In this document: in pieces, positions 1-64,000 of the stretch
Numbering within the stretch: position 1 is the first letter of the stretch
How the letters are laid out: each line of letters opens with the position of its first letter
Assembly (NCBI RefSeq): GCF_011044255.1
Contig: NZ_CP049107.1
Coordinates: forward strand, 310,001 to 374,000
Length of the DNA stretch: 64,000 bases
Source: Rhizorhabdus phycosphaerae
Lineage (GTDB): Bacteria; Pseudomonadota; Alphaproteobacteria; Sphingomonadales; Sphingomonadaceae
Direction of reading: 5' to 3'
Notes under the pieces: generated by a model
The model's input: only the letters and a program-made list of their open reading frames with translations
The model's database searches: none
What the model was told of the DNA's origin: nothing
Position numbers and translations under genes: made by a program

Positions 1-1030
1 GCTATCAGGAAGTGATGACCGACCCCTCCTATGCGGGCCAGATCATCACCTTCACCTTCCCCCATATCGGCAATGTCGGCACCAATGCCGAAGATGTCGA
101 GGCGACCAACCCCCATGCGCTCGGCATGATCGTCCGTGAGGACGTGACCGAGCAGGCCAATTTCCGTGCGACGCAGGATCTCGACAGCTGGCTCAAGCAA
201 AATGGCCGCATCGGAATCTCCGGGGTCGATACGCGCGCGCTGACGCGGCTGATCCGCGTCCAGGGCGCCCCCAACGGCGTCATCGCGCATGATGCCGCCG
301 GCCGTTTCGACATCGACGCGCTGATCGCCAAGGCGCGCGCCTGGCCGGGCCTGGAGGGGATGGATCTCGCCAAGCAGGTGGCCACCACCCAGACCTACAA
401 GTGGAATGACGGGCTCTGGGCGATCCATGAGGGCTATGCCGTCGATGCGGCGGCAGCCGACGCGCCGCATGTGGTCGCGATCGACTATGGCCTTAAGCGC
501 AATATCCTGCGCAATCTGGTGGCCGCTGGTGCCCGCGTGACAGTGGTGCCCGCGACCGCGAGTTTCGAAGAGGTCATGTCGCATGAGCCGGACGGGGTCT
601 TCCTGTCGAACGGGCCGGGCGATCCGGCGGCGACGGGCGAATATGCCGTCCCCGTGATCCGCAAGCTGCTTGAAGTCGGCAAGCCGCTGTTCGGCATCTG
701 CCTCGGTCACCAGATGCTCGGCCTCGCGGTCGGCGCGCGGACCTACAAGATGCATCAGGGGCATCGCGGTGCGAACCACCCGGTCAGGCGCAAGGACGAC
801 GGGCGGGTCGAGATCACGTCGATGAACCACGGTTTCGCGGTGGACACGGACAGCCTTCCGGGCAATGTCGAGCCGACCCACTTTTCTCTGTTCGACGGCA
901 GCCTCGCCGGTCTTCGCCTGACCGACAAGCCCGCCTTCAGCGTCCAATATCATCCCGAAGCAAGCCCCGGCCCGCAGGACAGCCATTATCTGTTCCAGCA
1001 GTTCGTCGGTCAGTTGAAGAAGAGCGCCTA

Positions 1031-1031
<1 letters not shown>
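1..1031 (+). CDS. carA: Carbamoyl phosphate synthase small subunit (5' truncated by window edge)
   Basis: Glutamine amidotransferase subunit of carbamoyl phosphate synthetase; it releases ammonia from glutamine for CarB, feeding pyrimidine and arginine synthesis in the cytoplasm. The frame is open at the left edge: 342 residues are visible against roughly 380 in the family, so some 40-50 N-terminal residues lie outside the window, and the in-frame GTG at 12 is internal. The class I amidotransferase domain fills the C-terminal half, with the nucleophile Cys in GICLGHQM (codon 699-701) and the His/Glu pair in YHPEAS (codons 951-953 and 957-959). The TAA stop shares its last base with the carB ATG (TAATG), so the two subunits are translationally coupled. 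Confidence 0.97.
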
Positions 1032-4363
<3,332 letters not shown>

Positions 4364-4396
4364 TCCCTGCATCGGTGGAGTTCAGTGCGGGCGGCC

Positions 4397-4426
4397 CGGC
4401 CGGGGTCGTCCGGCCGCGGTATTTTT
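4397..4426 (+). terminator. GC-rich hairpin with T-run between carB and greA
   Basis: Perfect 7-bp inverted repeat CGGCCGG (4397-4403) and CCGGCCG (4410-4416) with a 6-nt loop, followed after CGGTA by TTTTT. It looks like a rho-independent terminator for carAB, although the T-run begins five bases after the stem. Only 19 bases remain before the greA start, so a greA promoter would have to lie upstream of or within the hairpin, and partial read-through is likely. Confidence 0.45.
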
Positions 4427-4445
4427 GCGAAGGATTTGAAGCACG

Positions 4446-4922
4446 ATGGCGGGCGTTGATAAGTTGCCGATGCTGGCGGAAGGGCAGAAGATGCTCGAGG
4501 AAGAGCTCACTCGCCTGAAAGCCGAGCGGCCACTCATCATCGATGCGATCGAAGAGGCGCGCGCCCATGGCGACCTCTCCGAAAATGCGGAATATCATGC
4601 CGCCAAGGAACGCCAGGGCCAGATCGAGGCGTCCATCGCCGACATCGAGGACCGGTTGAGCCGTGCCCAGGTCATCGACCCGACCCAGCTTTCGGGAGAC
4701 AAGATCGTTTTCGGCGCGACGGTGACGTTGCTCGACGACGACGAGAAGCCGGTCCGCTATCAGATCGTCGGCCAGACCGAGGCCGATGCCAAGACCGGCA
4801 AGATCTCCTATAATTCGCCGCTCGGCCGGGCTCTCATCGGCAAGCGCGTCGATGACGAGGTCGAGGTGACAGTGCCTTCGGGCGATCGCTTCTACCTCGT
4901 CTCGAAGATCGAGTTCATCTGA
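4446..4922 (+). CDS. greA: Transcription elongation factor GreA
   Basis: Binds RNA polymerase in the secondary channel and stimulates transcript cleavage in backtracked complexes. The length, 158 residues, is exactly that of the family. The N-terminal coiled coil (about residues 8-75) carries the acidic tip in the conserved stretch [18 protein letters not shown] near residue 39, and the C-terminal FKBP-like domain contains [10 protein letters not shown] near residue 122. Start ATG at 4446 leaves the usual N-terminus (ADKLPML-like). It follows carB after an 82-nt gap holding a hairpin and precedes the rhomboid gene by 13 nt. Confidence 0.97.
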
Positions 4923-4935
4923 TCGCGCGCTCGCT

Positions 4936-5562
4936 GTGACGGTGCCGTCCGCGCGGGCCACCAACGGTATCGCGCTTCTGACCGTTGCGGCCTTCCTCGT
5001 GACCTCGTTACTGGGCAACGGCGTCGCGGTGGATCTGGTCGGCGGCTTCGTCCCGGCCCGCTTCTCCGGCGCCGAGTTGCCCGGAGCCCTGCCGGCATGG
5101 GTCACCCCGCTGACGGCTACGCTTCTTCATGGCGGGCTGCTGCATCTGGGCTTCAACATGCTGATGCTGCTGTTCTGCGGACGCATGGTCGAAGCGGTGG
5201 TCGGGCCTGTGGGCCTCGTTCTGCTCTATATCCTCGGCGCCTATGCAGCAGCGCTGGGGCAATATCTCCTTGATCCGGGCAGCACGGGTCCGATGATCGG
5301 TGCGAGCGGCGCCATCTCAGCACTGTTCGGGGCTTATGCGCTGCTGTTCGGTCGTCCGAAGATATTGCTGGCGCATCCGCGTATCGCTGCGCTGGTCAAT
5401 ACGCTGTGGCTCGCCGCTGCCTGGGTCGGAGTCCAGTTCCTGATGGGGTTCGCCTTCATCGATATGGGCATGGCCATCGCGGTGGGCGCCCATGTTGGCG
5501 GGTTCCTCGCCGGTCTCGCCGTGGTCGGGCTTATGACCAAGCATCGCCCATCCGCGACCTGA
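4936..5562 (+). CDS. Rhomboid family intramembrane serine protease
   Basis: Polytopic membrane protease that cuts transmembrane segments. 208 residues with six predicted hydrophobic segments. The catalytic serine sits in GASGAIS (Ser124) and the catalytic histidine in GAHVGGFLAG (His186); the HGGLLHLGFNML stretch near residue 65 is the usual rhomboid HxxxN region, with Asn present. The start is a GTG at 4936, 13 nt after greA; an upstream ATG in frame is not available. Followed by a bidirectional-looking hairpin shared with the convergent small gene. Substrate unknown. Confidence 0.93.
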   Translation: MTVPSARATNGIALLTVAAFLVTSLLGNGVAVDLVGGFVPARFSGAELPGALPAWVTPLTATLLHGGLLHLGFNMLMLLFCGRMVEAVVGPVGLVLLYILGAYAAALGQYLLDPGSTGPMIGASGAISALFGAYALLFGRPKILLAHPRIAALVNTLWLAAAWVGVQFLMGFAFIDMGMAIAVGAHVGGFLAGLAVVGLMTKHRPSAT

Positions 5563-5564
5563 AC

Positions 5565-5594
5565 AAAAAAAGGCGGGCTCTCGCGAGCCCGCCC
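5565..5594 (-). terminator. Rho-independent terminator of the DUF4170-like gene
   Basis: Nine-bp inverted repeat GGCGGGCTC (5572-5580) / GAGCCCGCC (5585-5593) with a four-base loop. Read on the minus strand it is followed by seven Ts (5571-5565), a textbook intrinsic terminator for the gene ending at 5621. On the plus strand only CTTGTT follows, so it may stop rhomboid transcripts less well. Confidence 0.88.
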
Positions 5595-5620
5595 TTGTTC
5601 ATCCCATGGTGGCGTGTCCG

Positions 5621-5836
5621 TCACTCGAGGCCGGGTTCGAGCAGCTTGTGGAGGTGGACCACCACATATTTCATCTCGGCATCGTCGACCGTCCGCTGTG
5701 CGGCGCCGCGCCAGGCCTTTTCGGCGGACTTATAGTCCTCGAAGAAACCCACCACGTCGATCTTGCCGAGATCCTCGAACTCGAGCGTCTGGGGGTCTTT
5801 GACCCGCCCGCCGAAAACCAGATGGATCTTGCTCAT
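5621..5836 (-). CDS. DUF4170-like small conserved protein
   Basis: 71-residue soluble protein with no membrane segment or signal peptide. Features visible are an N-terminal strand IHLVFGGRV, a central KIDVVGFFEDYKSAEKAWRG stretch and a C-terminal YVVVHLHKLLEP, which match my memory of the alphaproteobacterial DUF4170 family (small alpha/beta protein of unknown function). Compact codon use and a strong terminator directly downstream show it is a real gene. It stands alone between rhomboid (convergent) and mlaC (same strand, 100 nt upstream). No function is known. Confidence 0.85.
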   Translation of the reverse strand: MSKIHLVFGGRVKDPQTLEFEDLGKIDVVGFFEDYKSAEKAWRGAAQRTVDDAEMKYVVVHLHKLLEPGLE

Positions 5837-5936
5837 CGAATATCTCCGTTGATCGTCAAACAGACGAAGCCTGGCTCCTGCTCCTGTCGAAGAACGGCGA
5901 TGTTTTGAAGCATGATCCTCGCGCGTTGCATTTTTC

Positions 5937-6533
5937 TTAGCTTCGGGACTTCATCATCGCAATCAGCCCGTCGATTCCCTTGCGCTGGATGATGGCGTCG
6001 AAATCCTGTCCCTGCGTCACGGCGAGATTGATGTTCGCCACCGTCAGGTTGGTAACCTTGAAGGCCGGACCGACCTTCGCCACAGACCAGACTGCGCTGA
6101 TCGGCGCCGCGCCGGGCTTCTGGACCTGCGTCACGACGTTGAAACCACTACCCGCGGGCGCGGTGCGAATCACCTTCATCGACGCATTGGCATAGTCGTA
6201 CAGATTGTCCGAATAGGTCCCGATGATGAAGGTCGGGATTGCGGCCTTGTAGGCAGCCTTCTGCTCGGGCGTGATCTGGTTGTTCCAGCGTCGGATAAGC
6301 CGCTCGCCGATCGCATCGATGGCGAAGTGCTGGGACAGAAGTTCGCGGAACTTGGTCCGGACAACCGCCTTGTTGCCGGTCTTCAGCACGGCAAAGGCCT
6401 CGGTGCCAAGAGACGAGATGAACGTCCCGGCGTCCTGATTGGCCACGACGGCGGCCTGTGCAGGCATGATGGGCGCTGCGACGGCAATCGCACCAAGGAG
6501 GGTTGCTGCCAGCGGCAGCGCGAACGTCTTCAT
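5937..6533 (-). CDS. mlaC: MlaC/Ttg2D-type phospholipid-binding periplasmic protein
   Basis: Periplasmic shuttle of the Mla system, which moves phospholipids between outer and inner membrane to keep the outer leaflet asymmetric. 198 residues. The start chosen is the ATG at 6533 (MKTFALPL): GGAG lies nine bases upstream, and it gives a clean signal peptide ending at AQA. Family hallmarks are LLSQHFAIDAIGERLIRRWN near residue 60 and the GPAFKVTNLTVANINLAVTQ stretch (the D-V-x-V-x-G-V-S-L equivalent) near residue 150. It is not accompanied by mlaDEF or mlaA here, so the partner genes must be elsewhere. An upstream in-frame ATG at 6569 is less likely. Confidence 0.9.
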   Translation of the reverse strand: MKTFALPLAATLLGAIAVAAPIMPAQAAVVANQDAGTFISSLGTEAFAVLKTGNKAVVRTKFRELLSQHFAIDAIGERLIRRWNNQITPEQKAAYKAAIPTFIIGTYSDNLYDYANASMKVIRTAPAGSGFNVVTQVQKPGAAPISAVWSVAKVGPAFKVTNLTVANINLAVTQGQDFDAIIQRKGIDGLIAMMKSRS

Positions 6534-6654
6534 ATCAATCATCTCCATAGGCGTCTTCGCCAGTGACACGCGGTGTAGCGGACCGGCGATGAACGCGGTT
6601 TGAACCGTTACGGTGGCGCAGGCATCGGCCTGGGCCGCCTGAGGGTAAGAGGCG

Positions 6655-7086
6655 TTATTTGCGAACCGCGTCGACGGCGGCCGAGCCGGCGGTCTCGGCC
6701 ACTTCGGCGATCGATCCGATCAATCGCCCGACCTGCTTGCCCGCGGCATCGGAGCTGATACCCAGCTCGCTCAGTTTTTCCTGACCTGCGTCGCGGGCGG
6801 CGGCGACCGCCTCCCGGGCGCGGTCGGCGATCGTCTCGCCGATCGTCCCCAGCAACTGCTCTTCCTGACGCGTGCGCGGCAGCATGGCGCCAAGGACGGC
6901 ACCGACGGCCAGACCGCCCACCAGCGCAGCGACGGGAAAGGCGTCGACCTGATCGGCGGCGCGGTGGCCGGCCTGGCGCGCGACTTCGCTCGTCCGGCGC
7001 AGCTGATCCTCGGCAAAGGCGCGGGCCTCGGCGGCGCGCCCGCGAAGCTTCGACCCGGCTTCGCCCGATGTCTTCTCGTTCGTCAT
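6655..7086 (-). CDS. Small membrane-anchored protein, ElaB/YqjD-like
   Basis: 143 residues: a charged, Ala-rich helical N-terminus (about 1-50), one hydrophobic segment around residues 51-69 (AALVGGLAVGAVLGAML) and an amphipathic C-terminal helix rich in Ala, Glu and Lys. This layout resembles the YqjD/ElaB/DUF883 group of stress-induced inner-membrane proteins, but I cannot assign it firmly. The ATG overlaps the stop of the upstream gene by four bases (ATGA), so it is the last gene of a three-gene unit 8463-6655. Confidence 0.8.
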   Translation of the reverse strand: MTNEKTSGEAGSKLRGRAAEARAFAEDQLRRTSEVARQAGHRAADQVDAFPVAALVGGLAVGAVLGAMLPRTRQEEQLLGTIGETIADRAREAVAAARDAGQEKLSELGISSDAAGKQVGRLIGSIAEVAETAGSAAVDAVRK

Positions 7087-7817
7087 GGCTTGGTCTCCTC
7101 TGTCCGGCCGGTGCCGGACGCTTTCCTGCTCGATGTCTTGAAACTCCCCGCGCCCGCACGAGTTGCGCCGGACAACCGGACATAGGCCCGATAGAGCGAC
7201 GGTCCCGCCAGCATCAGCACCAGCCCGACCAATGCGGCGCCCGAACGGACGGGCCGGCGGCGCACGGCATCCATCGCAGCGTTGCTGGCGCGCTGTGCCT
7301 GATCGACCACGATGTCGGCCAGGTCAGCGATCAGCATCTGAGGGTGCAGCCGCGCCTGGGCTTCGCCGACCGTCGCTACCAGCTGGTTCCTCGCCGCATG
7401 CGCCTTTTGCCGAACCTTCTCGAACAGCTCGTCGATCGGACTGGCCTTGGTCGTTGCCTCGACCAGTTCGTCATCGTCGGGGTCTTCGACGACCAGCATC
7501 AGCTTGCGGACGCCTGCCCGGATAGCGAGCAGCGCGATGCCGATCCCCAGCGCTACAGATATCGCTGCTCCTCCCAGTCGGCCGACCCAGGGGGTCAGAA
7601 CGAAGGACAGGGTGACGAGCGCGGTGACCGCAGCCGCTTGGCCCATGATCGCGCCGACCAGCAGCAGAGCAGCACCTGTGCGGGCTCTCCCTAGGCGACG
7701 ATAGAAATCGGTGCGCGCCAGGGCGAGCTCCGCCTTGACCATGGCGCGCCCGTCCTCGACGACGCGCGCAAGCACCGCGCCGACCGGCTCCCTCTCTTGT
7801 CCCTGCCCCTGCGTCAA
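7083..7817 (-). CDS. Phage-holin-superfamily / YqjE-like membrane protein
   Basis: 244 residues. The N-terminal third carries two adjacent hydrophobic segments (about residues 49-76 and 82-103), preceded by the conserved-looking VVEDGRAMVKAELALARTDF helix; this is the arrangement of the YqjE/DUF1469 'holin superfamily III' proteins. A third hydrophobic segment is near residues 193-211 (SGAALVGLVLMLAGPSLY). The tail is Lys/Arg/Ser-rich and basic. It begins four bases after the stop of the preceding gene and overlaps the next by ATGA. Probably a membrane-organising partner of its two neighbours; the name holin does not imply phage origin. Confidence 0.82.
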   Translation of the reverse strand: MTQGQGQEREPVGAVLARVVEDGRAMVKAELALARTDFYRRLGRARTGAALLLVGAIMGQAAAVTALVTLSFVLTPWVGRLGGAAISVALGIGIALLAIRAGVRKLMLVVEDPDDDELVEATTKASPIDELFEKVRQKAHAARNQLVATVGEAQARLHPQMLIADLADIVVDQAQRASNAAMDAVRRRPVRSGAALVGLVLMLAGPSLYRAYVRLSGATRAGAGSFKTSSRKASGTGRTEETKP

Positions 7818-7821
7818 CGGA

Positions 7822-8463
7822 TCAGACTGCTGGCGGCGTATCGTCGTCGGTCGCCGTCGTAGGCGTCACGGGCTCGACTGCCGTGGTGGCCGCAGCAGTC
7901 TCCGTCTCGGACGTCGGCTTCTTGGCAGCCGCGCGACGCGGCGTTGCGGTCTTGGCTGCGCCCGTTGCGGTTGCAGACTTGGTCGCGCTCGATTTGCGCA
8001 CCGGCTTGGCCGCTTCGGTCGGCGCCGTCGACGGCTCCGTGCCGGTCGCGTCGTTCTGGGCGCGGGGCGTCAGGCCCGACTTGACCACACGGGCCAGAAC
8101 GAAGCCGACGGCGGCCGCTGCGGCGATCGCGATGGCCGGCGACGACCGCACGATGTTACGCGCATCGTCGATCAGCTCATCCGCATCCTTGTCGCGCAGG
8201 TTGGACGCCAGTCCCTCGACCGCGTCCGCAGCCTGGCGGATATAGCCGCCATATTGTTCGCCCAGGCGTTCGCTGACCTGTTCGGCGGCATCGCCGACCA
8301 GACTTGCGACATTGTCGAGCGCCTCGACCGCGCGATCCTTGCCCTGCAGCGTATAATCCTTGACCTTCGAGCCCGCCTGTTCGGAGAAGCTCGCGGCGGT
8401 GTCCGCAAACGCCTTGCGGGCGCTTTCGAACGCAGTGCCGTTTCCGGTTTCGTCGGTCGCCAT
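7822..8463 (-). CDS. Membrane-anchored helical protein with Ala/Thr/Lys-rich tail
   Basis: 213 residues from the ATG at 8463, chosen because GGAG lies nine bases upstream; longer frames to 8694 run through the promoter. The first 100 residues form charged amphipathic helices (SEQAGSKVKDYTLQGKDRAV, VASLVGDAAEQVSERLGEQY), a pattern seen in LEA-like and DUF883-like stress proteins. A hydrophobic segment AIAIAAAAAVGFVLARVV follows near residue 112, then a low-complexity Lys/Ala/Thr/Glu tail. First gene of the unit with the holin-like and YqjD-like genes; a GGAAC-N17-GTT motif 34-58 bases upstream suggests EcfG control. Function unknown. Confidence 0.78.
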   Translation of the reverse strand: MATDETGNGTAFESARKAFADTAASFSEQAGSKVKDYTLQGKDRAVEALDNVASLVGDAAEQVSERLGEQYGGYIRQAADAVEGLASNLRDKDADELIDDARNIVRSSPAIAIAAAAAVGFVLARVVKSGLTPRAQNDATGTEPSTAPTEAAKPVRKSSATKSATATGAAKTATPRRAAAKKPTSETETAAATTAVEPVTPTTATDDDTPPAV

Positions 8464-8496
8464 GTCGATCGTCTCCATCAAAACATATGGCCTAAG

Positions 8497-8521
8497 AACC
8501 AGATGGGACGGATTGCGTTCC
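8497..8521 (-). promoter_or_regulatory. EcfG-type (general stress sigma factor) promoter
   Basis: On the minus strand GGAAC (8521-8517), a 17-nt gap, then GTT (8499-8497). The alphaproteobacterial EcfG/SigT consensus is GGAAC-N16-CGTT, so spacing is exact and one base (C to G before GTT) differs. The predicted start point would leave a leader of about 25 nt before the ATG at 8463. It fits the membrane-stress look of the three genes it would drive. Confidence 0.6.
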
Positions 8522-8590
8522 TTTACCAGTCCCGAAACGACTTCATATTTGCCTAACGGGGGCGGCGCGGATAGAGCGCGCGCATCATAA

Positions 8591-9901
<1,311 letters not shown>

Positions 9902-9956
9902 ACGAACGCCGGCCACTACGGGCCATCACGTAGTTGTTGAGACGCCTTTCGGCTAT

Positions 9957-9997
9957 AGCCTCGCCCGACCATTCCAAGAGAATGAATGGGCGAGGCT
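9957..9997 (+). other. Long hairpin directly upstream of the histidine kinase start
   Basis: Ten-bp perfect arms AGCCTCGCCC (9957-9966) and GGGCGAGGCT (9988-9997), with a further inner pairing CATTC/GAATG (9970-9974 and 9981-9985). No T-run follows on either side, and the kinase ATG lies eight bases after the stem, where a ribosome binding site would be expected. It could end eno transcripts in a rho-assisted way, or hide the start of the kinase gene. Confidence 0.55.
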
Positions 9998-10004
9998 GGG
10001 CTAG

Positions 10005-11243
10005 ATGGACATCGGACGCTTTCGCGGTCTGATAGCGATACAGGAGGCGATCGCACGCGAGGGCGGAAGTCTGTCTGCTGTTCTCGATGCGATCGTCTGC
10101 GAACTGTCGGTGATGCCGGTGGCAAACGGGGCGGTGATCGAACTGCTTGATGGCGACCAGCTCGTCTATGCGGCGGCAAGCGGGGCATCGGCCCATCTGG
10201 TCGGAATGCGGCTCTCGCTCAATTCGAGCCTTTCCGGCCTCAGCGTGCTGACAGGACAGCCGCAGCGCTGCGACGATTCCGAGACCGACCCGCGGGTGAA
10301 CCGCCAAGCCTGTCGAAAAGTAGGTTTGCGGTCGATGATCGTCGTACCCATTCCCCATCGCGGAAGCATGGCCGGTACGCTGAAATATCATGCGCCGACG
10401 GTGGCGGCCTTCACCGAGGAAGACATGCTCGTCGCGCATCTTCTGGTCGGGCCGATCGCCGTCGGATTCAGCCGGATTGCGGAAGAAGACGCCAATCGTG
10501 CCCGCAAGGAGCTCCAGGACATCGTCAGTCTCAAGCAGCAGTTCGTTTCGACGGTCAGCCATGAACTGCGCACGCCGCTCACCTCGATCTCCGGAGCACT
10601 GGGCCTGCTCGCCAATGGGACGGCGGGGGAATTGCCCGACACGGCGTCGTCGCTGGTCGACGTCGCCGCGCGGAACGCGGGACGGCTGAAGCGTCTGGTC
10701 GACGATCTGCTCGATCTCGATCGCATGGATTCGGGCCAGCTCGAATATTGTTATGCGGATGCGGATGTCGGACTTCTGCTCCGTGACGTGGTGGCGCAGA
10801 ACCTGCCTTATGCCTCTCAGGCGGAGGTGAAGCTGGGTCTGGATCTGCCGGCGGCGCCGGTCATGACCCGGACCGACCCGGACAGGCTGTTCCAGGCGGT
10901 CACCAACCTGGTCTCGAACGCCGCGAAATTCTCGCCCTCGGGGGAGGTCGTACGTGTGTCGCTGCGTGCGACCGATCGATCGGTCCTGATCCGGGTCAGC
11001 GACAACGGGCCCGGTATTCCCGAAGATTTCCGCGCGCGCCTTTTCGACCGGTTCGCCCAGTCTCCCCACACGCGCGGCCTGACGCGGCAGCCGGGGACAG
11101 GCCTGGGGCTTTCCATCGCCAAGGCGATCGTGACCCAGCTGGGCGGATCATTGCGGCTCGATGAGAGCCAGACCAGAGGGGCCGCTTTCGAGATCGAACT
11201 CCCCCTCGTTCCGTGCGCTGTCGGGGGCAGGGAGACGGTCTGA
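10005..11243 (+). CDS. GAF-domain sensor histidine kinase (orphan)
   Basis: 412 residues, no membrane segment, so a cytoplasmic sensor. GAF domain about residues 20-160, a short coiled linker, HisKA dimerisation helix with the phospho-acceptor His186 in SHELRTPLTS, then the HATPase: N-box LVSNAAKFSP, G1 DNGPGIPEDF and G2 GTGLGLSIAKAI. The order is typical of GAF-HisKA-HATPase kinases. No response regulator gene lies nearby. A strong hairpin sits just upstream of its ATG. The signal is unknown; GAF domains bind small ligands, chromophores or haem, and the sequence alone does not decide. Confidence 0.93.
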   Translation: MDIGRFRGLIAIQEAIAREGGSLSAVLDAIVCELSVMPVANGAVIELLDGDQLVYAAASGASAHLVGMRLSLNSSLSGLSVLTGQPQRCDDSETDPRVNRQACRKVGLRSMIVVPIPHRGSMAGTLKYHAPTVAAFTEEDMLVAHLLVGPIAVGFSRIAEEDANRARKELQDIVSLKQQFVSTVSHELRTPLTSISGALGLLANGTAGELPDTASSLVDVAARNAGRLKRLVDDLLDLDRMDSGQLEYCYADADVGLLLRDVVAQNLPYASQAEVKLGLDLPAAPVMTRTDPDRLFQAVTNLVSNAAKFSPSGEVVRVSLRATDRSVLIRVSDNGPGIPEDFRARLFDRFAQSPHTRGLTRQPGTGLGLSIAKAIVTQLGGSLRLDESQTRGAAFEIELPLVPCAVGGRETV

Positions 11244-11323
11244 GCGCGGCCGGGGTGGCAATTGTCCGAGCGATCGCTTAACGGGGCCGCGATTCCCGAT
11301 CACCGCAGCAGGACAGACCTCTC

Positions 11324-12925
11324 ATGAAGACTCCCACGACGCCGGCCCCGGACCAGGTGAAGATCAGCCGCGCGCTGCTTTCGGTGTCCGACAAGAGCGG
11401 TCTGGTCGAACTCGGCCAGGCGCTGGCGGCATGGGGCGTGGAGCTCGTCTCGACCGGCGGCACCGCCAAGGCGCTGCGCGACGCGGGCCTCGAGGTCAAG
11501 GACGTGTCGGACATCACCGGCTTTCCGGAGATGATGGACGGCCGCGTCAAGACCCTGCACCCGATGGTCCATGGCGGGCTGCTGAGCGTTCGCGACGATC
11601 CAGAGCATGCCCGCGCCATGAGCGATCACGGCATCGGCGGCATCGATCTCGTCGTCGTCAATCTCTATCCTTTCGCCCAGACTGTCGCCAAGGGCGCCGG
11701 GCGCGACGAGATCATCGAGAATATCGACATCGGCGGTCCGTCGATGGTCCGCTCGGCTGCCAAGAACCATGCCTATGTCACGATCGCCACCGATCCGGCC
11801 GACTATGCCGAGATAATCGCGACCGGCGGTGTCACCAGCTTCGCGATGCGCAAGCGCTTCGCCGCCAAGGCGTTCGCGGCGACGGCGGCCTATGACGGAA
11901 TGATCTCTTCCTGGTTCGCGGAAGTCGATCAGGGCGAGACGCTGCCCGCGACGATGTCCATCCCCGTTCGCCTGGCGGAGACGCTGCGCTATGGCGAGAA
12001 CCCGCATCAGCAGGCGGCGCTCTATCTGCCCTTCGGCGGCGGCGCGCGCGGGATCGCGCAGGCGACCCAGATCCAGGGCAAGGAACTCAGCTACAACAAT
12101 TACAACGATGCCGATGCGGCGCTGGAGCTGGTCAGCGAGTTCCGCGACGGCCCGCCGACCGTGGTGATCGTGAAGCATGCCAACCCCTGCGGCGTTGCCA
12201 GCGCCGATACGCTGATCGAGGCCTATGAAGCCGCGCTCGCCTGCGACAGCGTGTCGGCATTCGGCGGGATCATCGCGGTCAACCGTCCGCTCGACGGCAA
12301 GACCGCCGAGGCGATCAGCGGCATCTTCACGGAGGTCGTCGCGGCGCCCGATGCCGATGACGACGCCAAGGCGGTCTTCGCAAAGAAGAAGAACCTGCGT
12401 CTGCTGCTGACCGGCGAACTGCCCGATCCCGCGCGCGCCGGTTTGACCGTCAAGAGCATCGCCGGTGGCATGCTGGTCCAGTCGCGCGACAACGGTCGGA
12501 TCACGCGCGATCAGCTGAAGGTCGTCACCAAGCGAGCTCCGACCGAGCAAGAGCTTACGGACTGCCTGTTCGCGTGGACCGTCGCGAAGCATGTGAAGTC
12601 GAACGCGATCGTCTATGCCAAGGGCGGCTCGACCGCTGGTGTCGGTGCCGGCCAGATGAACCGACTCGAATCCGCGCGGATCGCGGCGTGGAAGGCCAAG
12701 GATGCGGCCGAGAAGGCTGGTTGGTCGGCACCCCGTACCATCGGGTCGGCGGTCGCATCGGATGCGTTCTTCCCCTTCGCTGACGGATTGCTCGCCGCAG
12801 TTGAAGCCGGTGCTACGGCGGTCATCCAGCCGGGCGGCTCGATCCGCGACGCGGAGGTGATCGCGGCCGCCGACGAGGCGGGGCTCGCCATGGTCTTCAC
12901 CGGGATGCGCCATTTCCGCCACTGA
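11324..12925 (+). CDS. purH: Bifunctional AICAR formyltransferase / IMP cyclohydrolase
   Basis: Catalyses the last two steps of de novo IMP synthesis. 533 residues, family length. The N-terminal MGS-like cyclohydrolase domain (about 1-200) shows [32 protein letters not shown] and [18 protein letters not shown]; the transformylase domain begins with [13 protein letters not shown] near residue 223 and contains [13 protein letters not shown], the K-x-x-N-P-C-G catalytic region, and the C-terminal end GMRHFRH. Stands alone: about 80 nt after the kinase gene and 96 nt before the MFS gene. Confidence 0.98.
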
Positions 12926-13021
12926 CGCTTTGCCGATGGCATCGGTGATCGCGCCCTAAGCGGTTGACCCCTTGCGGTTCCCTGCCTTTAAGGGGGACGG
13001 GACAAGGGGAGGACGGACAGG

Positions 13022-14674
13022 ATGGCGGATGCGGCAACGCGGCAAGGCGGGACGTTCGCACCGCTGCGTCATGTCCTGTTTCGCCGCGTCTGGACGTCCA
13101 GCGTCCTGTCCAACTTCGGTCAGCTCATTCAGAATGTCGGCGCGGCCTGGGCGATGACCAGACTGACCGGGCGGGCCGACATGGTTGCCCTGGTGCAGAC
13201 GGCGACGTTCGCGCCGATCGTTCTGCTGTCTCTTCCGGCCGGAGCGATCGCCGACAGCTATGACCGGCGCAAGGTCGCGCTGGCAGCGCTGGGCATCATG
13301 CTGGGCGGCGCTGCGGGGCTGACGCTGGTTACCCTGTTCGACATGCTGACGCCCGCCCTGCTGCTGCTGTTCTGCACCATGGTGGGAACGGGCATGGCCC
13401 TGTTCACCCCCGCCTGGCAGGCGTCGGTCGGCGAACAGGTTCCGAAGGAAATCCTGCCCCAGGCGATCGCGCTCAATTCGATCAGCTACAACGTCGCGCG
13501 CAGCTTCGGTCCCGCCGTGGGCGGGCTGCTGGTGGCGGTTGCGGGGGTCGTGTCGGCCTTCCTGCTCAACGCGATCGCCTATCTGCCGATGCTCGCGACG
13601 ATGTATTTCTGGCGCCGCAAGCCGGAAAAGCACCGGCTCCCGCCCGAGGCTCTCGGGCGTGCGATCATCTCGGGCATAAGATTCATCATGCATTCCCCGC
13701 CGATCCGGACGATCTGGCTGCGTATCCTGATCGCCGGCATGGTCGGGTCCGCCCCCATGGCGCTCATGCCGCTGGTCGCACGCGATCTGCTTGGCGGTGG
13801 CGCTGCCCTGTTCGGAATATTGCTCGGCTTTTATGGCATGGGAGCCATTCTGGGCGCGGTGTTGATCGGCCCGATCCGCGAGCGCCTGAGCAACGAAGGG
13901 ATGATGGCGGTCGCCATGACGGTGATCGGCTCCTCGATGGTTGGCATCGCGCTGAGTGGTTGGGCCGTACTCACCTGCGCGTTGCTCGTCATCGTTGGAG
14001 CTTGCTGGATGATCGTGATGGCCCTCGGTACGATCGGGATCCAGCTATCCTCGCCGCGCTGGGTTACCGGACGGGCACTGGCCGGCTTTACCACCGCAGC
14101 TTGTGCGGGCGTGGCATTCGGCAGCATCGGTTGGGGCCATGTCGCCGAAGGCCATGGAACGGCGGTGGCAATGGCTGCGTCGGGAATCGGCTTGTTCTTC
14201 GTTATTCCGCTGGGCCTGATCTTCCGGATGCCGGAGGTGGAAGTGCAGGGCGAGCATGGCCTGCAACTGGGCGATCCGGACGTCGCGCTGGACATTACCG
14301 GGCGTAGCGGGCCGATCAGCCTGACGATCGAATATCGGGTCGACCCTGCCAACGCCCGCGACTTTCACAACGCCATGCTGGCAATGGAGCCGATCCGCCA
14401 TCGTACCGGAGGCTATGCATGGTCTCTCGCGCGCGACATCGGCGATCCGGAGCTCTGGATCGAGCGCTATCATACGCCGACCTGGAACGATTATCTACGA
14501 CAGCGCGAACGGCTGACGGCCGCAGACATGGCTGCCTGGGAGCACGCGCTTGCCTTCCACATCGGCGAAAAGCCGCAGGTCAGGCGGCGGCTCGAACGGC
14601 CCTTCGGGTCGGTCCGGTGGAGCGACGACGTCCCCGACCACGGGCTGCGTGTCGCCATTCCCCAGCCGAATTGA
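13022..14674 (+). CDS. MFS exporter with C-terminal monooxygenase-like soluble domain
   Basis: 550 residues. The first 400 or so form a 12-helix major facilitator (loop motif DSYDRRKVAL after helix 2; helix 5 region NVARSFGPAVGGLL). This is the EntS-like MFS_3 group. From about residue 430 a soluble domain follows (ISLTIEYRVDPANARDFHNA, then GGYAWSLARDIGDPELWIER) that looks like the dimeric alpha-beta barrel of antibiotic-biosynthesis monooxygenases, a fusion known in this group. Substrate unknown; exporters of siderophores or drugs are typical. Ends 18 nt before the convergent flippase. Confidence 0.9.
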   Translation: MADAATRQGGTFAPLRHVLFRRVWTSSVLSNFGQLIQNVGAAWAMTRLTGRADMVALVQTATFAPIVLLSLPAGAIADSYDRRKVALAALGIMLGGAAGLTLVTLFDMLTPALLLLFCTMVGTGMALFTPAWQASVGEQVPKEILPQAIALNSISYNVARSFGPAVGGLLVAVAGVVSAFLLNAIAYLPMLATMYFWRRKPEKHRLPPEALGRAIISGIRFIMHSPPIRTIWLRILIAGMVGSAPMALMPLVARDLLGGGAALFGILLGFYGMGAILGAVLIGPIRERLSNEGMMAVAMTVIGSSMVGIALSGWAVLTCALLVIVGACWMIVMALGTIGIQLSSPRWVTGRALAGFTTAACAGVAFGSIGWGHVAEGHGTAVAMAASGIGLFFVIPLGLIFRMPEVEVQGEHGLQLGDPDVALDITGRSGPISLTIEYRVDPANARDFHNAMLAMEPIRHRTGGYAWSLARDIGDPELWIERYHTPTWNDYLRQRERLTAADMAAWEHALAFHIGEKPQVRRRLERPFGSVRWSDDVPDHGLRVAIPQPN

Positions 14675-14692
14675 TCCGCCCGCGAGGCGGCG

Positions 14693-16201
14693 TCAGGCCT
14701 CGCGGAAGCGGAACAGCATTCGGTCCTCGCTGGTGAACCCAAACCGCCAGATGACCAGCCCGAAGGCGAGCAGGATCGCCGGAATGCCGAAGGCGAGCTC
14801 GGCCCATTCGGGCAGGCGGGTGAACAGATAGCCCACGGCGCCCGCGACCAGCGAAGCCCAGATCAGCGGCCAGCGCCAGCCCGACACCGGCGCATTCAGA
14901 AGCCGTGCGAGCAGCTTGGCCTTGGCGATCGAGGCGATGCCGAGGGCGAGGGCGAGGGCGATGGCCGGTGCCGCCGCCTGCCAGACCGGCGGCAGGGCGA
15001 ACTCGTCGCGCAGGAGCAGTACGAGCGCGAAGCTCAGCAGGATCTGAACCACGATCATGCCCATCGAAATCCAGAGGTTGAGATGACGGGCCACGTAGAT
15101 GAGTGCCGCCTCGGACACGGCCGCCGTCGCGGCGACGACCTCGGCGAGCAGGAGGAATGAGAGCGCTACCGTGCCGGCGACGAAATGCGGTCCGACAAGA
15201 CCCATCACGCCTTCGCCCGGTATGCCCAGCGCCAGGCCGACCGCCGCCTGTGCGGCGATGATCCAGAAGCCCACTTGCGCGACCTGCTTCGCCACCGCCT
15301 CGCGGTTGCCGGCTCCGAGGTTGCGGGTGATCACCGGGCCCAGGATCGGGTCGAAGCTGGTCTTCAGCTTCTGCGGGAGCGACGCGACCTGCTGCGCGAC
15401 ATAATAGATGCCGACGATCGCGGGCGAGAAGAACAGGCCGAGGATGGCGATGTCGAGGCGGCGCGATCCCCATTCGATGGCGTCGGCGGCGGCCAGCGGC
15501 ACGTTGCGCTTCGCCAGCGTGAACAGCGAACTGGGGCGAGGGCGCCAGCCATGGGGCCAGCCGAAACTCTTGAGCAGCGGCCAGATCGAGGCGACGAGTG
15601 CGGCCACCATCGATACGACATAGGCGATGATCAGCCCGTCGCGCAGCGAGTAGAATGCAAGGCCGATCGCCGCGATACTGATCGTCCAGGGTTCGATGAC
15701 CGAGCGCGCTCGGACCGTTGCGGCGATATCGAGCCTGTAGGCGAGCGCCGCCAGCGAGATGTCGGACCAGGCGAGTGCGAAGATGGTCAGCGGCAGCAGC
15801 CATTCCAGCCCGTTGATGTCGCTGTTCGGGAACATCAGCTGGGGGAGGGCGCCCAGCACGGTCGCGGCCACGGCCGAAGCGATCGCGCCGACCAGCAGGG
15901 CGTCCCAGACGACATGGACATGCGGCCGATCGGTCGCGGAAAGCTGCGCCGCCAGCCCGCGTTTCAGACCCAGCGTGGCGAGGGTCGCCACGAACTCGAC
16001 GATGATGATCGCATAGGCGAAGCGGCCGAGCGCCTCGGCACCATACCAGCGTCCGGCGATGAAGAGGAAGGGCAGGCGTGCCGCAAGCCTGAGCAGAAAG
16101 CCGAAGAAGTTGGTCCGGCCACCCTTGGCGAGGGCCTTGATGTCCTCGCCTTCCTTCAGGGTGTCGGGCCCTGCTGCGGCGAGATCGGGCGTCAGGCTCA
16201 A
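14693..16201 (-). CDS. Polysaccharide/oligosaccharide flippase (Wzx/MATE-like)
   Basis: 502 residues with about 12-14 hydrophobic segments and almost no soluble domain; the pattern with Arg-rich cytoplasmic loops and the FDPILGPVITRNLGAGNREA stretch near residue 285 is that of the RfbX/Wzx polysaccharide biosynthesis protein family, which flips lipid-linked sugars across the inner membrane. The ATG at 16201 overlaps the polA stop by four bases (ATGA), so it is co-transcribed with polA although functionally unrelated. No glycosyltransferases surround it. The exact substrate cannot be read from sequence. Confidence 0.88.
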   Translation of the reverse strand: MSLTPDLAAAGPDTLKEGEDIKALAKGGRTNFFGFLLRLAARLPFLFIAGRWYGAEALGRFAYAIIIVEFVATLATLGLKRGLAAQLSATDRPHVHVVWDALLVGAIASAVAATVLGALPQLMFPNSDINGLEWLLPLTIFALAWSDISLAALAYRLDIAATVRARSVIEPWTISIAAIGLAFYSLRDGLIIAYVVSMVAALVASIWPLLKSFGWPHGWRPRPSSLFTLAKRNVPLAAADAIEWGSRRLDIAILGLFFSPAIVGIYYVAQQVASLPQKLKTSFDPILGPVITRNLGAGNREAVAKQVAQVGFWIIAAQAAVGLALGIPGEGVMGLVGPHFVAGTVALSFLLLAEVVAATAAVSEAALIYVARHLNLWISMGMIVVQILLSFALVLLLRDEFALPPVWQAAAPAIALALALGIASIAKAKLLARLLNAPVSGWRWPLIWASLVAGAVGYLFTRLPEWAELAFGIPAILLAFGLVIWRFGFTSEDRMLFRFREA

Positions 16202-18984
16202 TGTGCGGCGCCCCAGCTCGTCCCGGTGCCGATCTCGACGCCCAGGGGAACGGACAGCTCGACGAGCGGCTCGGCCGCGTTCGCCATCACCTCGCGGATA
16301 ACCGCGCTCGCCGGCTCGACCTGCTCGGGCGAGAGCTCGAACACCAGTTCGTCGTGCACCTGGAGGAGCATGCGGACATCGGCCAGGCCGGCGGCAGCGA
16401 GGGCGGGGTTCATGCGAACCATGGCGCGCTTGATGATATCGGCCGAGGTGCCCTGGATCGGCGCGTTGATCGCCTGGCGCTCGGCCGACTGGCGTTCGCC
16501 CTGCTTGGCGCTGCGGATACCGGGCAGGTGGGTCTTGCGGCCGAACAGCGTGCTGACGAAGCCCTGCTCGCGCACCTGCGACAGGGTCGAGGCGATATAG
16601 TGATTGATGCCGGGGAAGCGCGCGAAATAGCGGTCGATCATCCCCTGGGCCTCGTCGCGCGACACTTCGAGCCGCCCGGCCAGCCCCCAGGATGAGATGC
16701 CGTAGAGGATCGAGAAGTTGATCGTCTTGGCGCGCGCGCGGGTGTCGCGCGTGACCTCACCGAACACCTCCTGCGCGGTCAGCGAGTGGATGTCGTCGCC
16801 GCGGGCGAAAGCGTCCTTCAGCGCGGGCACGTCTGCCATATGGGCAGCCAGGCGCAGTTCGATCTGCGAATAGTCGGCCGACAGGATGACCTTGCCGGGT
16901 TCTGCCACGAAGGCATCGCGGATCCGCCGGCCGATCTCGGTGCGGATCGGGATATTCTGCAGATTGGGGTCGGTCGACGAAAGCCGTCCGGTCTGTGCGA
17001 CCGCCATCGAGAAACAGGTGTGGACGCGCCCCGTCGCGGGGTTGATCTGCTCCTGCAGGGCGTCGGTATAGGTCGATTTCAACTTGGTCAGCTGCCGCCA
17101 TTCGAGGACGAGCCGCGCGATTTTCGCGCCTTCGCCGGCAAGGCGTTCCAGTTCTGAGGCGTCGGTCGAATAGACCCCCGTCTTGCCCTTGCGCCCGCCC
17201 TTGAAGCCCAGCCGGTCGAACAGGACCTCGCCAAGCTGCTTGGGGCTGCCGACGGTGAAGGGGCCCCCCGCCTCGGCATGGATCTGCGTCTCGAGCTGGG
17301 CGCTCTGCCCCGCGAACTCGGCCGACAGCCGTGCAAGCTCCTCGCGGTCGACGCGGATGCCGGCACGCTCCATGCCGGTCAGGACCGGGACGAGGGGGCG
17401 ATCGACCAGCTCGTATACGCGCGTCGCGCTTTCCGGGGCGAGGCGCGGCTTGAGCCGTTGCCACAGCCGCAGCGTGACGTCGGCGTCCTCGGCGGCATAT
17501 TCGGTCGCGCGGTCGAGTGTCACCTTGTCGAAGCTCATCTGGCTCTTGCCGGTACCGCAGACGCTCTTGAACTCGATACAGCCATGATCGAAGTGGCGCC
17601 GGGCAAGCTCGTCCATCCCATGCCCACCGAGGCCAGCGTCCAGATCATAGGAGAGCAGCATCGTGTCGTCATAGGGCGCAACCTCGATCCCGTGGCGGGC
17701 CAGCACGACCATGTCATATTTGATGTTCTGCCCGATCTTCAGCACGTCTGGTGCGGCAAGCAGCGGCCTGAGACGCTCGATCGCGATGTCCATCGGGATC
17801 TGCGCAGGCCGCTCGGACAGCAGGCCATCGCCGACATGGGCGAGCGGGATATAGCAGGCCCGGCCCGGCGCTGTCGCAAGGCTGACGCCGACGAGCAAGG
17901 CCCTGACCGGGTCGATCGAGTCGGTTTCGGTGTCCACCGCGACCCGACCGGCGGCGTGCGCCTCGGCGATCCAGCGGTCGAGCGCCTCGACCGTTACGAC
18001 CGTTTCATAATCCTTGTGGTTGAACGGTACCTGCTCGACCAGCTGTACGGGCTTCTCCTGCGTGCCCGGCGCCAGCGCCAGCATGGTCGGACCGCCGCCC
18101 GGCAGTGTCGCGGGGCCGTCACCCTGGATCTTGGCGAGCAGCGACTTGAAGCCCATGTCCTCCAGGAAGGCGCGGAGCGGCTCGGGCGGAAGGCCCTTCA
18201 ATGCCAGATCGTCGAGCGGCTCGGGCAGCGGCGAGTCGCATTTCAGACGGACAAGCTCGCGTGACAATCGCGCATTGTCCGCATGATCGATCAGCGATTG
18301 TTTGAGCTTGGGCTTGGTGATCTGATCGGTTCCGGCGAGCACCGCCTCCAGGCTGCCGAACTGCTGGATCAGCTGGCTGGCGGTTTTCGGACCGATGCCG
18401 GGGACGCCGGGGACATTGTCGACGCTGTCGCCCATCAGGGCCAGCACATCGCCGAGCGCTTCGGGTTCGACCCCGAATTTCTCGACCACATGCTCACGGC
18501 CCAGCCGCCGGTTGTTCATCGTGTCGAGCAGGTCGAGGCCCGGCCGGATGAGCTGCATCAGATCCTTGTCGGACGACACGATCGTGACCTGCCAGCCCTG
18601 TGCCAGCGCGGCTTCGGCATAGCAGGCGATGATGTCGTCGGCCTCGAGCCCGAGTTCCTCGATGCACGGGACCGAAAAGGCCCGGACGGCGTCCCGGATC
18701 AGTGGGAATTGCGGAACCAGGTCCTCCGGCGGCGGCGGGCGGTGCGCCTTGTACTGGTCGTACATCTCGTTGCGGAAGGTCTTCGAAGAGGCATCGAGGA
18801 TCACCGCGAGATGGGTCGGTCCTTCGGCCTGATGCAGCTCGTTGATGAGCTTCCACAACATCGTGGTGAAGCCATAGACCGCGCCTGCCGGAACACCATG
18901 GCGGTTGGTGAGCGGCGGCAGGCGATGATAGGCGCGGAAAATATAGCCCGAGCCGTCGACCAGATAGAGATGATTGGATGACAT
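16198..18984 (-). CDS. polA: DNA polymerase I
   Basis: Repair and Okazaki-fragment polymerase, 928 residues. Start at ATG 18984 (MSSNHLYLVDGSGYIFRAYH), matching the family's N-terminus; an open frame further upstream is non-homologous. Three domains: 5'-3' exonuclease (about 1-295), 3'-5' exonuclease with its DxE motif intact (VAVDTETDSIDP near residue 360, so proofreading is probably active), and polymerase with motif A DYSQIELRLAAH, motif B RAKTINFSILYGIS and motif C QVHDELVFE. Lies 57 nt after the efflux lipoprotein gene on the same strand and overlaps the flippase gene downstream. Confidence 0.97.
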   Translation of the reverse strand: MSSNHLYLVDGSGYIFRAYHRLPPLTNRHGVPAGAVYGFTTMLWKLINELHQAEGPTHLAVILDASSKTFRNEMYDQYKAHRPPPPEDLVPQFPLIRDAVRAFSVPCIEELGLEADDIIACYAEAALAQGWQVTIVSSDKDLMQLIRPGLDLLDTMNNRRLGREHVVEKFGVEPEALGDVLALMGDSVDNVPGVPGIGPKTASQLIQQFGSLEAVLAGTDQITKPKLKQSLIDHADNARLSRELVRLKCDSPLPEPLDDLALKGLPPEPLRAFLEDMGFKSLLAKIQGDGPATLPGGGPTMLALAPGTQEKPVQLVEQVPFNHKDYETVVTVEALDRWIAEAHAAGRVAVDTETDSIDPVRALLVGVSLATAPGRACYIPLAHVGDGLLSERPAQIPMDIAIERLRPLLAAPDVLKIGQNIKYDMVVLARHGIEVAPYDDTMLLSYDLDAGLGGHGMDELARRHFDHGCIEFKSVCGTGKSQMSFDKVTLDRATEYAAEDADVTLRLWQRLKPRLAPESATRVYELVDRPLVPVLTGMERAGIRVDREELARLSAEFAGQSAQLETQIHAEAGGPFTVGSPKQLGEVLFDRLGFKGGRKGKTGVYSTDASELERLAGEGAKIARLVLEWRQLTKLKSTYTDALQEQINPATGRVHTCFSMAVAQTGRLSSTDPNLQNIPIRTEIGRRIRDAFVAEPGKVILSADYSQIELRLAAHMADVPALKDAFARGDDIHSLTAQEVFGEVTRDTRARAKTINFSILYGISSWGLAGRLEVSRDEAQGMIDRYFARFPGINHYIASTLSQVREQGFVSTLFGRKTHLPGIRSAKQGERQSAERQAINAPIQGTSADIIKRAMVRMNPALAAAGLADVRMLLQVHDELVFELSPEQVEPASAVIREVMANAAEPLVELSVPLGVEIGTGTSWGAAH

Positions 18985-19040
18985 GGGGCGGGGGATAGCA
19001 GGGGATTGTCCGCCGCGAAACCGCGATCCTCGTCGCGCTG

Positions 19041-20432
19041 CTAGCGCGTGCTGCCCATCTCGGCGGAGCCGCTCCATCCCCCGCCCAGCGCCTGGTAGAG
19101 CTGGATGCGCGCGGTGATGGCGTCGGCATGGATTTGCGTCAGGTTGAGTTCGGCCGCGAGCAATTGGCGCTGCGCGTCGAGCTGCTCGAGATAGGGCGAA
19201 TAGCCTTCTCGGTAACGGTTGGTTGCAAGCTTCACCCCGCCGGCTAGGGCATCGCGCTGGTCGGTCGCCAGTGCCTGCTGCTCGTCGAGGCGCTTGACGG
19301 CGGCAAGCGCATCTTCGACCTCGCGAAACGCCGTCAGAACCGACTTTCGATAGGCGAAGGCGGCCTGGTCGCGTCGCCCGGCGGCGGCATCGGTCTGGGC
19401 TGCCAGCCGTCCGCCCTGGAAGATCGGCGCCAATATGCTGCCGCCGATGCTCCAGATCGCAATGGGATCGGAGAGCAGGCTGGAAATCGCGGCTCCACCG
19501 CTTGCGGCGAGCCTGAACTGCGGCAGGAACTGCTTGCGTGCCGCCGATAGCGATCGATCGCTGGCGGCCAGTTGATATTCGGCCTGCGCCACGTCGGGAC
19601 GTCGGCGCACGATATCCGAGGGGAGCCCTGCCCCGATCGGCGGTTCGGCCAAAGTCTGCAAGCCGGCACCGCGCCGTACCGCCTGCGGCAATTTTCCGGT
19701 CAACAGGCTCAGCGCGTTTTCCGCGCGGCTGATGGCGAGCCTGACCTGTGGGATGATCGCGGCGGTCGCATCATATTCAGCCTGCGCCTGTTGCAGTTCG
19801 AGCCGGGGCGAATAGCCGTTGCCCACGCGGGAGCGGGCGATGTGCAGGGATTCCGCCCGTGCGGCGAGCGTCCGTTCCGCGATGCCCAGCCGCGCGTCCA
19901 GTCCGAGCAGGGCGACATAGGTCGATGCCGTGGTGGCCGCCACGCTCAGGCGCACGGCATCGCGGGCGGCTGTGCTGGCGAGATAGGTGTCGCGTGCTGC
20001 CCCGCGCTGGTCGGCGAGGCGACCGAACAGGTCGAGTTCATAAGCGACCTGCACCTGTGGTTGCGCTGCATTCTGCACTTCCGGCGTACCGAAGGCGCTG
20101 ACACTGCGCGACCGGCCGCCGGTCACGGATGCGTCGATCGTCGGCAGCAGCGTTGCATTGATCCCCCGCAGAGCTGCCCGTGCCTCCCGGACTCGACCCA
20201 TGGCTATGCCGATGTCGGGGTTGGCGGCGAGTGCCGCTTCGACGATGCGGCTCAGTTCCGGATCGCCGAAACTGTTCCACCAGACGGGATCGCCGACAGC
20301 GCCGATGTCCGCCGATGTGCGCCAGTCCGACGGCAATGCGAGCGGCGGGACTGCTACGGGCTGCGCGTCGCGGGCGGCGCAGGCCGACAACAAAGCCGGT
20401 AGCGCCAGGGCGGCGAGACACTTCATCGTCAT
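19041..20432 (-). CDS. Outer-membrane efflux lipoprotein (OprM/NodT family)
   Basis: TolC-like outer-membrane channel of a tripartite efflux pump, 463 residues. A signal peptide ends in the lipobox LLSAC, so it is lipid-anchored. The pair of efflux repeats is visible as two similar halves, each with an Ala-rich coiled region (for example VREARAALRGINATLLPTIDA near residue 85 in part, and AQAEYQLAASDRSLSAARKQ near 285). ATG at 20432 overlaps the stop of the adaptor gene (ATGA); a second ATG at 20426 is possible. With the two genes upstream it forms an inner pump-adaptor-channel set. Confidence 0.93.
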   Translation of the reverse strand: MTMKCLAALALPALLSACAARDAQPVAVPPLALPSDWRTSADIGAVGDPVWWNSFGDPELSRIVEAALAANPDIGIAMGRVREARAALRGINATLLPTIDASVTGGRSRSVSAFGTPEVQNAAQPQVQVAYELDLFGRLADQRGAARDTYLASTAARDAVRLSVAATTASTYVALLGLDARLGIAERTLAARAESLHIARSRVGNGYSPRLELQQAQAEYDATAAIIPQVRLAISRAENALSLLTGKLPQAVRRGAGLQTLAEPPIGAGLPSDIVRRRPDVAQAEYQLAASDRSLSAARKQFLPQFRLAASGGAAISSLLSDPIAIWSIGGSILAPIFQGGRLAAQTDAAAGRRDQAAFAYRKSVLTAFREVEDALAAVKRLDEQQALATDQRDALAGGVKLATNRYREGYSPYLEQLDAQRQLLAAELNLTQIHADAITARIQLYQALGGGWSGSAEMGSTR

Positions 20433-21535
20433 TGCCCGCCCCGCGTATCGATCTTCGCCTCGACCGACATGCCCGGGCGGAGCTTGTCGGCGAGGGGCTG
20501 GCCGGCGTCGATCCGGATCCGCACCGCGATCCGCTGCGCCACCTTCACGAAGTTACCCGTGGCATTGTCGGGCTTGAGGACCGCGAATTCGGATCCGGCG
20601 GCCGGTGACAGATTTTCGACGCGGCCGCGCAATTCGGCGCCGCCAAGTGCATCGACCTTGAAGGTTGCCACCTGTCCCACCCGCATCCGGCGGGTCTGGG
20701 CTTCCTTATAATTCGCCACAATCCAGATATCGCGCGGGACCAGGAACAGCAGCTGCGTTCCCGCCGTCACGAAGCCCCCGTTGCGTACCCCGATCTCGGA
20801 CAGTTGCCCGGCGACCGGTGCGCGGATGACGGTGTTCTCCAGATCGATCCGCGCGAGCCGCAACTGTGCCTCGGCGCCCTCGACCGCCGCGCGGAGCCCG
20901 GAGCGGCCGACCTGTACCGTGCGAACATCCTGCGTTCCGATCGCACGGGCGGCCTGGGCCTGGCGGACATTGGCCTCCGCCGCGCGCAGCACCGCGCGGG
21001 CCTGATCGCGCTCGCGTTCGGAAATCGATCCGTCCGCAACCAGCGCATCGGCGCGGTGCATGTCGGCCTGCGCGCGTGCCAGTTGCGCCTGGGCATTGGC
21101 GATCCCGGCATCCTGGCTCTGCGTGGCGGCTTCCTTCGCCCGCTCGGTCTGCGCCGAATTGGCCAGCGACGCCTGCTGTGCGGCGAGATTGGCCTCGGCC
21201 TGGGCGACCTTCGCACGATAGATGCGATCGTCGATCGTGACGAGGACCTGGCCTGCCTTCACCTGCGCGAAGTCCTGCACGGCTACGTTGGTCACATAGC
21301 CGCTGACCTGCGGGCTGATGATGGTAACCCTGCCGCGTACATAGGCATTGTCGGTGCGCTCGGATCGCCCGGCGAAGGGCGGCAATTGCCAGGCGTAGAG
21401 GATGGCGAGGACGGCGACGAGGGCCACTGCCGCGATGGCGAGCACCACCGGCCGACCGCGCTCCGGTGGGAGCCAGCCCGCAGGCGCAGCCGATTCGGGG
21501 GTGTTGGCGGGAGCGGAGGATGTCTGGTCAGTCAT
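20429..21535 (-). CDS. HlyD/EmrA-type membrane fusion (adaptor) protein
   Basis: Periplasmic adaptor linking an EmrB-type pump to an outer-membrane channel. 368 residues: short cytoplasmic N-terminus, one membrane anchor about residues 28-48, then the biotinyl-lipoyl half (RVTIISPQVSGYVTNVAVQD), a long Ala/Gln-rich coiled-coil hairpin (about 105-200), the second lipoyl half (RAPVAGQLSEIGVRNGGFVT) and a beta-barrel domain. Overlaps the pump gene by eight bases upstream and the channel gene by four downstream. Drug, bile-acid or fatty-acid export is typical of the family; the substrate here is unknown. Confidence 0.94.
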   Translation of the reverse strand: MTDQTSSAPANTPESAAPAGWLPPERGRPVVLAIAAVALVAVLAILYAWQLPPFAGRSERTDNAYVRGRVTIISPQVSGYVTNVAVQDFAQVKAGQVLVTIDDRIYRAKVAQAEANLAAQQASLANSAQTERAKEAATQSQDAGIANAQAQLARAQADMHRADALVADGSISERERDQARAVLRAAEANVRQAQAARAIGTQDVRTVQVGRSGLRAAVEGAEAQLRLARIDLENTVIRAPVAGQLSEIGVRNGGFVTAGTQLLFLVPRDIWIVANYKEAQTRRMRVGQVATFKVDALGGAELRGRVENLSPAAGSEFAVLKPDNATGNFVKVAQRIAVRIRIDAGQPLADKLRPGMSVEAKIDTRGGQ

Positions 21536-23195
21536 TGCGGGCGTTCCCGGCCGCGGCGCGGCGTTGTAGTTCGATCAGGGGCGAGGGTTCGCCGCGGCGC
21601 TTGATGCCGAGGCGGATGAGGTAGCTCCAGACGACGGCGCCCGCGGCCAATATGCCGACGAGCAGGAAGACGTCATTGAAGGCCAGGATATTGGCTTCGC
21701 GGCTTACGGCGCGAGCGAGCAGCGCTGCGCCCTCCGCCGAGCGCAGGGCAGGGTCCCCGACGACGCCGGAGATGGCGGCGCTTCCCGCCTTGATGCGCGC
21801 GACGACTTGCGGGTCGCTCGCCACCAGCGCCTGGACCAGTTCGTGCGAATGATATTTCTCGCGGACGACCTGGAAGGTGCCGAGGAAGGCCGATCCGATC
21901 AGTCCGCCCATGCTCTGGCTGATGCTGAACAGCACGATGAAGCTGATGAAGTTGCGCGTTCCGGCCAGCAGGGTTCGGGCGATGCCGATCACCATCGCCT
22001 GCGCCATGAACAGAAGCGAGGCGAAACCGATAAGAGCCTGGCTCAGATAGAAGCTCGACGGGCGGGTGAGATTGGTGGCGTCGGAGTCCATCAGCGCGCC
22101 GACCATGATGAGGATCACGGCTATGGTGATCGGTCGCGATATGTTGTCGGGACGGATGGTCAGGACGGCCGTCGCCATGCCTGCGATCGACGCGACGACG
22201 ATGATCAGATTGAGCATGACCATCTGGTCGTTGATCATGCCAAGGACGTTGAGCAGCCCGACCGAACCGAAGGCCTGTTCGGACAATAGGATCCGGACGG
22301 ACGCGGCGACCGCCATCAGGCGCATGATTTCCCGCGTGCCGAGCCAGCGGGTGTTGATGAGGGGATTGGCGCGCCGGTGTTCGACGACCAGCGCGGCCGC
22401 GATCAGCGCGGTGCTCGCGGCCAGCGCGATGCCGATCCAGGGCCGCTCCAGCCACCATTGGACGCGCCCCTGGGTGAGAACCGCTATGAGGAGCCAAAGC
22501 CCAGGTGCGAGCAGGAAGAAGGTGAGGAAGTCGAGTTTCTCGAACGCCTTGGTTCTTTCGCTCGGGGGCAGGGGCAGTGCCAGCACGGCCGCGAGCGTCG
22601 CAAGGGCCAGGCCGAGCTCGAACCAGTAGAGCATGTGCCAGTCGCCCGTGGTCAACAGGCTTGGCGAGAGCATGCGGGCGAGCGGCGTCGCCAATTGCGG
22701 AATGCTGATACCGAGCATGATTCCCGCCAGCCGCTTCGGCGCGGGCATCGCCTGGCTGAGATAGAGGACGGTCAGCGTCGATAGACCGCTGGCGGCGATG
22801 CCGCTTGCCGCCCGGACTGCGACCGACGTCCAGAAGTCATGGACGAACAGATGCGCGAAGGTGGTCAGTGCATAGGCCGCCAGCATATAGCGGATGAAGG
22901 GCTGGATTCCGAATTGCTGGCGGTATTTGACCAGCAGCAGATTGCCGGTGACATTGGTCATGAAATAGGCGGCGGTCAGCCAGGCGGCCTCGTCGCTGTT
23001 CAGCCCCAGCGTCCCTTGTGCAAAGCCGAGATTGACGGTGACGAGGGCGTTGCCCAGGCCACCGGTGATGCCGACCAGACATCCGATCGCGAAATAGAGA
23101 CGGCGTCTCGGCGTCGGATGGTCCGGATTGGCGGGCGAGCCGGGCAATGTCGGCCGTTCGTGCGGCTTGAAGATATATGCGGGTCTGTCCGCCAT
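21528..23195 (-). CDS. EmrB/QacA-type MFS multidrug exporter (DHA2 family)
   Basis: 555 residues with about 14 hydrophobic segments, the DHA2 layout. The proton-coupled antiporter partner of the adaptor and channel encoded just downstream. Visible landmarks: the helix 1 start RLYFAIGCLVGITGGLGNAL, the LGLNSDEAAWLTAAYFMTNV stretch typical of EmrB-like pumps, and AASGIAASGLSTLTVLYLSQ in helix 4. First gene of the efflux operon 23195-19041 and 55 nt downstream of the CPA2 gene. No linked MarR/TetR regulator is present in the window. Confidence 0.93.
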   Translation of the reverse strand: MADRPAYIFKPHERPTLPGSPANPDHPTPRRRLYFAIGCLVGITGGLGNALVTVNLGFAQGTLGLNSDEAAWLTAAYFMTNVTGNLLLVKYRQQFGIQPFIRYMLAAYALTTFAHLFVHDFWTSVAVRAASGIAASGLSTLTVLYLSQAMPAPKRLAGIMLGISIPQLATPLARMLSPSLLTTGDWHMLYWFELGLALATLAAVLALPLPPSERTKAFEKLDFLTFFLLAPGLWLLIAVLTQGRVQWWLERPWIGIALAASTALIAAALVVEHRRANPLINTRWLGTREIMRLMAVAASVRILLSEQAFGSVGLLNVLGMINDQMVMLNLIIVVASIAGMATAVLTIRPDNISRPITIAVILIMVGALMDSDATNLTRPSSFYLSQALIGFASLLFMAQAMVIGIARTLLAGTRNFISFIVLFSISQSMGGLIGSAFLGTFQVVREKYHSHELVQALVASDPQVVARIKAGSAAISGVVGDPALRSAEGAALLARAVSREANILAFNDVFLLVGILAAGAVVWSYLIRLGIKRRGEPSPLIELQRRAAAGNARND

Positions 23196-23250
23196 CCGAT
23201 GTTCCAGTTCGAGCGCGTTCAGAACCGGCGAAACTGGTTTCGGTTCCGTT

Positions 23251-25032
23251 TCAGATCTTGTCGGTCTTCACGTCGCGCAGTCGTCTGGTCGAAATCCGCG
23301 GTTCGTGGCTGAGCTGCCCCATTTCCATGATCTTGGCTCGCAGTTCAGCGCGCTTCTCGTGGATCGAGGCGATGACCGGCCCCATGGCGATGCCGAGGTC
23401 GACCAGTACGGCTTCGGACAGTTGCAGTGACGATTCGAGGGTCTCGGGTACCGCATCGGTGGCGCCAGCGCGGTACAGCTCGGCCGCGTGATTGGGATCG
23501 CGGGCGCGGGCGACGATCGTCAGGTCCGGGTGAAGCCGCCGCACCTGCCGCGTGATGCGCACGACCTGCACCGGATCGTCCATCGTCAGGATGAGCGCGG
23601 TGGCGTGGGACAGGTCGAGATGTTCGACCATACCGGGCCGGGCGATGTCGCCGAACATGACCGAATAGCCGCGCTTGCGCGCGTGGTGGACGGTGTCGAT
23701 GTCGGCGTCGATCGCCAGATAGGGTTTGGAATGGGTGCTCAGCATCTGCGCGACGAGCCGCCCGACCCGGCCGAACCCCGCAATGATCGCACGGCCCCCG
23801 GGCTCCTCGCTGACATCCACGACATCCTGGTCGCGCTCATCGACCCGCCGCGCGAGATCATGGCCAACCCTGGCGAGGATGGGCGTAATGGTCAGTCCGA
23901 TCGCCGTCACCATTTGCCAGAAGGCTGCCGTGTCTGGGGCGATGAGCCGCGCCTGGGCCGCTGTCGCGAGAACGATCAGCGTGGTTTCCGAAGGCGAGGA
24001 CATCAGCAGGCCGGTTTCGGCCGCGACGGCGCGCTTGGCGCCCCAGAAGCGCAGCAGCCCAGCCGTGATCACGGCTTTTACCAGGACCACGGCGATCACC
24101 GCGAAGGCCAGCTTGTCCCAATTGTCGAGGATCATCACCGGATCGACCGACATGCCGACGGTGATCAGGAACACGCCCAGCGCCAGCCCCTTAAACGGCG
24201 CGGTCACGAGTTCGACCTCGGCATGATAGTCGGTTTCGGCGATCAGCAGGCCGGCAATCAAGGCTCCGACGATCGGCGACAGCCCTACTGCGGTCGTCGC
24301 TATGCTCGACAGAATGACCACCAGCAGGCTGGCGGACAGGAACAGTTCGGGATTCTTGGCCCGCGCCGCCTGAGCGAAGAGGCGCGGAAGAAGAAGTCTG
24401 CCTCCGATCAACATGGCAGCGACCACGGCGATGCCCAGCATCAGGGTCCGGGCCAGCCCGTTCCAGCCTTCGGTATCTCCATAAGGCGCCATCACGCCCA
24501 GGGCGAATACGATGGGAACCAACGCGAGGTCTTCCAGGAGAAGGATGCCGAAGGCGCGCTGTCCCACCGCGCCTGTCGTTCCCACCATTGGCAGCACCAG
24601 CGCGGTTGAGGACAGGGCCAGCGCCAGGCCCAGTCCGAGCGAACCGGCCGCGCTCTGGCCTGAGATCCAGAGCGACAGACCCAATATCGTCGCGGCGAGC
24701 AGCAGTTTGGAGGTGCCCAGACCGAATACGGTCCGGCGCAAACCCCAAAGCCTGCGAAAACTGAGTTCCAGGCCGATCGAGAAGAGCAGCAGAACAATTC
24801 CGAACTCCGCGAAGGGCTCGATCGACCGCGGGTTGGTGATGGTCACATGGTAAAGCCACGGAAATCTATCCGTCAGCATCCCCAGTCCATGGGGGCCTGC
24901 GAGCATGCCGACCAGAATGAAGCCGATGACCGGCGTAATCCTGAACCGGGCGAACAGAGGAATCACGATCCCGGCGGTTCCGAGAATGACAAGCGAATCA
25001 CTGAAGGCTTCGGAATGGATCGGTAGCGCCAT
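23251..25032 (-). CDS. CPA2 family monovalent cation:proton antiporter with TrkA-N domain
   Basis: KefB/YbaL-type transporter: an N-terminal Na+/H+ exchanger domain (about residues 10-380, 12-13 helices, with the LVLPMVGTTGAVGQRAFGIL and GLLIAETDYHAEVE landmarks) and a cytoplasmic RCK/TrkA-N domain from about residue 415 whose dinucleotide-binding motif is AIIAGFGRVGRLVA. Start placed at ATG 25032 (MALPIHSEAF), giving 593 residues; it lacks a clear Shine-Dalgarno sequence, so a start slightly upstream is possible. Likely exports K+ or Na+ in pH or electrophile stress. Sits upstream of the efflux operon. Confidence 0.92.
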   Translation of the reverse strand: MALPIHSEAFSDSLVILGTAGIVIPLFARFRITPVIGFILVGMLAGPHGLGMLTDRFPWLYHVTITNPRSIEPFAEFGIVLLLFSIGLELSFRRLWGLRRTVFGLGTSKLLLAATILGLSLWISGQSAAGSLGLGLALALSSTALVLPMVGTTGAVGQRAFGILLLEDLALVPIVFALGVMAPYGDTEGWNGLARTLMLGIAVVAAMLIGGRLLLPRLFAQAARAKNPELFLSASLLVVILSSIATTAVGLSPIVGALIAGLLIAETDYHAEVELVTAPFKGLALGVFLITVGMSVDPVMILDNWDKLAFAVIAVVLVKAVITAGLLRFWGAKRAVAAETGLLMSSPSETTLIVLATAAQARLIAPDTAAFWQMVTAIGLTITPILARVGHDLARRVDERDQDVVDVSEEPGGRAIIAGFGRVGRLVAQMLSTHSKPYLAIDADIDTVHHARKRGYSVMFGDIARPGMVEHLDLSHATALILTMDDPVQVVRITRQVRRLHPDLTIVARARDPNHAAELYRAGATDAVPETLESSLQLSEAVLVDLGIAMGPVIASIHEKRAELRAKIMEMGQLSHEPRISTRRLRDVKTDKI

Positions 25033-25182
25033 GCGGAGATCATTACGGATCACCCCCCGATTGACTACCCTTGGCTTAAAAAAGCTTTTGCATCCCGAGC
25101 CTTGATTGCACGCAGTTGAGAGATTGCAACAGGTTGGAGAGGCCGGCGACCGCCGTGCACCACGTTCCGCGAACGATCGCTT

Positions 25183-25223
25183 CAAAAGAAAGAGGGCGCC
25201 GTTCCGCTGGAACGACGCCCTCT
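25183..25223 (-). terminator. Rho-independent terminator of icd
   Basis: Fifteen-base arms AGAGGGCGCCGTTCC (25191-25205) and GGAACGACGCCCTCT (25209-25223), one mismatch, three-base loop; on the minus strand it is followed by TTCTTTTGAA (25190-25181). Placed 27 nt after the icd stop. Confidence 0.88.
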
Positions 25224-25249
25224 GCCTGTTTACGGTCTTTCAGGAGGGA

Positions 25250-26470
25250 TCAGGCCCAGTTGGCCATCTCTGCCTCGAGGTTGACGCGGATCTGTTCGAA
25301 GAACTGCTCGGTCGTCATCCAGGGCTGGTCGGGACCGATCAGGATCGCGAGATCCTTGGTCATGCCGCCCTTCTCGACGGTTTCGATGCAGACGCGCTCG
25401 AGCGTTTCGGCGAACTTGACCACGTCCGGCGTGTCGTCGAACTTGCCGCGGAACTGCAGGCCCTGCGTCCAGGCGAAGATCGAGGCGATCGGGTTGGTCG
25501 AGGTCGCCTTGCCCTGCTCGTGCATGCGATAGTGGCGCGTGACGGTGCCATGGGCGGCCTCGGCCTCGATCGTCTTGCCATCGGGCGACATCAGGACCGA
25601 GGTCATGAGGCCGAGCGAACCGAAGCCCTGCGCCACGGTATCCGACTGGACGTCGCCGTCATAATTCTTGCAGGCCCAGACGAACTTGCCGTTCCACTTG
25701 AGCGCCGAGGCGACCATGTCGTCGATCAGGCGGTGCTCGTAGACGATACCGGCAGCCTTGAACGCATCGGCGAACTCCGCGTCGAAAACCTCCTGGAACA
25801 GATCCTTGAAGCGACCATCATAGGCCTTCAGGATGGTGTTCTTGGTCGACAGGTACAGCGGCCACTTGCGATCGAGCGCATAGTTCATGCTGGCGCGGGC
25901 GAAGTCGCGGATCGAGTCATCGAGATTGTACATGCCCATCGCCACACCGGCCGACGGATATTGGAAGACCTCATGCTCGATGGTCTCGCCATTGTCGCCT
26001 TCCCAGACCATCCGCAGCTTGCCGGGGCCGGGGACGAGGAAGTCGGTGGCGCGATACTGATCGCCGAACGCGTGGCGGCCGACCACGATGGGGTCGGTCC
26101 AGCCCGGGACGAGCCGGGGGACGTTCTTGATGACGATCGGCTCACGGAAGACGACACCGCCGAGGATGTTCCGGATCGTGCCGTTGGGCGACTTCCACAT
26201 CTTCTTCAGGCTGAACTCTTCGACGCGCGCTTCGTCGGGGGTGATCGTGGCGCACTTCACGCCTACGCCATATTGCTGGATCGCCTTGGCGCTGTCGATC
26301 GTGATCTGATCGTTGGTCTCGTCACGCTTCTGGATCGACAGGTCGAAATATTTGAGGTCGATGTCGAGATAAGGGAGGATCAGGCGTTCGCGAATCCACT
26401 GCCAGATAATCCGCGTCATCTCGTCGCCGTCGAGTTCGACGACCGGGGTTTTCACCTTGATCTTCGCCAT
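25250..26470 (-). CDS. icd: NADP-dependent isocitrate dehydrogenase
   Basis: TCA cycle enzyme producing 2-oxoglutarate, CO2 and NADPH. 406 residues, the size and sequence type of the eukaryote-like (subfamily II) dimeric enzymes common in alphaproteobacteria, starting [17 protein letters not shown]. The substrate-binding region and NADP pocket ([20 protein letters not shown] near residue 242; [17 protein letters not shown] near 307, with the His-Arg-xx-Arg NADP determinants) are visible. GGAG lies about ten bases before the ATG. Strong intrinsic terminator downstream; divergent from psd. Confidence 0.97.
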
Positions 26471-26511
26471 GCTTCTTCATCTCCGGGGAAGGATATTGCC
26501 GCGTGTCCCTA

Positions 26512-26559
26512 TGCCGAGAAACCGACGGGATCAACCGCTCGCGCCGCCTTTTCTCGGCA
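26512..26559. repeat. Inverted repeat in the icd-psd divergent gap
   Basis: Perfect 10-base arms TGCCGAGAAA (26512-26521) and TTTCTCGGCA (26550-26559), 28 bases apart, in the 166-nt gap between the icd and psd starts. Could be a split regulator site or a weak stem; nothing in the flanking genes names a regulator. Confidence 0.5.
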
Positions 26560-26636
26560 ATGGCAACAAAGAATTCCGTGCCCGATCACGAGCGGCAATG
26601 ATTGTCAGTCGGCATCGCTGTCCCTACAAGGTCGGG

Positions 26637-27371
26637 ATGACATCGCTCGACAAACCGGAAATCGGCACCACCTCCGTCAAGTGGCGCTGGCCCAGCATCC
26701 ATCCCGAAGGCCGCAAATTCGTTCTGATCGCGGCCGTGATCTGCCTCGTGTTCGCGCTGATGGCGTGGGAGACGCTTGCCTGGCCGATGGCCGGGATCAC
26801 CCTGTGGGTCGCCGCCTTCTTCCGCGACCCTGTACGGAGCACGCCGGTGGGCGAGGGACTGGTGATCGCGCCTGCCGACGGGCTGGTCACGATGATCACG
26901 ACCGTGCCGCCGCCGCGCGAACTCGCCGGTGAGGACGGGCTCGGTGACGCCCCGATGACGCGCGTCTCGATCTTCATGTCGGTGTTCGACGTCCATATCA
27001 ATCGCACCCCGATCCCAGGGACGATCAAGCGAATCGCCTATATTGCGGGCAGCTTTCTCAACGCCGACCTCGATAAGGCCAGCGAAGAAAATGAGCGTCA
27101 GCATTTCTTGGTCGAGGGTGCGGACGGAACGCGCATCGGCTTTACCCAGATCGCAGGCCTGGTCGCACGCCGTATCGTTCCGCTGGTCAAGGTCGGCGAG
27201 CCGGTCGGGCTGGGGCAGCGTATCGGTCTGATCCGCTTCGGGAGCCGCGTCGATGTCTATCTGCCGGCAGGCACCGGCCACCGTGTGGCGCTCGGCCAGC
27301 GCACGATCGCCGGGGAGACGGTGATCGCACGTCTCGGCGAGAGCGACCGGACCATCGGCGCAGCGCAGTAA
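26637..27371 (+). CDS. psd: Phosphatidylserine decarboxylase (short, archaeal-type PSD)
   Basis: Pyruvoyl-dependent enzyme making phosphatidylethanolamine. 244 residues from ATG 26637 ([10 protein letters not shown]); upstream frame is not family-like. A hydrophobic N-terminal pair about residues 28-62 anchors it. Landmarks: [20 protein letters not shown] (the conserved S/A-P-x-D-G), [14 protein letters not shown] and the self-cleavage site in the C-terminal [12 protein letters not shown], where the chain would split between Gly and Ser to make the pyruvoyl group. Followed 31 nt later by pssA, the enzyme that supplies its substrate. Confidence 0.95.
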
Positions 27372-27402
27372 TCGGCCTGCGGGCGACAAGAGAGGCTTGA
27401 CC

Positions 27403-28203
27403 ATGGCGATGCTCGGCAGGCGCGAGAATATCCGGCGCGGCATCCCCGCGCGGGCTGTGGCGCCCAATGCCGTCACGGCGCTGGCGCTGTGTTCGGGGCT
27501 GACCGGCGTGCGGTTCGCAATCGCGGGCGAATGGGAAAAGGCTCTGATCGCCATTCTCGTCGCGGGGATATTGGACGGTCTCGACGGCCGCATCGCCCGT
27601 CTTCTTAAAGGTGAAAGCCGTTTCGGGGCCGAACTCGACTCCCTGTCGGACGTGATCGCCTTCGGGGTATCCCCGGCGATCATCATGTTTCTCTGGTCGC
27701 TCAACGAAATCCCGCGCTTCGGCTGGGTCTTCGCGCTGGGCTATGCCGTCTGCGCCGCCCTGCGGCTCGCCCGCTTCAACGCTTCCATCGATAAGGCCGA
27801 GCATCCGCGCAAGGCCGCGGGTTTTCTGACTGGCGTTCCGGCGCCGCTCGGAGCGGGAATCATGCTGGTGCCCGTTGCCATGTGGCTGTGGAGCGACGTC
27901 TACTGGTTTCGCGATCCGTTCTTCATCTGTGCCTGGGCGGCGCTCGTCGGCTTTCTGATGATCTCCGACGTTGCGACCTATAGCTGGTCATCGCTCCATA
28001 TTTCGCGTGCGTGGCGCCTTCCGGCCCTGCTCGGCATCGCGATGGTGGGCGCTGCGCTCTTCACCGCGCCTTGGCATACGCTGAGCTTCATCATGCTCGG
28101 CTATCTGGCGACAGTGCCCTTCAGCATCGCCGGCTATCGCCGGTTCAAGCGGCAGCCCGCAGCGATCGTGCCGGCAGTGGACGAAACTGCGCTTGGCGCG
28201 TGA
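27403..28203 (+). CDS. pssA: CDP-diacylglycerol-serine O-phosphatidyltransferase
   Basis: Membrane enzyme making phosphatidylserine from CDP-diacylglycerol and serine; works with psd upstream. 266 residues from ATG 27403 (AGAGG six to ten bases upstream). The CDP-alcohol phosphotransferase signature is complete: DGLDGRIARLLKG ... GAELDSLSD (D-x2-D-G-x2-A-R-x8-G-x3-D-x3-D) near residue 62. Several hydrophobic segments follow. Its 3' end overlaps, on the other strand, a likely small membrane-protein gene. Confidence 0.95.
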   Translation: MAMLGRRENIRRGIPARAVAPNAVTALALCSGLTGVRFAIAGEWEKALIAILVAGILDGLDGRIARLLKGESRFGAELDSLSDVIAFGVSPAIIMFLWSLNEIPRFGWVFALGYAVCAALRLARFNASIDKAEHPRKAAGFLTGVPAPLGAGIMLVPVAMWLWSDVYWFRDPFFICAWAALVGFLMISDVATYSWSSLHISRAWRLPALLGIAMVGAALFTAPWHTLSFIMLGYLATVPFSIAGYRRFKRQPAAIVPAVDETALGA

Positions 28204-28363
28204 CGCGGACGCGGCGTTCCACCGTCGCTGGGCGTTGCTGAGTATCGACAAGTCCGAGCGCCCGCCGGATGTGCGGCATTTCCTGTCGCGCCGTATCGAT
28301 CACCACGCTGATCGACAGCAGGATCACCGACAGGAAGAAGGTCAGGAACAGCAGCTGAAGCAT
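28145..28363 (-). CDS. Small hypothetical single-pass membrane protein
   Basis: 72 residues from ATG 28363, which has GGAG eight bases upstream. The N-terminal 25 residues are a strong membrane segment (LQLLFLTFFLSVILLSISVV), followed by a basic, soluble tail rich in Arg. Its last 59 bases overlap the end of pssA on the opposite strand. Codon use is plausible and the ribosome site good, but there is no recognised domain, so it remains a prediction. Confidence 0.5.
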   Translation of the reverse strand: MLQLLFLTFFLSVILLSISVVIDTARQEMPHIRRALGLVDTQQRPATVERRVRVTRQAQFRPLPARSLRAAA

Positions 28364-28544
28364 CGATTCTACTCCGTTGCGGGCAGCCCGGTTAACGTCC
28401 GGATCGCCCCAGGGTGCCATATTCGCTCTACGTAGCCTTAATGTTCTTCATTTGTTCTTGCCTGTCAAGCGCCTCGCTGGTGCTTGCATTTCTGCGCCGC
28501 CTGGCTTAAGTCGCCGCGCATTCCGCATGCGGGGCTTACATACC

Positions 28545-28568
28545 GGTGCCGGGGTTTCCCCGGTGACC
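28545..28568 (+). promoter_or_regulatory. Structured leader hairpin upstream of rpsB
   Basis: Inverted repeat GGT-G-CCGGGG (28545-28554) / CCCCGG-TG-ACC (28558-28568) with a TTT loop, ending 38 nt before the rpsB start. No T-run follows, so it is not a terminator; it may be part of an S2-responsive leader, as rpsB is autoregulated in other proteobacteria. A poor promoter candidate (TTGCAT-N16-TTAAGT, 28484-28511) lies just upstream. Confidence 0.35.
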
Positions 28569-28606
28569 GCTCCGCAGAGGTTCAAACCGGGTAAGGAGAT
28601 AATCCT

Positions 28607-29359
28607 ATGGCGGCTCCCACCGTCTCCATGCAGGCGTTGCTCGACGCCGGCGCACATTTCGGTCACCAGACTCACCGCTGGAATCCGAAGATGAAGCCGT
28701 ATCTGTTCGGCGACCGCAACGGCATCCACATCATCGATCTTTCGCAGACCGTGCCGCTCTTCGCGCGCGCGCTCGACTTCATCAGCCAGAGCGTCCAGCA
28801 CGGCGGCAAGGTCCTTTTCGTCGGCACCAAGCGCCAGGCGCAGGATCCGATTGCCGAGGCCGCGCGTCGTTCGGGCCAGCATTATGTCAACCATCGCTGG
28901 CTGGGCGGCATGCTCACCAACTGGAAGACGATCTCGAACTCGATCAAGCGCTTCAAGGCGCTCGAAGAGCAGCTGTCGGGCGACACCCACGGCCTCACCA
29001 AGAAGGAAGTCCTTCAGCTCACCCGTGAGCGCGACAAGTTCGAGCTTTCGCTCGGCGGCATCCGCGATATGGGCGGCATTCCGGACGTGATGTTTGTGAT
29101 CGACGCCAACAAGGAAGAGCTGGCGATCAAGGAGGCCAATACGCTCGGCATCCCCGTCGTCGCGATCCTCGATTCGAACGTGAGCCCGGACGGTATCGCC
29201 TTCCCGGTTCCAGCGAACGACGACGCGGCCCGCGCCATCCGCCTCTATTGCGAAGCCGTCGCCGAAGCTGCGACGCGCGGTCAGCAGGGCGGCCGTCAGG
29301 CGCGTGGCGAGGATCTCGGCGCTTCGGTCGAGGCTCCGATCGAAGAAGCCATCGCGTAA
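28607..29359 (+). CDS. rpsB: 30S ribosomal protein S2
   Basis: Core ribosomal protein, 250 residues, beginning [20 protein letters not shown] with the conserved [20 protein letters not shown], then [18 protein letters not shown]-type stretch near residue 92 and the DIMFVID-like [14 protein letters not shown] near 163. AAGGAG lies nine bases upstream of the ATG. First of the classical rpsB-tsf-pyrH-frr order; a repeat-filled 116-nt gap separates it from tsf. Confidence 0.98.
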
Positions 29360-29373
29360 CAAATCTATCGTCG

Positions 29374-29446
29374 TCCCGGCCTAGGCCGGGATCTCCCGGC
29401 CCGTGCTTCGGCACGGGTCCGGCCTGAGACCCCGGCTTGTCCGGGG
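29374..29446. repeat. Cluster of three palindromes between rpsB and tsf
   Basis: Three perfect stem sequences in 73 bases: an 18-base palindrome TCCCGGCCTAGGCCGGGA (29374-29391), CCCGTGC-TTCG-GCACGGG (29400-29417, a stable UUCG tetraloop hairpin) and CCCCGG-CTTGT-CCGGGG (29430-29446). They look like the dispersed intergenic palindromes (REP-like) found in sphingomonads. In transcripts they would fold into stable stems between the two genes, and may set the ratio of S2 to EF-Ts. Confidence 0.7.
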
Positions 29447-29475
29447 CGATGTGTTTCTGACGAAAGGAAAGCAAT

Positions 29476-30399
29476 ATGGCGGATATCACCGCTTCGGCCG
29501 TCAAGGAGCTTCGCGAGAAGACCGGCGCCGGCATGATGGATTGCAAGAAGGCGCTCACCGAGACGAACGGCGACATGGAAGCCGCCGTCGACTGGCTGCG
29601 CACCAAGGGCCTCGCCACCGCCGCGAAGAAGTCGAGCCGCACCGCGGCCGAGGGTCTCGTGGGCGTTGCCGTCGAAGGCACCAAGGGTGCTGCGGTCGAG
29701 GTCAATTCCGAGACCGACTTCGTTGCCAAGAACGAGCAGTTCCAGGACTTCGTCCGCACGGTCACCAAGCTTGCGCTCGAGGCCGGTGACGACGTCGCGG
29801 CGCTTGGCGCGGCTGCCTATCCGGGCGGCGGCACCGTGTCGGAGAAGCTGACCGCGAACATCGCGACGATCGGCGAGAACCAGACGCTGCGCCGCGCGAA
29901 GATCGTCGAAGTGTCGCAGGGCGCGATCGTTCCCTACGTCCACAATGCCGCAGCCCCCGGCCTGGGCAAGATCGGCGTGCTCGTCGCGCTCGAGGGCGAC
30001 GCTCCCGTTGCCGAGATCGAAGCCGTCGGCAAGCAGATCGCGATGCACATCGCGGCGGCTTTCCCGCAGGCGCTGACCGAGGATGGCCTCGACGCCACGG
30101 TGATCGAGCGCGAGCGCGCGATCGCCGCCGAGAAGGCGGCCGAATCGGGCAAGCCGGCCGAGATCATCGAGAAGATGGTCCAGGGCGCCGTCGCGAAGTT
30201 CCGCAAGGAAAACGCGCTGCTCAGCCAGATCTTCGTCATGGACAACAAGACCCCGATCGCGCAGGTCGTCGCCAAGGCCGCCAAGGCGGCGGGTGGCTCG
30301 ATCGTGCTGAAGGACTATGTCCGCTTCCAGCTCGGTGAAGGCATCGAGAAGGAAGTCAGCGACTTCGCCGCCGAAGTCGCGGCAGCCGTCAAGGCCTGA
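29476..30399 (+). CDS. tsf: Translation elongation factor Ts
   Basis: Nucleotide exchange factor for EF-Tu, 307 residues. The EF-Ts N-terminal UBA-like domain and hallmark [20 protein letters not shown] near residue 13 are clear, as is [20 protein letters not shown] near 73, which contains the TDFV contact motif. C-terminal dimerisation domain ends in KAVA-like AAVKA. Follows the palindrome cluster; GAAAGGAAA lies seven bases before its ATG. A terminator follows 11 nt after its stop. Confidence 0.98.
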
Positions 30400-30410
30400 T
30401 CCGTTCGAAC

Positions 30411-30453
30411 AAGGCCCGCTCTTTCGGTTTCGACCGGGGGAGCGGGCCTTTTT
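30411..30453 (+). terminator. Rho-independent terminator after tsf
   Basis: Eleven-base arms AAGGCCCGCTC (30411-30421) and GAGCGGGCCTT (30440-30450) followed by TTT (five Ts in a row with the arm). Separates rpsB-tsf from the pyrH transcription unit. Confidence 0.9.
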
Positions 30454-30487
30454 CATGTCCGCGCGCTTCGCGCCGGCGCCGTGGCGC

Positions 30488-30516
30488 TTGGCAGCGCGTG
30501 ATGCTGCCCCTAAGGT
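30488..30516 (+). promoter_or_regulatory. Candidate sigma-70 promoter of the pyrH operon
   Basis: TTGGCA (30488-30493), 17-nt spacer, TAAGGT (30511-30516), 38 nt before the pyrH ATG and after the tsf terminator. -35 is good, -10 moderate. Confidence 0.4.
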
Positions 30517-30553
30517 GCGGCAACAGCTTTAAGATAATGAGTAACAAACGCCT

Positions 30554-31267
30554 ATGGACCGTCCGCGCTTCAAACGTATCCTGCTGAAGCTATCGGGTGA
30601 GGTTCTGATGGGGCAGGGCCAGTTCGGCATCGATCCCGAAACCGTCGCCCGCGTGGCTCGCGAAATTGCAGACGTCGCCACCCAATATGAGCTTTGCCTC
30701 GTGGTCGGGGGCGGCAACATCTTCCGTGGTCTGGCCGCCGCCGCCAAGGGATTCGACCGCACCAGCGCCGATTATATGGGGATGCTGGCGACCGTCATGA
30801 ACGCGCTTGCCGTGCAGAACGCGCTCGAGCAGATCGGCGTCGACACGCGCGTCCAGTCCGCCATTCCGATGTCGACCGTCTGTGAGCCCTTCATCCGCAG
30901 GCGCGCCGAGCGCCACCTGGAGAAGGGGCGTATCGTGATTTTTGCGGCCGGCACCGGCAATCCCTATTTCACGACCGACAGCGCGGCCGCGCTGCGCGCG
31001 GCGGAGATGGGATGTGACGCTCTGCTCAAGGGAACCTCGGTCGACGGTGTCTACAACGCCGATCCGAAGAAGGATCCGACCGCGACCCGCTACGAGACAG
31101 TCACCTTCAACCGCGTGCTGGCCGACGACCTCAAGGTCATGGACGCCAGCGCCGTGGCGCTGTGCCGCGACAATGATATTCCGATCGTGGTATTCAACAT
31201 CCGCGAGCAGGGCAATCTGGCCCGGGTGCTCGGGGGAACGGGTACGGCCACGGTCGTTCAGAACTAG
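30554..31267 (+). CDS. pyrH: UMP kinase (uridylate kinase)
   Basis: Phosphorylates UMP to UDP in pyrimidine synthesis; amino-acid kinase fold, 237 residues. Visible: [20 protein letters not shown], the glycine loop [10 protein letters not shown] near residue 55, and [20 protein letters not shown] near 137 that binds UMP. First gene of the run pyrH-frr-uppS-cdsA-dxr-rseP-bamA-skp-fabZ, in which each gene overlaps or nearly touches the next. Confidence 0.97.
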
Positions 31268-31279
31268 GGAGACGAAGCC

Positions 31280-31837
31280 ATGCCCGCCTATAACAAGGCC
31301 GATCTCGAACGCCGGATGCAGGGCGCCGTCGAGTCGCTCAAGAGTGATCTCACGGGTCTGCGCACCGGTCGTGCGTCGATCAATCTGCTCGATCCGGTCA
31401 CGGTCGAGATCTACGGTGCACATATGCCGCTGAACCAGGCTGCGACGGTGACCGCGCCGGAATCGCGAATGTTGTCGGTGCAGGTCTGGGACCGCTCGAA
31501 TGTGGGGCCGGTCGACAAGGCGATCCGCTCGGCGGGCCTGGGGCTCAACCCGATCGTCGACGGCCAGACGCTGCGTATTCCGATCCCGGACCTGACCGAA
31601 GAGCGCCGCAAGGAACTGGCTAAGCTCGCCAGCCAATATGCGGAGAAGGCCCGCGTGGCCGTGCGCAACGTCCGTCGTGATGGCATGGACAGCCTCAAGC
31701 TCGACGAGAAGAAGGGCGAAATCAGCGAGGACGACCGCAAGCGGCGGGAGACCGAAGTCCAGAAGATGACCGACGCGACGATCGCCGAAGTCGATGCGGC
31801 CGCGGCTGCGAAGGAGAAGGAAATCCTCGGGAAGTGA
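31280..31837 (+). CDS. frr: Ribosome recycling factor
   Basis: Splits post-termination ribosomes together with EF-G; 185 residues, exact family length. N-terminal three-helix bundle starts with [20 protein letters not shown] and the arm [19 protein letters not shown]; the second half begins [11 protein letters not shown] near residue 134. Begins 12 nt after pyrH; its stop overlaps the uppS GTG start (GTGA). Confidence 0.98.
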
Positions 31838-32583
31838 GCGGCTTGTCCGCCAGTCCTGCGACCAATGCCGAAGCTGCGGGGGGCAACGGCATGCCGCGCC
31901 ATGTTGCGATCATCATGGACGGAAACGGACGTTGGGCCAAGCGGCGCTTTCTTCCCCGCGTGGCCGGGCACCGCGCCGGCGCCGAGGCCGTGCGCACCAC
32001 GGTCAAGGCGGCGGCAGACATGGGGCTCCGCGCGCTCACCCTTTATGCCTTCTCCTCGGAGAACTGGCGCCGCTCAGCCGAAGAGGTGACCGACCTCATG
32101 GGTCTTCTGCGGCTGTATCTCCGCAAGGAGGTCGCCGAACTCCATCGAAACGGCATCCGCCTGCGTACCATCGGCGACATCAGCGCGCTTGAGGGCGACC
32201 TCATCGGGCTGGTTCGCGACGGTGTCGAACTGACCAAAAATAACCGTCGTCTCGATTTCGTGCTGGCGCTCAATTACGGGGCGCAGGACGAGATGCTCCG
32301 GGCGGTGCGCGGTATCGCCGCACAGGTTCAGGCGGGCACTCTCGATCCCGACGCCATCGATCAGGCGACGATCGAGGCCCGGCTCGACACGCACGACCTG
32401 CCGCCGCTCGATCTGCTGATCAGGACGTCGGGCGAGCGGCGGCTGTCCAATTTCCTGCTGTGGCAGGCGGCCTATGCCGAACTGCTGTTCGTCGATACGC
32501 TGTGGCCCGATTTCGACGGCAACGCTCTGGCGGCGGCGATCGCCGATTTCGGCACCCGCGAGCGGCGCTTCGGCGGGCGCTGA
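31834..32583 (+). CDS. uppS: Undecaprenyl diphosphate synthase
   Basis: Cis-prenyltransferase building the C55 lipid carrier for peptidoglycan and surface sugars. 249 residues; the signature [20 protein letters not shown] near residue 26 contains the catalytic Asp (DGNGRWA), and [15 protein letters not shown] near 195 holds the conserved Ser-Glu-Arg-x-Ser-Asn. GTG start overlaps the frr stop. A later GTG/ATG would cut the conserved core, so this start is retained. cdsA follows after 11 nt. Confidence 0.96.
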
Positions 32584-32594
32584 GCCGCTTCCTC

Positions 32595-33395
32595 ATGGCC
32601 CTGACACGCGAACTTCGGCTCCGGATCGTCTCCGGTATCGTGATGATGGCGGTGGCTCTCACGGCTCTATGGTTCGGCGGGGCCGCTTTCTGGGCGCTGG
32701 CATCGCTGCTGGCCGTCCTGATGATGGTCGAATGGGCGACGATGGCGCAGGTGTCGCGCTGGCAGCTGTTGTTGAGCGTGCTGGCGGTCGCCGCGCTGAT
32801 GCTTTCGTCGCTGTCCTTCGCCGATCCGATCAAGCTGGCGACGATCGCCGATCGCCTGATCGCGCAGACCTTCGACCTGACCGGTCTCGCCGCGATCCTC
32901 GTGGCGGTCGTCAGCTTCCGTGCCCGCCTCGGTGCGGGTATACTCTATGCGGTCTTTCCGGCGGTGGCGCTGATCTATCTGCGCGAGCAGCCGGGCCAGG
33001 GCTTCGCGTTGGCTCTGTGGACGCTGGTTATCGTCTGGGCGACCGATATTGGCGCCTATTTCGCCGGCAGGGCGATCGGCGGCCCCAAGATTGCTCCATC
33101 GATCAGTCCCAGCAAGACCTGGGCCGGCCTGGCGGGTGGCATGGTCGGCGCGCTCGTCTGTGGTGCCGCCATCGCATCGGCCTCTGGCTTGGCGGCTCCT
33201 TTCCTCATCGCGGGAGCGCCGCTGGCGGTGGCCGCGCAAGTCGGCGACTTTTTCGAAAGCTGGCTCAAACGCCGGTCGGGCGTTAAGGATAGCGGCACGC
33301 TGCTTCCCGGCCATGGTGGTATACTGGACCGGCTCGACGGCGTCGTCCCGGTTGCGCTCCTTGTCGCAGCGGGCGTTGCGGGGGGGATTTTGTGA
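32595..33395 (+). CDS. cdsA: Phosphatidate cytidylyltransferase (CDP-diacylglycerol synthase)
   Basis: Makes CDP-diacylglycerol, precursor of phosphatidylserine and phosphatidylglycerol; membrane protein of 266 residues with about 7-8 hydrophobic segments. Start at ATG 32595, in a frame that is open further upstream but overlaps uppS there. The family signature is near the C-terminus: SPSKTWAGLAGGMVGA and LKRRSGVKDSGTLLPGHGGI followed by LDRLDG. Provides the substrate of pssA encoded 5 kb upstream. Confidence 0.95.
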   Translation: MALTRELRLRIVSGIVMMAVALTALWFGGAAFWALASLLAVLMMVEWATMAQVSRWQLLLSVLAVAALMLSSLSFADPIKLATIADRLIAQTFDLTGLAAILVAVVSFRARLGAGILYAVFPAVALIYLREQPGQGFALALWTLVIVWATDIGAYFAGRAIGGPKIAPSISPSKTWAGLAGGMVGALVCGAAIASASGLAAPFLIAGAPLAVAAQVGDFFESWLKRRSGVKDSGTLLPGHGGILDRLDGVVPVALLVAAGVAGGIL

Positions 33396-34555
33396 TGGTG
33401 AAGACGATATCCATCCTGGGCGCGACCGGATCGATCGGGACGTCGACGCTCGACCTGATCGAGCGGGACCGCGAGGCTTTCCGTATCGTCGCACTGACGG
33501 CGCAGCGCGACGTGGCCGGCCTTGCCGATGCGGCGCGTCGTACCCGTGCCGAATTGGCCGTGATCGGCGATCCCGCGCTTTATGGAGCGCTGAAGGCCGC
33601 TTTGGCAGGAAGCTCGGTCGAGGTCGCGGCCGGCGAGGAGGCGGTGGTGGACGCTGCGACCCGCGAGGCCGACTGGACGATGGCGGCCATCGTCGGCACC
33701 GCCGGCCTGCGCTCGACCATGGCGGCTCTGAGTGGTGGACGGACGGTCGCGCTTGCGAACAAGGAATCGCTGGTTTCTGCGGGCGCGCTCATGACCGACA
33801 CAGCCAGGCGCCACGGCGCCACCCTGCTGCCGGTCGATTCCGAGCATAATGCCGTTTTCCAGTGCTTCAATCATGCCGCGCCGGGAAGCATCCGCAAGGT
33901 TACGCTGACCGCCAGCGGCGGCCCATTTCGCGAGTGGACGCTGGACGCTATGCGCGCGGTCACGCCGGCCCAGGCCGTCAAGCACCCCAACTGGTCGATG
34001 GGCGCGAAGATATCGGTCGACTCGGCCACGCTGATGAACAAGGGGCTCGAGCTGATCGAGGCCTTTCATCTCTTTCCGCTCGAGGCGGATCAGTTCGACG
34101 CGGTCGTCCATCCACAGTCGGTGGTCCATGCGCTGGTCGATTATGTCGACGGTTCGGTGCTGGCCCAGCTTGGCTCTCCCGACATGCGGACGCCGATCGC
34201 GCATTGCCTGGCCTGGCCGCATCGCATGGCGACACCGTGTCAGCGGCTCGATCTCGCGAAGGTCGGTCGGCTCGATTTCCACGCGCCGGATCTGGAACGC
34301 TTTCCGGCCTTCGCGCTGGCCAAGGACATATTGGCCGAAGGGGCGGGGAGGGCGGCGATCCTCAACGCCGCCAATGAGATCGCGGTCGGGGCGTTCCTCG
34401 ACGGGCGGATCGGTTTCCTCGACATCGCGTTAATCGTGCGCAAAGCTCTCGATCGCTACGATCCCGGCGCACCGTCCAGCCTGGAAGAGGTATTCGCCAT
34501 CGACGCCGAAGCGCGCGCGGTGGCACGGGACGCGATGGAGACTATCGGCGCGTGA
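33395..34555 (+). CDS. dxr: 1-deoxy-D-xylulose-5-phosphate reductoisomerase
   Basis: Second enzyme of the MEP isoprenoid pathway, NADPH dependent; 386 residues. N-terminal Rossmann motif ILGATGSIGTSTLDLI, NKESLVSAG near residue 127 and metal/substrate region LLPVDSEHNAVFQC near 147, then LTASGGPF and KHPNWSMGAKISVDSATLMN. ATG at 33395 forms TGATG with the cdsA stop; GTG at 33392 is an alternative with overlap GTGA. The isoprenoid product feeds uppS just upstream. Overlaps rseP by four bases. Confidence 0.96.
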   Translation: MVKTISILGATGSIGTSTLDLIERDREAFRIVALTAQRDVAGLADAARRTRAELAVIGDPALYGALKAALAGSSVEVAAGEEAVVDAATREADWTMAAIVGTAGLRSTMAALSGGRTVALANKESLVSAGALMTDTARRHGATLLPVDSEHNAVFQCFNHAAPGSIRKVTLTASGGPFREWTLDAMRAVTPAQAVKHPNWSMGAKISVDSATLMNKGLELIEAFHLFPLEADQFDAVVHPQSVVHALVDYVDGSVLAQLGSPDMRTPIAHCLAWPHRMATPCQRLDLAKVGRLDFHAPDLERFPAFALAKDILAEGAGRAAILNAANEIAVGAFLDGRIGFLDIALIVRKALDRYDPGAPSSLEEVFAIDAEARAVARDAMETIGA

Positions 34556-35685
34556 CAGAAAATCCCGGTATCCTGTTCTCGCTCTTTGCTTTTCTGCTCG
34601 TCATCGGGCCTCTCATCTTCGTCCATGAATTGGGCCATTATCTGGTCGGACGCTGGTTCGGGGTGAAGGCGGACGCTTTCTCGATCGGCTTCGGCCGCGA
34701 GATTGCCGGCTATACCGACTCGCGCGGCACCCGGTGGAAGCTGGGCTGGATCCCGATGGGCGGATATGTGAAGTTCGCGGGCGACATGAACCCGGCCAGC
34801 CAGCCGACCCCGGAGTGGCTGGCGCTGCCCCCCGAAGAGCGGGCGAAAACCTTTCAGGCCAAGCCGGTCTGGCAGCGTTTCCTGATCGTGTTTGCGGGAC
34901 CGGCGACGAACTTTCTCGTCGCGATCGGCGTGTTCATGGCCTTCTTCGCGGCCTATGGCGTGCCGCGTACGCCGGCGACGCTTTCTGCCGTCATCGAGGG
35001 ATCACCCGCCGCCGCCGCGGGGCTGCGACCGGGCGACCGGATCAAGGCGGTTGCCGGACGACCCGTCGACACCTTCGACGAGATGGCGGAGATGATCCGT
35101 TTCCGTCCTGACGAGCGCCTGTCGCTCGACGTCGACCGCTCGGGGCAGGCGCTCAGCATTGCGGTCACGACCGCTGCCAATATCGAGCGCGACCGGTTCG
35201 GTAATGAATTCCGCAAGGGTACGATCGGCGTCAAGTCGGGGTCGATCGTGGTTGAGCCGGTATCCCTGCTGGAACTTCCGGGAGAGGCCACGCGGCAGAC
35301 CTTCGCCATCGTCCGGACGATGGTCGACACGCTCGGCCAGATCGTCACGGGGCGCCGTTCGGTCAAGGAACTGGGCGGGCCGATCAAGATCGCGCAGGTG
35401 TCGGGGCAGCAGGCTTCGCTGGGCCTGCTCAACTTCGTCATGCTGATGGCGCTCATTTCGATTAATCTGGGATTCATCAACCTGTTGCCAATCCCGATGC
35501 TCGACGGCGGTCATCTGATCTTTTACCTGTTCGAGGGTATAGCGCGCCGGCCGGTCCCTGAAAGGGCTATGGAATGGGCGTTTCGATCCGGATTGGCCGT
35601 ACTGCTGTCCTTCATGATCTTCGTTACGCTCAACGATATTCTGTCGCTGGGTGCTCTGGAGAGGCTTGCCGGGTTGATCGGCTGA
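34552..35685 (+). CDS. rseP: RseP-type site-2 intramembrane zinc protease
   Basis: Membrane metalloprotease acting on anti-sigma factors and remnant signal peptides. 377 residues; zinc motif FVHELGHYLVGRWFG (HExxH) near residue 24 in the first membrane segment, one PDZ domain about residues 130-200 (ASPAAAAGLRPGDRIKAVAG-like), and the second catalytic motif NLLPIPMLDGGH near 312. The E. coli protein has two PDZ domains; here only one is evident. GTG start overlaps the dxr stop (GTGA). Just upstream of bamA, the usual position. Confidence 0.96.
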   Translation: MTENPGILFSLFAFLLVIGPLIFVHELGHYLVGRWFGVKADAFSIGFGREIAGYTDSRGTRWKLGWIPMGGYVKFAGDMNPASQPTPEWLALPPEERAKTFQAKPVWQRFLIVFAGPATNFLVAIGVFMAFFAAYGVPRTPATLSAVIEGSPAAAAGLRPGDRIKAVAGRPVDTFDEMAEMIRFRPDERLSLDVDRSGQALSIAVTTAANIERDRFGNEFRKGTIGVKSGSIVVEPVSLLELPGEATRQTFAIVRTMVDTLGQIVTGRRSVKELGGPIKIAQVSGQQASLGLLNFVMLMALISINLGFINLLPIPMLDGGHLIFYLFEGIARRPVPERAMEWAFRSGLAVLLSFMIFVTLNDILSLGALERLAGLIG

Positions 35686-35755
35686 CCGTGATCGGGCAGT
35701 GCATGCGCACCTTCCTTGCTTGGGGGGGCGTGGATTCTATTGAAGCGGGGAACGC

Positions 35756-38467
35756 GTGACGGCGACGAGGAAGAATTTCGGCAGGGCTCGCTTTTGTTCG
35801 GCGCTGCTCGTCGGCACGATGCTGGGTGGCGCGTCGCAACCGCTGTTCGCACAGGACGCCGCGCCGCCGCAGATGGCGCCAGCCCCTGCAGCCGCCCCCA
35901 CTCTGGGCACGATCAAGACGGTCAACGTCTCCGGATCCGAGCGACTGGAGGCGGATACGGTCCGCTCCTATGTCAAGCTGGTGCCCGGCGAGACCTACAC
36001 CCGCGAGGCGCTCGATGAAGCGCTGAAGGAGCTGTACGAGACCGAATTGTTCGCCGACGTCCAGGTTCGGGACGATGGGCAGGGCAACATCACCCTGCAG
36101 GTCCGCGAGAACCCCGTCGTGAACCGGATCGTTCTGGAGGGCAACAAGCGCCTCAAGTCGGACAAGATCAACCCGGAGATCAAGCTGGCGCCGCGCCAGA
36201 TCTTTACCCGGTCGAAGGTCCGCGCCGACGTTGCGCGCATCGTCGAGCTCTATCGCCGCCAAGGTCGGTTCGCCGCGACGGTCGAACCCAAGATGGTCCA
36301 GCTGGACCAGAACCGCGTCGATATCATCTTCGAGATCAGCGAGGGCGACAAGTCCAAGGTCCGCAAGATCAACATCATCGGTAACGAGAAATTTTCCGAT
36401 GGCCGTCTGCGCGGCGAGATGGCGACCAAGCAGACGGGCATCACCAAGATCTTCTCGTCGGGCACCAGCTATGATCCCGACCGCATGTCCTATGACCAGC
36501 AGAAGCTGCGCCAATATTATCTGACGCAGGGCTATGCCGACTTCCGCGTGGTGTCGGCCGTGGCCGAGCTGACGCCGGACAAGAAGGACTTCATCATCAC
36601 CTATGTGGTGGAGGAAGGGCAGCGCTACAAATTCGGGGACGTCAGCCTGGAGAGCGAGATCCGCGACATCAAGGCGGACACGTTCAAATATCTGCTGCCG
36701 ATGAAGAAGGGCGACTGGTACAACGCAAAGGCAGTCGAGGACACGGTCGACGCGATCACCGAGGCGACCGGCGTGTTCGGCTTCACCCCCGACGTCCGTC
36801 CGGATTTCAACCGCGACAAGGACGATCTGACGATGGGGGTGGTCTTCAAGATCAACCAGTCGCCGCGCGTCTATGTCGAGCGGATCGACATCAACGGAAA
36901 CACGCACACCAAGGACAAGGTCGTCCGCCGCGAGTTCCGCCTGTCCGAGGGCGACGCCTTCAACAGCTTCAAGGTCAAGCGTTCGCGCGACCGCATCCAG
37001 TCGCTGGGGTTCTTCCAGGACAAATTCGAGATCGAACAGAAGCCGGGTTCGGCGCCCGATCGCGTCGTGCTCGAAGCCAATGTCGAGGAGAAATCGACCG
37101 GCGAACTGCAGGTGTCGGCCGGCTATTCGAGCCTCGAACGCTTCATCGTCGATCTTTCGATCCGCGAACGCAACTTCATGGGCAAGGGCCAGGAAGTCCG
37201 CGCCGGCGTAAGCTATTCGACCTATTCAAAGTCGATCGAGCTGGGCTTCACCGAGCCTTATGTGTTCGACAAGAACATCGCGGTCGGCTTCGACGTGTTC
37301 CGCCGCGACTACAACTCGTTCAACTTCTCCGGCAACGACCGCAACACCACCTATGAGCAGACGACAACGGGTTTCCAGATCCGTGCCGGCATTCCGCTGA
37401 CCGAGTTCATCACGCTCGCGACGCGCTATGGCCTCAGCTATGATCAGGTGTCGTTGAACAAGTTCACCTTCTACACCGACACCAACAACGATGGCATCCG
37501 GGATACCTGCGATCCGATCGTCGCCGGGCGCTATCTGTGCGATGCGATCGGTAACCGCCTGACCTCCTCGGTCGGTTACTCGCTGGTGTTCGACAATCTG
37601 AACAACCGACTGCGGCCTACGCGCGGCCAGCGCGCGGTGTTCAGCCAGGATTTCGCCGGCCTCGGCGGCACGGTCCGCTATATCAAGACCACCGCGCAGG
37701 CGACCAAATATTGGGGCATCGGCAGCGGCTTCGTCTTCTCCGCGAGCGCGGAGGGCGGCTATATCAAGGGCCTCGGCCAGCAGGTTCGCCTGATCGACCG
37801 CTTCTATCTGGGCGAGCCGGACATGCGCGGCTTCGGCATTCGTGGCGTCGGTCCGCGCGTGATCCGGTCCTTCTATGACACGACGACCGGGACGTTCCTG
37901 ACCGACCGCAATTCGCAGACGGACGATGCGCTCGGCGGCAACGCTTATTATCGTGGTCGGCTTGAGCTCGAGATTCCGCTCGGCAACGGCGCGCGCGAAC
38001 TGGGCCTGCGGCCGTCGATCTTCATGGACGTCGGTGCGGTGTTCGGTGTGAGTCGGCCCCGGCTTACCGCGCCAGAGATCGCCGGATATCCGTTCCAGCT
38101 CGATGCCAATGGTAAATACCTCCCGGTCGAACGCCTAGTTCTCGATAGTCAAGGACGTCAGATCTATACGGTGCCACTTACCGATACGACCAATCCTGGA
38201 GCCTCCACGCTGTGCCAGATTGGCTACTCGGCGACGGCCAACGGTCCTTGCGTCGGCAGCTCGCAGAATACGCGGGCCTTCTCCACGATCAGCCCCTTCC
38301 GCGAGGACTTCGTCGGCAACACCGCGAAGCCGCGTCTCTCGGTCGGTTTCGGCGTGAACTGGAACTCGCCCTTCGGCCCGTTCCGTATCGACATCGCTAA
38401 AGCCCTCCTCAAGGAGAAGGGCGACAACACCAAGACCTTCCAATTCAACGTAGGGACACAGTTCTGA
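35756..38467 (+). CDS. bamA: Outer membrane protein assembly factor BamA
   Basis: Central component of the machine inserting beta-barrels into the outer membrane. 903 residues, longer than E. coli BamA (810). GTG start, signal peptide ending near residue 34 (PLFAQDA), a Pro/Ala linker, five POTRA domains (about 45-425; each with the VRSYV/ LYETELFADVQV-like pattern), then the 16-stranded barrel ending in a Phe (VGTQF). Conserved barrel motif VRGFGIRG-type DMRGFGIRGVGPR near residue 690. Between about residues 780 and 845 lies an insertion with unusual codons and two Cys. Stop TGA overlaps the skp ATG (TGATG). Confidence 0.97.
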   Translation: MTATRKNFGRARFCSALLVGTMLGGASQPLFAQDAAPPQMAPAPAAAPTLGTIKTVNVSGSERLEADTVRSYVKLVPGETYTREALDEALKELYETELFADVQVRDDGQGNITLQVRENPVVNRIVLEGNKRLKSDKINPEIKLAPRQIFTRSKVRADVARIVELYRRQGRFAATVEPKMVQLDQNRVDIIFEISEGDKSKVRKINIIGNEKFSDGRLRGEMATKQTGITKIFSSGTSYDPDRMSYDQQKLRQYYLTQGYADFRVVSAVAELTPDKKDFIITYVVEEGQRYKFGDVSLESEIRDIKADTFKYLLPMKKGDWYNAKAVEDTVDAITEATGVFGFTPDVRPDFNRDKDDLTMGVVFKINQSPRVYVERIDINGNTHTKDKVVRREFRLSEGDAFNSFKVKRSRDRIQSLGFFQDKFEIEQKPGSAPDRVVLEANVEEKSTGELQVSAGYSSLERFIVDLSIRERNFMGKGQEVRAGVSYSTYSKSIELGFTEPYVFDKNIAVGFDVFRRDYNSFNFSGNDRNTTYEQTTTGFQIRAGIPLTEFITLATRYGLSYDQVSLNKFTFYTDTNNDGIRDTCDPIVAGRYLCDAIGNRLTSSVGYSLVFDNLNNRLRPTRGQRAVFSQDFAGLGGTVRYIKTTAQATKYWGIGSGFVFSASAEGGYIKGLGQQVRLIDRFYLGEPDMRGFGIRGVGPRVIRSFYDTTTGTFLTDRNSQTDDALGGNAYYRGRLELEIPLGNGARELGLRPSIFMDVGAVFGVSRPRLTAPEIAGYPFQLDANGKYLPVERLVLDSQGRQIYTVPLTDTTNPGASTLCQIGYSATANGPCVGSSQNTRAFSTISPFREDFVGNTAKPRLSVGFGVNWNSPFGPFRIDIAKALLKEKGDNTKTFQFNVGTQF

Positions 38468-39099
38468 TGAAAGCCTATCTGAAGACCGCAGCCGCCGCGG
38501 CGGCCCTGATGCTCTTGCCCGCCGCCGCCAATGCGCAGGCTGCTGCGGCCGCAACCGCTCCGGCAGCCGTCGCCGTCGTCGACCTCGACGCCGCCATCGT
38601 GAATTCGGCCGCCTTCCAGTCGGCGATGAGCCAGGTCCAGACGACCTACAAGACGCAGATCACCGCCGCGCAGACCCGCCAGACGGCGCTTCAGGGCGAG
38701 CTCAACGCGCTGCGTGCCGAGATCGAGAACCTCCAGAAGAACAGCGCCACGCCTAAGGCGACGCTCGACGCGAAGATCGCGACCTTCCAACAGAAGGGTC
38801 AGGCTGCTCAGGCCGAACTGCAGCGCCTCGCCGTGCCCTTCGCCCGCCCGCAGGCCTATGTCCGCGAGCAGGTCGAAGCCAAGGTCGAGCAGGCGCTTAA
38901 GGCCGCGATGACCGCGAAGAAGGTCGGCGTCGTGCTGCGCCCGGAAGCCGCCTTCGCCTTCCAGCCGACTTCGGACCTGACGCCCGACGTCGTGACCCAG
39001 CTCAACGCGCTCGTTCCCAGCGCCTCGATCACCCCGCCGGCCAACTGGCAGCCGGGCCAGTCGGAGCAGGCTCCGGCCGCGGCGCCGCAGGGTCGCTGA
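38467..39099 (+). CDS. skp: OmpH/Skp-family periplasmic chaperone
   Basis: Holdase that carries unfolded outer-membrane proteins to the BamA machine. 210 residues with a clear signal peptide ending ANAQA, then [20 protein letters not shown] and a long Gln/Ala-rich coiled-coil (about residues 60-130) as in Skp tentacles. The C-terminal part is longer than in E. coli and Pro/Ala-rich. Overlaps bamA by one base, and fabZ starts ten nt downstream; lpxD, usually between them, is absent. Confidence 0.9.
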
Positions 39100-39109
39100 T
39101 CGCAGCCCT

Positions 39110-39583
39110 ATGAGCGACGATAGCAAGACCGTGCTTGGCCCGCTGGACGTCCGGCGGGTCATGGCCGCGATCCCGCACCGCTACCCCATGCTCCTCGTCG
39201 ACCGCGTCGAGGAGCTGGTGGTGGACGAGCGCATCTCGGCCGTGAAGGCGGTGACGATCAACGAAGAGTTCTTCCAGGGCCATTTTCCCGGCCGTCCGAT
39301 CATGCCGGGCGTGCTGATCGTCGAAGCGCTGGCCCAGGCGGCGGGCGTGCTGGCGGTAGAATCGCTGGGCCTCTCGGGATCGGGCAAGCTCGTCTATTTC
39401 ATGACGATCGACGAAGTGAAGTTCCGCACGCCGGTCGAACCCGGCGTATTGCTGCGCCTCGACGTCGCCTTCGCGCAGAAGCGCGGCAGCGTCTGCAAGT
39501 TCGAGGGCAAGGCCTATCTGGGCGACAAGCTCGCCGCCCAGGCCAACTTCACCGCGATGATTGCCGATCCGCCCAAGGAATGA
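39110..39583 (+). CDS. fabZ: 3-hydroxyacyl-[acyl-carrier-protein] dehydratase FabZ
   Basis: Hot-dog fold dehydratase of fatty-acid elongation, 157 residues. The catalytic His is in [20 protein letters not shown] near residue 60; the other hallmark [15 protein letters not shown] is near 23. In lpx-bearing bacteria it usually sits between lpxD and lpxA; here its neighbours are skp and rpmE. ATG at 39110, 10 nt after skp. Confidence 0.97.
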
Positions 39584-39657
39584 TCGCCCGCGCGGGCTTC
39601 GGTGTCGGCCTTGCCAGAACGGGGCCGACACGGTAAGGGCCGCGCTTCGCTTCCCCA

Positions 39658-39680
39658 GGCTGGTCGGAACCAGCCATTTT
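39658..39680 (+). terminator. Terminator-like hairpin overlapping the rpmE ribosome-binding region
   Basis: Seven-base arms GGCTGGT (39658-39664) and ACCAGCC (39669-39675) with CGGA loop, then ATTTTT (39676-39681). The last Ts run straight into GGAG (39683-39686), the Shine-Dalgarno of rpmE. A second perfect stem GTGTCGGCC/GGCCGACAC (39602-39610/39623-39631) precedes it. It may end fabZ transcripts, or act as an attenuator for rpmE. Confidence 0.65.
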
Positions 39681-39694
39681 TGGAGCTTCTGACG

Positions 39695-39925
39695 ATGAAG
39701 AAAGATATCCATCCCGATTACCACCGGATCAAGGTCCAGCTGACCGACGGCACCACCTACGACACCTATTCGACCTGGGGTTCGGAAGGCGACACGCTGC
39801 AGCTCGACATCGATCCCTCGGTCCACCCGGCCTGGACGGGCGGCAAGGCCCAGCTCATGGATGCCGGCGGCCAGGTGGCTCGCTTCAACAAGCGCTTCGG
39901 CGGGCTGTCGCTCACCAAGAAGTAA
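39695..39925 (+). CDS. rpmE: 50S ribosomal protein L31 (cysteine-free type)
   Basis: 76-residue ribosomal protein starting at ATG 39695 ([20 protein letters not shown]); the longer frame upstream runs through the hairpins. It contains no cysteine, so it lacks the zinc site of C+ L31 proteins and is the zinc-independent type. The C-terminal RFNKRFGGL is conserved. GGAG nine bases upstream overlaps a terminator-like hairpin; a second hairpin follows the gene. Confidence 0.96.
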
Positions 39926-39953
39926 GCTTGGTTCCGAGCTTCGGACATGGATA

Positions 39954-39979
39954 TGGCTGGGCGTTCGCCCGGCCATTTT
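39954..39979 (+). terminator. Rho-independent terminator of rpmE
   Basis: Eight-bp stem GGCTGGGC (39955-39962) / GCCCGGCC (39967-39974, one G-U pair) with GTTC loop, followed by ATTTTC; 29 nt after the rpmE stop. Confidence 0.75.
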
Positions 39980-40015
39980 CATTTGGAGGGGAGGCCCTCC
40001 CGGAGGCGCACCGCC

Positions 40016-40366
40016 ATGCTGTCTGATCGCGCGCGCCGCGGGCTGTTCGGGGCCGCCGTCCTGATCATCTATGGGCTGGCGATCATGCCGTCGGACAAGG
40101 CGCCCGATCTCGGCGCCGGCGACAAGATCAACCACATCGCCGCCTTCCTGTTTCTGACGCTGTTCGGCCGATGGGCGCTGCGCGGTACGGCGCGGCTGTG
40201 GCTCGCGCTGGGCCTGTCCGTTTTCGGCGCGTGGATCGAGGTGACACAGGCGATCCCGATGCTCAACCGCGACGCCAGCGCCTGGGACTGGATCGCCGAC
40301 AGCGCGGCGATCGGCGTGGCGTTGCTGCTCGCCTGGCCCGTGGAAAGCCTGCTGAGGCGGCGATGA
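40016..40366 (+). CDS. VanZ-like membrane protein
   Basis: 116 residues, four hydrophobic segments. Visible family features are GDKINHIAAFLFLTLFG near residue 35 and EVTQAIPMLNRDASAWDWIA near 70, which match the VanZ core (the N-H pair and the E-x-x-Q-x-x-x-x-x-R-x-x-x-x-x-D pattern). Start ATG 40016, with GGAG about ten bases upstream; longer upstream frame is the rpmE terminator. VanZ relatives of this short type have no settled function. Overlaps the next gene by ATGA. Confidence 0.8.
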   Translation: MLSDRARRGLFGAAVLIIYGLAIMPSDKAPDLGAGDKINHIAAFLFLTLFGRWALRGTARLWLALGLSVFGAWIEVTQAIPMLNRDASAWDWIADSAAIGVALLLAWPVESLLRRR

Positions 40367-41151
40367 TAGAGGCGCCCCGCCCGCTGGACGAAGAAGCCGA
40401 TGCGTTGTTCACCCGTCTGGCGGTCGCGGCGGGGCTGAATCCGACGGATCGCTGGGTTGGCGGCTATGCAGCCTATGAGTGGGCGCATCTGCGCCATGTC
40501 CTCCGTGCTTACGGACTCGCTGTTGCGGACCGGGACCTGCTCGAGTTCGGCTGCAACGTCGGCGGCTCGCTCGTCGTTCTGGCAGCGCTGGGCGCGCGAG
40601 CGACCGGCATCGATGTCGACCCGCAAATGCCGCCGCTCGCTCTCGCCAATTGTCGACGACATGGTCTGGAAGCCAAGGCAACGGTGATCGAGGCGGGCAG
40701 GGCGCTTCCGTTTGCAGACGCCAGCTTCGACCTGATCGTCGCCAACAGCGTGCTCGAATATGTTGCCGACGATGCGCTCGCCCCGACCATCGCCGAATTC
40801 CACCGCCTGCTCCGGCAAGATGGCCGGCTACTGATCTGCGGCACCGCGAGCCGGCTGTCGCCGAAGGAAAGCCATTCGGGCCGCTGGCTCGTCAATTACT
40901 GGCCAAAAGCTTTCGACCGCTTCACCGGCCGCCCTCTCCAGCGTGGGTTATCTCCACTGGCCCTGGCAGCGGCGTTCGACGGCCGCTTCCTCCGTGTACC
41001 TGATGGCGACGCAGCGTGGCGCAGGGCGCGCATCGCGATCCACGGCCGGTTGACCCCTGCGGCCCGCCTGTGCGGGGCGTTGGGACGCATCACAGGCCTC
41101 GGGCCGGGGTGGATGTCGCCGACGATCGAAATGGTGCTGCGGCGCCTCTAG
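40363..41151 (+). CDS. SAM-dependent methyltransferase (class I)
   Basis: 262 residues starting at ATG 40363, overlapping the VanZ-like stop by four bases. Rossmann-fold motif I is LLEFGCNVGGSLVVLAALGA near residue 58, followed by the acidic residue of motif II in ATGIDVDP, and motif IV in IVANSVLEYVADDALAP (N-S-V-L-E-Y). These are the Methyltransf_11 hallmarks. The substrate cannot be inferred: neighbours are VanZ-like and, convergently, a phosphatase lipoprotein gene overlapping by four bases at the 3' end. Confidence 0.85.
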   Translation: MIEAPRPLDEEADALFTRLAVAAGLNPTDRWVGGYAAYEWAHLRHVLRAYGLAVADRDLLEFGCNVGGSLVVLAALGARATGIDVDPQMPPLALANCRRHGLEAKATVIEAGRALPFADASFDLIVANSVLEYVADDALAPTIAEFHRLLRQDGRLLICGTASRLSPKESHSGRWLVNYWPKAFDRFTGRPLQRGLSPLALAAAFDGRFLRVPDGDAAWRRARIAIHGRLTPAARLCGALGRITGLGPGWMSPTIEMVLRRL

Positions 41152-42047
41152 CGCTCGAGATATTTGCTTCGGATCGTTTCGATCTGCGCATCGCTGAGGC
41201 CCAGGCCCTCGCGGAAATAAGCGTCCATCGTGCCATAGACCCGGTCGACCTCTGCAAAGGCGCTGTCGAGATAGGCGCGCCGCACCCCCAGGACGGGTTC
41301 GAGATTGGCCGGATCGATCGGGGCACCCGAAGCTTTGAGCGAGGCGAGGATGCCCGCATTTTTCTGCGCGAGATAGGCGTTGCTCGCGAGATAGTCATAG
41401 TAGATCCGCTCGCGCGGCACGCCGAGGATCGATAGCAGGACGGCCGAGGCCCAGCCGGTGCGGTCCTTGCCGGCGGTGCAGTGATAGACCAGTGGGCCCG
41501 TCGCAGGGTCGGCTACCAGCGCAACGAGAGCGCGATAGGCGGCCTGGGCGCTGGGCAGCGAGACGAAATCGCGGTTGGCCGCCTCGAGCAGTTCGACGCC
41601 GCGACCGGCAGTAATTTCCGCCTGCGCCTTGCGCATGTCGCCGCCGAGCGAGCCATCGGCATCGGCCGAGACGTCGAGGATCAGAGGCTTTGCGCCGCGC
41701 GGCAGCCGGTCGGGCTCGCGCGCCCGCTCGCTTTCGGTCCGCAGATCGACGACATAGGCGAGGTGGAGCCCCTCCATCGCCGCGAGATCCGCGTCGGTCA
41801 GGCGGTCGAGCTGGTCGGACCGGAAGAGCATCCCCGGTTTCACCCGCCGCCCATCTTCGGTCTGATACCCGCCGAGGTCGCGGAAATTGGGCGCGCCCTG
41901 CAATTGGGGCGTCGGGCTGGCGGGCGGCGGCCGGTCGAGCGACGCGCGCTCGTGGCGGGCAGGGACCGTGCAGGCGCCGAGGCCCAGCAGGGCCATGCCG
42001 CTCGCGATAGCCAAAATGCGAAGCTTCGCCCGATCCATCCCGCTCAT
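41148..42047 (-). CDS. Tyrosine-phosphatase-like lipoprotein
   Basis: 299 residues. N-terminal signal with lipobox LLGLGAC, so a membrane-anchored, periplasm-facing protein. The PTP catalytic loop is intact: YHCTAGKDRTGWAS near residue 186 (C-x5-R), and an upstream N-F-R-D-L-G-G stretch (GAPNFRDLGGYQTEDGRR) is typical of the Y_phosphatase3/DSP group including the bacterial PTPs. ATG at 42047 overlaps the SDR stop (ATGA). Third gene of the unit receptor-SDR-phosphatase. Substrate may be a phosphoester or a phosphoinositide rather than protein. Confidence 0.86.
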   Translation of the reverse strand: MSGMDRAKLRILAIASGMALLGLGACTVPARHERASLDRPPPASPTPQLQGAPNFRDLGGYQTEDGRRVKPGMLFRSDQLDRLTDADLAAMEGLHLAYVVDLRTESERAREPDRLPRGAKPLILDVSADADGSLGGDMRKAQAEITAGRGVELLEAANRDFVSLPSAQAAYRALVALVADPATGPLVYHCTAGKDRTGWASAVLLSILGVPRERIYYDYLASNAYLAQKNAGILASLKASGAPIDPANLEPVLGVRRAYLDSAFAEVDRVYGTMDAYFREGLGLSDAQIETIRSKYLER

Positions 42048-42820
42048 CCCCGCTGTGAAGAGATGTTGCCGCCGTCGACGACGAACTCGGCCGCCGTAAC
42101 ATAGCTCGCCTCGCGCGACAGGAGGAAGCGGACCACCCGGCCGATCTCGGCCGGCTCACCGATCCGCTCCTGCAGGATGCGGCGCTCGAAATGGCCGGCA
42201 GGCAGGGCATCGACCGCCGGCTTCATCATGCCGGTCATGATGATACCGGGCGAGAGCGAGTTGATCCGTACTCCGTCGCGCGCCAGCCGGTCGGCCAGCG
42301 AGCGAACGAGCGAGAGCATGCCGCCCTTGGCCGCGCTGTAGATCGGGTTCATCGCATTGCCGAGCGTCGCGTTGATCGAGGTGATCGCGACCACCGCCGA
42401 ATGCGGGTTCGCCGTGAGGTCGGGCAGGGCGCCCTGGACGAGAAAGGCGAGCGCGCGCAGGTGGACGGCGATCCCGTCCTCCCAGCTTTCCGCGGTGATG
42501 CCGTCGAGCGAGGCGGTGTCGACCGTCCCCGCCGCATGGACGATCCCGCCGACCGGCCCCAGCGCCGCACGGCTGTCCGCCAGCGCCCGATCGATGTCGG
42601 CCAGGTCGCGCAGGTCCGCGTACGTCGCGAAGACAGGTACGCCATAATGGCTGCGCAGCGTCTCCGCCGCCCGGTCGACGCCTCCGGCGTTGATGTCCCA
42701 CAAGGCAACCGGCCGGCCGACCGCCGCGAGCGCCTCGGCCGATGCGAGGCCGATGCCCGAAGCGCCGCCGGTGATGATGACGGGCGTGGCGGGCGCGCCC
42801 AGCGCGGGTTCGTAGCTCAA
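42044..42820 (-). CDS. Short-chain dehydrogenase/reductase (SDR)
   Basis: NAD(P)-dependent oxidoreductase, 258 residues, classical type. Nucleotide motif TGGASGIGLASAEALAA near residue 18, active-site Tyr/Lys in YSAAKGG near 165, and the C-terminal PGIIMTGMM followed by EIGRVVRFLLSREASYVTAA. The Ser of the triad is in ITSINATLG. Second gene of the TetR-controlled unit; 77 nt after the receptor gene. Substrate presumably the compound imported by the receptor. Confidence 0.9.
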   Translation of the reverse strand: MSYEPALGAPATPVIITGGASGIGLASAEALAAVGRPVALWDINAGGVDRAAETLRSHYGVPVFATYADLRDLADIDRALADSRAALGPVGGIVHAAGTVDTASLDGITAESWEDGIAVHLRALAFLVQGALPDLTANPHSAVVAITSINATLGNAMNPIYSAAKGGMLSLVRSLADRLARDGVRINSLSPGIIMTGMMKPAVDALPAGHFERRILQERIGEPAEIGRVVRFLLSREASYVTAAEFVVDGGNISSQRG

Positions 42821-42897
42821 ACTGTCATCCTCCCGAGATTGTCACTGACGGGCGGGTGGCTTGGTAACCACCGCGCCCCGTACTTGATGATATGCTG

Positions 42898-45063
42898 TCA
42901 GAGCTCGACGCTGAGGTCGATGCCATAGGTGCGGGGCTCGCCATAGATTGCACCGGGGCGGCCGATGTTGAACTGCAGCAGATAATAATCCTTGTCGGTC
43001 AGGTTCCGCGCCCAGAGCGCGGCGCTGACGCCCGCGAGGCCAGGAATGTCGCCCAGGCTCAATCGGGCGTTCATCAGGCCGTAATCGCCGACCACATAGC
43101 GCCCGCCGGTCACGGTCGCGTTGGTGAACTTGTCGCTCTGCAGCGTGTAATTGACGTTGGCGGTCAGCTTGCCGATCGGGGTCGGCGGCAGATCATAGGA
43201 CAGGTCGAGCGCGAGCGTGTGCGCCGGCGCATTGGTGAAGCGATAGTCGCGCCCCACGTCGACCCCGGCCGCATTGAGGATGCGGTTATAGCGGGCGTGC
43301 AGATAGCTGTAATTGGCTGTGATCCGCAGCGGGCGCACCGGTACCAGCGTCAGGTCCATCTCGATGCCCTTGACCGTCGCGCGGCCGGCATTGAGCACGT
43401 CGGTCAGGCGGACATTGGTCGGGTCCGACTGCACATTGATCTGGATGTCGCGATATTTGGAGATGAAGCCCGCCAGGTTGAAGCGCAGGCGGTTGTCGAG
43501 CCACTGGCTCTTGATGCCGCCCTCGAACGACCACAGCGTTTCGGGCCCGAAGCCCTGGTCGAAGCGGGCGAGCGAACTGGCGCGGATATTGAAACCGCCG
43601 CTCTTATAGCCCTTCACGGCCTTGGCGTAGAGATGGACGGTCTCGGCGGCGTCATAGGCGACCACGAAGGTCGGGCTAAAATCCTTGAAGTCGCGGCTGC
43701 CGTCGCCGAGGCCGGGAACCGGGACGATCGCCCCGCCGCCCACCTGCGTCGACCGGGCGAGCGTGGCGGCGCGCTTGTCCCAACTTTGCCGCACGCCGAC
43801 CGTCAGGTGCAGCCGGTCTTCCAGCAGCGCAGGGGTCCACGTCCCTTGCGCGAACAGCGCGTGCGAGCGGTTCTTGATGGTGGCAGTGGTGAAGGAGCGC
43901 GTCGCGGTGGGAGGGCTGAAGCTGTTGCTGAAATTGCTGCCCTCTTCGGTGAAGAAATAATAGCCGACGACATATTGCAGACGGTCTTCGAAGGCGTCGC
44001 CGACCAGCTGGATTTCCTCGCTCCACTGGTCCTGCTTCGCCCGGCTGCTGTTCTTCTGCAGCGGGATCGGGCCGAGGACGCCGGTCAGGTAATCCTGGTT
44101 CTGGAAGTTATCGAGCTTGCGATAGCCGGTGATCGACCGCACCGTCAGCGTATCGGTGGGTTGCCATTCGCCGATCAGGCTGTGGCCCTGCGACACAATG
44201 TCGTTGGGGAGCAGATCGCGGACGAGCGGGCTTCCGGCCTTGGGGCGCGGAGCGGTCTGCGGGTGGAAGGGCGTCGCCGCGACATGGGCCGGCGTGTCGC
44301 CGATCTCGGTGCGGTCATAGGCATAGCGCAGGCTGATCGCGTCGCTCGGCTCCCACAACACATCGCCGCGCATGGCCTGCCGATCCTCGTCACCCCAGCG
44401 CTTCACACCGGTGCCGGGGTTGCGGACGAAGCCGTCCTGCTGCTGGTTCACATAGGACAGGCGCACCGCCAGCGTCTGGCCGAGCGGCAGATTGACCGCA
44501 CCCTTGAAGCGGCGATGATCGTAATTGCCGAGCGAGACCTGTCCCTTGAAACCGAAAGCGTCGAGATCGGGCTTGCGCGTGATGAAGTTGATCGCGCCGC
44601 CGGTTGCGTTGCGGCCATAGAGCGTGCCCTGCGGACCGCGCAGCACCTCGATCCGTTCGAGATCGGCGACCTCGACGGCAAGGCCCTGGCTGCGCGCGAC
44701 ATAGACCCCGTCCATATAGACCGCGACGCCGCCGTCCTGGGTGATCTGGTCGTCGCTCAGCCCGACGCCGCGCATGAACACCTGCGTGGTCGCGGCATTA
44801 TTGGGAAAGGGGGTGAGCTGCAAAGCGGGCACATTGGCGCGCAGGTCGGTCAGACCGGTGATGCCCTTCGATTCCAGTTCGCGCGCACCGAAGGCGGCGA
44901 TCGAGACCGGCGTGGTTTGCAGCGATTCCTCCCGGCGCTGGGCGGTGACGACGATGTCCTCGATCCCGTCCTGCGGTGCCGGGGTTTCCGCCTGCGCCAG
45001 AAGCGGCGATGCCGTTCCGCACAAGAGCGTGGCGATAGCGAGTTGGATCCTGCTTCCGGACAT
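42898..45063 (-). CDS. TonB-dependent outer membrane receptor
   Basis: 721 residues from ATG 45063 (GGGAGAGACGC upstream gives the ribosome site), with a signal peptide ending LLAQA. Plug domain about residues 45-165 with the TonB box IEDIVVTAQRREESLQ, then a 22-strand barrel ending in an aromatic (SVEL preceded by YGIDL). The 'PRTYGIDL' end and plug GRNATGGAINFITRKP are those of the FecA/BtuB/CirA-like sphingomonad receptors. A TetR-type gene is divergent, with a palindrome inside the promoter. The ligand is unknown, probably not iron since no siderophore genes are near. Confidence 0.93.
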   Translation of the reverse strand: MSGSRIQLAIATLLCGTASPLLAQAETPAPQDGIEDIVVTAQRREESLQTTPVSIAAFGARELESKGITGLTDLRANVPALQLTPFPNNAATTQVFMRGVGLSDDQITQDGGVAVYMDGVYVARSQGLAVEVADLERIEVLRGPQGTLYGRNATGGAINFITRKPDLDAFGFKGQVSLGNYDHRRFKGAVNLPLGQTLAVRLSYVNQQQDGFVRNPGTGVKRWGDEDRQAMRGDVLWEPSDAISLRYAYDRTEIGDTPAHVAATPFHPQTAPRPKAGSPLVRDLLPNDIVSQGHSLIGEWQPTDTLTVRSITGYRKLDNFQNQDYLTGVLGPIPLQKNSSRAKQDQWSEEIQLVGDAFEDRLQYVVGYYFFTEEGSNFSNSFSPPTATRSFTTATIKNRSHALFAQGTWTPALLEDRLHLTVGVRQSWDKRAATLARSTQVGGGAIVPVPGLGDGSRDFKDFSPTFVVAYDAAETVHLYAKAVKGYKSGGFNIRASSLARFDQGFGPETLWSFEGGIKSQWLDNRLRFNLAGFISKYRDIQINVQSDPTNVRLTDVLNAGRATVKGIEMDLTLVPVRPLRITANYSYLHARYNRILNAAGVDVGRDYRFTNAPAHTLALDLSYDLPPTPIGKLTANVNYTLQSDKFTNATVTGGRYVVGDYGLMNARLSLGDIPGLAGVSAALWARNLTDKDYYLLQFNIGRPGAIYGEPRTYGIDLSVEL

Positions 45064-45127
45064 GCGTCTCTCCCTGTGTCCCGGCGCCGATGCGATGCTC
45101 CGCGCCATTTTCTACCTCTGGTTAGAA

Positions 45128-45156
45128 TATCTACCGTCAGGACGGTAAAAATACAA
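45128..45156 (-). promoter_or_regulatory. Promoter of the TonB receptor operon with TetR-type operator in its spacer
   Basis: On the minus strand TTGTAT (45156-45151), exactly 17 nt, then TAGATA (45133-45128). The spacer holds the palindrome TACCGT-CAGG-ACGGTA (45132-45147), the most likely TetR site. The same palindrome also overlaps a possible weak promoter for the regulator on the plus strand (TTAGAA ... TAAAAA). Confidence 0.7.
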
Positions 45157-45226
45157 TCGGCCATTTGCCAAGCGGTGCGCAGGGCGCGATAAGGGCGGAA
45201 ATCACCCCGTTTCAGGGAAGAATCGC

Positions 45227-45862
45227 GTGGCATCTATTGAGCGTCCGGTGATGCGGCAGGCCCGCGGCGACGCGACCCGTCAGGCCATATTGGACGCCGC
45301 CGAGCGGGTCTTCGCGCGACTCGGCTATGCGGCCGCCCGGCTGGAGGATGTCGCGCTCGACGTCGGCATAAGACGGCCGTCGATCGTCTATTATTTCCCG
45401 AACAAGCAGCAGCTCTATGACGAGGTCGAGGCGGGGATCTTCGCTGCCATGCACCATTATGTCGTCGAGCGGCTGAGCGGGACCGAGCGCCCGATGGACC
45501 AGCTGCTCGGCCTGTTCGACGCCTGGCTCGACTTCCTCGTCGCGCGCCCGACCGCGGCGCGGATCATCCAGCGCCTGATCGCCGACCTCGGCCCGCGCGG
45601 CGACAACCCCGTCCGCTTCTCCGAAACAGCTCTGGTCGACATCGAACGCGTGATCGCGGCGGGCGTCGAGGCCGGCGAGTTCCGCCCCGTATCCGCGATG
45701 CACATCCTCAACGGCATCGCGGGCGGCGCCCTCTTCTATGTCTGCAACGCCGCGCAGCTGGGGGAGGGGCGCAGCTACGACCCGGCCGACCCGGCGCAGC
45801 TGGAGCCGTTCCGGGCGTTGTTGCATACGCTGGCGAAGGCGGCGGTTAAGGTGGAAGCGTAA
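45227..45862 (+). CDS. TetR/AcrR family transcriptional regulator
   Basis: 211 residues. N-terminal helix-turn-helix about residues 14-60 (ATRQAILDAAERVFARLGYA, then VALDVGIRRPSIVYYFPNKQ), followed by the helical ligand domain with no specific signature. GTG start at 45227 with AGGGA about eight bases upstream. Divergent from the TonB receptor operon; the 163-nt gap contains the TACCGT-CAGG-ACGGTA palindrome. Probably represses the receptor operon and perhaps itself. Confidence 0.92.
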   Translation: MASIERPVMRQARGDATRQAILDAAERVFARLGYAAARLEDVALDVGIRRPSIVYYFPNKQQLYDEVEAGIFAAMHHYVVERLSGTERPMDQLLGLFDAWLDFLVARPTAARIIQRLIADLGPRGDNPVRFSETALVDIERVIAAGVEAGEFRPVSAMHILNGIAGGALFYVCNAAQLGEGRSYDPADPAQLEPFRALLHTLAKAAVKVEA

Positions 45863-45890
45863 GCCTGACAGTCCGCGATGTATTATCGCG

Positions 45891-45981
<91 letters not shown>

Positions 45982-46008
45982 GCGAAGCCGGGCCGCGCGG
46001 TGGGGTGG

Positions 46009-46037
46009 CTTTATCGCCGCTGCGGCCTTCTGTGCAA
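46009..46037 (-). promoter_or_regulatory. Candidate promoter of tRNA-Ser
   Basis: Minus strand TTGCAC (46037-46032), 17-nt spacer, ATAAAG (46014-46009), 28 nt before the tRNA 5' end, followed by a GC-rich discriminator as in stringently controlled stable RNA promoters. Confidence 0.45.
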
Positions 46038-46105
46038 GGGCCGCGATCAAAGCGGTTCAATGCGCGGCCAAGCTGTGGCAAGCACGATCCTCCACCAAAG
46101 GGGAT

Positions 46106-47224
46106 ATGATGCGGAGCCTGTTGCGTAGGGCGGTCCTGGCGACCGCATTGGCGGTCGTCGGCGTGGCGCCGGTCTGGAGTGCCCAGGACCAGCCGACATC
46201 CGAAGAGGCGCGGGCGCCCGACGATTCCGCGCGGCTGACCGATGCGCCCGAGCCGGCGGCGCCGAGCGAAGACAGCCTGATGCGCGCCTATCTGGCGACG
46301 CTGCGCGACCGCGCGGTCGGCATGGGGATTTCGGGCGATCTGTTCGATCGCACGCTGCCGACCGTCACCTTCAACGCGCGGGTCGTGCGGCTCGACCGGG
46401 GCCAGCCGGGGGCGAGCACGTCGAGCAGCGCCACGCCGCCTTTCGCGCCTTATCTGGCAAGCCATGTCGACCGGGTCCGCATCAACATGGGGCGCTCGCG
46501 CTATGGCAGCCTGCGGCCGTTGTTGCTGGGGATCGAGCGAGAGACCGGGGTGCCCGAGCAGATCATGCTGGCGATCTATGGTCATGAGACCGGCTATGGC
46601 ACCTTCACCGGCAATTTCGACCTGCTGAGCGCGCTCGGCACGCTGGCCTATGAAGGGCGGCGCCGCGAGCTGTTCGCGGGCGAGTTCCTCAACACGCTGC
46701 TGCTGATGCAGCGCGGCGTCGCGCGCGACCGGCTGAAGGGCAGCTGGGCGGGGGCGACCGGCTATCCGCAATTTCTGCCGAGCGTCTATCTGCGTCTGGC
46801 GCGCGATGGCGATGGCGACGGCAAGGCCGATATCTGGCGCAGCGAGCCCGATGCGCTCGCCTCGATCGGCAATTATCTGCGCGATGCCGGGTGGAAGAAG
46901 GACGTGCCCTGGGGTGTCGCCGTGCGCGTGCCCGAGGGGATCGACCGGGCTGCGATCCGCTCGCCGATGAACTCGCCGCGCTGCCCGCGCGTGTTCGCGC
47001 GGCAGAGTCGCTGGCTGACAATTGCCGAATGGCGTGACCATGGCCTGACGATGCTGAGCGGGCGCGTGCCGGCGGAGAACGAACTCGCGACGCTGATCGA
47101 GCCCGATGGCCCCGGCCGCACCGGCTATCTGCTGACCACCAACTACCGGTCGATCCTCGATTATAACTGCTCGAACTTCTACGCGCTGTCGGTCGGGCTG
47201 CTGGGCGACGCGATCGTCGAATGA
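46106..47224 (+). CDS. Lytic murein transglycosylase (MltB/SLT_2 family)
   Basis: Cuts peptidoglycan glycan strands with formation of 1,6-anhydro-muramic acid. 372 residues from ATG 46106 (MMRSLLRR), signal peptide ending WSAQ. The MltB core is visible: catalytic Glu in IYGHETGYGTFTGNFDLLSA near residue 156, then GSWAGATGYPQFLPS near 215 and LASIGNYLRDAGWKKD near 255. A peptidoglycan-binding domain is not seen, and no lipobox. First of the cell-wall trio with rlpA and the carboxypeptidase; stop overlaps rlpA by four bases. Confidence 0.93.
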   Translation: MMRSLLRRAVLATALAVVGVAPVWSAQDQPTSEEARAPDDSARLTDAPEPAAPSEDSLMRAYLATLRDRAVGMGISGDLFDRTLPTVTFNARVVRLDRGQPGASTSSSATPPFAPYLASHVDRVRINMGRSRYGSLRPLLLGIERETGVPEQIMLAIYGHETGYGTFTGNFDLLSALGTLAYEGRRRELFAGEFLNTLLLMQRGVARDRLKGSWAGATGYPQFLPSVYLRLARDGDGDGKADIWRSEPDALASIGNYLRDAGWKKDVPWGVAVRVPEGIDRAAIRSPMNSPRCPRVFARQSRWLTIAEWRDHGLTMLSGRVPAENELATLIEPDGPGRTGYLLTTNYRSILDYNCSNFYALSVGLLGDAIVE

Positions 47225-48147
47225 GCGTGGCGGCCGGTCATAGGCTTGTGGTCGCCCAGGTCCGTGCGGCGGCGCTCGGACTTGTGCTGCTGCTTGCCGG
47301 ATGCGGCGCACCGCAGGCCGATCGCCCGGGCCGTCCGCCTGCGCCGCGCCCGTCGGGCGGGCCGGCCCCCGACACGCCCGTGAAGATCGGCAAGCCTTAC
47401 CAGATCGCGGGCATCTGGTATTATCCGGCGGACGATGGCGACTATGACGAGGTCGGTCTCGCCTCCTGGTATGGCGCGCAGTTCCACGGCGCGCGCACCG
47501 CCAATGGCGAGCAGTTCGACATGGATCGCGTCGGCGCCGCGCACAAGACGCTGCCGCTGCCCAGCTATGTCGAGGTGACCGCGCTCGACACCGGGCGGAC
47601 GGTCGTCGTGCGGATCAACGATCGCGGCCCGTTCGTCGCCAACCGGATCATCGATCTGTCGCGCCGCTCGGCCCAGTTGCTGGGGATCGAGCGGGCAGGG
47701 GTGTCGCGGGTGCGGGTTCGCCGGGTCTATCCGTCGGACGAGGACCGGCTAGCCCTGCGATCGGGCCGGCCGGCGAGCGAGCGCCGTTACGCTTCGGCGA
47801 GCGAACTGGCGGCGCTCAACCAGCGCTTCGCGTCGCGCCCGGCGACCCCAAAGCTGCCCGCGCGCGTCGCCGCCGCCGTTCCGGACGAAGCCGTACCGGT
47901 CGGTGGCTGGTTCGTGCAGGTAACGGCGCTGAGCAGCCGGCCGCGCGCCGAGGAGATCGCGGAATTGCTGGGTGCTCGCGTCGAACCGGTGGGAGCGCTG
48001 TGGCGGGTCCGGCTCGGCCCCTATCCGGCTGAAAAGGATGCGAGCAATGCGCTGGCGCAGGTCCGGTCGCGCGGCTATCAGGAGTCGCGTCTGGTGCGGA
48101 TCGAAGCCGCCGACGGCGCCACTGCGGAGGGATTTCCAAGACGATGA
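47221..48147 (+). CDS. rlpA: RlpA-type septal lytic transglycosylase lipoprotein with SPOR domain
   Basis: 308 residues, lipoprotein (lipobox LLAGC near residue 21). Double-psi beta-barrel RlpA domain about residues 75-170 with GLASWYGAQFHGARTANGEQ, HKTLPLPSYVEVT and the catalytic Asp in RINDRGPF; a C-terminal SPOR domain from about 225 (GGWFVQVTALSSRPRAEEIA), which binds denuded septal glycan. ATG overlaps the mltB-type stop (ATGA). Confidence 0.95.
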   Translation: MSVAAGHRLVVAQVRAAALGLVLLLAGCGAPQADRPGRPPAPRPSGGPAPDTPVKIGKPYQIAGIWYYPADDGDYDEVGLASWYGAQFHGARTANGEQFDMDRVGAAHKTLPLPSYVEVTALDTGRTVVVRINDRGPFVANRIIDLSRRSAQLLGIERAGVSRVRVRRVYPSDEDRLALRSGRPASERRYASASELAALNQRFASRPATPKLPARVAAAVPDEAVPVGGWFVQVTALSSRPRAEEIAELLGARVEPVGALWRVRLGPYPAEKDASNALAQVRSRGYQESRLVRIEAADGATAEGFPRR

Positions 48148-49322
48148 AGCGTAAGACGTTCGCCCTGCTTTCCGGTATGCTGTTGTTCGTGTCACTGCCG
48201 GCCGAGGCCGCAGCGCCCCCGTTCGACACGCCGGCTCCGGTGGCCTTCATGAAGGACCTGTCGTCGGGCGCGATCCTCTACGCCAAGAATCCCGATCTGC
48301 GCATGCCCCCGGCATCGATGGCGAAGATGATGACCGTCTATGTCGCCTTCGATCTGGTGCGGAAGGGAGAGCTCAAGCTCGACGCGATGGCGACGGTCCG
48401 GCCCGAAACGTGGAAGCGCTGGCACGGCCCCGCCGCCGGATCGACGATGTTCCTGTCGCCCGGCGAGCAGGTGAGCGTTGCCAACCTTCTGTTCGGCATC
48501 GTCACTCTGTCGGGCAACGACGCCTGCGTGGTGCTGGCCGAGCATATCTCGGGCACCGAGGAAGCCTTCGTCGCGCTGATGAACCGCCGTGCGAAGGAAA
48601 TGGGGCTGACCAACAGCCATTTCGGTACGTCGAACGGATGGCCCGACGGCGGCGTCACCTATGTCAGCGCACGCGACCTGGCGACGCTGGCCGAAAAGAC
48701 GATCGAGGAGCATCCCAAGCTCTACAAGACCTTCTACAGCCGGCCGAGCTTCACCTGGGGGAAGACCATGGGGAGCGGCCAGGCGATCACACAGGCCAAT
48801 CGCGACCCGCTACTGGGCCGCGTCGCCGGGGCCGACGGGCTCAAGACCGGGCACACCGAAGAGGCCGGCTATGGCTTCACGGGTTCGGCCGAGCAGAATG
48901 GCCGCCGTCTGGTGATGGTGTTGTCCGGGCTGACCTCGTTCAACCAGCGCGTCGAGCAGTCGGTGTCCTTCATGAATTGGGGCTTCCGCGCCTGGCAGTC
49001 GAAGCCGGTGGCGCCCAAGGGGCGCAAGGTGCAGATCGCCGAGGTGCAGTTGGGCGATGAGCGCGAAGTGGGGCTGGTGGCACCGAAGGATCTGGTCGTC
49101 ACCATACCCGCCGGGCTCGGTTCGGACCTGAAGAGCCGGGTCGTCTATCAGGGGCCGATCAAGGCACCGTTCAAGAAGGGCGATCATATCGCCGATCTGG
49201 TCGTGTCCGGCCCCGACATGGCACCGCAGAAGCTGCCGCTCGTCGCCGACCGCGACGTGGGTGAGGCAGGCTTCTTCGACCGGATGATGGCGGGTCTCCG
49301 CTGGCTGTTCGGCCTCGCCTGA
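48144..49322 (+). CDS. D-alanyl-D-alanine carboxypeptidase (PBP5 family)
   Basis: Periplasmic penicillin-binding protein trimming stem peptides. 392 residues, signal peptide ending EAAA. Serine active site SMAKM (S-x-x-K near residue 55), SGN in LSGNDAC near 122, KTG in LKTGHT near 235. The C-terminal PBP5_C domain follows (about 290-380), and the last residues form an amphipathic helix (EAGFFDRMMAGLRWLFGLA) for membrane attachment. ATG overlaps rlpA by four bases. dacA/dacC-like; exact paralogue not decided. Confidence 0.94.
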   Translation: MKRKTFALLSGMLLFVSLPAEAAAPPFDTPAPVAFMKDLSSGAILYAKNPDLRMPPASMAKMMTVYVAFDLVRKGELKLDAMATVRPETWKRWHGPAAGSTMFLSPGEQVSVANLLFGIVTLSGNDACVVLAEHISGTEEAFVALMNRRAKEMGLTNSHFGTSNGWPDGGVTYVSARDLATLAEKTIEEHPKLYKTFYSRPSFTWGKTMGSGQAITQANRDPLLGRVAGADGLKTGHTEEAGYGFTGSAEQNGRRLVMVLSGLTSFNQRVEQSVSFMNWGFRAWQSKPVAPKGRKVQIAEVQLGDEREVGLVAPKDLVVTIPAGLGSDLKSRVVYQGPIKAPFKKGDHIADLVVSGPDMAPQKLPLVADRDVGEAGFFDRMMAGLRWLFGLA

Positions 49323-49326
49323 GGCC

Positions 49327-49953
49327 GTGACCGGCCGGTTCGTCAGTCTGGAAGGCGGGGAGGGCGCGGGCAAGTCGACCCAGGCGCGCGCTCTGGCCGC
49401 CGCCCTGCGCGCGCGCGGGATCGAGGTCGTCGAGACTCGCGAGCCCGGTGGGAGCGAAGGTGCGGAAGCCATCCGGCGCTTGCTGCTTGAGGGCAGCGGC
49501 GACCGCTGGACGATGGAGGCCGAGGCGCTGCTGTTCGCCGCCGCGCGCGCCGACCATGTCGCGAAGACGATCAAGCCCGCGCTGGCGGCTGGAAAATGGG
49601 TGCTGTGCGATCGCTTCGTCGACAGCTCGATCGCCTATCAGGGTGGGGCGGGCGGGCTCGGTCTCGACCGGATCCGCGCGCTCCACGCCTTTGGCAGTGG
49701 CGGTTTCCTGCCCGAGCGCACCCTGCTTCTGACCCTGCCATCTGAAGAAGCCGCCAAGCGCGCGGCTGTCCGTGACCGCGACGGCGCCGACCGGATCGGC
49801 GGCCGGGACGCGGCCTATCATGCCGCCGTCGCATCTGCCTTCGAGGCGGTTGCTGCCGCCGAACCCGAACGCGTCCGCCGCATCGACGCGCGCGGCACCC
49901 CCGAGGAGGTCACTGCGCGCCTGATAGACGCGCTGGCGGACCTGCTGCCGTGA
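49327..49953 (+). CDS. tmk: Thymidylate kinase
   Basis: Phosphorylates dTMP to dTDP; 208 residues. P-loop FVSLEGGEGAGKSTQ near residue 4, DRx motif in LCDRFVDSSIAYQG near 94, and LID-type RDRDGADRIGG near 152. GTG start 49327, four nt after the carboxypeptidase stop; the GTG start of holB overlaps the stop codon (GTGA). Confidence 0.95.
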   Translation: MTGRFVSLEGGEGAGKSTQARALAAALRARGIEVVETREPGGSEGAEAIRRLLLEGSGDRWTMEAEALLFAAARADHVAKTIKPALAAGKWVLCDRFVDSSIAYQGGAGGLGLDRIRALHAFGSGGFLPERTLLLTLPSEEAAKRAAVRDRDGADRIGGRDAAYHAAVASAFEAVAAAEPERVRRIDARGTPEEVTARLIDALADLLP

Positions 49954-50924
49954 CACTGATCGGTCATCAGGAGCAGGTGGCGGCGCTGCGGGCGGCGTCG
50001 GACAGTGGGCGGCTGCACCATGCCTGGCTGCTGACCGGGCCGGAGGGCATCGGCAAGGCGAGCTTCGCGCTGGCCGCTGCGACCCGCCTGCTCGCCGAAG
50101 CCGCTGGTCCGCCTGTATCGCTGCCCGGCCTCGAAACGCCCGAGACACACCCCGTCGCAAACTATATCCGCGCCGGCAGCCATCCCGATCTGCGCATTCT
50201 GACCCGCCTGACCAAGGACCGGTCGGAGGATCTCGCGCGCTCGATCAGCATCGATCAGGTGCGCTCGCTCCAGAGCCTGTTTGCGACGACGCCCAGCCTG
50301 TCGTCGCGGCGGGTGGTCATTATCGATGCGATCGACGATCTTGAGCGGCCGGCGGCCAATGCGCTGCTCAAGAGCCTCGAGGAACCGCCTGCCGGCACGA
50401 TCTTCTTCCTGGTCAGCCATGCGCCGGGGCGTCTGCTGCCCACGATCCGGTCACGGTGCCGGCAATTGCGCTTCGCGCCGCTCGACGACCGGCAGATGCT
50501 TGGGGCCTTGCAGATCGCACTTCCCGAGGAGCCGCGCGACGAGATCGACGCGCTGATTCGCAGCGGGCAGGGATCGCCGGGCAGGGCGCTCAGTTTCGCG
50601 GGGCTTCAGATCGCGGCGCTCGATGCCGCCATGGACCGTCTTGTGGTCGAAGGCGATGCAACCAATGCGATCCGGGCGCAGCTGGCAAAGCAGCTATCGG
50701 GCAAGGCCGCGCAGGCGCGCTACGAAGCGTTTCTCGAACGTGCTCCGGCACGCATCGCCGCCGAGGCTCGTACGCGGACAGGGCAGGCGATGGCCGATGC
50801 ACTGGCTCTGTGGGAAGATGCTCGCCGCATTGGCGAAAGCGCGGTCCACATCTCGCTTGATCCGGCGACTACCGTGTTCGAGCTGGCCGGCCTGCTTGCC
50901 CGACTGGCTCCGGCGCCGCGCTGA
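49950..50924 (+). CDS. holB: DNA polymerase III subunit delta'
   Basis: Clamp-loader subunit, 324 residues. AAA+-like N-terminus: GHQEQVAALRAASDSGRLHH, LLTGPEGIGKASFALA (P-loop position, with the weak glycine loop usual for delta'), and the SRC motif in IRSRCRQLRF near residue 168 (also VIIDAIDDLERPAANALLKS Walker B-like). The typical zinc cysteines are absent, which occurs in some alphaproteobacteria. Follows tmk, its usual partner. Confidence 0.93.
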   Translation: MTLIGHQEQVAALRAASDSGRLHHAWLLTGPEGIGKASFALAAATRLLAEAAGPPVSLPGLETPETHPVANYIRAGSHPDLRILTRLTKDRSEDLARSISIDQVRSLQSLFATTPSLSSRRVVIIDAIDDLERPAANALLKSLEEPPAGTIFFLVSHAPGRLLPTIRSRCRQLRFAPLDDRQMLGALQIALPEEPRDEIDALIRSGQGSPGRALSFAGLQIAALDAAMDRLVVEGDATNAIRAQLAKQLSGKAAQARYEAFLERAPARIAAEARTRTGQAMADALALWEDARRIGESAVHISLDPATTVFELAGLLARLAPAPR

Positions 50925-50990
50925 GCCTTTCCGGCCAACGACGCCGCAAAGCGCTTTCCCAGCGGGCCAACAGACACTAAGTGCAGGCCC

Positions 50991-52550
50991 ATGTCCGAAC
51001 CCTATTATATCACCACCGCTATCAGCTATCCCAATGGCCGTCCGCACATAGGCCACGCCTATGAGGCGATCGCCGCCGATGTCATCGCCCGCTTCCAGCG
51101 CGGCATGGGGCGCGACGTGCGCTTCCAGACCGGCACCGACGAACATGGCCTAAAGATGGTGCAGGCAGCCCGCGCCCGCGACATGGAGCCGCGCGCGCTC
51201 GCCGATGAAATGTCGTCCTATTTCAAGGAAATGGACGATGCTCTCAACATTTCTTATGATCGCTTCATCCGGACCAGCGAGGCCGATCATTATGCCGCGA
51301 GCCAGGCGATCTGGCAGGCGATGGAGGCCAATGGCGATCTCTATCTCGACCGCTACGAAGGCTGGTACTCGGTGCGCGACGAGGCCTTTTACGACGAGAA
51401 GGAGCTTGTCGAGGGCGAGGGCGGGCAGAAGCTGTCGCCGCAGGGTACGCCGGTCGAATGGACCGTCGAGGAAAGCTGGTTCTTCCGGCTGTCCAAATAT
51501 CAGGAGCCGCTGCTGGCGCTCTACCGCGACCAGCCCGACTTCATCCGTCCGGAAAGCCGGCGCAACGAGGTGATGAGCTTCGTCAGCGGGGGCTTGAGCG
51601 ATCTGTCGATGTCGCGGACCAGCTTCGACTGGGGCGTGCCGGTGCCGGGCAGCCCTGGCCACGTCATGTATGTGTGGGTCGATGCGCTCACCAACTATCT
51701 GACCGGCGTCGGCTATCCCCATGGCGGCGAGACCTATGACCGCTATTGGCCGGCGAGCCTGCACCTGATCGGCAAGGACATCGTCCGCTTCCACTCGGTC
51801 TACTGGCCCGCCTTCCTGATGTCGGCAAAGGTGCCGCTGCCGAAGCAGGTGTTCGGCCATGGCTTCCTGCTCAACCGGGGCGAGAAGATGTCGAAGTCGG
51901 TCGGTAATGTCGTCGATCCGATGGGCATGGCCGAACGCTATGGCGTCGACCAGCTGCGCTATTTCCTGATGCGTGAGGTCAGCTTCGGATCCGACGGCAG
52001 CTACAGCCATGAGGCGATCGTCAACCGCGCCAATGCCGAGCTGGCGAACAGCTTCGGCAACCTGGCGCAGCGCACGCTGTCGATGATCTTCAAGAATCTC
52101 GACGGCGAATTGCCCGCACTCGACCGCAACGAGGATGATGCCGCGCTGGTTCGTGCGGTCGCCTCGGCCTGTCTCGACGAACTGCCGCGCGCCTTCGAGC
52201 AGCTGTCCTTCTCGGTCGGGATCGAGGCGTGGATGAAGGCGGTGTTCGCCTGCAACCAATATGTCGACGCCCAGGCGCCGTGGACGCTGCGCAAGACCGA
52301 TCCGGAGCGGATGAAGACCGTGCTGGGCAATTTGTTCGCGGTGATCCGCGACCTGGCCATCGCCATATTGCCGGTCATTCCGGCCAGTGCGGGCAAGCTG
52401 CTCGACCAGATGGGCGTGGCCGCCGATGCCCGCGACTTCGCGGCGCTCGAACGGCAGGGCTGGTATGACGAACTGCGCGCCTCGGGCTACCGCGTCGCGC
52501 AGCCGGTGCCGCTCTTCCCGCGCCTCGAACTCGAGACGGCCGAGGGCTGA
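50991..52550 (+). CDS. metG: Methionyl-tRNA synthetase
   Basis: Charges tRNA-Met. 519 residues: the short, zinc-poor MetG2-type form without the C-terminal tRNA-binding domain. HIGH motif in NGRPHIGHAYEAIAAD near residue 14 and KMSKS in GEKMSKSVGNVVDP near 300; the knuckle region lacks the CxxC pairs of the E. coli enzyme. The preceding 66-nt gap shows no riboswitch-like structure. Stop overlaps the TatD-type ATG (TGATG). Confidence 0.97.
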   Translation: MSEPYYITTAISYPNGRPHIGHAYEAIAADVIARFQRGMGRDVRFQTGTDEHGLKMVQAARARDMEPRALADEMSSYFKEMDDALNISYDRFIRTSEADHYAASQAIWQAMEANGDLYLDRYEGWYSVRDEAFYDEKELVEGEGGQKLSPQGTPVEWTVEESWFFRLSKYQEPLLALYRDQPDFIRPESRRNEVMSFVSGGLSDLSMSRTSFDWGVPVPGSPGHVMYVWVDALTNYLTGVGYPHGGETYDRYWPASLHLIGKDIVRFHSVYWPAFLMSAKVPLPKQVFGHGFLLNRGEKMSKSVGNVVDPMGMAERYGVDQLRYFLMREVSFGSDGSYSHEAIVNRANAELANSFGNLAQRTLSMIFKNLDGELPALDRNEDDAALVRAVASACLDELPRAFEQLSFSVGIEAWMKAVFACNQYVDAQAPWTLRKTDPERMKTVLGNLFAVIRDLAIAILPVIPASAGKLLDQMGVAADARDFAALERQGWYDELRASGYRVAQPVPLFPRLELETAEG

Positions 52551-53326
52551 TGTTCGTCGATAGCCATTGCCACCTCAACTATGCGGGCCTCGCCGAGCGC
52601 CAGCAGGAGGTGCTTGCCGGCGCCCGGGCGGCGGGCGTCACGACGATGCTCAACATCTCGACGCGCGCCGCCGAGTGGAACGACGTGCTGGCCGTCGCCG
52701 AGCGCGAACCCGACGTATGGGCGAGCGTGGGTATCCACCCTCACGACGCCGATACGCATGAGGATATCGAAACCGCGCTGCTGGTCGAAAAGGCTCGGCA
52801 CCCGCGCGTTGTCGGCATCGGCGAGACCGGGCTCGATTTCTTCTACGACAAGTCCGACCGCGACCGGCAGCGTGCGAGCTTCCGCCGCCATATCGCAGCC
52901 GCGCGCGAGACCGGACTTCCGCTGATCGTCCACACCCGCGAGGCCGAGGAGGACACGAAGGCGATCATGGCCGAGGAGATGGGGAAGGGGGCCTTCACCG
53001 CCGTCATCCACTGCTTCACTGGCAGCGCCGACCTCGCCCGCGCGATGCTCGATTTGGGTTGCTATATTTCGCTGTCGGGGATCGTGACTTTCAAGAACGC
53101 GGCCGACCTGCGCGCCACCGCGCATCTCGTTCCGCGCGACCGACTGCTAATCGAAACCGACAGCCCGTTCCTGGCGCCGGTGCCGCATCGGGGCAAGCCG
53201 TGCGAGCCGGCCTATGTCGTCGATACCGCGCGGATGCTGTCGACCGAACTCGACTGGCCGATCGAGGAACTGGCGCGAGAGACGTCGGATAACTTCTTCA
53301 GATTGTTTGCAAAAGCAGCGGTATGA
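52550..53326 (+). CDS. TatD family metal-dependent hydrolase (DNase-like)
   Basis: 258 residues, TIM-barrel amidohydrolase. Metal ligands: DSHCHLNY (H-x-H near residue 6), GETGLDFFYD near 95, HTREAEED near 131 (H), VIHCFTGSADLA near 156, and the last Asp in ETDSPFLAP near 204. E. coli TatD relatives act as 3'-5' exonucleases in DNA repair; the precise role of YcfH-type members is open. Sits in the run after metG, its common neighbour. Confidence 0.95.
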   Translation: MFVDSHCHLNYAGLAERQQEVLAGARAAGVTTMLNISTRAAEWNDVLAVAEREPDVWASVGIHPHDADTHEDIETALLVEKARHPRVVGIGETGLDFFYDKSDRDRQRASFRRHIAAARETGLPLIVHTREAEEDTKAIMAEEMGKGAFTAVIHCFTGSADLARAMLDLGCYISLSGIVTFKNAADLRATAHLVPRDRLLIETDSPFLAPVPHRGKPCEPAYVVDTARMLSTELDWPIEELARETSDNFFRLFAKAAV

Positions 53327-54087
53327 AGATCCGCATTCTCGGCTGTGGAACATCCTCGGGCGTTCCCCGGATCGGCAATGACTGGGGCGCCTGCGATCCC
53401 TCCGAACCACGCAACCGCCGCAGCCGGGCATCGATCCTCGTGGAGAGCGCGACCACGCGCATCCTGGTCGACACGACCCCCGACATGCGCCAGCAACTAC
53501 TCGACGCCGATGTCATCGCGATCGATGCGATCCTGTGGACGCATGACCACGCCGATCATTGCCACGGGATCGACGACTGCCGGCAGATCTTCCACGCGCG
53601 CGGCACGCCGGTGCCGGGTTTCGGCTTCCCGGCGACGATCCGTCAGCTGCGCCAGCGCTTCGACTATGTCTTCGCCGGTCGAGACGGCTACCCGCCGACG
53701 GTCGAGGCGGGCGAACTGCTTGCCGACATGACGATCGGCGACATCCGCGTCCGCTCGGTGGCCCAGCCGCATGGCAACATCTACAGTGCCGGCCTGCGCT
53801 TCGATCATGATGGCCGATCTATTGGATATTCGACCGATTTCCATGATATTACGAGCGATATGCGAGACTTGTTCTCCGGTGTCGACCTGTGGATCGTCGA
53901 TGCGCTGCGGGTTCGTCCACATCCGACCCACGCGCATCTAGACCTCACGCTCGCCGCGATCCGCGACTGCTCTCCGAAGCGCGCCGTGCTGACGCACATG
54001 GACCAGTCGATGGATTATGCCAGCCTGGCGGCGAAGCTGCCGGACGGCGTCGAGCCGGGCCATGACGGAATGGAGGTGCTGCTGTGA
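53323..54087 (+). CDS. MBL-fold metallohydrolase (PhnP-like)
   Basis: 254 residues. The binuclear zinc motif HxHxDH is in LWTHDHADHCHGIDDC near residue 73; other landmarks are LGCGTSSGVPRIGNDWGACD at the N-terminus (the PhnP/tRNase Z-like opening) and STDFHDITSDM near 167. PhnP cleaves cyclic phosphodiesters, but without phn genes nearby the substrate cannot be told. ATG overlaps the TatD-type stop (ATGA), and its own stop overlaps the next GTG. Confidence 0.9.
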   Translation: MKIRILGCGTSSGVPRIGNDWGACDPSEPRNRRSRASILVESATTRILVDTTPDMRQQLLDADVIAIDAILWTHDHADHCHGIDDCRQIFHARGTPVPGFGFPATIRQLRQRFDYVFAGRDGYPPTVEAGELLADMTIGDIRVRSVAQPHGNIYSAGLRFDHDGRSIGYSTDFHDITSDMRDLFSGVDLWIVDALRVRPHPTHAHLDLTLAAIRDCSPKRAVLTHMDQSMDYASLAAKLPDGVEPGHDGMEVLL

Positions 54088-54257
54088 ACGGAGACATGAT
54101 CGTCGGCCTCGTCGCCATCGCCGCGATGCTGATCCTCGTCGTTCCTCGCGTTCTACGGAGCGGTGTCGCCAAAGGCCGTCTCGTGCAACTCGCTCTGTTG
54201 TGGGCGGCGATCTTCCTGATCGCAACCGTCGTAGCAGTGGTCGCGAGCCGGTTCTGA
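54084..54257 (+). CDS. Small hypothetical membrane protein (57 residues)
   Basis: GTG start at 54084 overlaps the MBL-fold stop (GTGA), with GGAGG seven bases upstream. Encodes 57 residues: a hydrophobic segment MIVGLVAIAAMLILVV, a short basic loop (PRVLRSGVAKGR), and a second hydrophobic segment LALLWAAIFLIATVVAVVA, so probably a two-helix hairpin with the loop in the cytoplasm. An internal ATG at 54096 would sit only two bases after a GGAG and is unlikely. No known family recognised. It closes the run from 46106; an AT-rich stretch with a dif-like site follows. Confidence 0.75.
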   Translation: MNGDMIVGLVAIAAMLILVVPRVLRSGVAKGRLVQLALLWAAIFLIATVVAVVASRF

Positions 54258-54276
54258 GCGCTTGAACCGCGGCATA

Positions 54277-54304
54277 ATTTAACATAATATATATTATCGG
54301 ATAA
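54277..54304 (-). other. Candidate dif site (XerC/XerD chromosome dimer resolution site)
   Basis: 28 bp with the XerCD layout on the minus strand: XerC-arm-like TTATCCGATAA, 6-bp centre TATATA, XerD arm TTATGTTAAAT. The XerD arm is identical to E. coli dif (TTATGTTAAAT), and 20 of the first 21 bases from that side match, only one centre base differing; the XerC arm matches in its inner four bases. Lies in the intergenic gap between convergent genes (54257 end, 54374 end). KOPS-like octamer orientation flips here (see findings). Confidence 0.88.
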
Positions 54305-54373
54305 TTGGCCATGTCCGACTTACGATTTGTCGCGCGGTGGCTCCCTCCAATGCCCACCCCAGGAATCCACGGA

Positions 54374-54778
54374 TCAAAACAGGATGTCCGCTGCAGCCGG
54401 TCCGAGCGTCAGTGCTCCGATAATCGCTGCGCCGATCGACGCGAGCAATACGCCGCCCGCCGCTAGGTCCTTCACACGTCCGATTGCTGGATCGAACTCT
54501 GTGGTGACCCGGTCGCAGAGTTCTTCGATCGCGGTGTTGAAGGCTTCTGCGATCCACACCAGTGTAATGGCCAGCGCGATCCATCGCCAATCATCGACTG
54601 ATATCTTGAGCAGGAACCCCGTCGCGATGACAGCCACGGATGCGGCAAGGTGCAACTGGGCATTGTGTTCTGTCCGCACCAGAGAACGCAGCCCGTGGAC
54701 AGCGTAGATGAAGCTTTTCATTCGACCGCATATAGAGAAACGCGTGGCCAGCTTCGGCCCGTCAGGATCGCTTGCCAT
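54374..54778 (-). CDS. dgkA: Diacylglycerol kinase (DgkA/undecaprenol kinase family)
   Basis: Integral membrane kinase that phosphorylates diacylglycerol or undecaprenol. Up to 134 residues with three hydrophobic segments. Signature EAFNTAIEELCDRV contains the catalytic Glu region; EHNAQLHLAASVAVIATGFL is the N-terminal core. Start is uncertain: ATG 54778 is the longest; ATG 54721 (KSFIYAVHGLRS) matches the family's N-terminus better. Stands next to the dif site, convergent with the plus-strand run, 69 nt past it. The reading frame is intact. Confidence 0.9.
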   Translation of the reverse strand: MASDPDGPKLATRFSICGRMKSFIYAVHGLRSLVRTEHNAQLHLAASVAVIATGFLLKISVDDWRWIALAITLVWIAEAFNTAIEELCDRVTTEFDPAIGRVKDLAAGGVLLASIGAAIIGALTLGPAAADILF

Positions 54779-54861
54779 CGATATTGCCGTTTAAATCCCG
54801 ACCGCTGAATGACTGGCCTATCCCTACCCCTCGCGGCGAATGGCCGCCAGCCCTCGCACGA

Positions 54862-55128
54862 TCACTGGATCGTGATGATCCCGTCCACCGCGCGCCATTC
54901 GGTCGGGCCGATCAGGTGGCGGTGGGCCACGCGGATCGAGTGGAGCACGGCCTCGATCTCGCGGCGCCAATGGTCGAGAAAGCGGTTGAGCTCCGGGAAG
55001 TCCGGCGCGACGTCATAATGCTGCCAGAGGAACAGCTGCAGCAGCGATGGATGGTCGGGCATATAATAATGGATTTCGACCGTCGCGAGGCCATAGCCCC
55101 GCAGCTGTTTGAGGAGGTCGTCGCTCAT
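54862..55128 (-). CDS. usg: Usg family protein
   Basis: 88 residues from ATG 55128 (GAGGAGG about six bases upstream). Contains the family stretches QLRGYGLATVEIHYYMPDHP and DFPELNRFLDHWRREIEAVL, and ends with HRHLIGPTEWRAVDGIITIQ. Usg is an alphaproteobacterial conserved protein named for lying beside trp genes; no trp genes are here and no function is established. Lies between dgkA and mutL, the same strand, with its own AT-rich upstream region. Confidence 0.88.
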   Translation of the reverse strand: MSDDLLKQLRGYGLATVEIHYYMPDHPSLLQLFLWQHYDVAPDFPELNRFLDHWRREIEAVLHSIRVAHRHLIGPTEWRAVDGIITIQ

Positions 55129-55181
55129 GCAGGCCTCCTCCGGGGCGCGCCTGAACATATCGCCGGGGCTGAGAGATTTAC

Positions 55182-55210
55182 GATATATATCATGGATATA
55201 GGCGGTCGAA
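55182..55210 (-). promoter_or_regulatory. Candidate promoter of usg
   Basis: Minus strand TTCGAC (55210-55205), 17-nt spacer, TATATC (55187-55182), about 53 nt before the usg start. It overlaps the palindrome GATATATATC (55182-55191). Confidence 0.4.
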
Positions 55211-55310
55211 CCATCCCTACCTCCTTTCGTCGTCGCTTGCGGTCCTTTCCTTGTCTGGCCCGATTTTTCCGAATCGCCTGCCCATAGGTCAAGCGATTCT
55301 CATGCGGCAC

Positions 55311-57107
55311 TCACTTGCGGCCGAACAGCTTTTCGATCTCGTCATGGCCGAGCTTGATCCAGGTCGGGCGGCCATGGTTGCATTGGCCCGAATGCGGCGT
55401 GACCTCCATCTCGCGGAGCAGCGCGTTCATCTCGGCGACCGACAATGTGCGGCCGGCACGGACCGATCCGTGGCAGGCCATGGTCGCGGCGACATGGTCG
55501 AGACGCTCCTTGAGCGACAGCGCTTCGTCATAGGCCGCCAGTTCGTCGGCGAGATCGACAATGAGCCCCTGGACGTCGCCCTGCCCCAGCAAGGCCGGGG
55601 TCGCCCGCACGAGCATTGCTCGGGGGCCGAAGCGCTCGAGGTCGAGGCCCATTTCGGAGAGTTCGCCGAGCCGCGCCTCAAGCCGGTCGCAAGCGGGCTC
55701 GTCCAGCTCGACCACCTCGGGCAGCAGCAGATTCTGCCGGGAAACGCCGCCTTCCGCCATGGCACGGCGCATCCGCTCGAGGACCAGGCGTTCATGCGCG
55801 GCGTGCTGGTCGACGATCACCAGTCCGTCGCTCGCCTCGGCGACGATATAGGTGGCGGCGATCTGCCCCCGTGCGACGCCCATCGGAAAGCTCACCGGCT
55901 CGGGCACTGCGCCCGAAGAGACCTCGGCACGGGCCATCGGGGCCGGGGTATAATCGGCGACCCGGTCCCACACGCTGCCCTGAACCGGGGCGCCCGCGCC
56001 CGCCGGGATCGGGAAAGCGGGGCCTCCCCCCGACATCGCCGCCGATGGCCAGGGCGCAGACGATCCCCCACCCCCGACCTGCCAGCTGCCGAGACTGGCG
56101 ACCGACGTCCGCTGCACGCTGCGATGGCCGGCCTCGTCCAGCGCGGCGCGCAGTCCGCCGACGATCATGCCCCGGATCAGTCCCGGATCGCGAAAGCGGA
56201 CCTCGGTCTTGGCGGGGTGGACGTTCACGTCGACGAGATCGCCGGGAAGGTCGAGGAACAGCGCCATCACCGGATGCCGGTCACGCGCCAGCATGTCCTG
56301 ATAGGCCGCGCGCACCGCGCCGATCAGCAGCCGGTCCTTAACGGGGCGGCCGTTGACGAACAGATATTGATGGTCGGCGACCCCGCGATTGAAAGTCGGC
56401 AGGCCCGCCACGCCGGTCAGCGATACGGCTTCCCGACGGAAATCGACCGCGACGCTGTTGTCGGCGAGGTCCTTGTCGGTCAGCGCGGCGACCCGGCTCA
56501 CCCGGTCTTCATCGGGCGAGACGAGGATCGCGCGGCGCCCGTCATGTTCCAGGGTGAAGCCGATATCGGGGCGGGCCATCGCCAGCCTGCGGACGACGTC
56601 GAGGCAGGCGGCATATTCCGACCGGGCCGAGCGCAGAAATTTGCGCCGTGCCGGGACCTTGGAGAAAAGCTGTGCGACGCGGATGCGCGTCCCCGGCGGC
56701 AAAGCGGCGGGCCCCTCTCCCGCCAGTTCGCCATGGTCGATCCGGCGATACCAGCCGTCGGCGCCGCGGACGCGGCTCTCGATCGTCAGATCGGCGACGC
56801 TCGCGATCGACGGCAGCGCCTCGCCGCGGAAACCCAGCGTCGTCACCGCCTCGATCGCGTCGTCCGGCAATTTCGACGTCGCGTGCCGCTCCAGCGCCAG
56901 CGCTATCTGCGCCGCTTCCATGCCGCAGCCATCGTCGATCACCTCGACCGCGGAAAGCCCGCCTTCCGAGAGATTTACTGCGATGCGGCGAGCGCCGGCA
57001 TCGATCGAATTCTCGACCAGTTCCTTGAGCGCGCTGGCCGGTCTTTCGACCACTTCACCGGCGGCTATGCGATTCACAAGATGTTCGGGCAGGCGGCGTA
57101 TTGACAT
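55311..57107 (-). CDS. mutL: DNA mismatch repair protein MutL (endonuclease type)
   Basis: Matchmaker of mismatch repair, 598 residues from ATG 57107 (SIRRLPEHLVNRIAAGEVVE). ATPase motifs: ELVENSIDAGA near 30, DDGCGM near 57 and GFRGEALPSI near 92. The C-terminal domain (about 400-598) contains VDQHAAHERLVLERM, which fits DQHA(x)2E(x)4E, the metal site of the nicking endonuclease found in bacteria without MutH. Pro/Gly-rich linker around residues 340-400. 128 nt from the divergent mreB gene; usg begins 183 nt downstream. Confidence 0.97.
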   Translation of the reverse strand: MSIRRLPEHLVNRIAAGEVVERPASALKELVENSIDAGARRIAVNLSEGGLSAVEVIDDGCGMEAAQIALALERHATSKLPDDAIEAVTTLGFRGEALPSIASVADLTIESRVRGADGWYRRIDHGELAGEGPAALPPGTRIRVAQLFSKVPARRKFLRSARSEYAACLDVVRRLAMARPDIGFTLEHDGRRAILVSPDEDRVSRVAALTDKDLADNSVAVDFRREAVSLTGVAGLPTFNRGVADHQYLFVNGRPVKDRLLIGAVRAAYQDMLARDRHPVMALFLDLPGDLVDVNVHPAKTEVRFRDPGLIRGMIVGGLRAALDEAGHRSVQRTSVASLGSWQVGGGGSSAPWPSAAMSGGGPAFPIPAGAGAPVQGSVWDRVADYTPAPMARAEVSSGAVPEPVSFPMGVARGQIAATYIVAEASDGLVIVDQHAAHERLVLERMRRAMAEGGVSRQNLLLPEVVELDEPACDRLEARLGELSEMGLDLERFGPRAMLVRATPALLGQGDVQGLIVDLADELAAYDEALSLKERLDHVAATMACHGSVRAGRTLSVAEMNALLREMEVTPHSGQCNHGRPTWIKLGHDEIEKLFGRK

Positions 57108-57219
57108 GGTCCCCGTCCTAGCCCAAGCGGCAGCGTTCCGCATCCCTTGATAGACGCCGGTTTTCCTTCGCCTGTCGGGTGATGCTCGCGAGATCTTATC
57201 CGGCCAAGGGCGGGCCTAG

Positions 57220-58275
<1,056 letters not shown>

Positions 58276-58292
58276 GCCGCGGGTAACCGCCG

Positions 58293-59168
58293 ATGGCGGC
58301 GCCCCGACACAGGCGTCGAGGATTTTCCCGCCGGGTTCAATATGGCCTGTTCGCGGGCTATGTCATCGCGGTTGCGGGAATCGTGCTCGGCGCGGGCCTG
58401 CTGCTGCTCTCGCGGCTCGATCCGCGTGCCTTCGGCACGCTCCGGGGCCTCGCGATCGATGCGGGCTCTCTTGTATCAGGCGTCGGCCGCAGCGGTGTCG
58501 ATGCGCTGCGGGGCGCCGGTGATACGATGTCCGATTATGTCCGGGCGGGCAGCGAGAATGCGGCATTGCGGGAACAACTCGCTGCCCAGCGCCGCGCGCT
58601 GATCATGGCGAAGGCCGTGGCAGCGGAAAATGCACGGCTGAAGGCGCTTGTCCGTCTGCAGGAGAATCTGCCGCGCCCCCTTCTGTCGGCGCGGCTCGTC
58701 GGATCGACGCCGACCGGGCAACGGCGTTTCGCGACGCTGAGCGCGGGCCTCGCGGCCGGGGTCAAGCCGGGCATGACCGTCCGCTCGCCCGAGGGGCTGG
58801 TCGGGCGCATCTACGAAGGCGGCTTCTTCGCCTCGCGCGTGCTGCTACTGACCGACGGCGAGACGGCAGTTCCCGTCCGGATCGTGCGGACCGGCAACCC
58901 GGCCATCGCCACCGGCCAGGGCGACGGCACGATGGAGATACGCGGGCTGATCGCCGGCGGCCGACCGTTCCGACGCGGCGACCTGGCGGTCACATCGGGC
59001 ACGGGCGGAGTCTTCTTCCCGAATGTCCCCGTTGCGGTCGTCGTGCGGACCCGCGGCGACCGGGCGATCGCGCGGCCGCTCGCCGATCCGGCGCGCGCCG
59101 ATTTCGCAGCGGTCTATCCGGTCTATCAGGCCCCGATCGCGGACCGCCCGGCGCCGCCCAGACCATGA
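58293..59168 (+). CDS. mreC: Rod shape-determining protein MreC
   Basis: Periplasmic scaffold of the elongasome, 291 residues: short basic cytoplasmic start, one membrane segment about 20-42, a coiled coil (about 70-105) and two beta domains with the conserved stretch RQVGSTPTGQ-like LVGSTPTGQRRFATLSAGLA near 131 and VKPGMTVRSPEGLVGRI. Starts 17 nt after mreB; the ATG of mreD overlaps its stop. Confidence 0.93.
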   Translation: MAAPRHRRRGFSRRVQYGLFAGYVIAVAGIVLGAGLLLLSRLDPRAFGTLRGLAIDAGSLVSGVGRSGVDALRGAGDTMSDYVRAGSENAALREQLAAQRRALIMAKAVAAENARLKALVRLQENLPRPLLSARLVGSTPTGQRRFATLSAGLAAGVKPGMTVRSPEGLVGRIYEGGFFASRVLLLTDGETAVPVRIVRTGNPAIATGQGDGTMEIRGLIAGGRPFRRGDLAVTSGTGGVFFPNVPVAVVVRTRGDRAIARPLADPARADFAAVYPVYQAPIADRPAPPRP

Positions 59169-59677
59169 TCGGCCAGTTGCACGACGGCTTCACCGAGCGT
59201 CAGCCGCTCAGGGTACGGTGGGTGCCGATCGCCTCGACCCTGCTTGGCTCTGCCATGGGCGCCCTGCCCGTTATCGCGACCGAGCCGATCGTCCCGCCTT
59301 TCGGCCTGATGATCCTGCTGGCCTGGCGCCTGCTTAGACCCGAGCTCTGGCCTGCCTGGATGGCCTTGCCGCTCGGCCTCGCCGATGATCTCCTCTGTGG
59401 CCATTATCTCGGGACGGCGGTAATTCTCTGGACCGTGGCTTTCCTGATACTCGAATGGATCGACCAGCTTGTGCGGTGGCGCGACGGCCGCGTGGAATGG
59501 GCGATCGCATCGGTCGCCATCGTCGCGATCGGCGCGGGATCCTGGCTGTTCTCGCAACCGGCCGATAGCGCCACCAGCCTGCTCGTCCTGCTGCCGCAGA
59601 CAATCGGGGCAATATTGTGCTTCCCGGCGGTGTTGCGCCTGATCGCGCTGCTCGATCGCTGGCGCCTGAGACGATGA
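59165..59677 (+). CDS. mreD: Rod shape-determining protein MreD
   Basis: Small polytopic membrane protein of the elongasome, 170 residues with five to six hydrophobic segments and RLLRPELWPAWMALPLGLAD in the middle (the conserved FxxGLxxDL-like region, here LGLADDLLCGHYLG). Overlaps mreC and mrdA by four bases each (ATGA). Confidence 0.9.
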   Translation: MIGQLHDGFTERQPLRVRWVPIASTLLGSAMGALPVIATEPIVPPFGLMILLAWRLLRPELWPAWMALPLGLADDLLCGHYLGTAVILWTVAFLILEWIDQLVRWRDGRVEWAIASVAIVAIGAGSWLFSQPADSATSLLVLLPQTIGAILCFPAVLRLIALLDRWRLRR

Positions 59678-61650
59678 AGCGCACGCGGATCATCACCGAG
59701 CAGAGCCTCGCCTTCACCTTTTCCCGCCGAGCTTTCTTCCTCGGTGGCGCGCAGGCGGCGGTGGGAACGCTGCTGGCCGGGCGTCTTGCCTGGCTGTCGA
59801 TCGCACAGAACGAGCGCTATACGTCACTCTCGGAAAGCAACCGGGTTCAGCTCACCCTGGTTCCGCCGCGCCGGGGCTGGATCATCGATCGCAACGGCCG
59901 CCCGATCGCCATCAACCGGACGACCTTCCGCGTCGACATCATTCCCAATCAGCTCAAGAATGCGGAAGCCGTGCTCGGTCAGCTGCGGGACATCCTTGCG
60001 CTCACCGCCGACGATCTCGACCGGATACGCACCGATCTCGCCAAGGCCCGGGGCTACCAGCCCGTGCCCGTGGCCGAGAATATCGACTATGAGCGCTTCG
60101 CCGCGGTCAGCGTGCGCCAGCCCGGCCTGCCGGGGGTAAAGCCCGCAAGCGGCTATGGCCGCTATTATCCTGCGGGCGCAGCGATGGCCCATGTCACCGG
60201 CTATGTGGGGACCGCATCCGCCGCCGACTATGACAAGTCCCGCGACCCCCTGCTGATCACGCCAGGATTCAAGATTGGCAAGGAAGGTCTTGAAAAGACG
60301 ATGGACCTCTGGCTGCGCGGCAAGCCGGGTGCGATGCGGAGCGAGGTCACCGCGCATGGCAAGGTGGTGCGCGAGCTCACCACGAGCCCCGAGGTGCCGG
60401 GAAATGCCCTCCAGCTGACGATCGATGCGGGGCTCCAGCGCTATACCGCCGCCCGGCTTGGTCCGGAGAGTGCGTCGGCCGTGATGGTCGACGTCAAGAC
60501 CGGCGGCATTCTGGCGATGGCGTCGATGCCGGCCTATGATCCGAACAGCTTTTCCGACGGCATCAGCCATTTCGAATGGGATCTGCTGTCGAACGACGAT
60601 CACCTGCCGCTGACGAACAAGGTCATGCAGGGCCTCTATCCGCCCGGCTCGACGGTCAAGCCCATGGTCGCCCTGGCCTTGCTGGAAGCCGGCGTGGACC
60701 CGCACCAGAGCGTCAACTGCACCGGCCGCTATCGTCTGGGGAGCAGCTATTTCCACTGCTGGCGCCATGGCGGCCATGGTCCGGTCGACATGCATCGCGC
60801 GATCGCATCGAGCTGCGACGTCTATTTCTACACCATGGCGCGGCTGATCGGCATCGATCGCATCGCCGCAATGGCCCGCAAGCTGGGACTGGGCGAGCGG
60901 TTCGACCTGCCGATGCCATCGCAGCGCTACGGCACCGTGCCCGACACCGAATGGAAGGCTCGGCGCTACAAGGGCGCGCGCTGGACGACGGCCGACACGC
61001 TCAACGCCACGATCGGACAGGGCTATATGCTGTCCAACCCGCTCCAGCTGGCGATCATGGCCGCTCGGATCGCGTCGGGCACGGCGCTGGTCCCGCGGCT
61101 GATCGTGAACAAGAATCATGGTCCGCAAGGCGGTTCGCTCGGTATCGCCCCGGGCCATCTCGACATCGTTCGGGAGGCGATGAGCGGGGTCATCAACGGC
61201 CCCTTCGGAACCGGTTTTTCGGGCCGGCTCAACATCGACGACCTGCTGATGGCGGGCAAGACCGGAACCGCGCAGGTGCGGCGTATCACCATGGCGATGC
61301 GCCGCGCAGGAAATTTCGGCACGCATGGGGTCCCGTGGAAATATCGCGATCACGGCCTGTTCGTCGCGTTCGCACCGGTTCACGATCCGCGCTATGCCGT
61401 ATCGGTGGTGATCGAACATGGCATGCACGGCGCGTCGGGCGCCCCGATCGCGCGCGACATGATCACCTATCTCTATAATCGCAAGCTGGCGGAAAGCCGG
61501 CTCGCCCTGCTCGAACAGGGCTGGGGCGGGACGATCGAGCAGCGTATGGAGCGCAAGGCCTATGCCTGGGCGCGCCGCGATGAACAGCCCGCCGCGGGGA
61601 CCGATCCGCCGCCCCCGCCGACCGGCGAAGAGGGGAGCGATCCCGAATGA
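59674..61650 (+). CDS. mrdA: Penicillin-binding protein 2 (elongasome transpeptidase)
   Basis: Cross-links peptidoglycan during elongation. 658 residues from ATG 59674, chosen because it overlaps the mreD stop by four bases and gives the family start (TRIITEQSLAFTFSRRAF). One N-terminal membrane segment, pedestal domain (PPRRGWIIDRNGRPIA near 58), then the transpeptidase: S-x-x-K in GSTVKPMVAL near 328, S-x-D-like SSCDVYFY near 385 and KTG in AGKTGTAQV near 532. Pro-rich C-terminal tail. Overlaps rodA by ATGA. Confidence 0.96.
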   Translation: MKRTRIITEQSLAFTFSRRAFFLGGAQAAVGTLLAGRLAWLSIAQNERYTSLSESNRVQLTLVPPRRGWIIDRNGRPIAINRTTFRVDIIPNQLKNAEAVLGQLRDILALTADDLDRIRTDLAKARGYQPVPVAENIDYERFAAVSVRQPGLPGVKPASGYGRYYPAGAAMAHVTGYVGTASAADYDKSRDPLLITPGFKIGKEGLEKTMDLWLRGKPGAMRSEVTAHGKVVRELTTSPEVPGNALQLTIDAGLQRYTAARLGPESASAVMVDVKTGGILAMASMPAYDPNSFSDGISHFEWDLLSNDDHLPLTNKVMQGLYPPGSTVKPMVALALLEAGVDPHQSVNCTGRYRLGSSYFHCWRHGGHGPVDMHRAIASSCDVYFYTMARLIGIDRIAAMARKLGLGERFDLPMPSQRYGTVPDTEWKARRYKGARWTTADTLNATIGQGYMLSNPLQLAIMAARIASGTALVPRLIVNKNHGPQGGSLGIAPGHLDIVREAMSGVINGPFGTGFSGRLNIDDLLMAGKTGTAQVRRITMAMRRAGNFGTHGVPWKYRDHGLFVAFAPVHDPRYAVSVVIEHGMHGASGAPIARDMITYLYNRKLAESRLALLEQGWGGTIEQRMERKAYAWARRDEQPAAGTDPPPPPTGEEGSDPE

Positions 61651-62747
61651 GCCGGGAATCGATCGTGCCCGCGCCGCTGCGCGAAGTGCCGTGGGGACTG
61701 CTCGCGCTGGTCGCGGCGATAGGCGGTTTCGGGCTTGTCGTCCTCTATTCGGCTGCGGGCGGCAGCGTGCGACCCTGGGCGCTGTCGCAGGGCACGCGCC
61801 TCATGGCCTTCCTTGCGCTGGCCCTGCTGATTTCACGCCTCGGCGAACACCGGCTGAAGGCGATGACGATGCCGGCCTATCTCGGCCTGGTGTCGATGTT
61901 GCTGCTGGTCGAACTGTTCGGTTTCGTCGGGGGCGGCAGCCGGCGCTGGCTCGACCTCGGGTTTATTCGCCTGCAGCCGTCCGAACTGATGAAGCCGGTG
62001 ATCGTGCTGGCGGTCGCCCGCTTCTACGACATGCTGCCCGCCGGCGAGATACGCCGCTTCAGCGCGGTCTGGCCGCCGGCGCTGCTCATCGGGGTGCCCG
62101 CCTTTCTCGTGATGACCCAGCCCGACCTGGGCACGGCGCTGATGATCTGTGGCGGCGGTATCACCGTCGCCTTTCTCTCGGGCCTGCCGCTGCGCCTGTT
62201 CGTGGGAGCGGGGGCGATCATCGCCGCCGCCTTTCCGATCGCCCTGTCGATGATGCACGGCTATCAGCGCGACCGGATCAACATCTTCCTCAATCCGGAG
62301 AGCGATCCGCTGGGCACCGGCTATCACATCATCCAGTCGAAGATCGCGATCGGCTCGGGCGGCATTTCCGGCAAGGGCTTCCTCGAAGGCACGCAGAGCC
62401 ATCTCGACTATCTGCCCGAGCGCCACACGGACTTCGTCTTCGCGACCATGGCCGAGGAATGGGGCCTGGTGGGCGGGCTGTTCCTGATCCTCGGCTATAT
62501 GATGGTGATCCGCTGGGGGATGCGCGTATCGACCCGCGCCAAGGGGCGCTTCGCGCGGCTTGCTGCAGCCGGCCTCTCGACGACCATCTTCTTCTATTTC
62601 GCGATCAACCTGATGATGGTTATGGGCCTGGCGCCCGTCGTCGGCATCCCCCTCCCCCTCGTCTCCTTCGGCGGATCGGCGATGATGACCGTCCTGATCT
62701 GCATCGGCATGTTGATGGCGATCGACCGCAGCGCCCGCCCCGCCTGA
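61647..62747 (+). CDS. rodA: Rod shape-determining protein RodA (SEDS glycosyltransferase)
   Basis: Polymerises glycan strands together with PBP2. 366 residues with about 10 hydrophobic segments. SEDS signature: ALSQGTRLMAF at N-terminus, PSELMKPVIVL near 112, catalytic Asp region MTQPDLGTALMI near 155, YQRDRINIFLNPESDPLGTG near 208, and AMTG..-like end FGGSAMMTVLICIGMLM. Last gene of the mre operon. Confidence 0.96.
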   Translation: MSRESIVPAPLREVPWGLLALVAAIGGFGLVVLYSAAGGSVRPWALSQGTRLMAFLALALLISRLGEHRLKAMTMPAYLGLVSMLLLVELFGFVGGGSRRWLDLGFIRLQPSELMKPVIVLAVARFYDMLPAGEIRRFSAVWPPALLIGVPAFLVMTQPDLGTALMICGGGITVAFLSGLPLRLFVGAGAIIAAAFPIALSMMHGYQRDRINIFLNPESDPLGTGYHIIQSKIAIGSGGISGKGFLEGTQSHLDYLPERHTDFVFATMAEEWGLVGGLFLILGYMMVIRWGMRVSTRAKGRFARLAAAGLSTTIFFYFAINLMMVMGLAPVVGIPLPLVSFGGSAMMTVLICIGMLMAIDRSARPA

Positions 62748-62857
62748 AACGGCGTCGCGCTATGCCCCTAACAAGCTGATCGAGGCCGATATTCACCGGC
62801 CGTTCCGCGGGCGTTCAGCATCCGGCGAAAAAAAGTCGCCAAAGCGAATTTTGCCGG

Positions 62858-62886
62858 TTTACATTTCGAACGAGCGGGTGCTAAAG
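62858..62886 (+). promoter_or_regulatory. Candidate promoter of tRNA-Lys
   Basis: TTTACA (62858-62863), 17-nt spacer, CTAAAG (62881-62886), 45 nt before the tRNA 5' end. Confidence 0.4.
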
Positions 62887-62931
62887 GCGCGCCTCCACGA
62901 CGGGAGCTACCATCTCCCACCGCCGGAAAGT

Positions 62932-63007
<76 letters not shown>

Positions 63008-63154
63008 TTCCCCTCACATCCTGGTCTTTGTGGCGGGCGTTCCAGCGTGATGGGACTGCGGCCCGAGCCGTTCGCTCGCAGCGCGTGAATATCCCGAACA
63101 CCGCCGGTGTGCTTTGGCATTGCTGTGCAGGGGGGAAGCCTGCATCCAGTCCGA

Positions 63155-63994
63155 ATGACGTTCGCGCGCTTCCTTTCAGCGATGGCCTTGCTTGGCAGCG
63201 CGCTCGCCGGCTGGTCCTACTGGACGGCCATCTCCGATCCGATTGTCCGCTTCGTCGATGTCGACATCCTGCCGGCCGACAGTCGGCAACAGCGGCTCCG
63301 CATTCTTCTGCTTTCCGACATTCATGTGGCCGGGCCTGACATGCCTCCTGAGCGGCTGAGCCGGATCGTCGAGCAGGCCAATGCCCAGAAGCCCGATGCC
63401 ATTTTGATCGCAGGCGATTTCGTAAGCGACAAGGCGCTTGCAACCAGGCGCTTTTCCCTGGGTGAGGCAGTTGCGCCGCTCCATCGTCTCAAAAGCCGCT
63501 TTGGCACCTTTGCCGTGCTGGGAAACCATGACCACTGGCGCAAGGCTGCGGCGGCGCGCGGCGCCCTGCTGGATATCGGCATCAAGGTGCTGAACAATAG
63601 CGCCGCTCGTGCAGGGCCTCTCGTGATAGGCGGTCTGGATGATGCCTATACCCATCACGACGACCTCGATGCCACATTGCGCGCCATGGCGGATCTGGGC
63701 GGCGTTCCGCTTCTGCTCAGCCACAGCCCGGACCCCTTCCCCCGCGTTCCGGCGGGCGTCAATCTGATGCTCGCGGGGCACACGCACTGCGGTCAGATCA
63801 GGCTACCTCTCGTAGGCGCGTTGTCCTACATGTCCGAACATGGCGACAGATATGCGTGCGGCGTCGTCGTCGAGAGAGGCAGAACGCTTGTGGTCGGAGC
63901 GGGATTGGGGACCAGCTTGCTACCGCTTCGGCTGGGCGCCGTGCCGGATATGTGGCTGATCACCGTCAAAAGCCGAGGCGCGCGGAGACGCTAG
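63155..63994 (+). CDS. Calcineurin-like metallophosphoesterase (YkuE-like)
   Basis: 279 residues from ATG 63155; one N-terminal hydrophobic segment (FLSAMALLGSALAGWSYW) could be an anchor or signal. Metal motifs are complete: LLLSDIHVAG (D-x-H), LIAGDFVSD (GD), VLGNHDHWR (GNHD), LLSHSPDPF and AGHTHCGQIR. This order is that of the YkuE/UDP-2,3-diacylglucosamine hydrolase-like phosphoesterases. The start is uncertain: no good ribosome site near this ATG; an upstream GTG (63125) is in frame. Composition is a little less GC-rich than the neighbours and it begins 147 nt past tRNA-Lys. Confidence 0.88.
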   Translation: MTFARFLSAMALLGSALAGWSYWTAISDPIVRFVDVDILPADSRQQRLRILLLSDIHVAGPDMPPERLSRIVEQANAQKPDAILIAGDFVSDKALATRRFSLGEAVAPLHRLKSRFGTFAVLGNHDHWRKAAAARGALLDIGIKVLNNSAARAGPLVIGGLDDAYTHHDDLDATLRAMADLGGVPLLLSHSPDPFPRVPAGVNLMLAGHTHCGQIRLPLVGALSYMSEHGDRYACGVVVERGRTLVVGAGLGTSLLPLRLGAVPDMWLITVKSRGARRR

Positions 63995-64000
63995 CCACTG

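Follow-up and report, generated by a model that had tools for sequence, protein, structure and literature searches.

The window analysed here, a 64-kb stretch (C1:310001–374000) of the single-contig genome of Rhizorhabdus phycosphaerae, contains a short intergenic gap (54258–54373) that harbors a 28-bp element at positions 54277–54304. To its left, plus-strand reading frames run toward the gap, comprising a tatD-type nuclease gene (52550–53326; TIGR00010), which is the second gene on this side, an MBL-fold hydrolase gene (53323–54087), and a 57-aa ORF (54084–54257) that has tblastn matches in several members of the genus and no Pfam match. The right-hand neighbor, dgkA (54374–54778; Pfam DAGK_prokar), lies on the minus strand, encodes a prokaryotic diacylglycerol kinase, and is thus convergent with the left genes; it is followed on the same strand by a Usg-like gene (54862–55158), assigned by family search, and a mutL-like ORF (55311–57143). 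The names MazG, TatD, MBL, DAGK, and Usg were taken from family searches, while holB, metG, hflX, lysR, and mutL are names that we presume from the sequences. An AT-rich stretch, ATTTACGATATATATCATGGATATA, perhaps an operator, is located upstream of the Usg-like gene at 55176–55200.

The 28-bp element reads on the minus strand as an 11-bp predicted XerC-binding arm, TTATCCGATAA (54294–54304), a 6-bp center, TATATA (54288–54293), and an 11-bp predicted XerD-binding arm, TTATGTTAAAT (54277–54287), a reading already given in the initial annotation and in agreement with the sequence. A chromosome carries one dif site, at which dimers are resolved by FtsK and XerCD. Here, searching with up to three mismatches revealed a single match of the 28-mer in the window and a single match in the whole 4,327,794-bp genome, while none was found in 100 dinucleotide shuffles of the window and the reversed-pattern control had no match in the whole genome. 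The XerD arm likewise has one exact copy in the entire genome, so that the single copy foreseen by the initial annotation and its claim of a match far beyond chance both held, and the notion of a better dif elsewhere in the genome was rejected. With near certainty, 54277–54304 is the dif site of the R. phycosphaerae chromosome; it is an ordinary site of a known kind, and the first reading of it was well made.

Comparison with the E. coli K12 dif, given as GGTGCGCATAATGTATATTATGTTAAAT in Table 1 of PMC2731167, revealed the same 28-bp organization (11+6+11) and, as had been noted from the sequence, an identical XerD arm. The centers are TGTATA in E. coli and TATATA in R. phycosphaerae, and this is the one difference across the 21 bases formed by ATAA, the center, and the XerD arm, again as first reported. 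One base further out, the XerC arm differs as well (C in E. coli, G here), and the complete XerC arms read GGTGCGCATAA and TTATCCGATAA, respectively. Table 1 of the same source holds a single sphingomonad entry, the Novosphingobium aromaticivorans dif AGGATTGATAATAATCATTATGTAAATA, which differs both from the site described here and from the Novosphingobium-titled loci that we found, although these were picked up via the conserved core and other Novosphingobium loci could differ. No match to AGGATTGATAATAATCATTATGTAAATA with up to one mismatch was found in 397 genomes of the family, which does not show the published sequence to be wrong; the entry may deserve a re-check.

Position of the site at the replication terminus

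GC skew and the distribution of KOPS were followed over 40 stretches of 20 kb together with the window, 864 kb in all or 20% of the genome, and for the skew the window was split at dif to yield 42 stretches. Within this sample, all 20 stretches of the left arm had a positive skew and 20 of the 22 on the right arm a negative one, the value changing from +0.016 in the stretch that ends at dif to −0.012 in the stretch that starts there. The two right-arm stretches with positive skew, at 1,081,946 and 2,163,891 (1.08 and 2.16 Mb), are perhaps islands or local inversions. Locally, the cumulative skew reached its maximum at 359,656, 4.6 kb to the left of dif, and dif itself falls inside 359,054–364,352, the stretch within 50 of that maximum. 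The minimum was found at 2,634,665 (within 2,630,000–2,664,999), and a genome search with up to two mismatches to what we take to be the parS consensus identified parS-like sites only at 2,653,991 and 2,655,496. The distance from dif to this region corresponds to 0.525–0.529 of the circle, and the skew switch opposite the origin that the initial annotation proposed to look for is thus present at the sampled resolution, with a nearly opposite minimum. The contig begins at dnaA, which is located at position 421; skew and parS-like sites indicate an origin near 2.64 Mb and not at dnaA, and taking dnaA as the origin would therefore misplace the terminus.

The KOPS motif GGGNAGGG displayed a matching polarity. 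In the 104 kb around dif (the window plus 40 kb), it occurs 18 times in the forward and twice in the reverse orientation on the left, and 0 times forward and 10 times reverse on the right, the nearest copies being those at window positions 52982 (+) and 54822 (−). Over the sampled 864 kb, the corresponding counts were 74:22 on one arm and 11:86 on the other. Among octamers counted at least 40 times in the 20% sample, GGGCAGGG was the most polarized, with 91 copies pointing toward dif and 10 away; because dif and the skew minimum served to define the arms, the sign of this bias is in part built in, whereas the identity of the top octamer is not. Skew and KOPS polarity, the latter a check beyond those suggested in the initial annotation, thus both flip at dif, which supports its assignment to the replication terminus and places the chromosome's terminus to within a few bases. 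As in E. coli, a single dif copy lies opposite the origin region between converging GGGNAGGG motifs. Predicted alphaproteobacterial dif sites (PMC2731167; Kono et al. 2011, PMC3025954) provide a further yardstick: of the four criteria named by Carnoy and Roten 2009 (PMC2731167), namely homology, terminus location, single copy, and presence in other strains of the same species, the first three were found for the R. phycosphaerae site.

Xer recombinases and FtsK

The genome holds four Phage_integrase matches, two of them of Xer length. The XerD-like protein (C1:10303–11226; 307 aa) had TIGR02225 (XerD) as its best equivalog, with 247.8 bits, and scored 203.7 bits against the XerC model, while the XerC-like protein (C1:198329–199255; 308 aa) had TIGR02224 (XerC) as its best equivalog, with 264.6 bits, and scored 203.9 bits against the XerD model; as both fall below the curated NCBIfam equivalog cut-offs (329.6 and 335.15 bits), each was assigned by the better of its two scores. 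Together with one FtsK carrying a gamma domain (89.1 bits), the genome thus encodes XerC-like, XerD-like, and FtsK-gamma proteins. By analogy with the E. coli and Vibrio systems, from which binding, cleavage, activation by FtsK, and the need for the site are carried over, a chromosome dimer would arise from an odd number of crossovers, and KOPS pointing at dif from both arms would guide FtsK, the septal translocase, in bringing the two dif copies together. FtsK would then activate XerD and XerC, which are expected to cleave on either edge of the central TATATA and to add one crossover, converting the dimer into two monomers.

Occurrence in relatives

With up to three mismatches, the 28-mer was found in 11 of 60 genomes, R. 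phycosphaerae included, with one copy each; variation in the outer XerC arm makes this search a strict one. At the same tolerance, the 22-mer core was present in 13 of 14 genomes of the genus, which include Rhizorhabdus dicambivorans (G004) and Sphingomonas montanisoli, the one miss being an 82% complete genome, and the control had no match in these 14 genomes. Across the order, the core was matched in 89 of 147 genomes and missing in 58, with only 4 of 29 positive in one family (f5), and its reversed control gave matches in 6 of these 147 genomes. When public genomes were scanned for exact copies of the core, at least 120 stretches (L023–L142) were returned, and 98 of the 120 listed were taken as Sphingomonadales by their names. 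The inner XerC-arm motif GATAA is constant across the genus sites found and usual in the family, while other families of the order mostly carry CATAA. Within the genus, the outer six bases are variable, and among the matches listed the exact 28-mer recurs in 12 further loci, 11 of them titled Sphingopyxis and one 'SPHING1'; contrary to the earlier, tentative suggestion, the XerC arm is therefore not a form of the group's own. The comparison with orthologous sphingomonad sites, also suggested at the outset, found dif in relatives beside the same gene block, with the left genes shared and the right side differing outside the genus.

The core was also found in ten viral contigs with GC contents of 0.33–0.41. 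In two IMG/VR contigs (L013 and L018; GC 0.34–0.35), it precedes, by about 410 and 120 bp, a gene that we take to resemble a phage terminase small subunit, and some of their frames presumably resemble tailed-phage genes. Their low GC content does not fit sphingomonad hosts.

These data bear on two other explanations of the element. A chance AT-rich palindrome in high-GC DNA would account for a core composed nearly entirely of A and T, for exact 22-mers in some unrelated low-GC contigs, and for the few order genomes matched by the reversed control, but it leaves unexplained the empty shuffles, the one genomic copy, found where it was predicted and unmatched by the control, and the recurrence of the core, but not of its control, throughout nearly the whole genus; position and recurrence render it vanishingly improbable, and it was rejected. 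The element could instead be the attachment site or scar of an Xer-using mobile element or plasmid of the pdif/IMEX type, given that genus relatives and sphingomonad plasmids do bear extra dif-like sites and that, in the drafts G002 and G008, contigs are interrupted at Xer sites whose flanks are shared. The R. phycosphaerae genome, however, contains one site only, no pair of Xer sites flanks an insert, the left gene block is the usual dif neighbor in most loci listed, and the site coincides with the switch in skew and KOPS. A mobile-element scar is thus very improbable and was rejected for this genome on account of the single copy and the usual neighborhood. None of the findings that the initial annotation named as speaking against a dif site (several copies, a location far from the skew switch, or an element flanked by copies) was encountered here, and the ordinary chromosomal dif site remains the preferred reading. 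The points that speak against it are the Xer scores below the equivalog cut-offs, the 4.6-kb offset of the local skew maximum, the two right-arm stretches with positive skew, the 20% sampling behind the skew and KOPS maps, and the 58 of 147 order genomes that lack the core.

Gene order around dif and linkage to mazG

Gene order was compared by tblastn, using the window proteins and a mazG query, across 131 loci (11 from the 28-mer search and the 120 listed from the exact scan). Among these, 102 carry the MBL-fold gene on the XerD side, 90 carry mazG on the XerC side and the same strand, and 80 have a convergent hflX-like gene there. For the 98 titled Sphingomonadales loci listed, mazG was found within ~200 bp in 78, further away in 4, and was unseen in 16; at least one locus without mazG has almost no XerC-side sequence, and a few contigs end there. 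The initial annotation described a gap between convergent genes as the expected setting. The gap is indeed convergent here, but this is probably a secondary rather than the older setting of dif, since a mazG start faces the XerC side in most Sphingomonadales loci examined. Of 30 loci from other families of the order, with flanks of up to 1.5 kb and some perhaps chance matches, 2 had mazG on the XerC side, 1 had it on the opposite side, and 2 showed MBL. Both mazG and MBL, with wider gaps, are present in one family f2 genome (L221). The 22-mer core combined with the order MBL-dif-mazG provides a simple rule for locating dif in many sphingomonads. Our literature search, which did not cover subscription papers, found no paper linking mazG with a dif site and none linking Sphingobium with a dif site, and a broader search returned no sphingomonad in titles among the matches listed. 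The gene-order observations, together with those on plasmid centers described below, reach past the first reading of the site.

The proximity of mazG raises a further explanation, in which dif doubles as a regulatory element whose occupancy by XerCD could gate mazG, with the coupling lost in the genus Rhizorhabdus by rearrangement. Besides the 78 of 98 titled loci with mazG close by on the XerC side and in the same direction, the distance of the gene start is suggestive: in the 84 of 86 near-mazG loci among the matches listed in which it could be measured, the first in-frame ATG, a predicted start, lies 0–95 nt from the XerC arm and within 10 nt in 40, a gap so short that the mazG promoter would have to lie in or beyond dif. 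The spread of these gaps from 0 to 95 nt argues against such a role, however, as do the 20 of 98 titled loci without mazG within 200 bp (a few of them at contig ends) and the Rhizorhabdus genus itself, in which mazG is not found at dif. No strong conserved motif was detected outside the 28-mer in 84 of 86 mazG-linked loci (two were too short); the only features to stand out were a weak AT preference on the XerD side, the outer part of the XerC arm, and the region of the ATG, while the core is invariant in this set because it served as the search pattern. A ribosome-site-like 4-mer preceded only 2 of 40 close starts and 5 of 44 others, and since it is rare before the other starts too, its absence before close mazG starts is not special. 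As inertia of gene order accounts for the linkage equally well, a regulatory role of dif, with its loss in the genus, appears quite improbable. The stronger form, that the Sphingomonadales dif works two ways, as site of dimer resolution and as part of the start region of mazG, with XerC/XerD occupancy at the terminus setting mazG expression, seems to us distinctly improbable. If it were true, nucleotide-pool or stress control would be tied to the end of the cell cycle via mazG, and the genus Rhizorhabdus would represent a natural knock-out of this coupling, created by an inversion ending at dif.

A putative inversion ending at dif

In R. phycosphaerae, mazG (minus strand) and an hflX-like gene (plus strand) are located away from dif at C1:234.9–237.0 kb in reversed orientation, with mazG directly following a LysR-like frame. 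Flipping the ~127-kb segment from the mazG start to dif restores the usual order. The simplest account of the missing mazG would therefore be a single ~127-kb inversion ending at the XerC edge of dif (window 54305). Although such an inversion would have moved the segment to the other arm, its genes and KOPS would still point at dif, and the rearrangement may have been tolerated since these directions were kept. No remnant of dif was found upstream of the R. phycosphaerae mazG, the best 28-base window in the 17 kb searched having 13 mismatches. A mutL-like gene occupies the XerC side of dif in several other members of the genus as well (G004, G006, G008, G010, G011, and G012) and was not seen within 1.5 kb of dif in four (G001, G003, G009, and G013). 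Next to the site, at 54311–54319, ATGTCCGAC is followed by a 51-aa frame, and one idea is that ATGTCCGAC is a relic of the mazG start; the flank in G010 resembles that at ATGTCCGAC, but there mutL, not mazG, adjoins.

Xer sites on plasmids and other replicons

Of 14 genus genomes, 6 contain multiple dif-like sites located on separate contigs, and the arm pattern counts two sites in three further ones (G009, G010, and G011), while R. phycosphaerae has no second Xer site in its genome. The extra sites fall into two classes, namely alignments of the own locus with changed centers and plasmid-like sites. To the former belong G004:C1 and G002:C115, which align with the dif locus of the window and carry the centers TAAGAA and TATTCA. 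For the latter, we examined eight named plasmids, chosen among the 12 listed out of 235 records, that range from 124 to 521 kb, seven of them typed as conjugative and one as mobilizable. All eight share a backbone with a ParA-like ATPase, ParB, and MobC, keep the arms AAGACTGATAA and TTATGTTAAAT, and have nearly identical flanks; their centers are TAAGGA (2), TCAATC (2), TATTTC, TATATC, TAATGA, and TATATA. Sites on plasmids of this backbone (L244, L245, and L258–L265) derive from Rhizorhabdus, Sphingobium, Tardibacter, and Sphingomonas.

A survey of the family found a match in 220 of 397 genomes searched, and 150 sites from 132 genomes, all outside the genus Rhizorhabdus, were listed. TATATA, the center of the R. 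phycosphaerae site, is the commonest among them (95 of 150). Among the sites listed, pairs on different contigs of the same genome shared their center in 1 of 19 cases (15 multi-site genomes); for pairs drawn from two genomes, the figure was 4542 of 11153. These pairs depend on one another, and TATATA is generally avoided by extra sites, so the counts fit both avoidance of the own chromosome's center and a difference between site classes. A further pair with equal centers on a single contig (G434:C2) was left out of the count. In R. dicambivorans (G004; L245, L246, and L247), plasmid C2 carries TATATA, while the chromosome and contig C3 carry TAAGAA, as if the centers had been swapped between replicons, and the equal centers of chromosome and C3 speak against a strict rule.

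According to Val et al. 2008 (PMC2533119), bacteria with multiple chromosomes keep the dif arms and differ in the center, which was proposed to prevent fusion. The multi-site sphingomonad genomes are mostly alike in this respect to dif1 and dif2 of V. cholerae, with constant arms and differing centers; unlike these, the eight extra sites examined sit on plasmids. Fournes et al. 2025 (PMC11724359) describe an active XerCD site on all enterobacterial replicons larger than 250 kb, whereas seven of the eight sphingomonad plasmids are smaller than that. With their near-constant arms and variable centers, the sphingomonad plasmid sites extend the multi-chromosome rule, and they lend themselves naturally to testing whether the center keeps replicons from fusing. 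In the drafts G008 (L250, L251, and L252) and G002 (L253 and L254), contigs end at an Xer site and share a flank of 120–138 bp, hinting at Xer-mediated fusion or exchange between plasmid and chromosome at dif.
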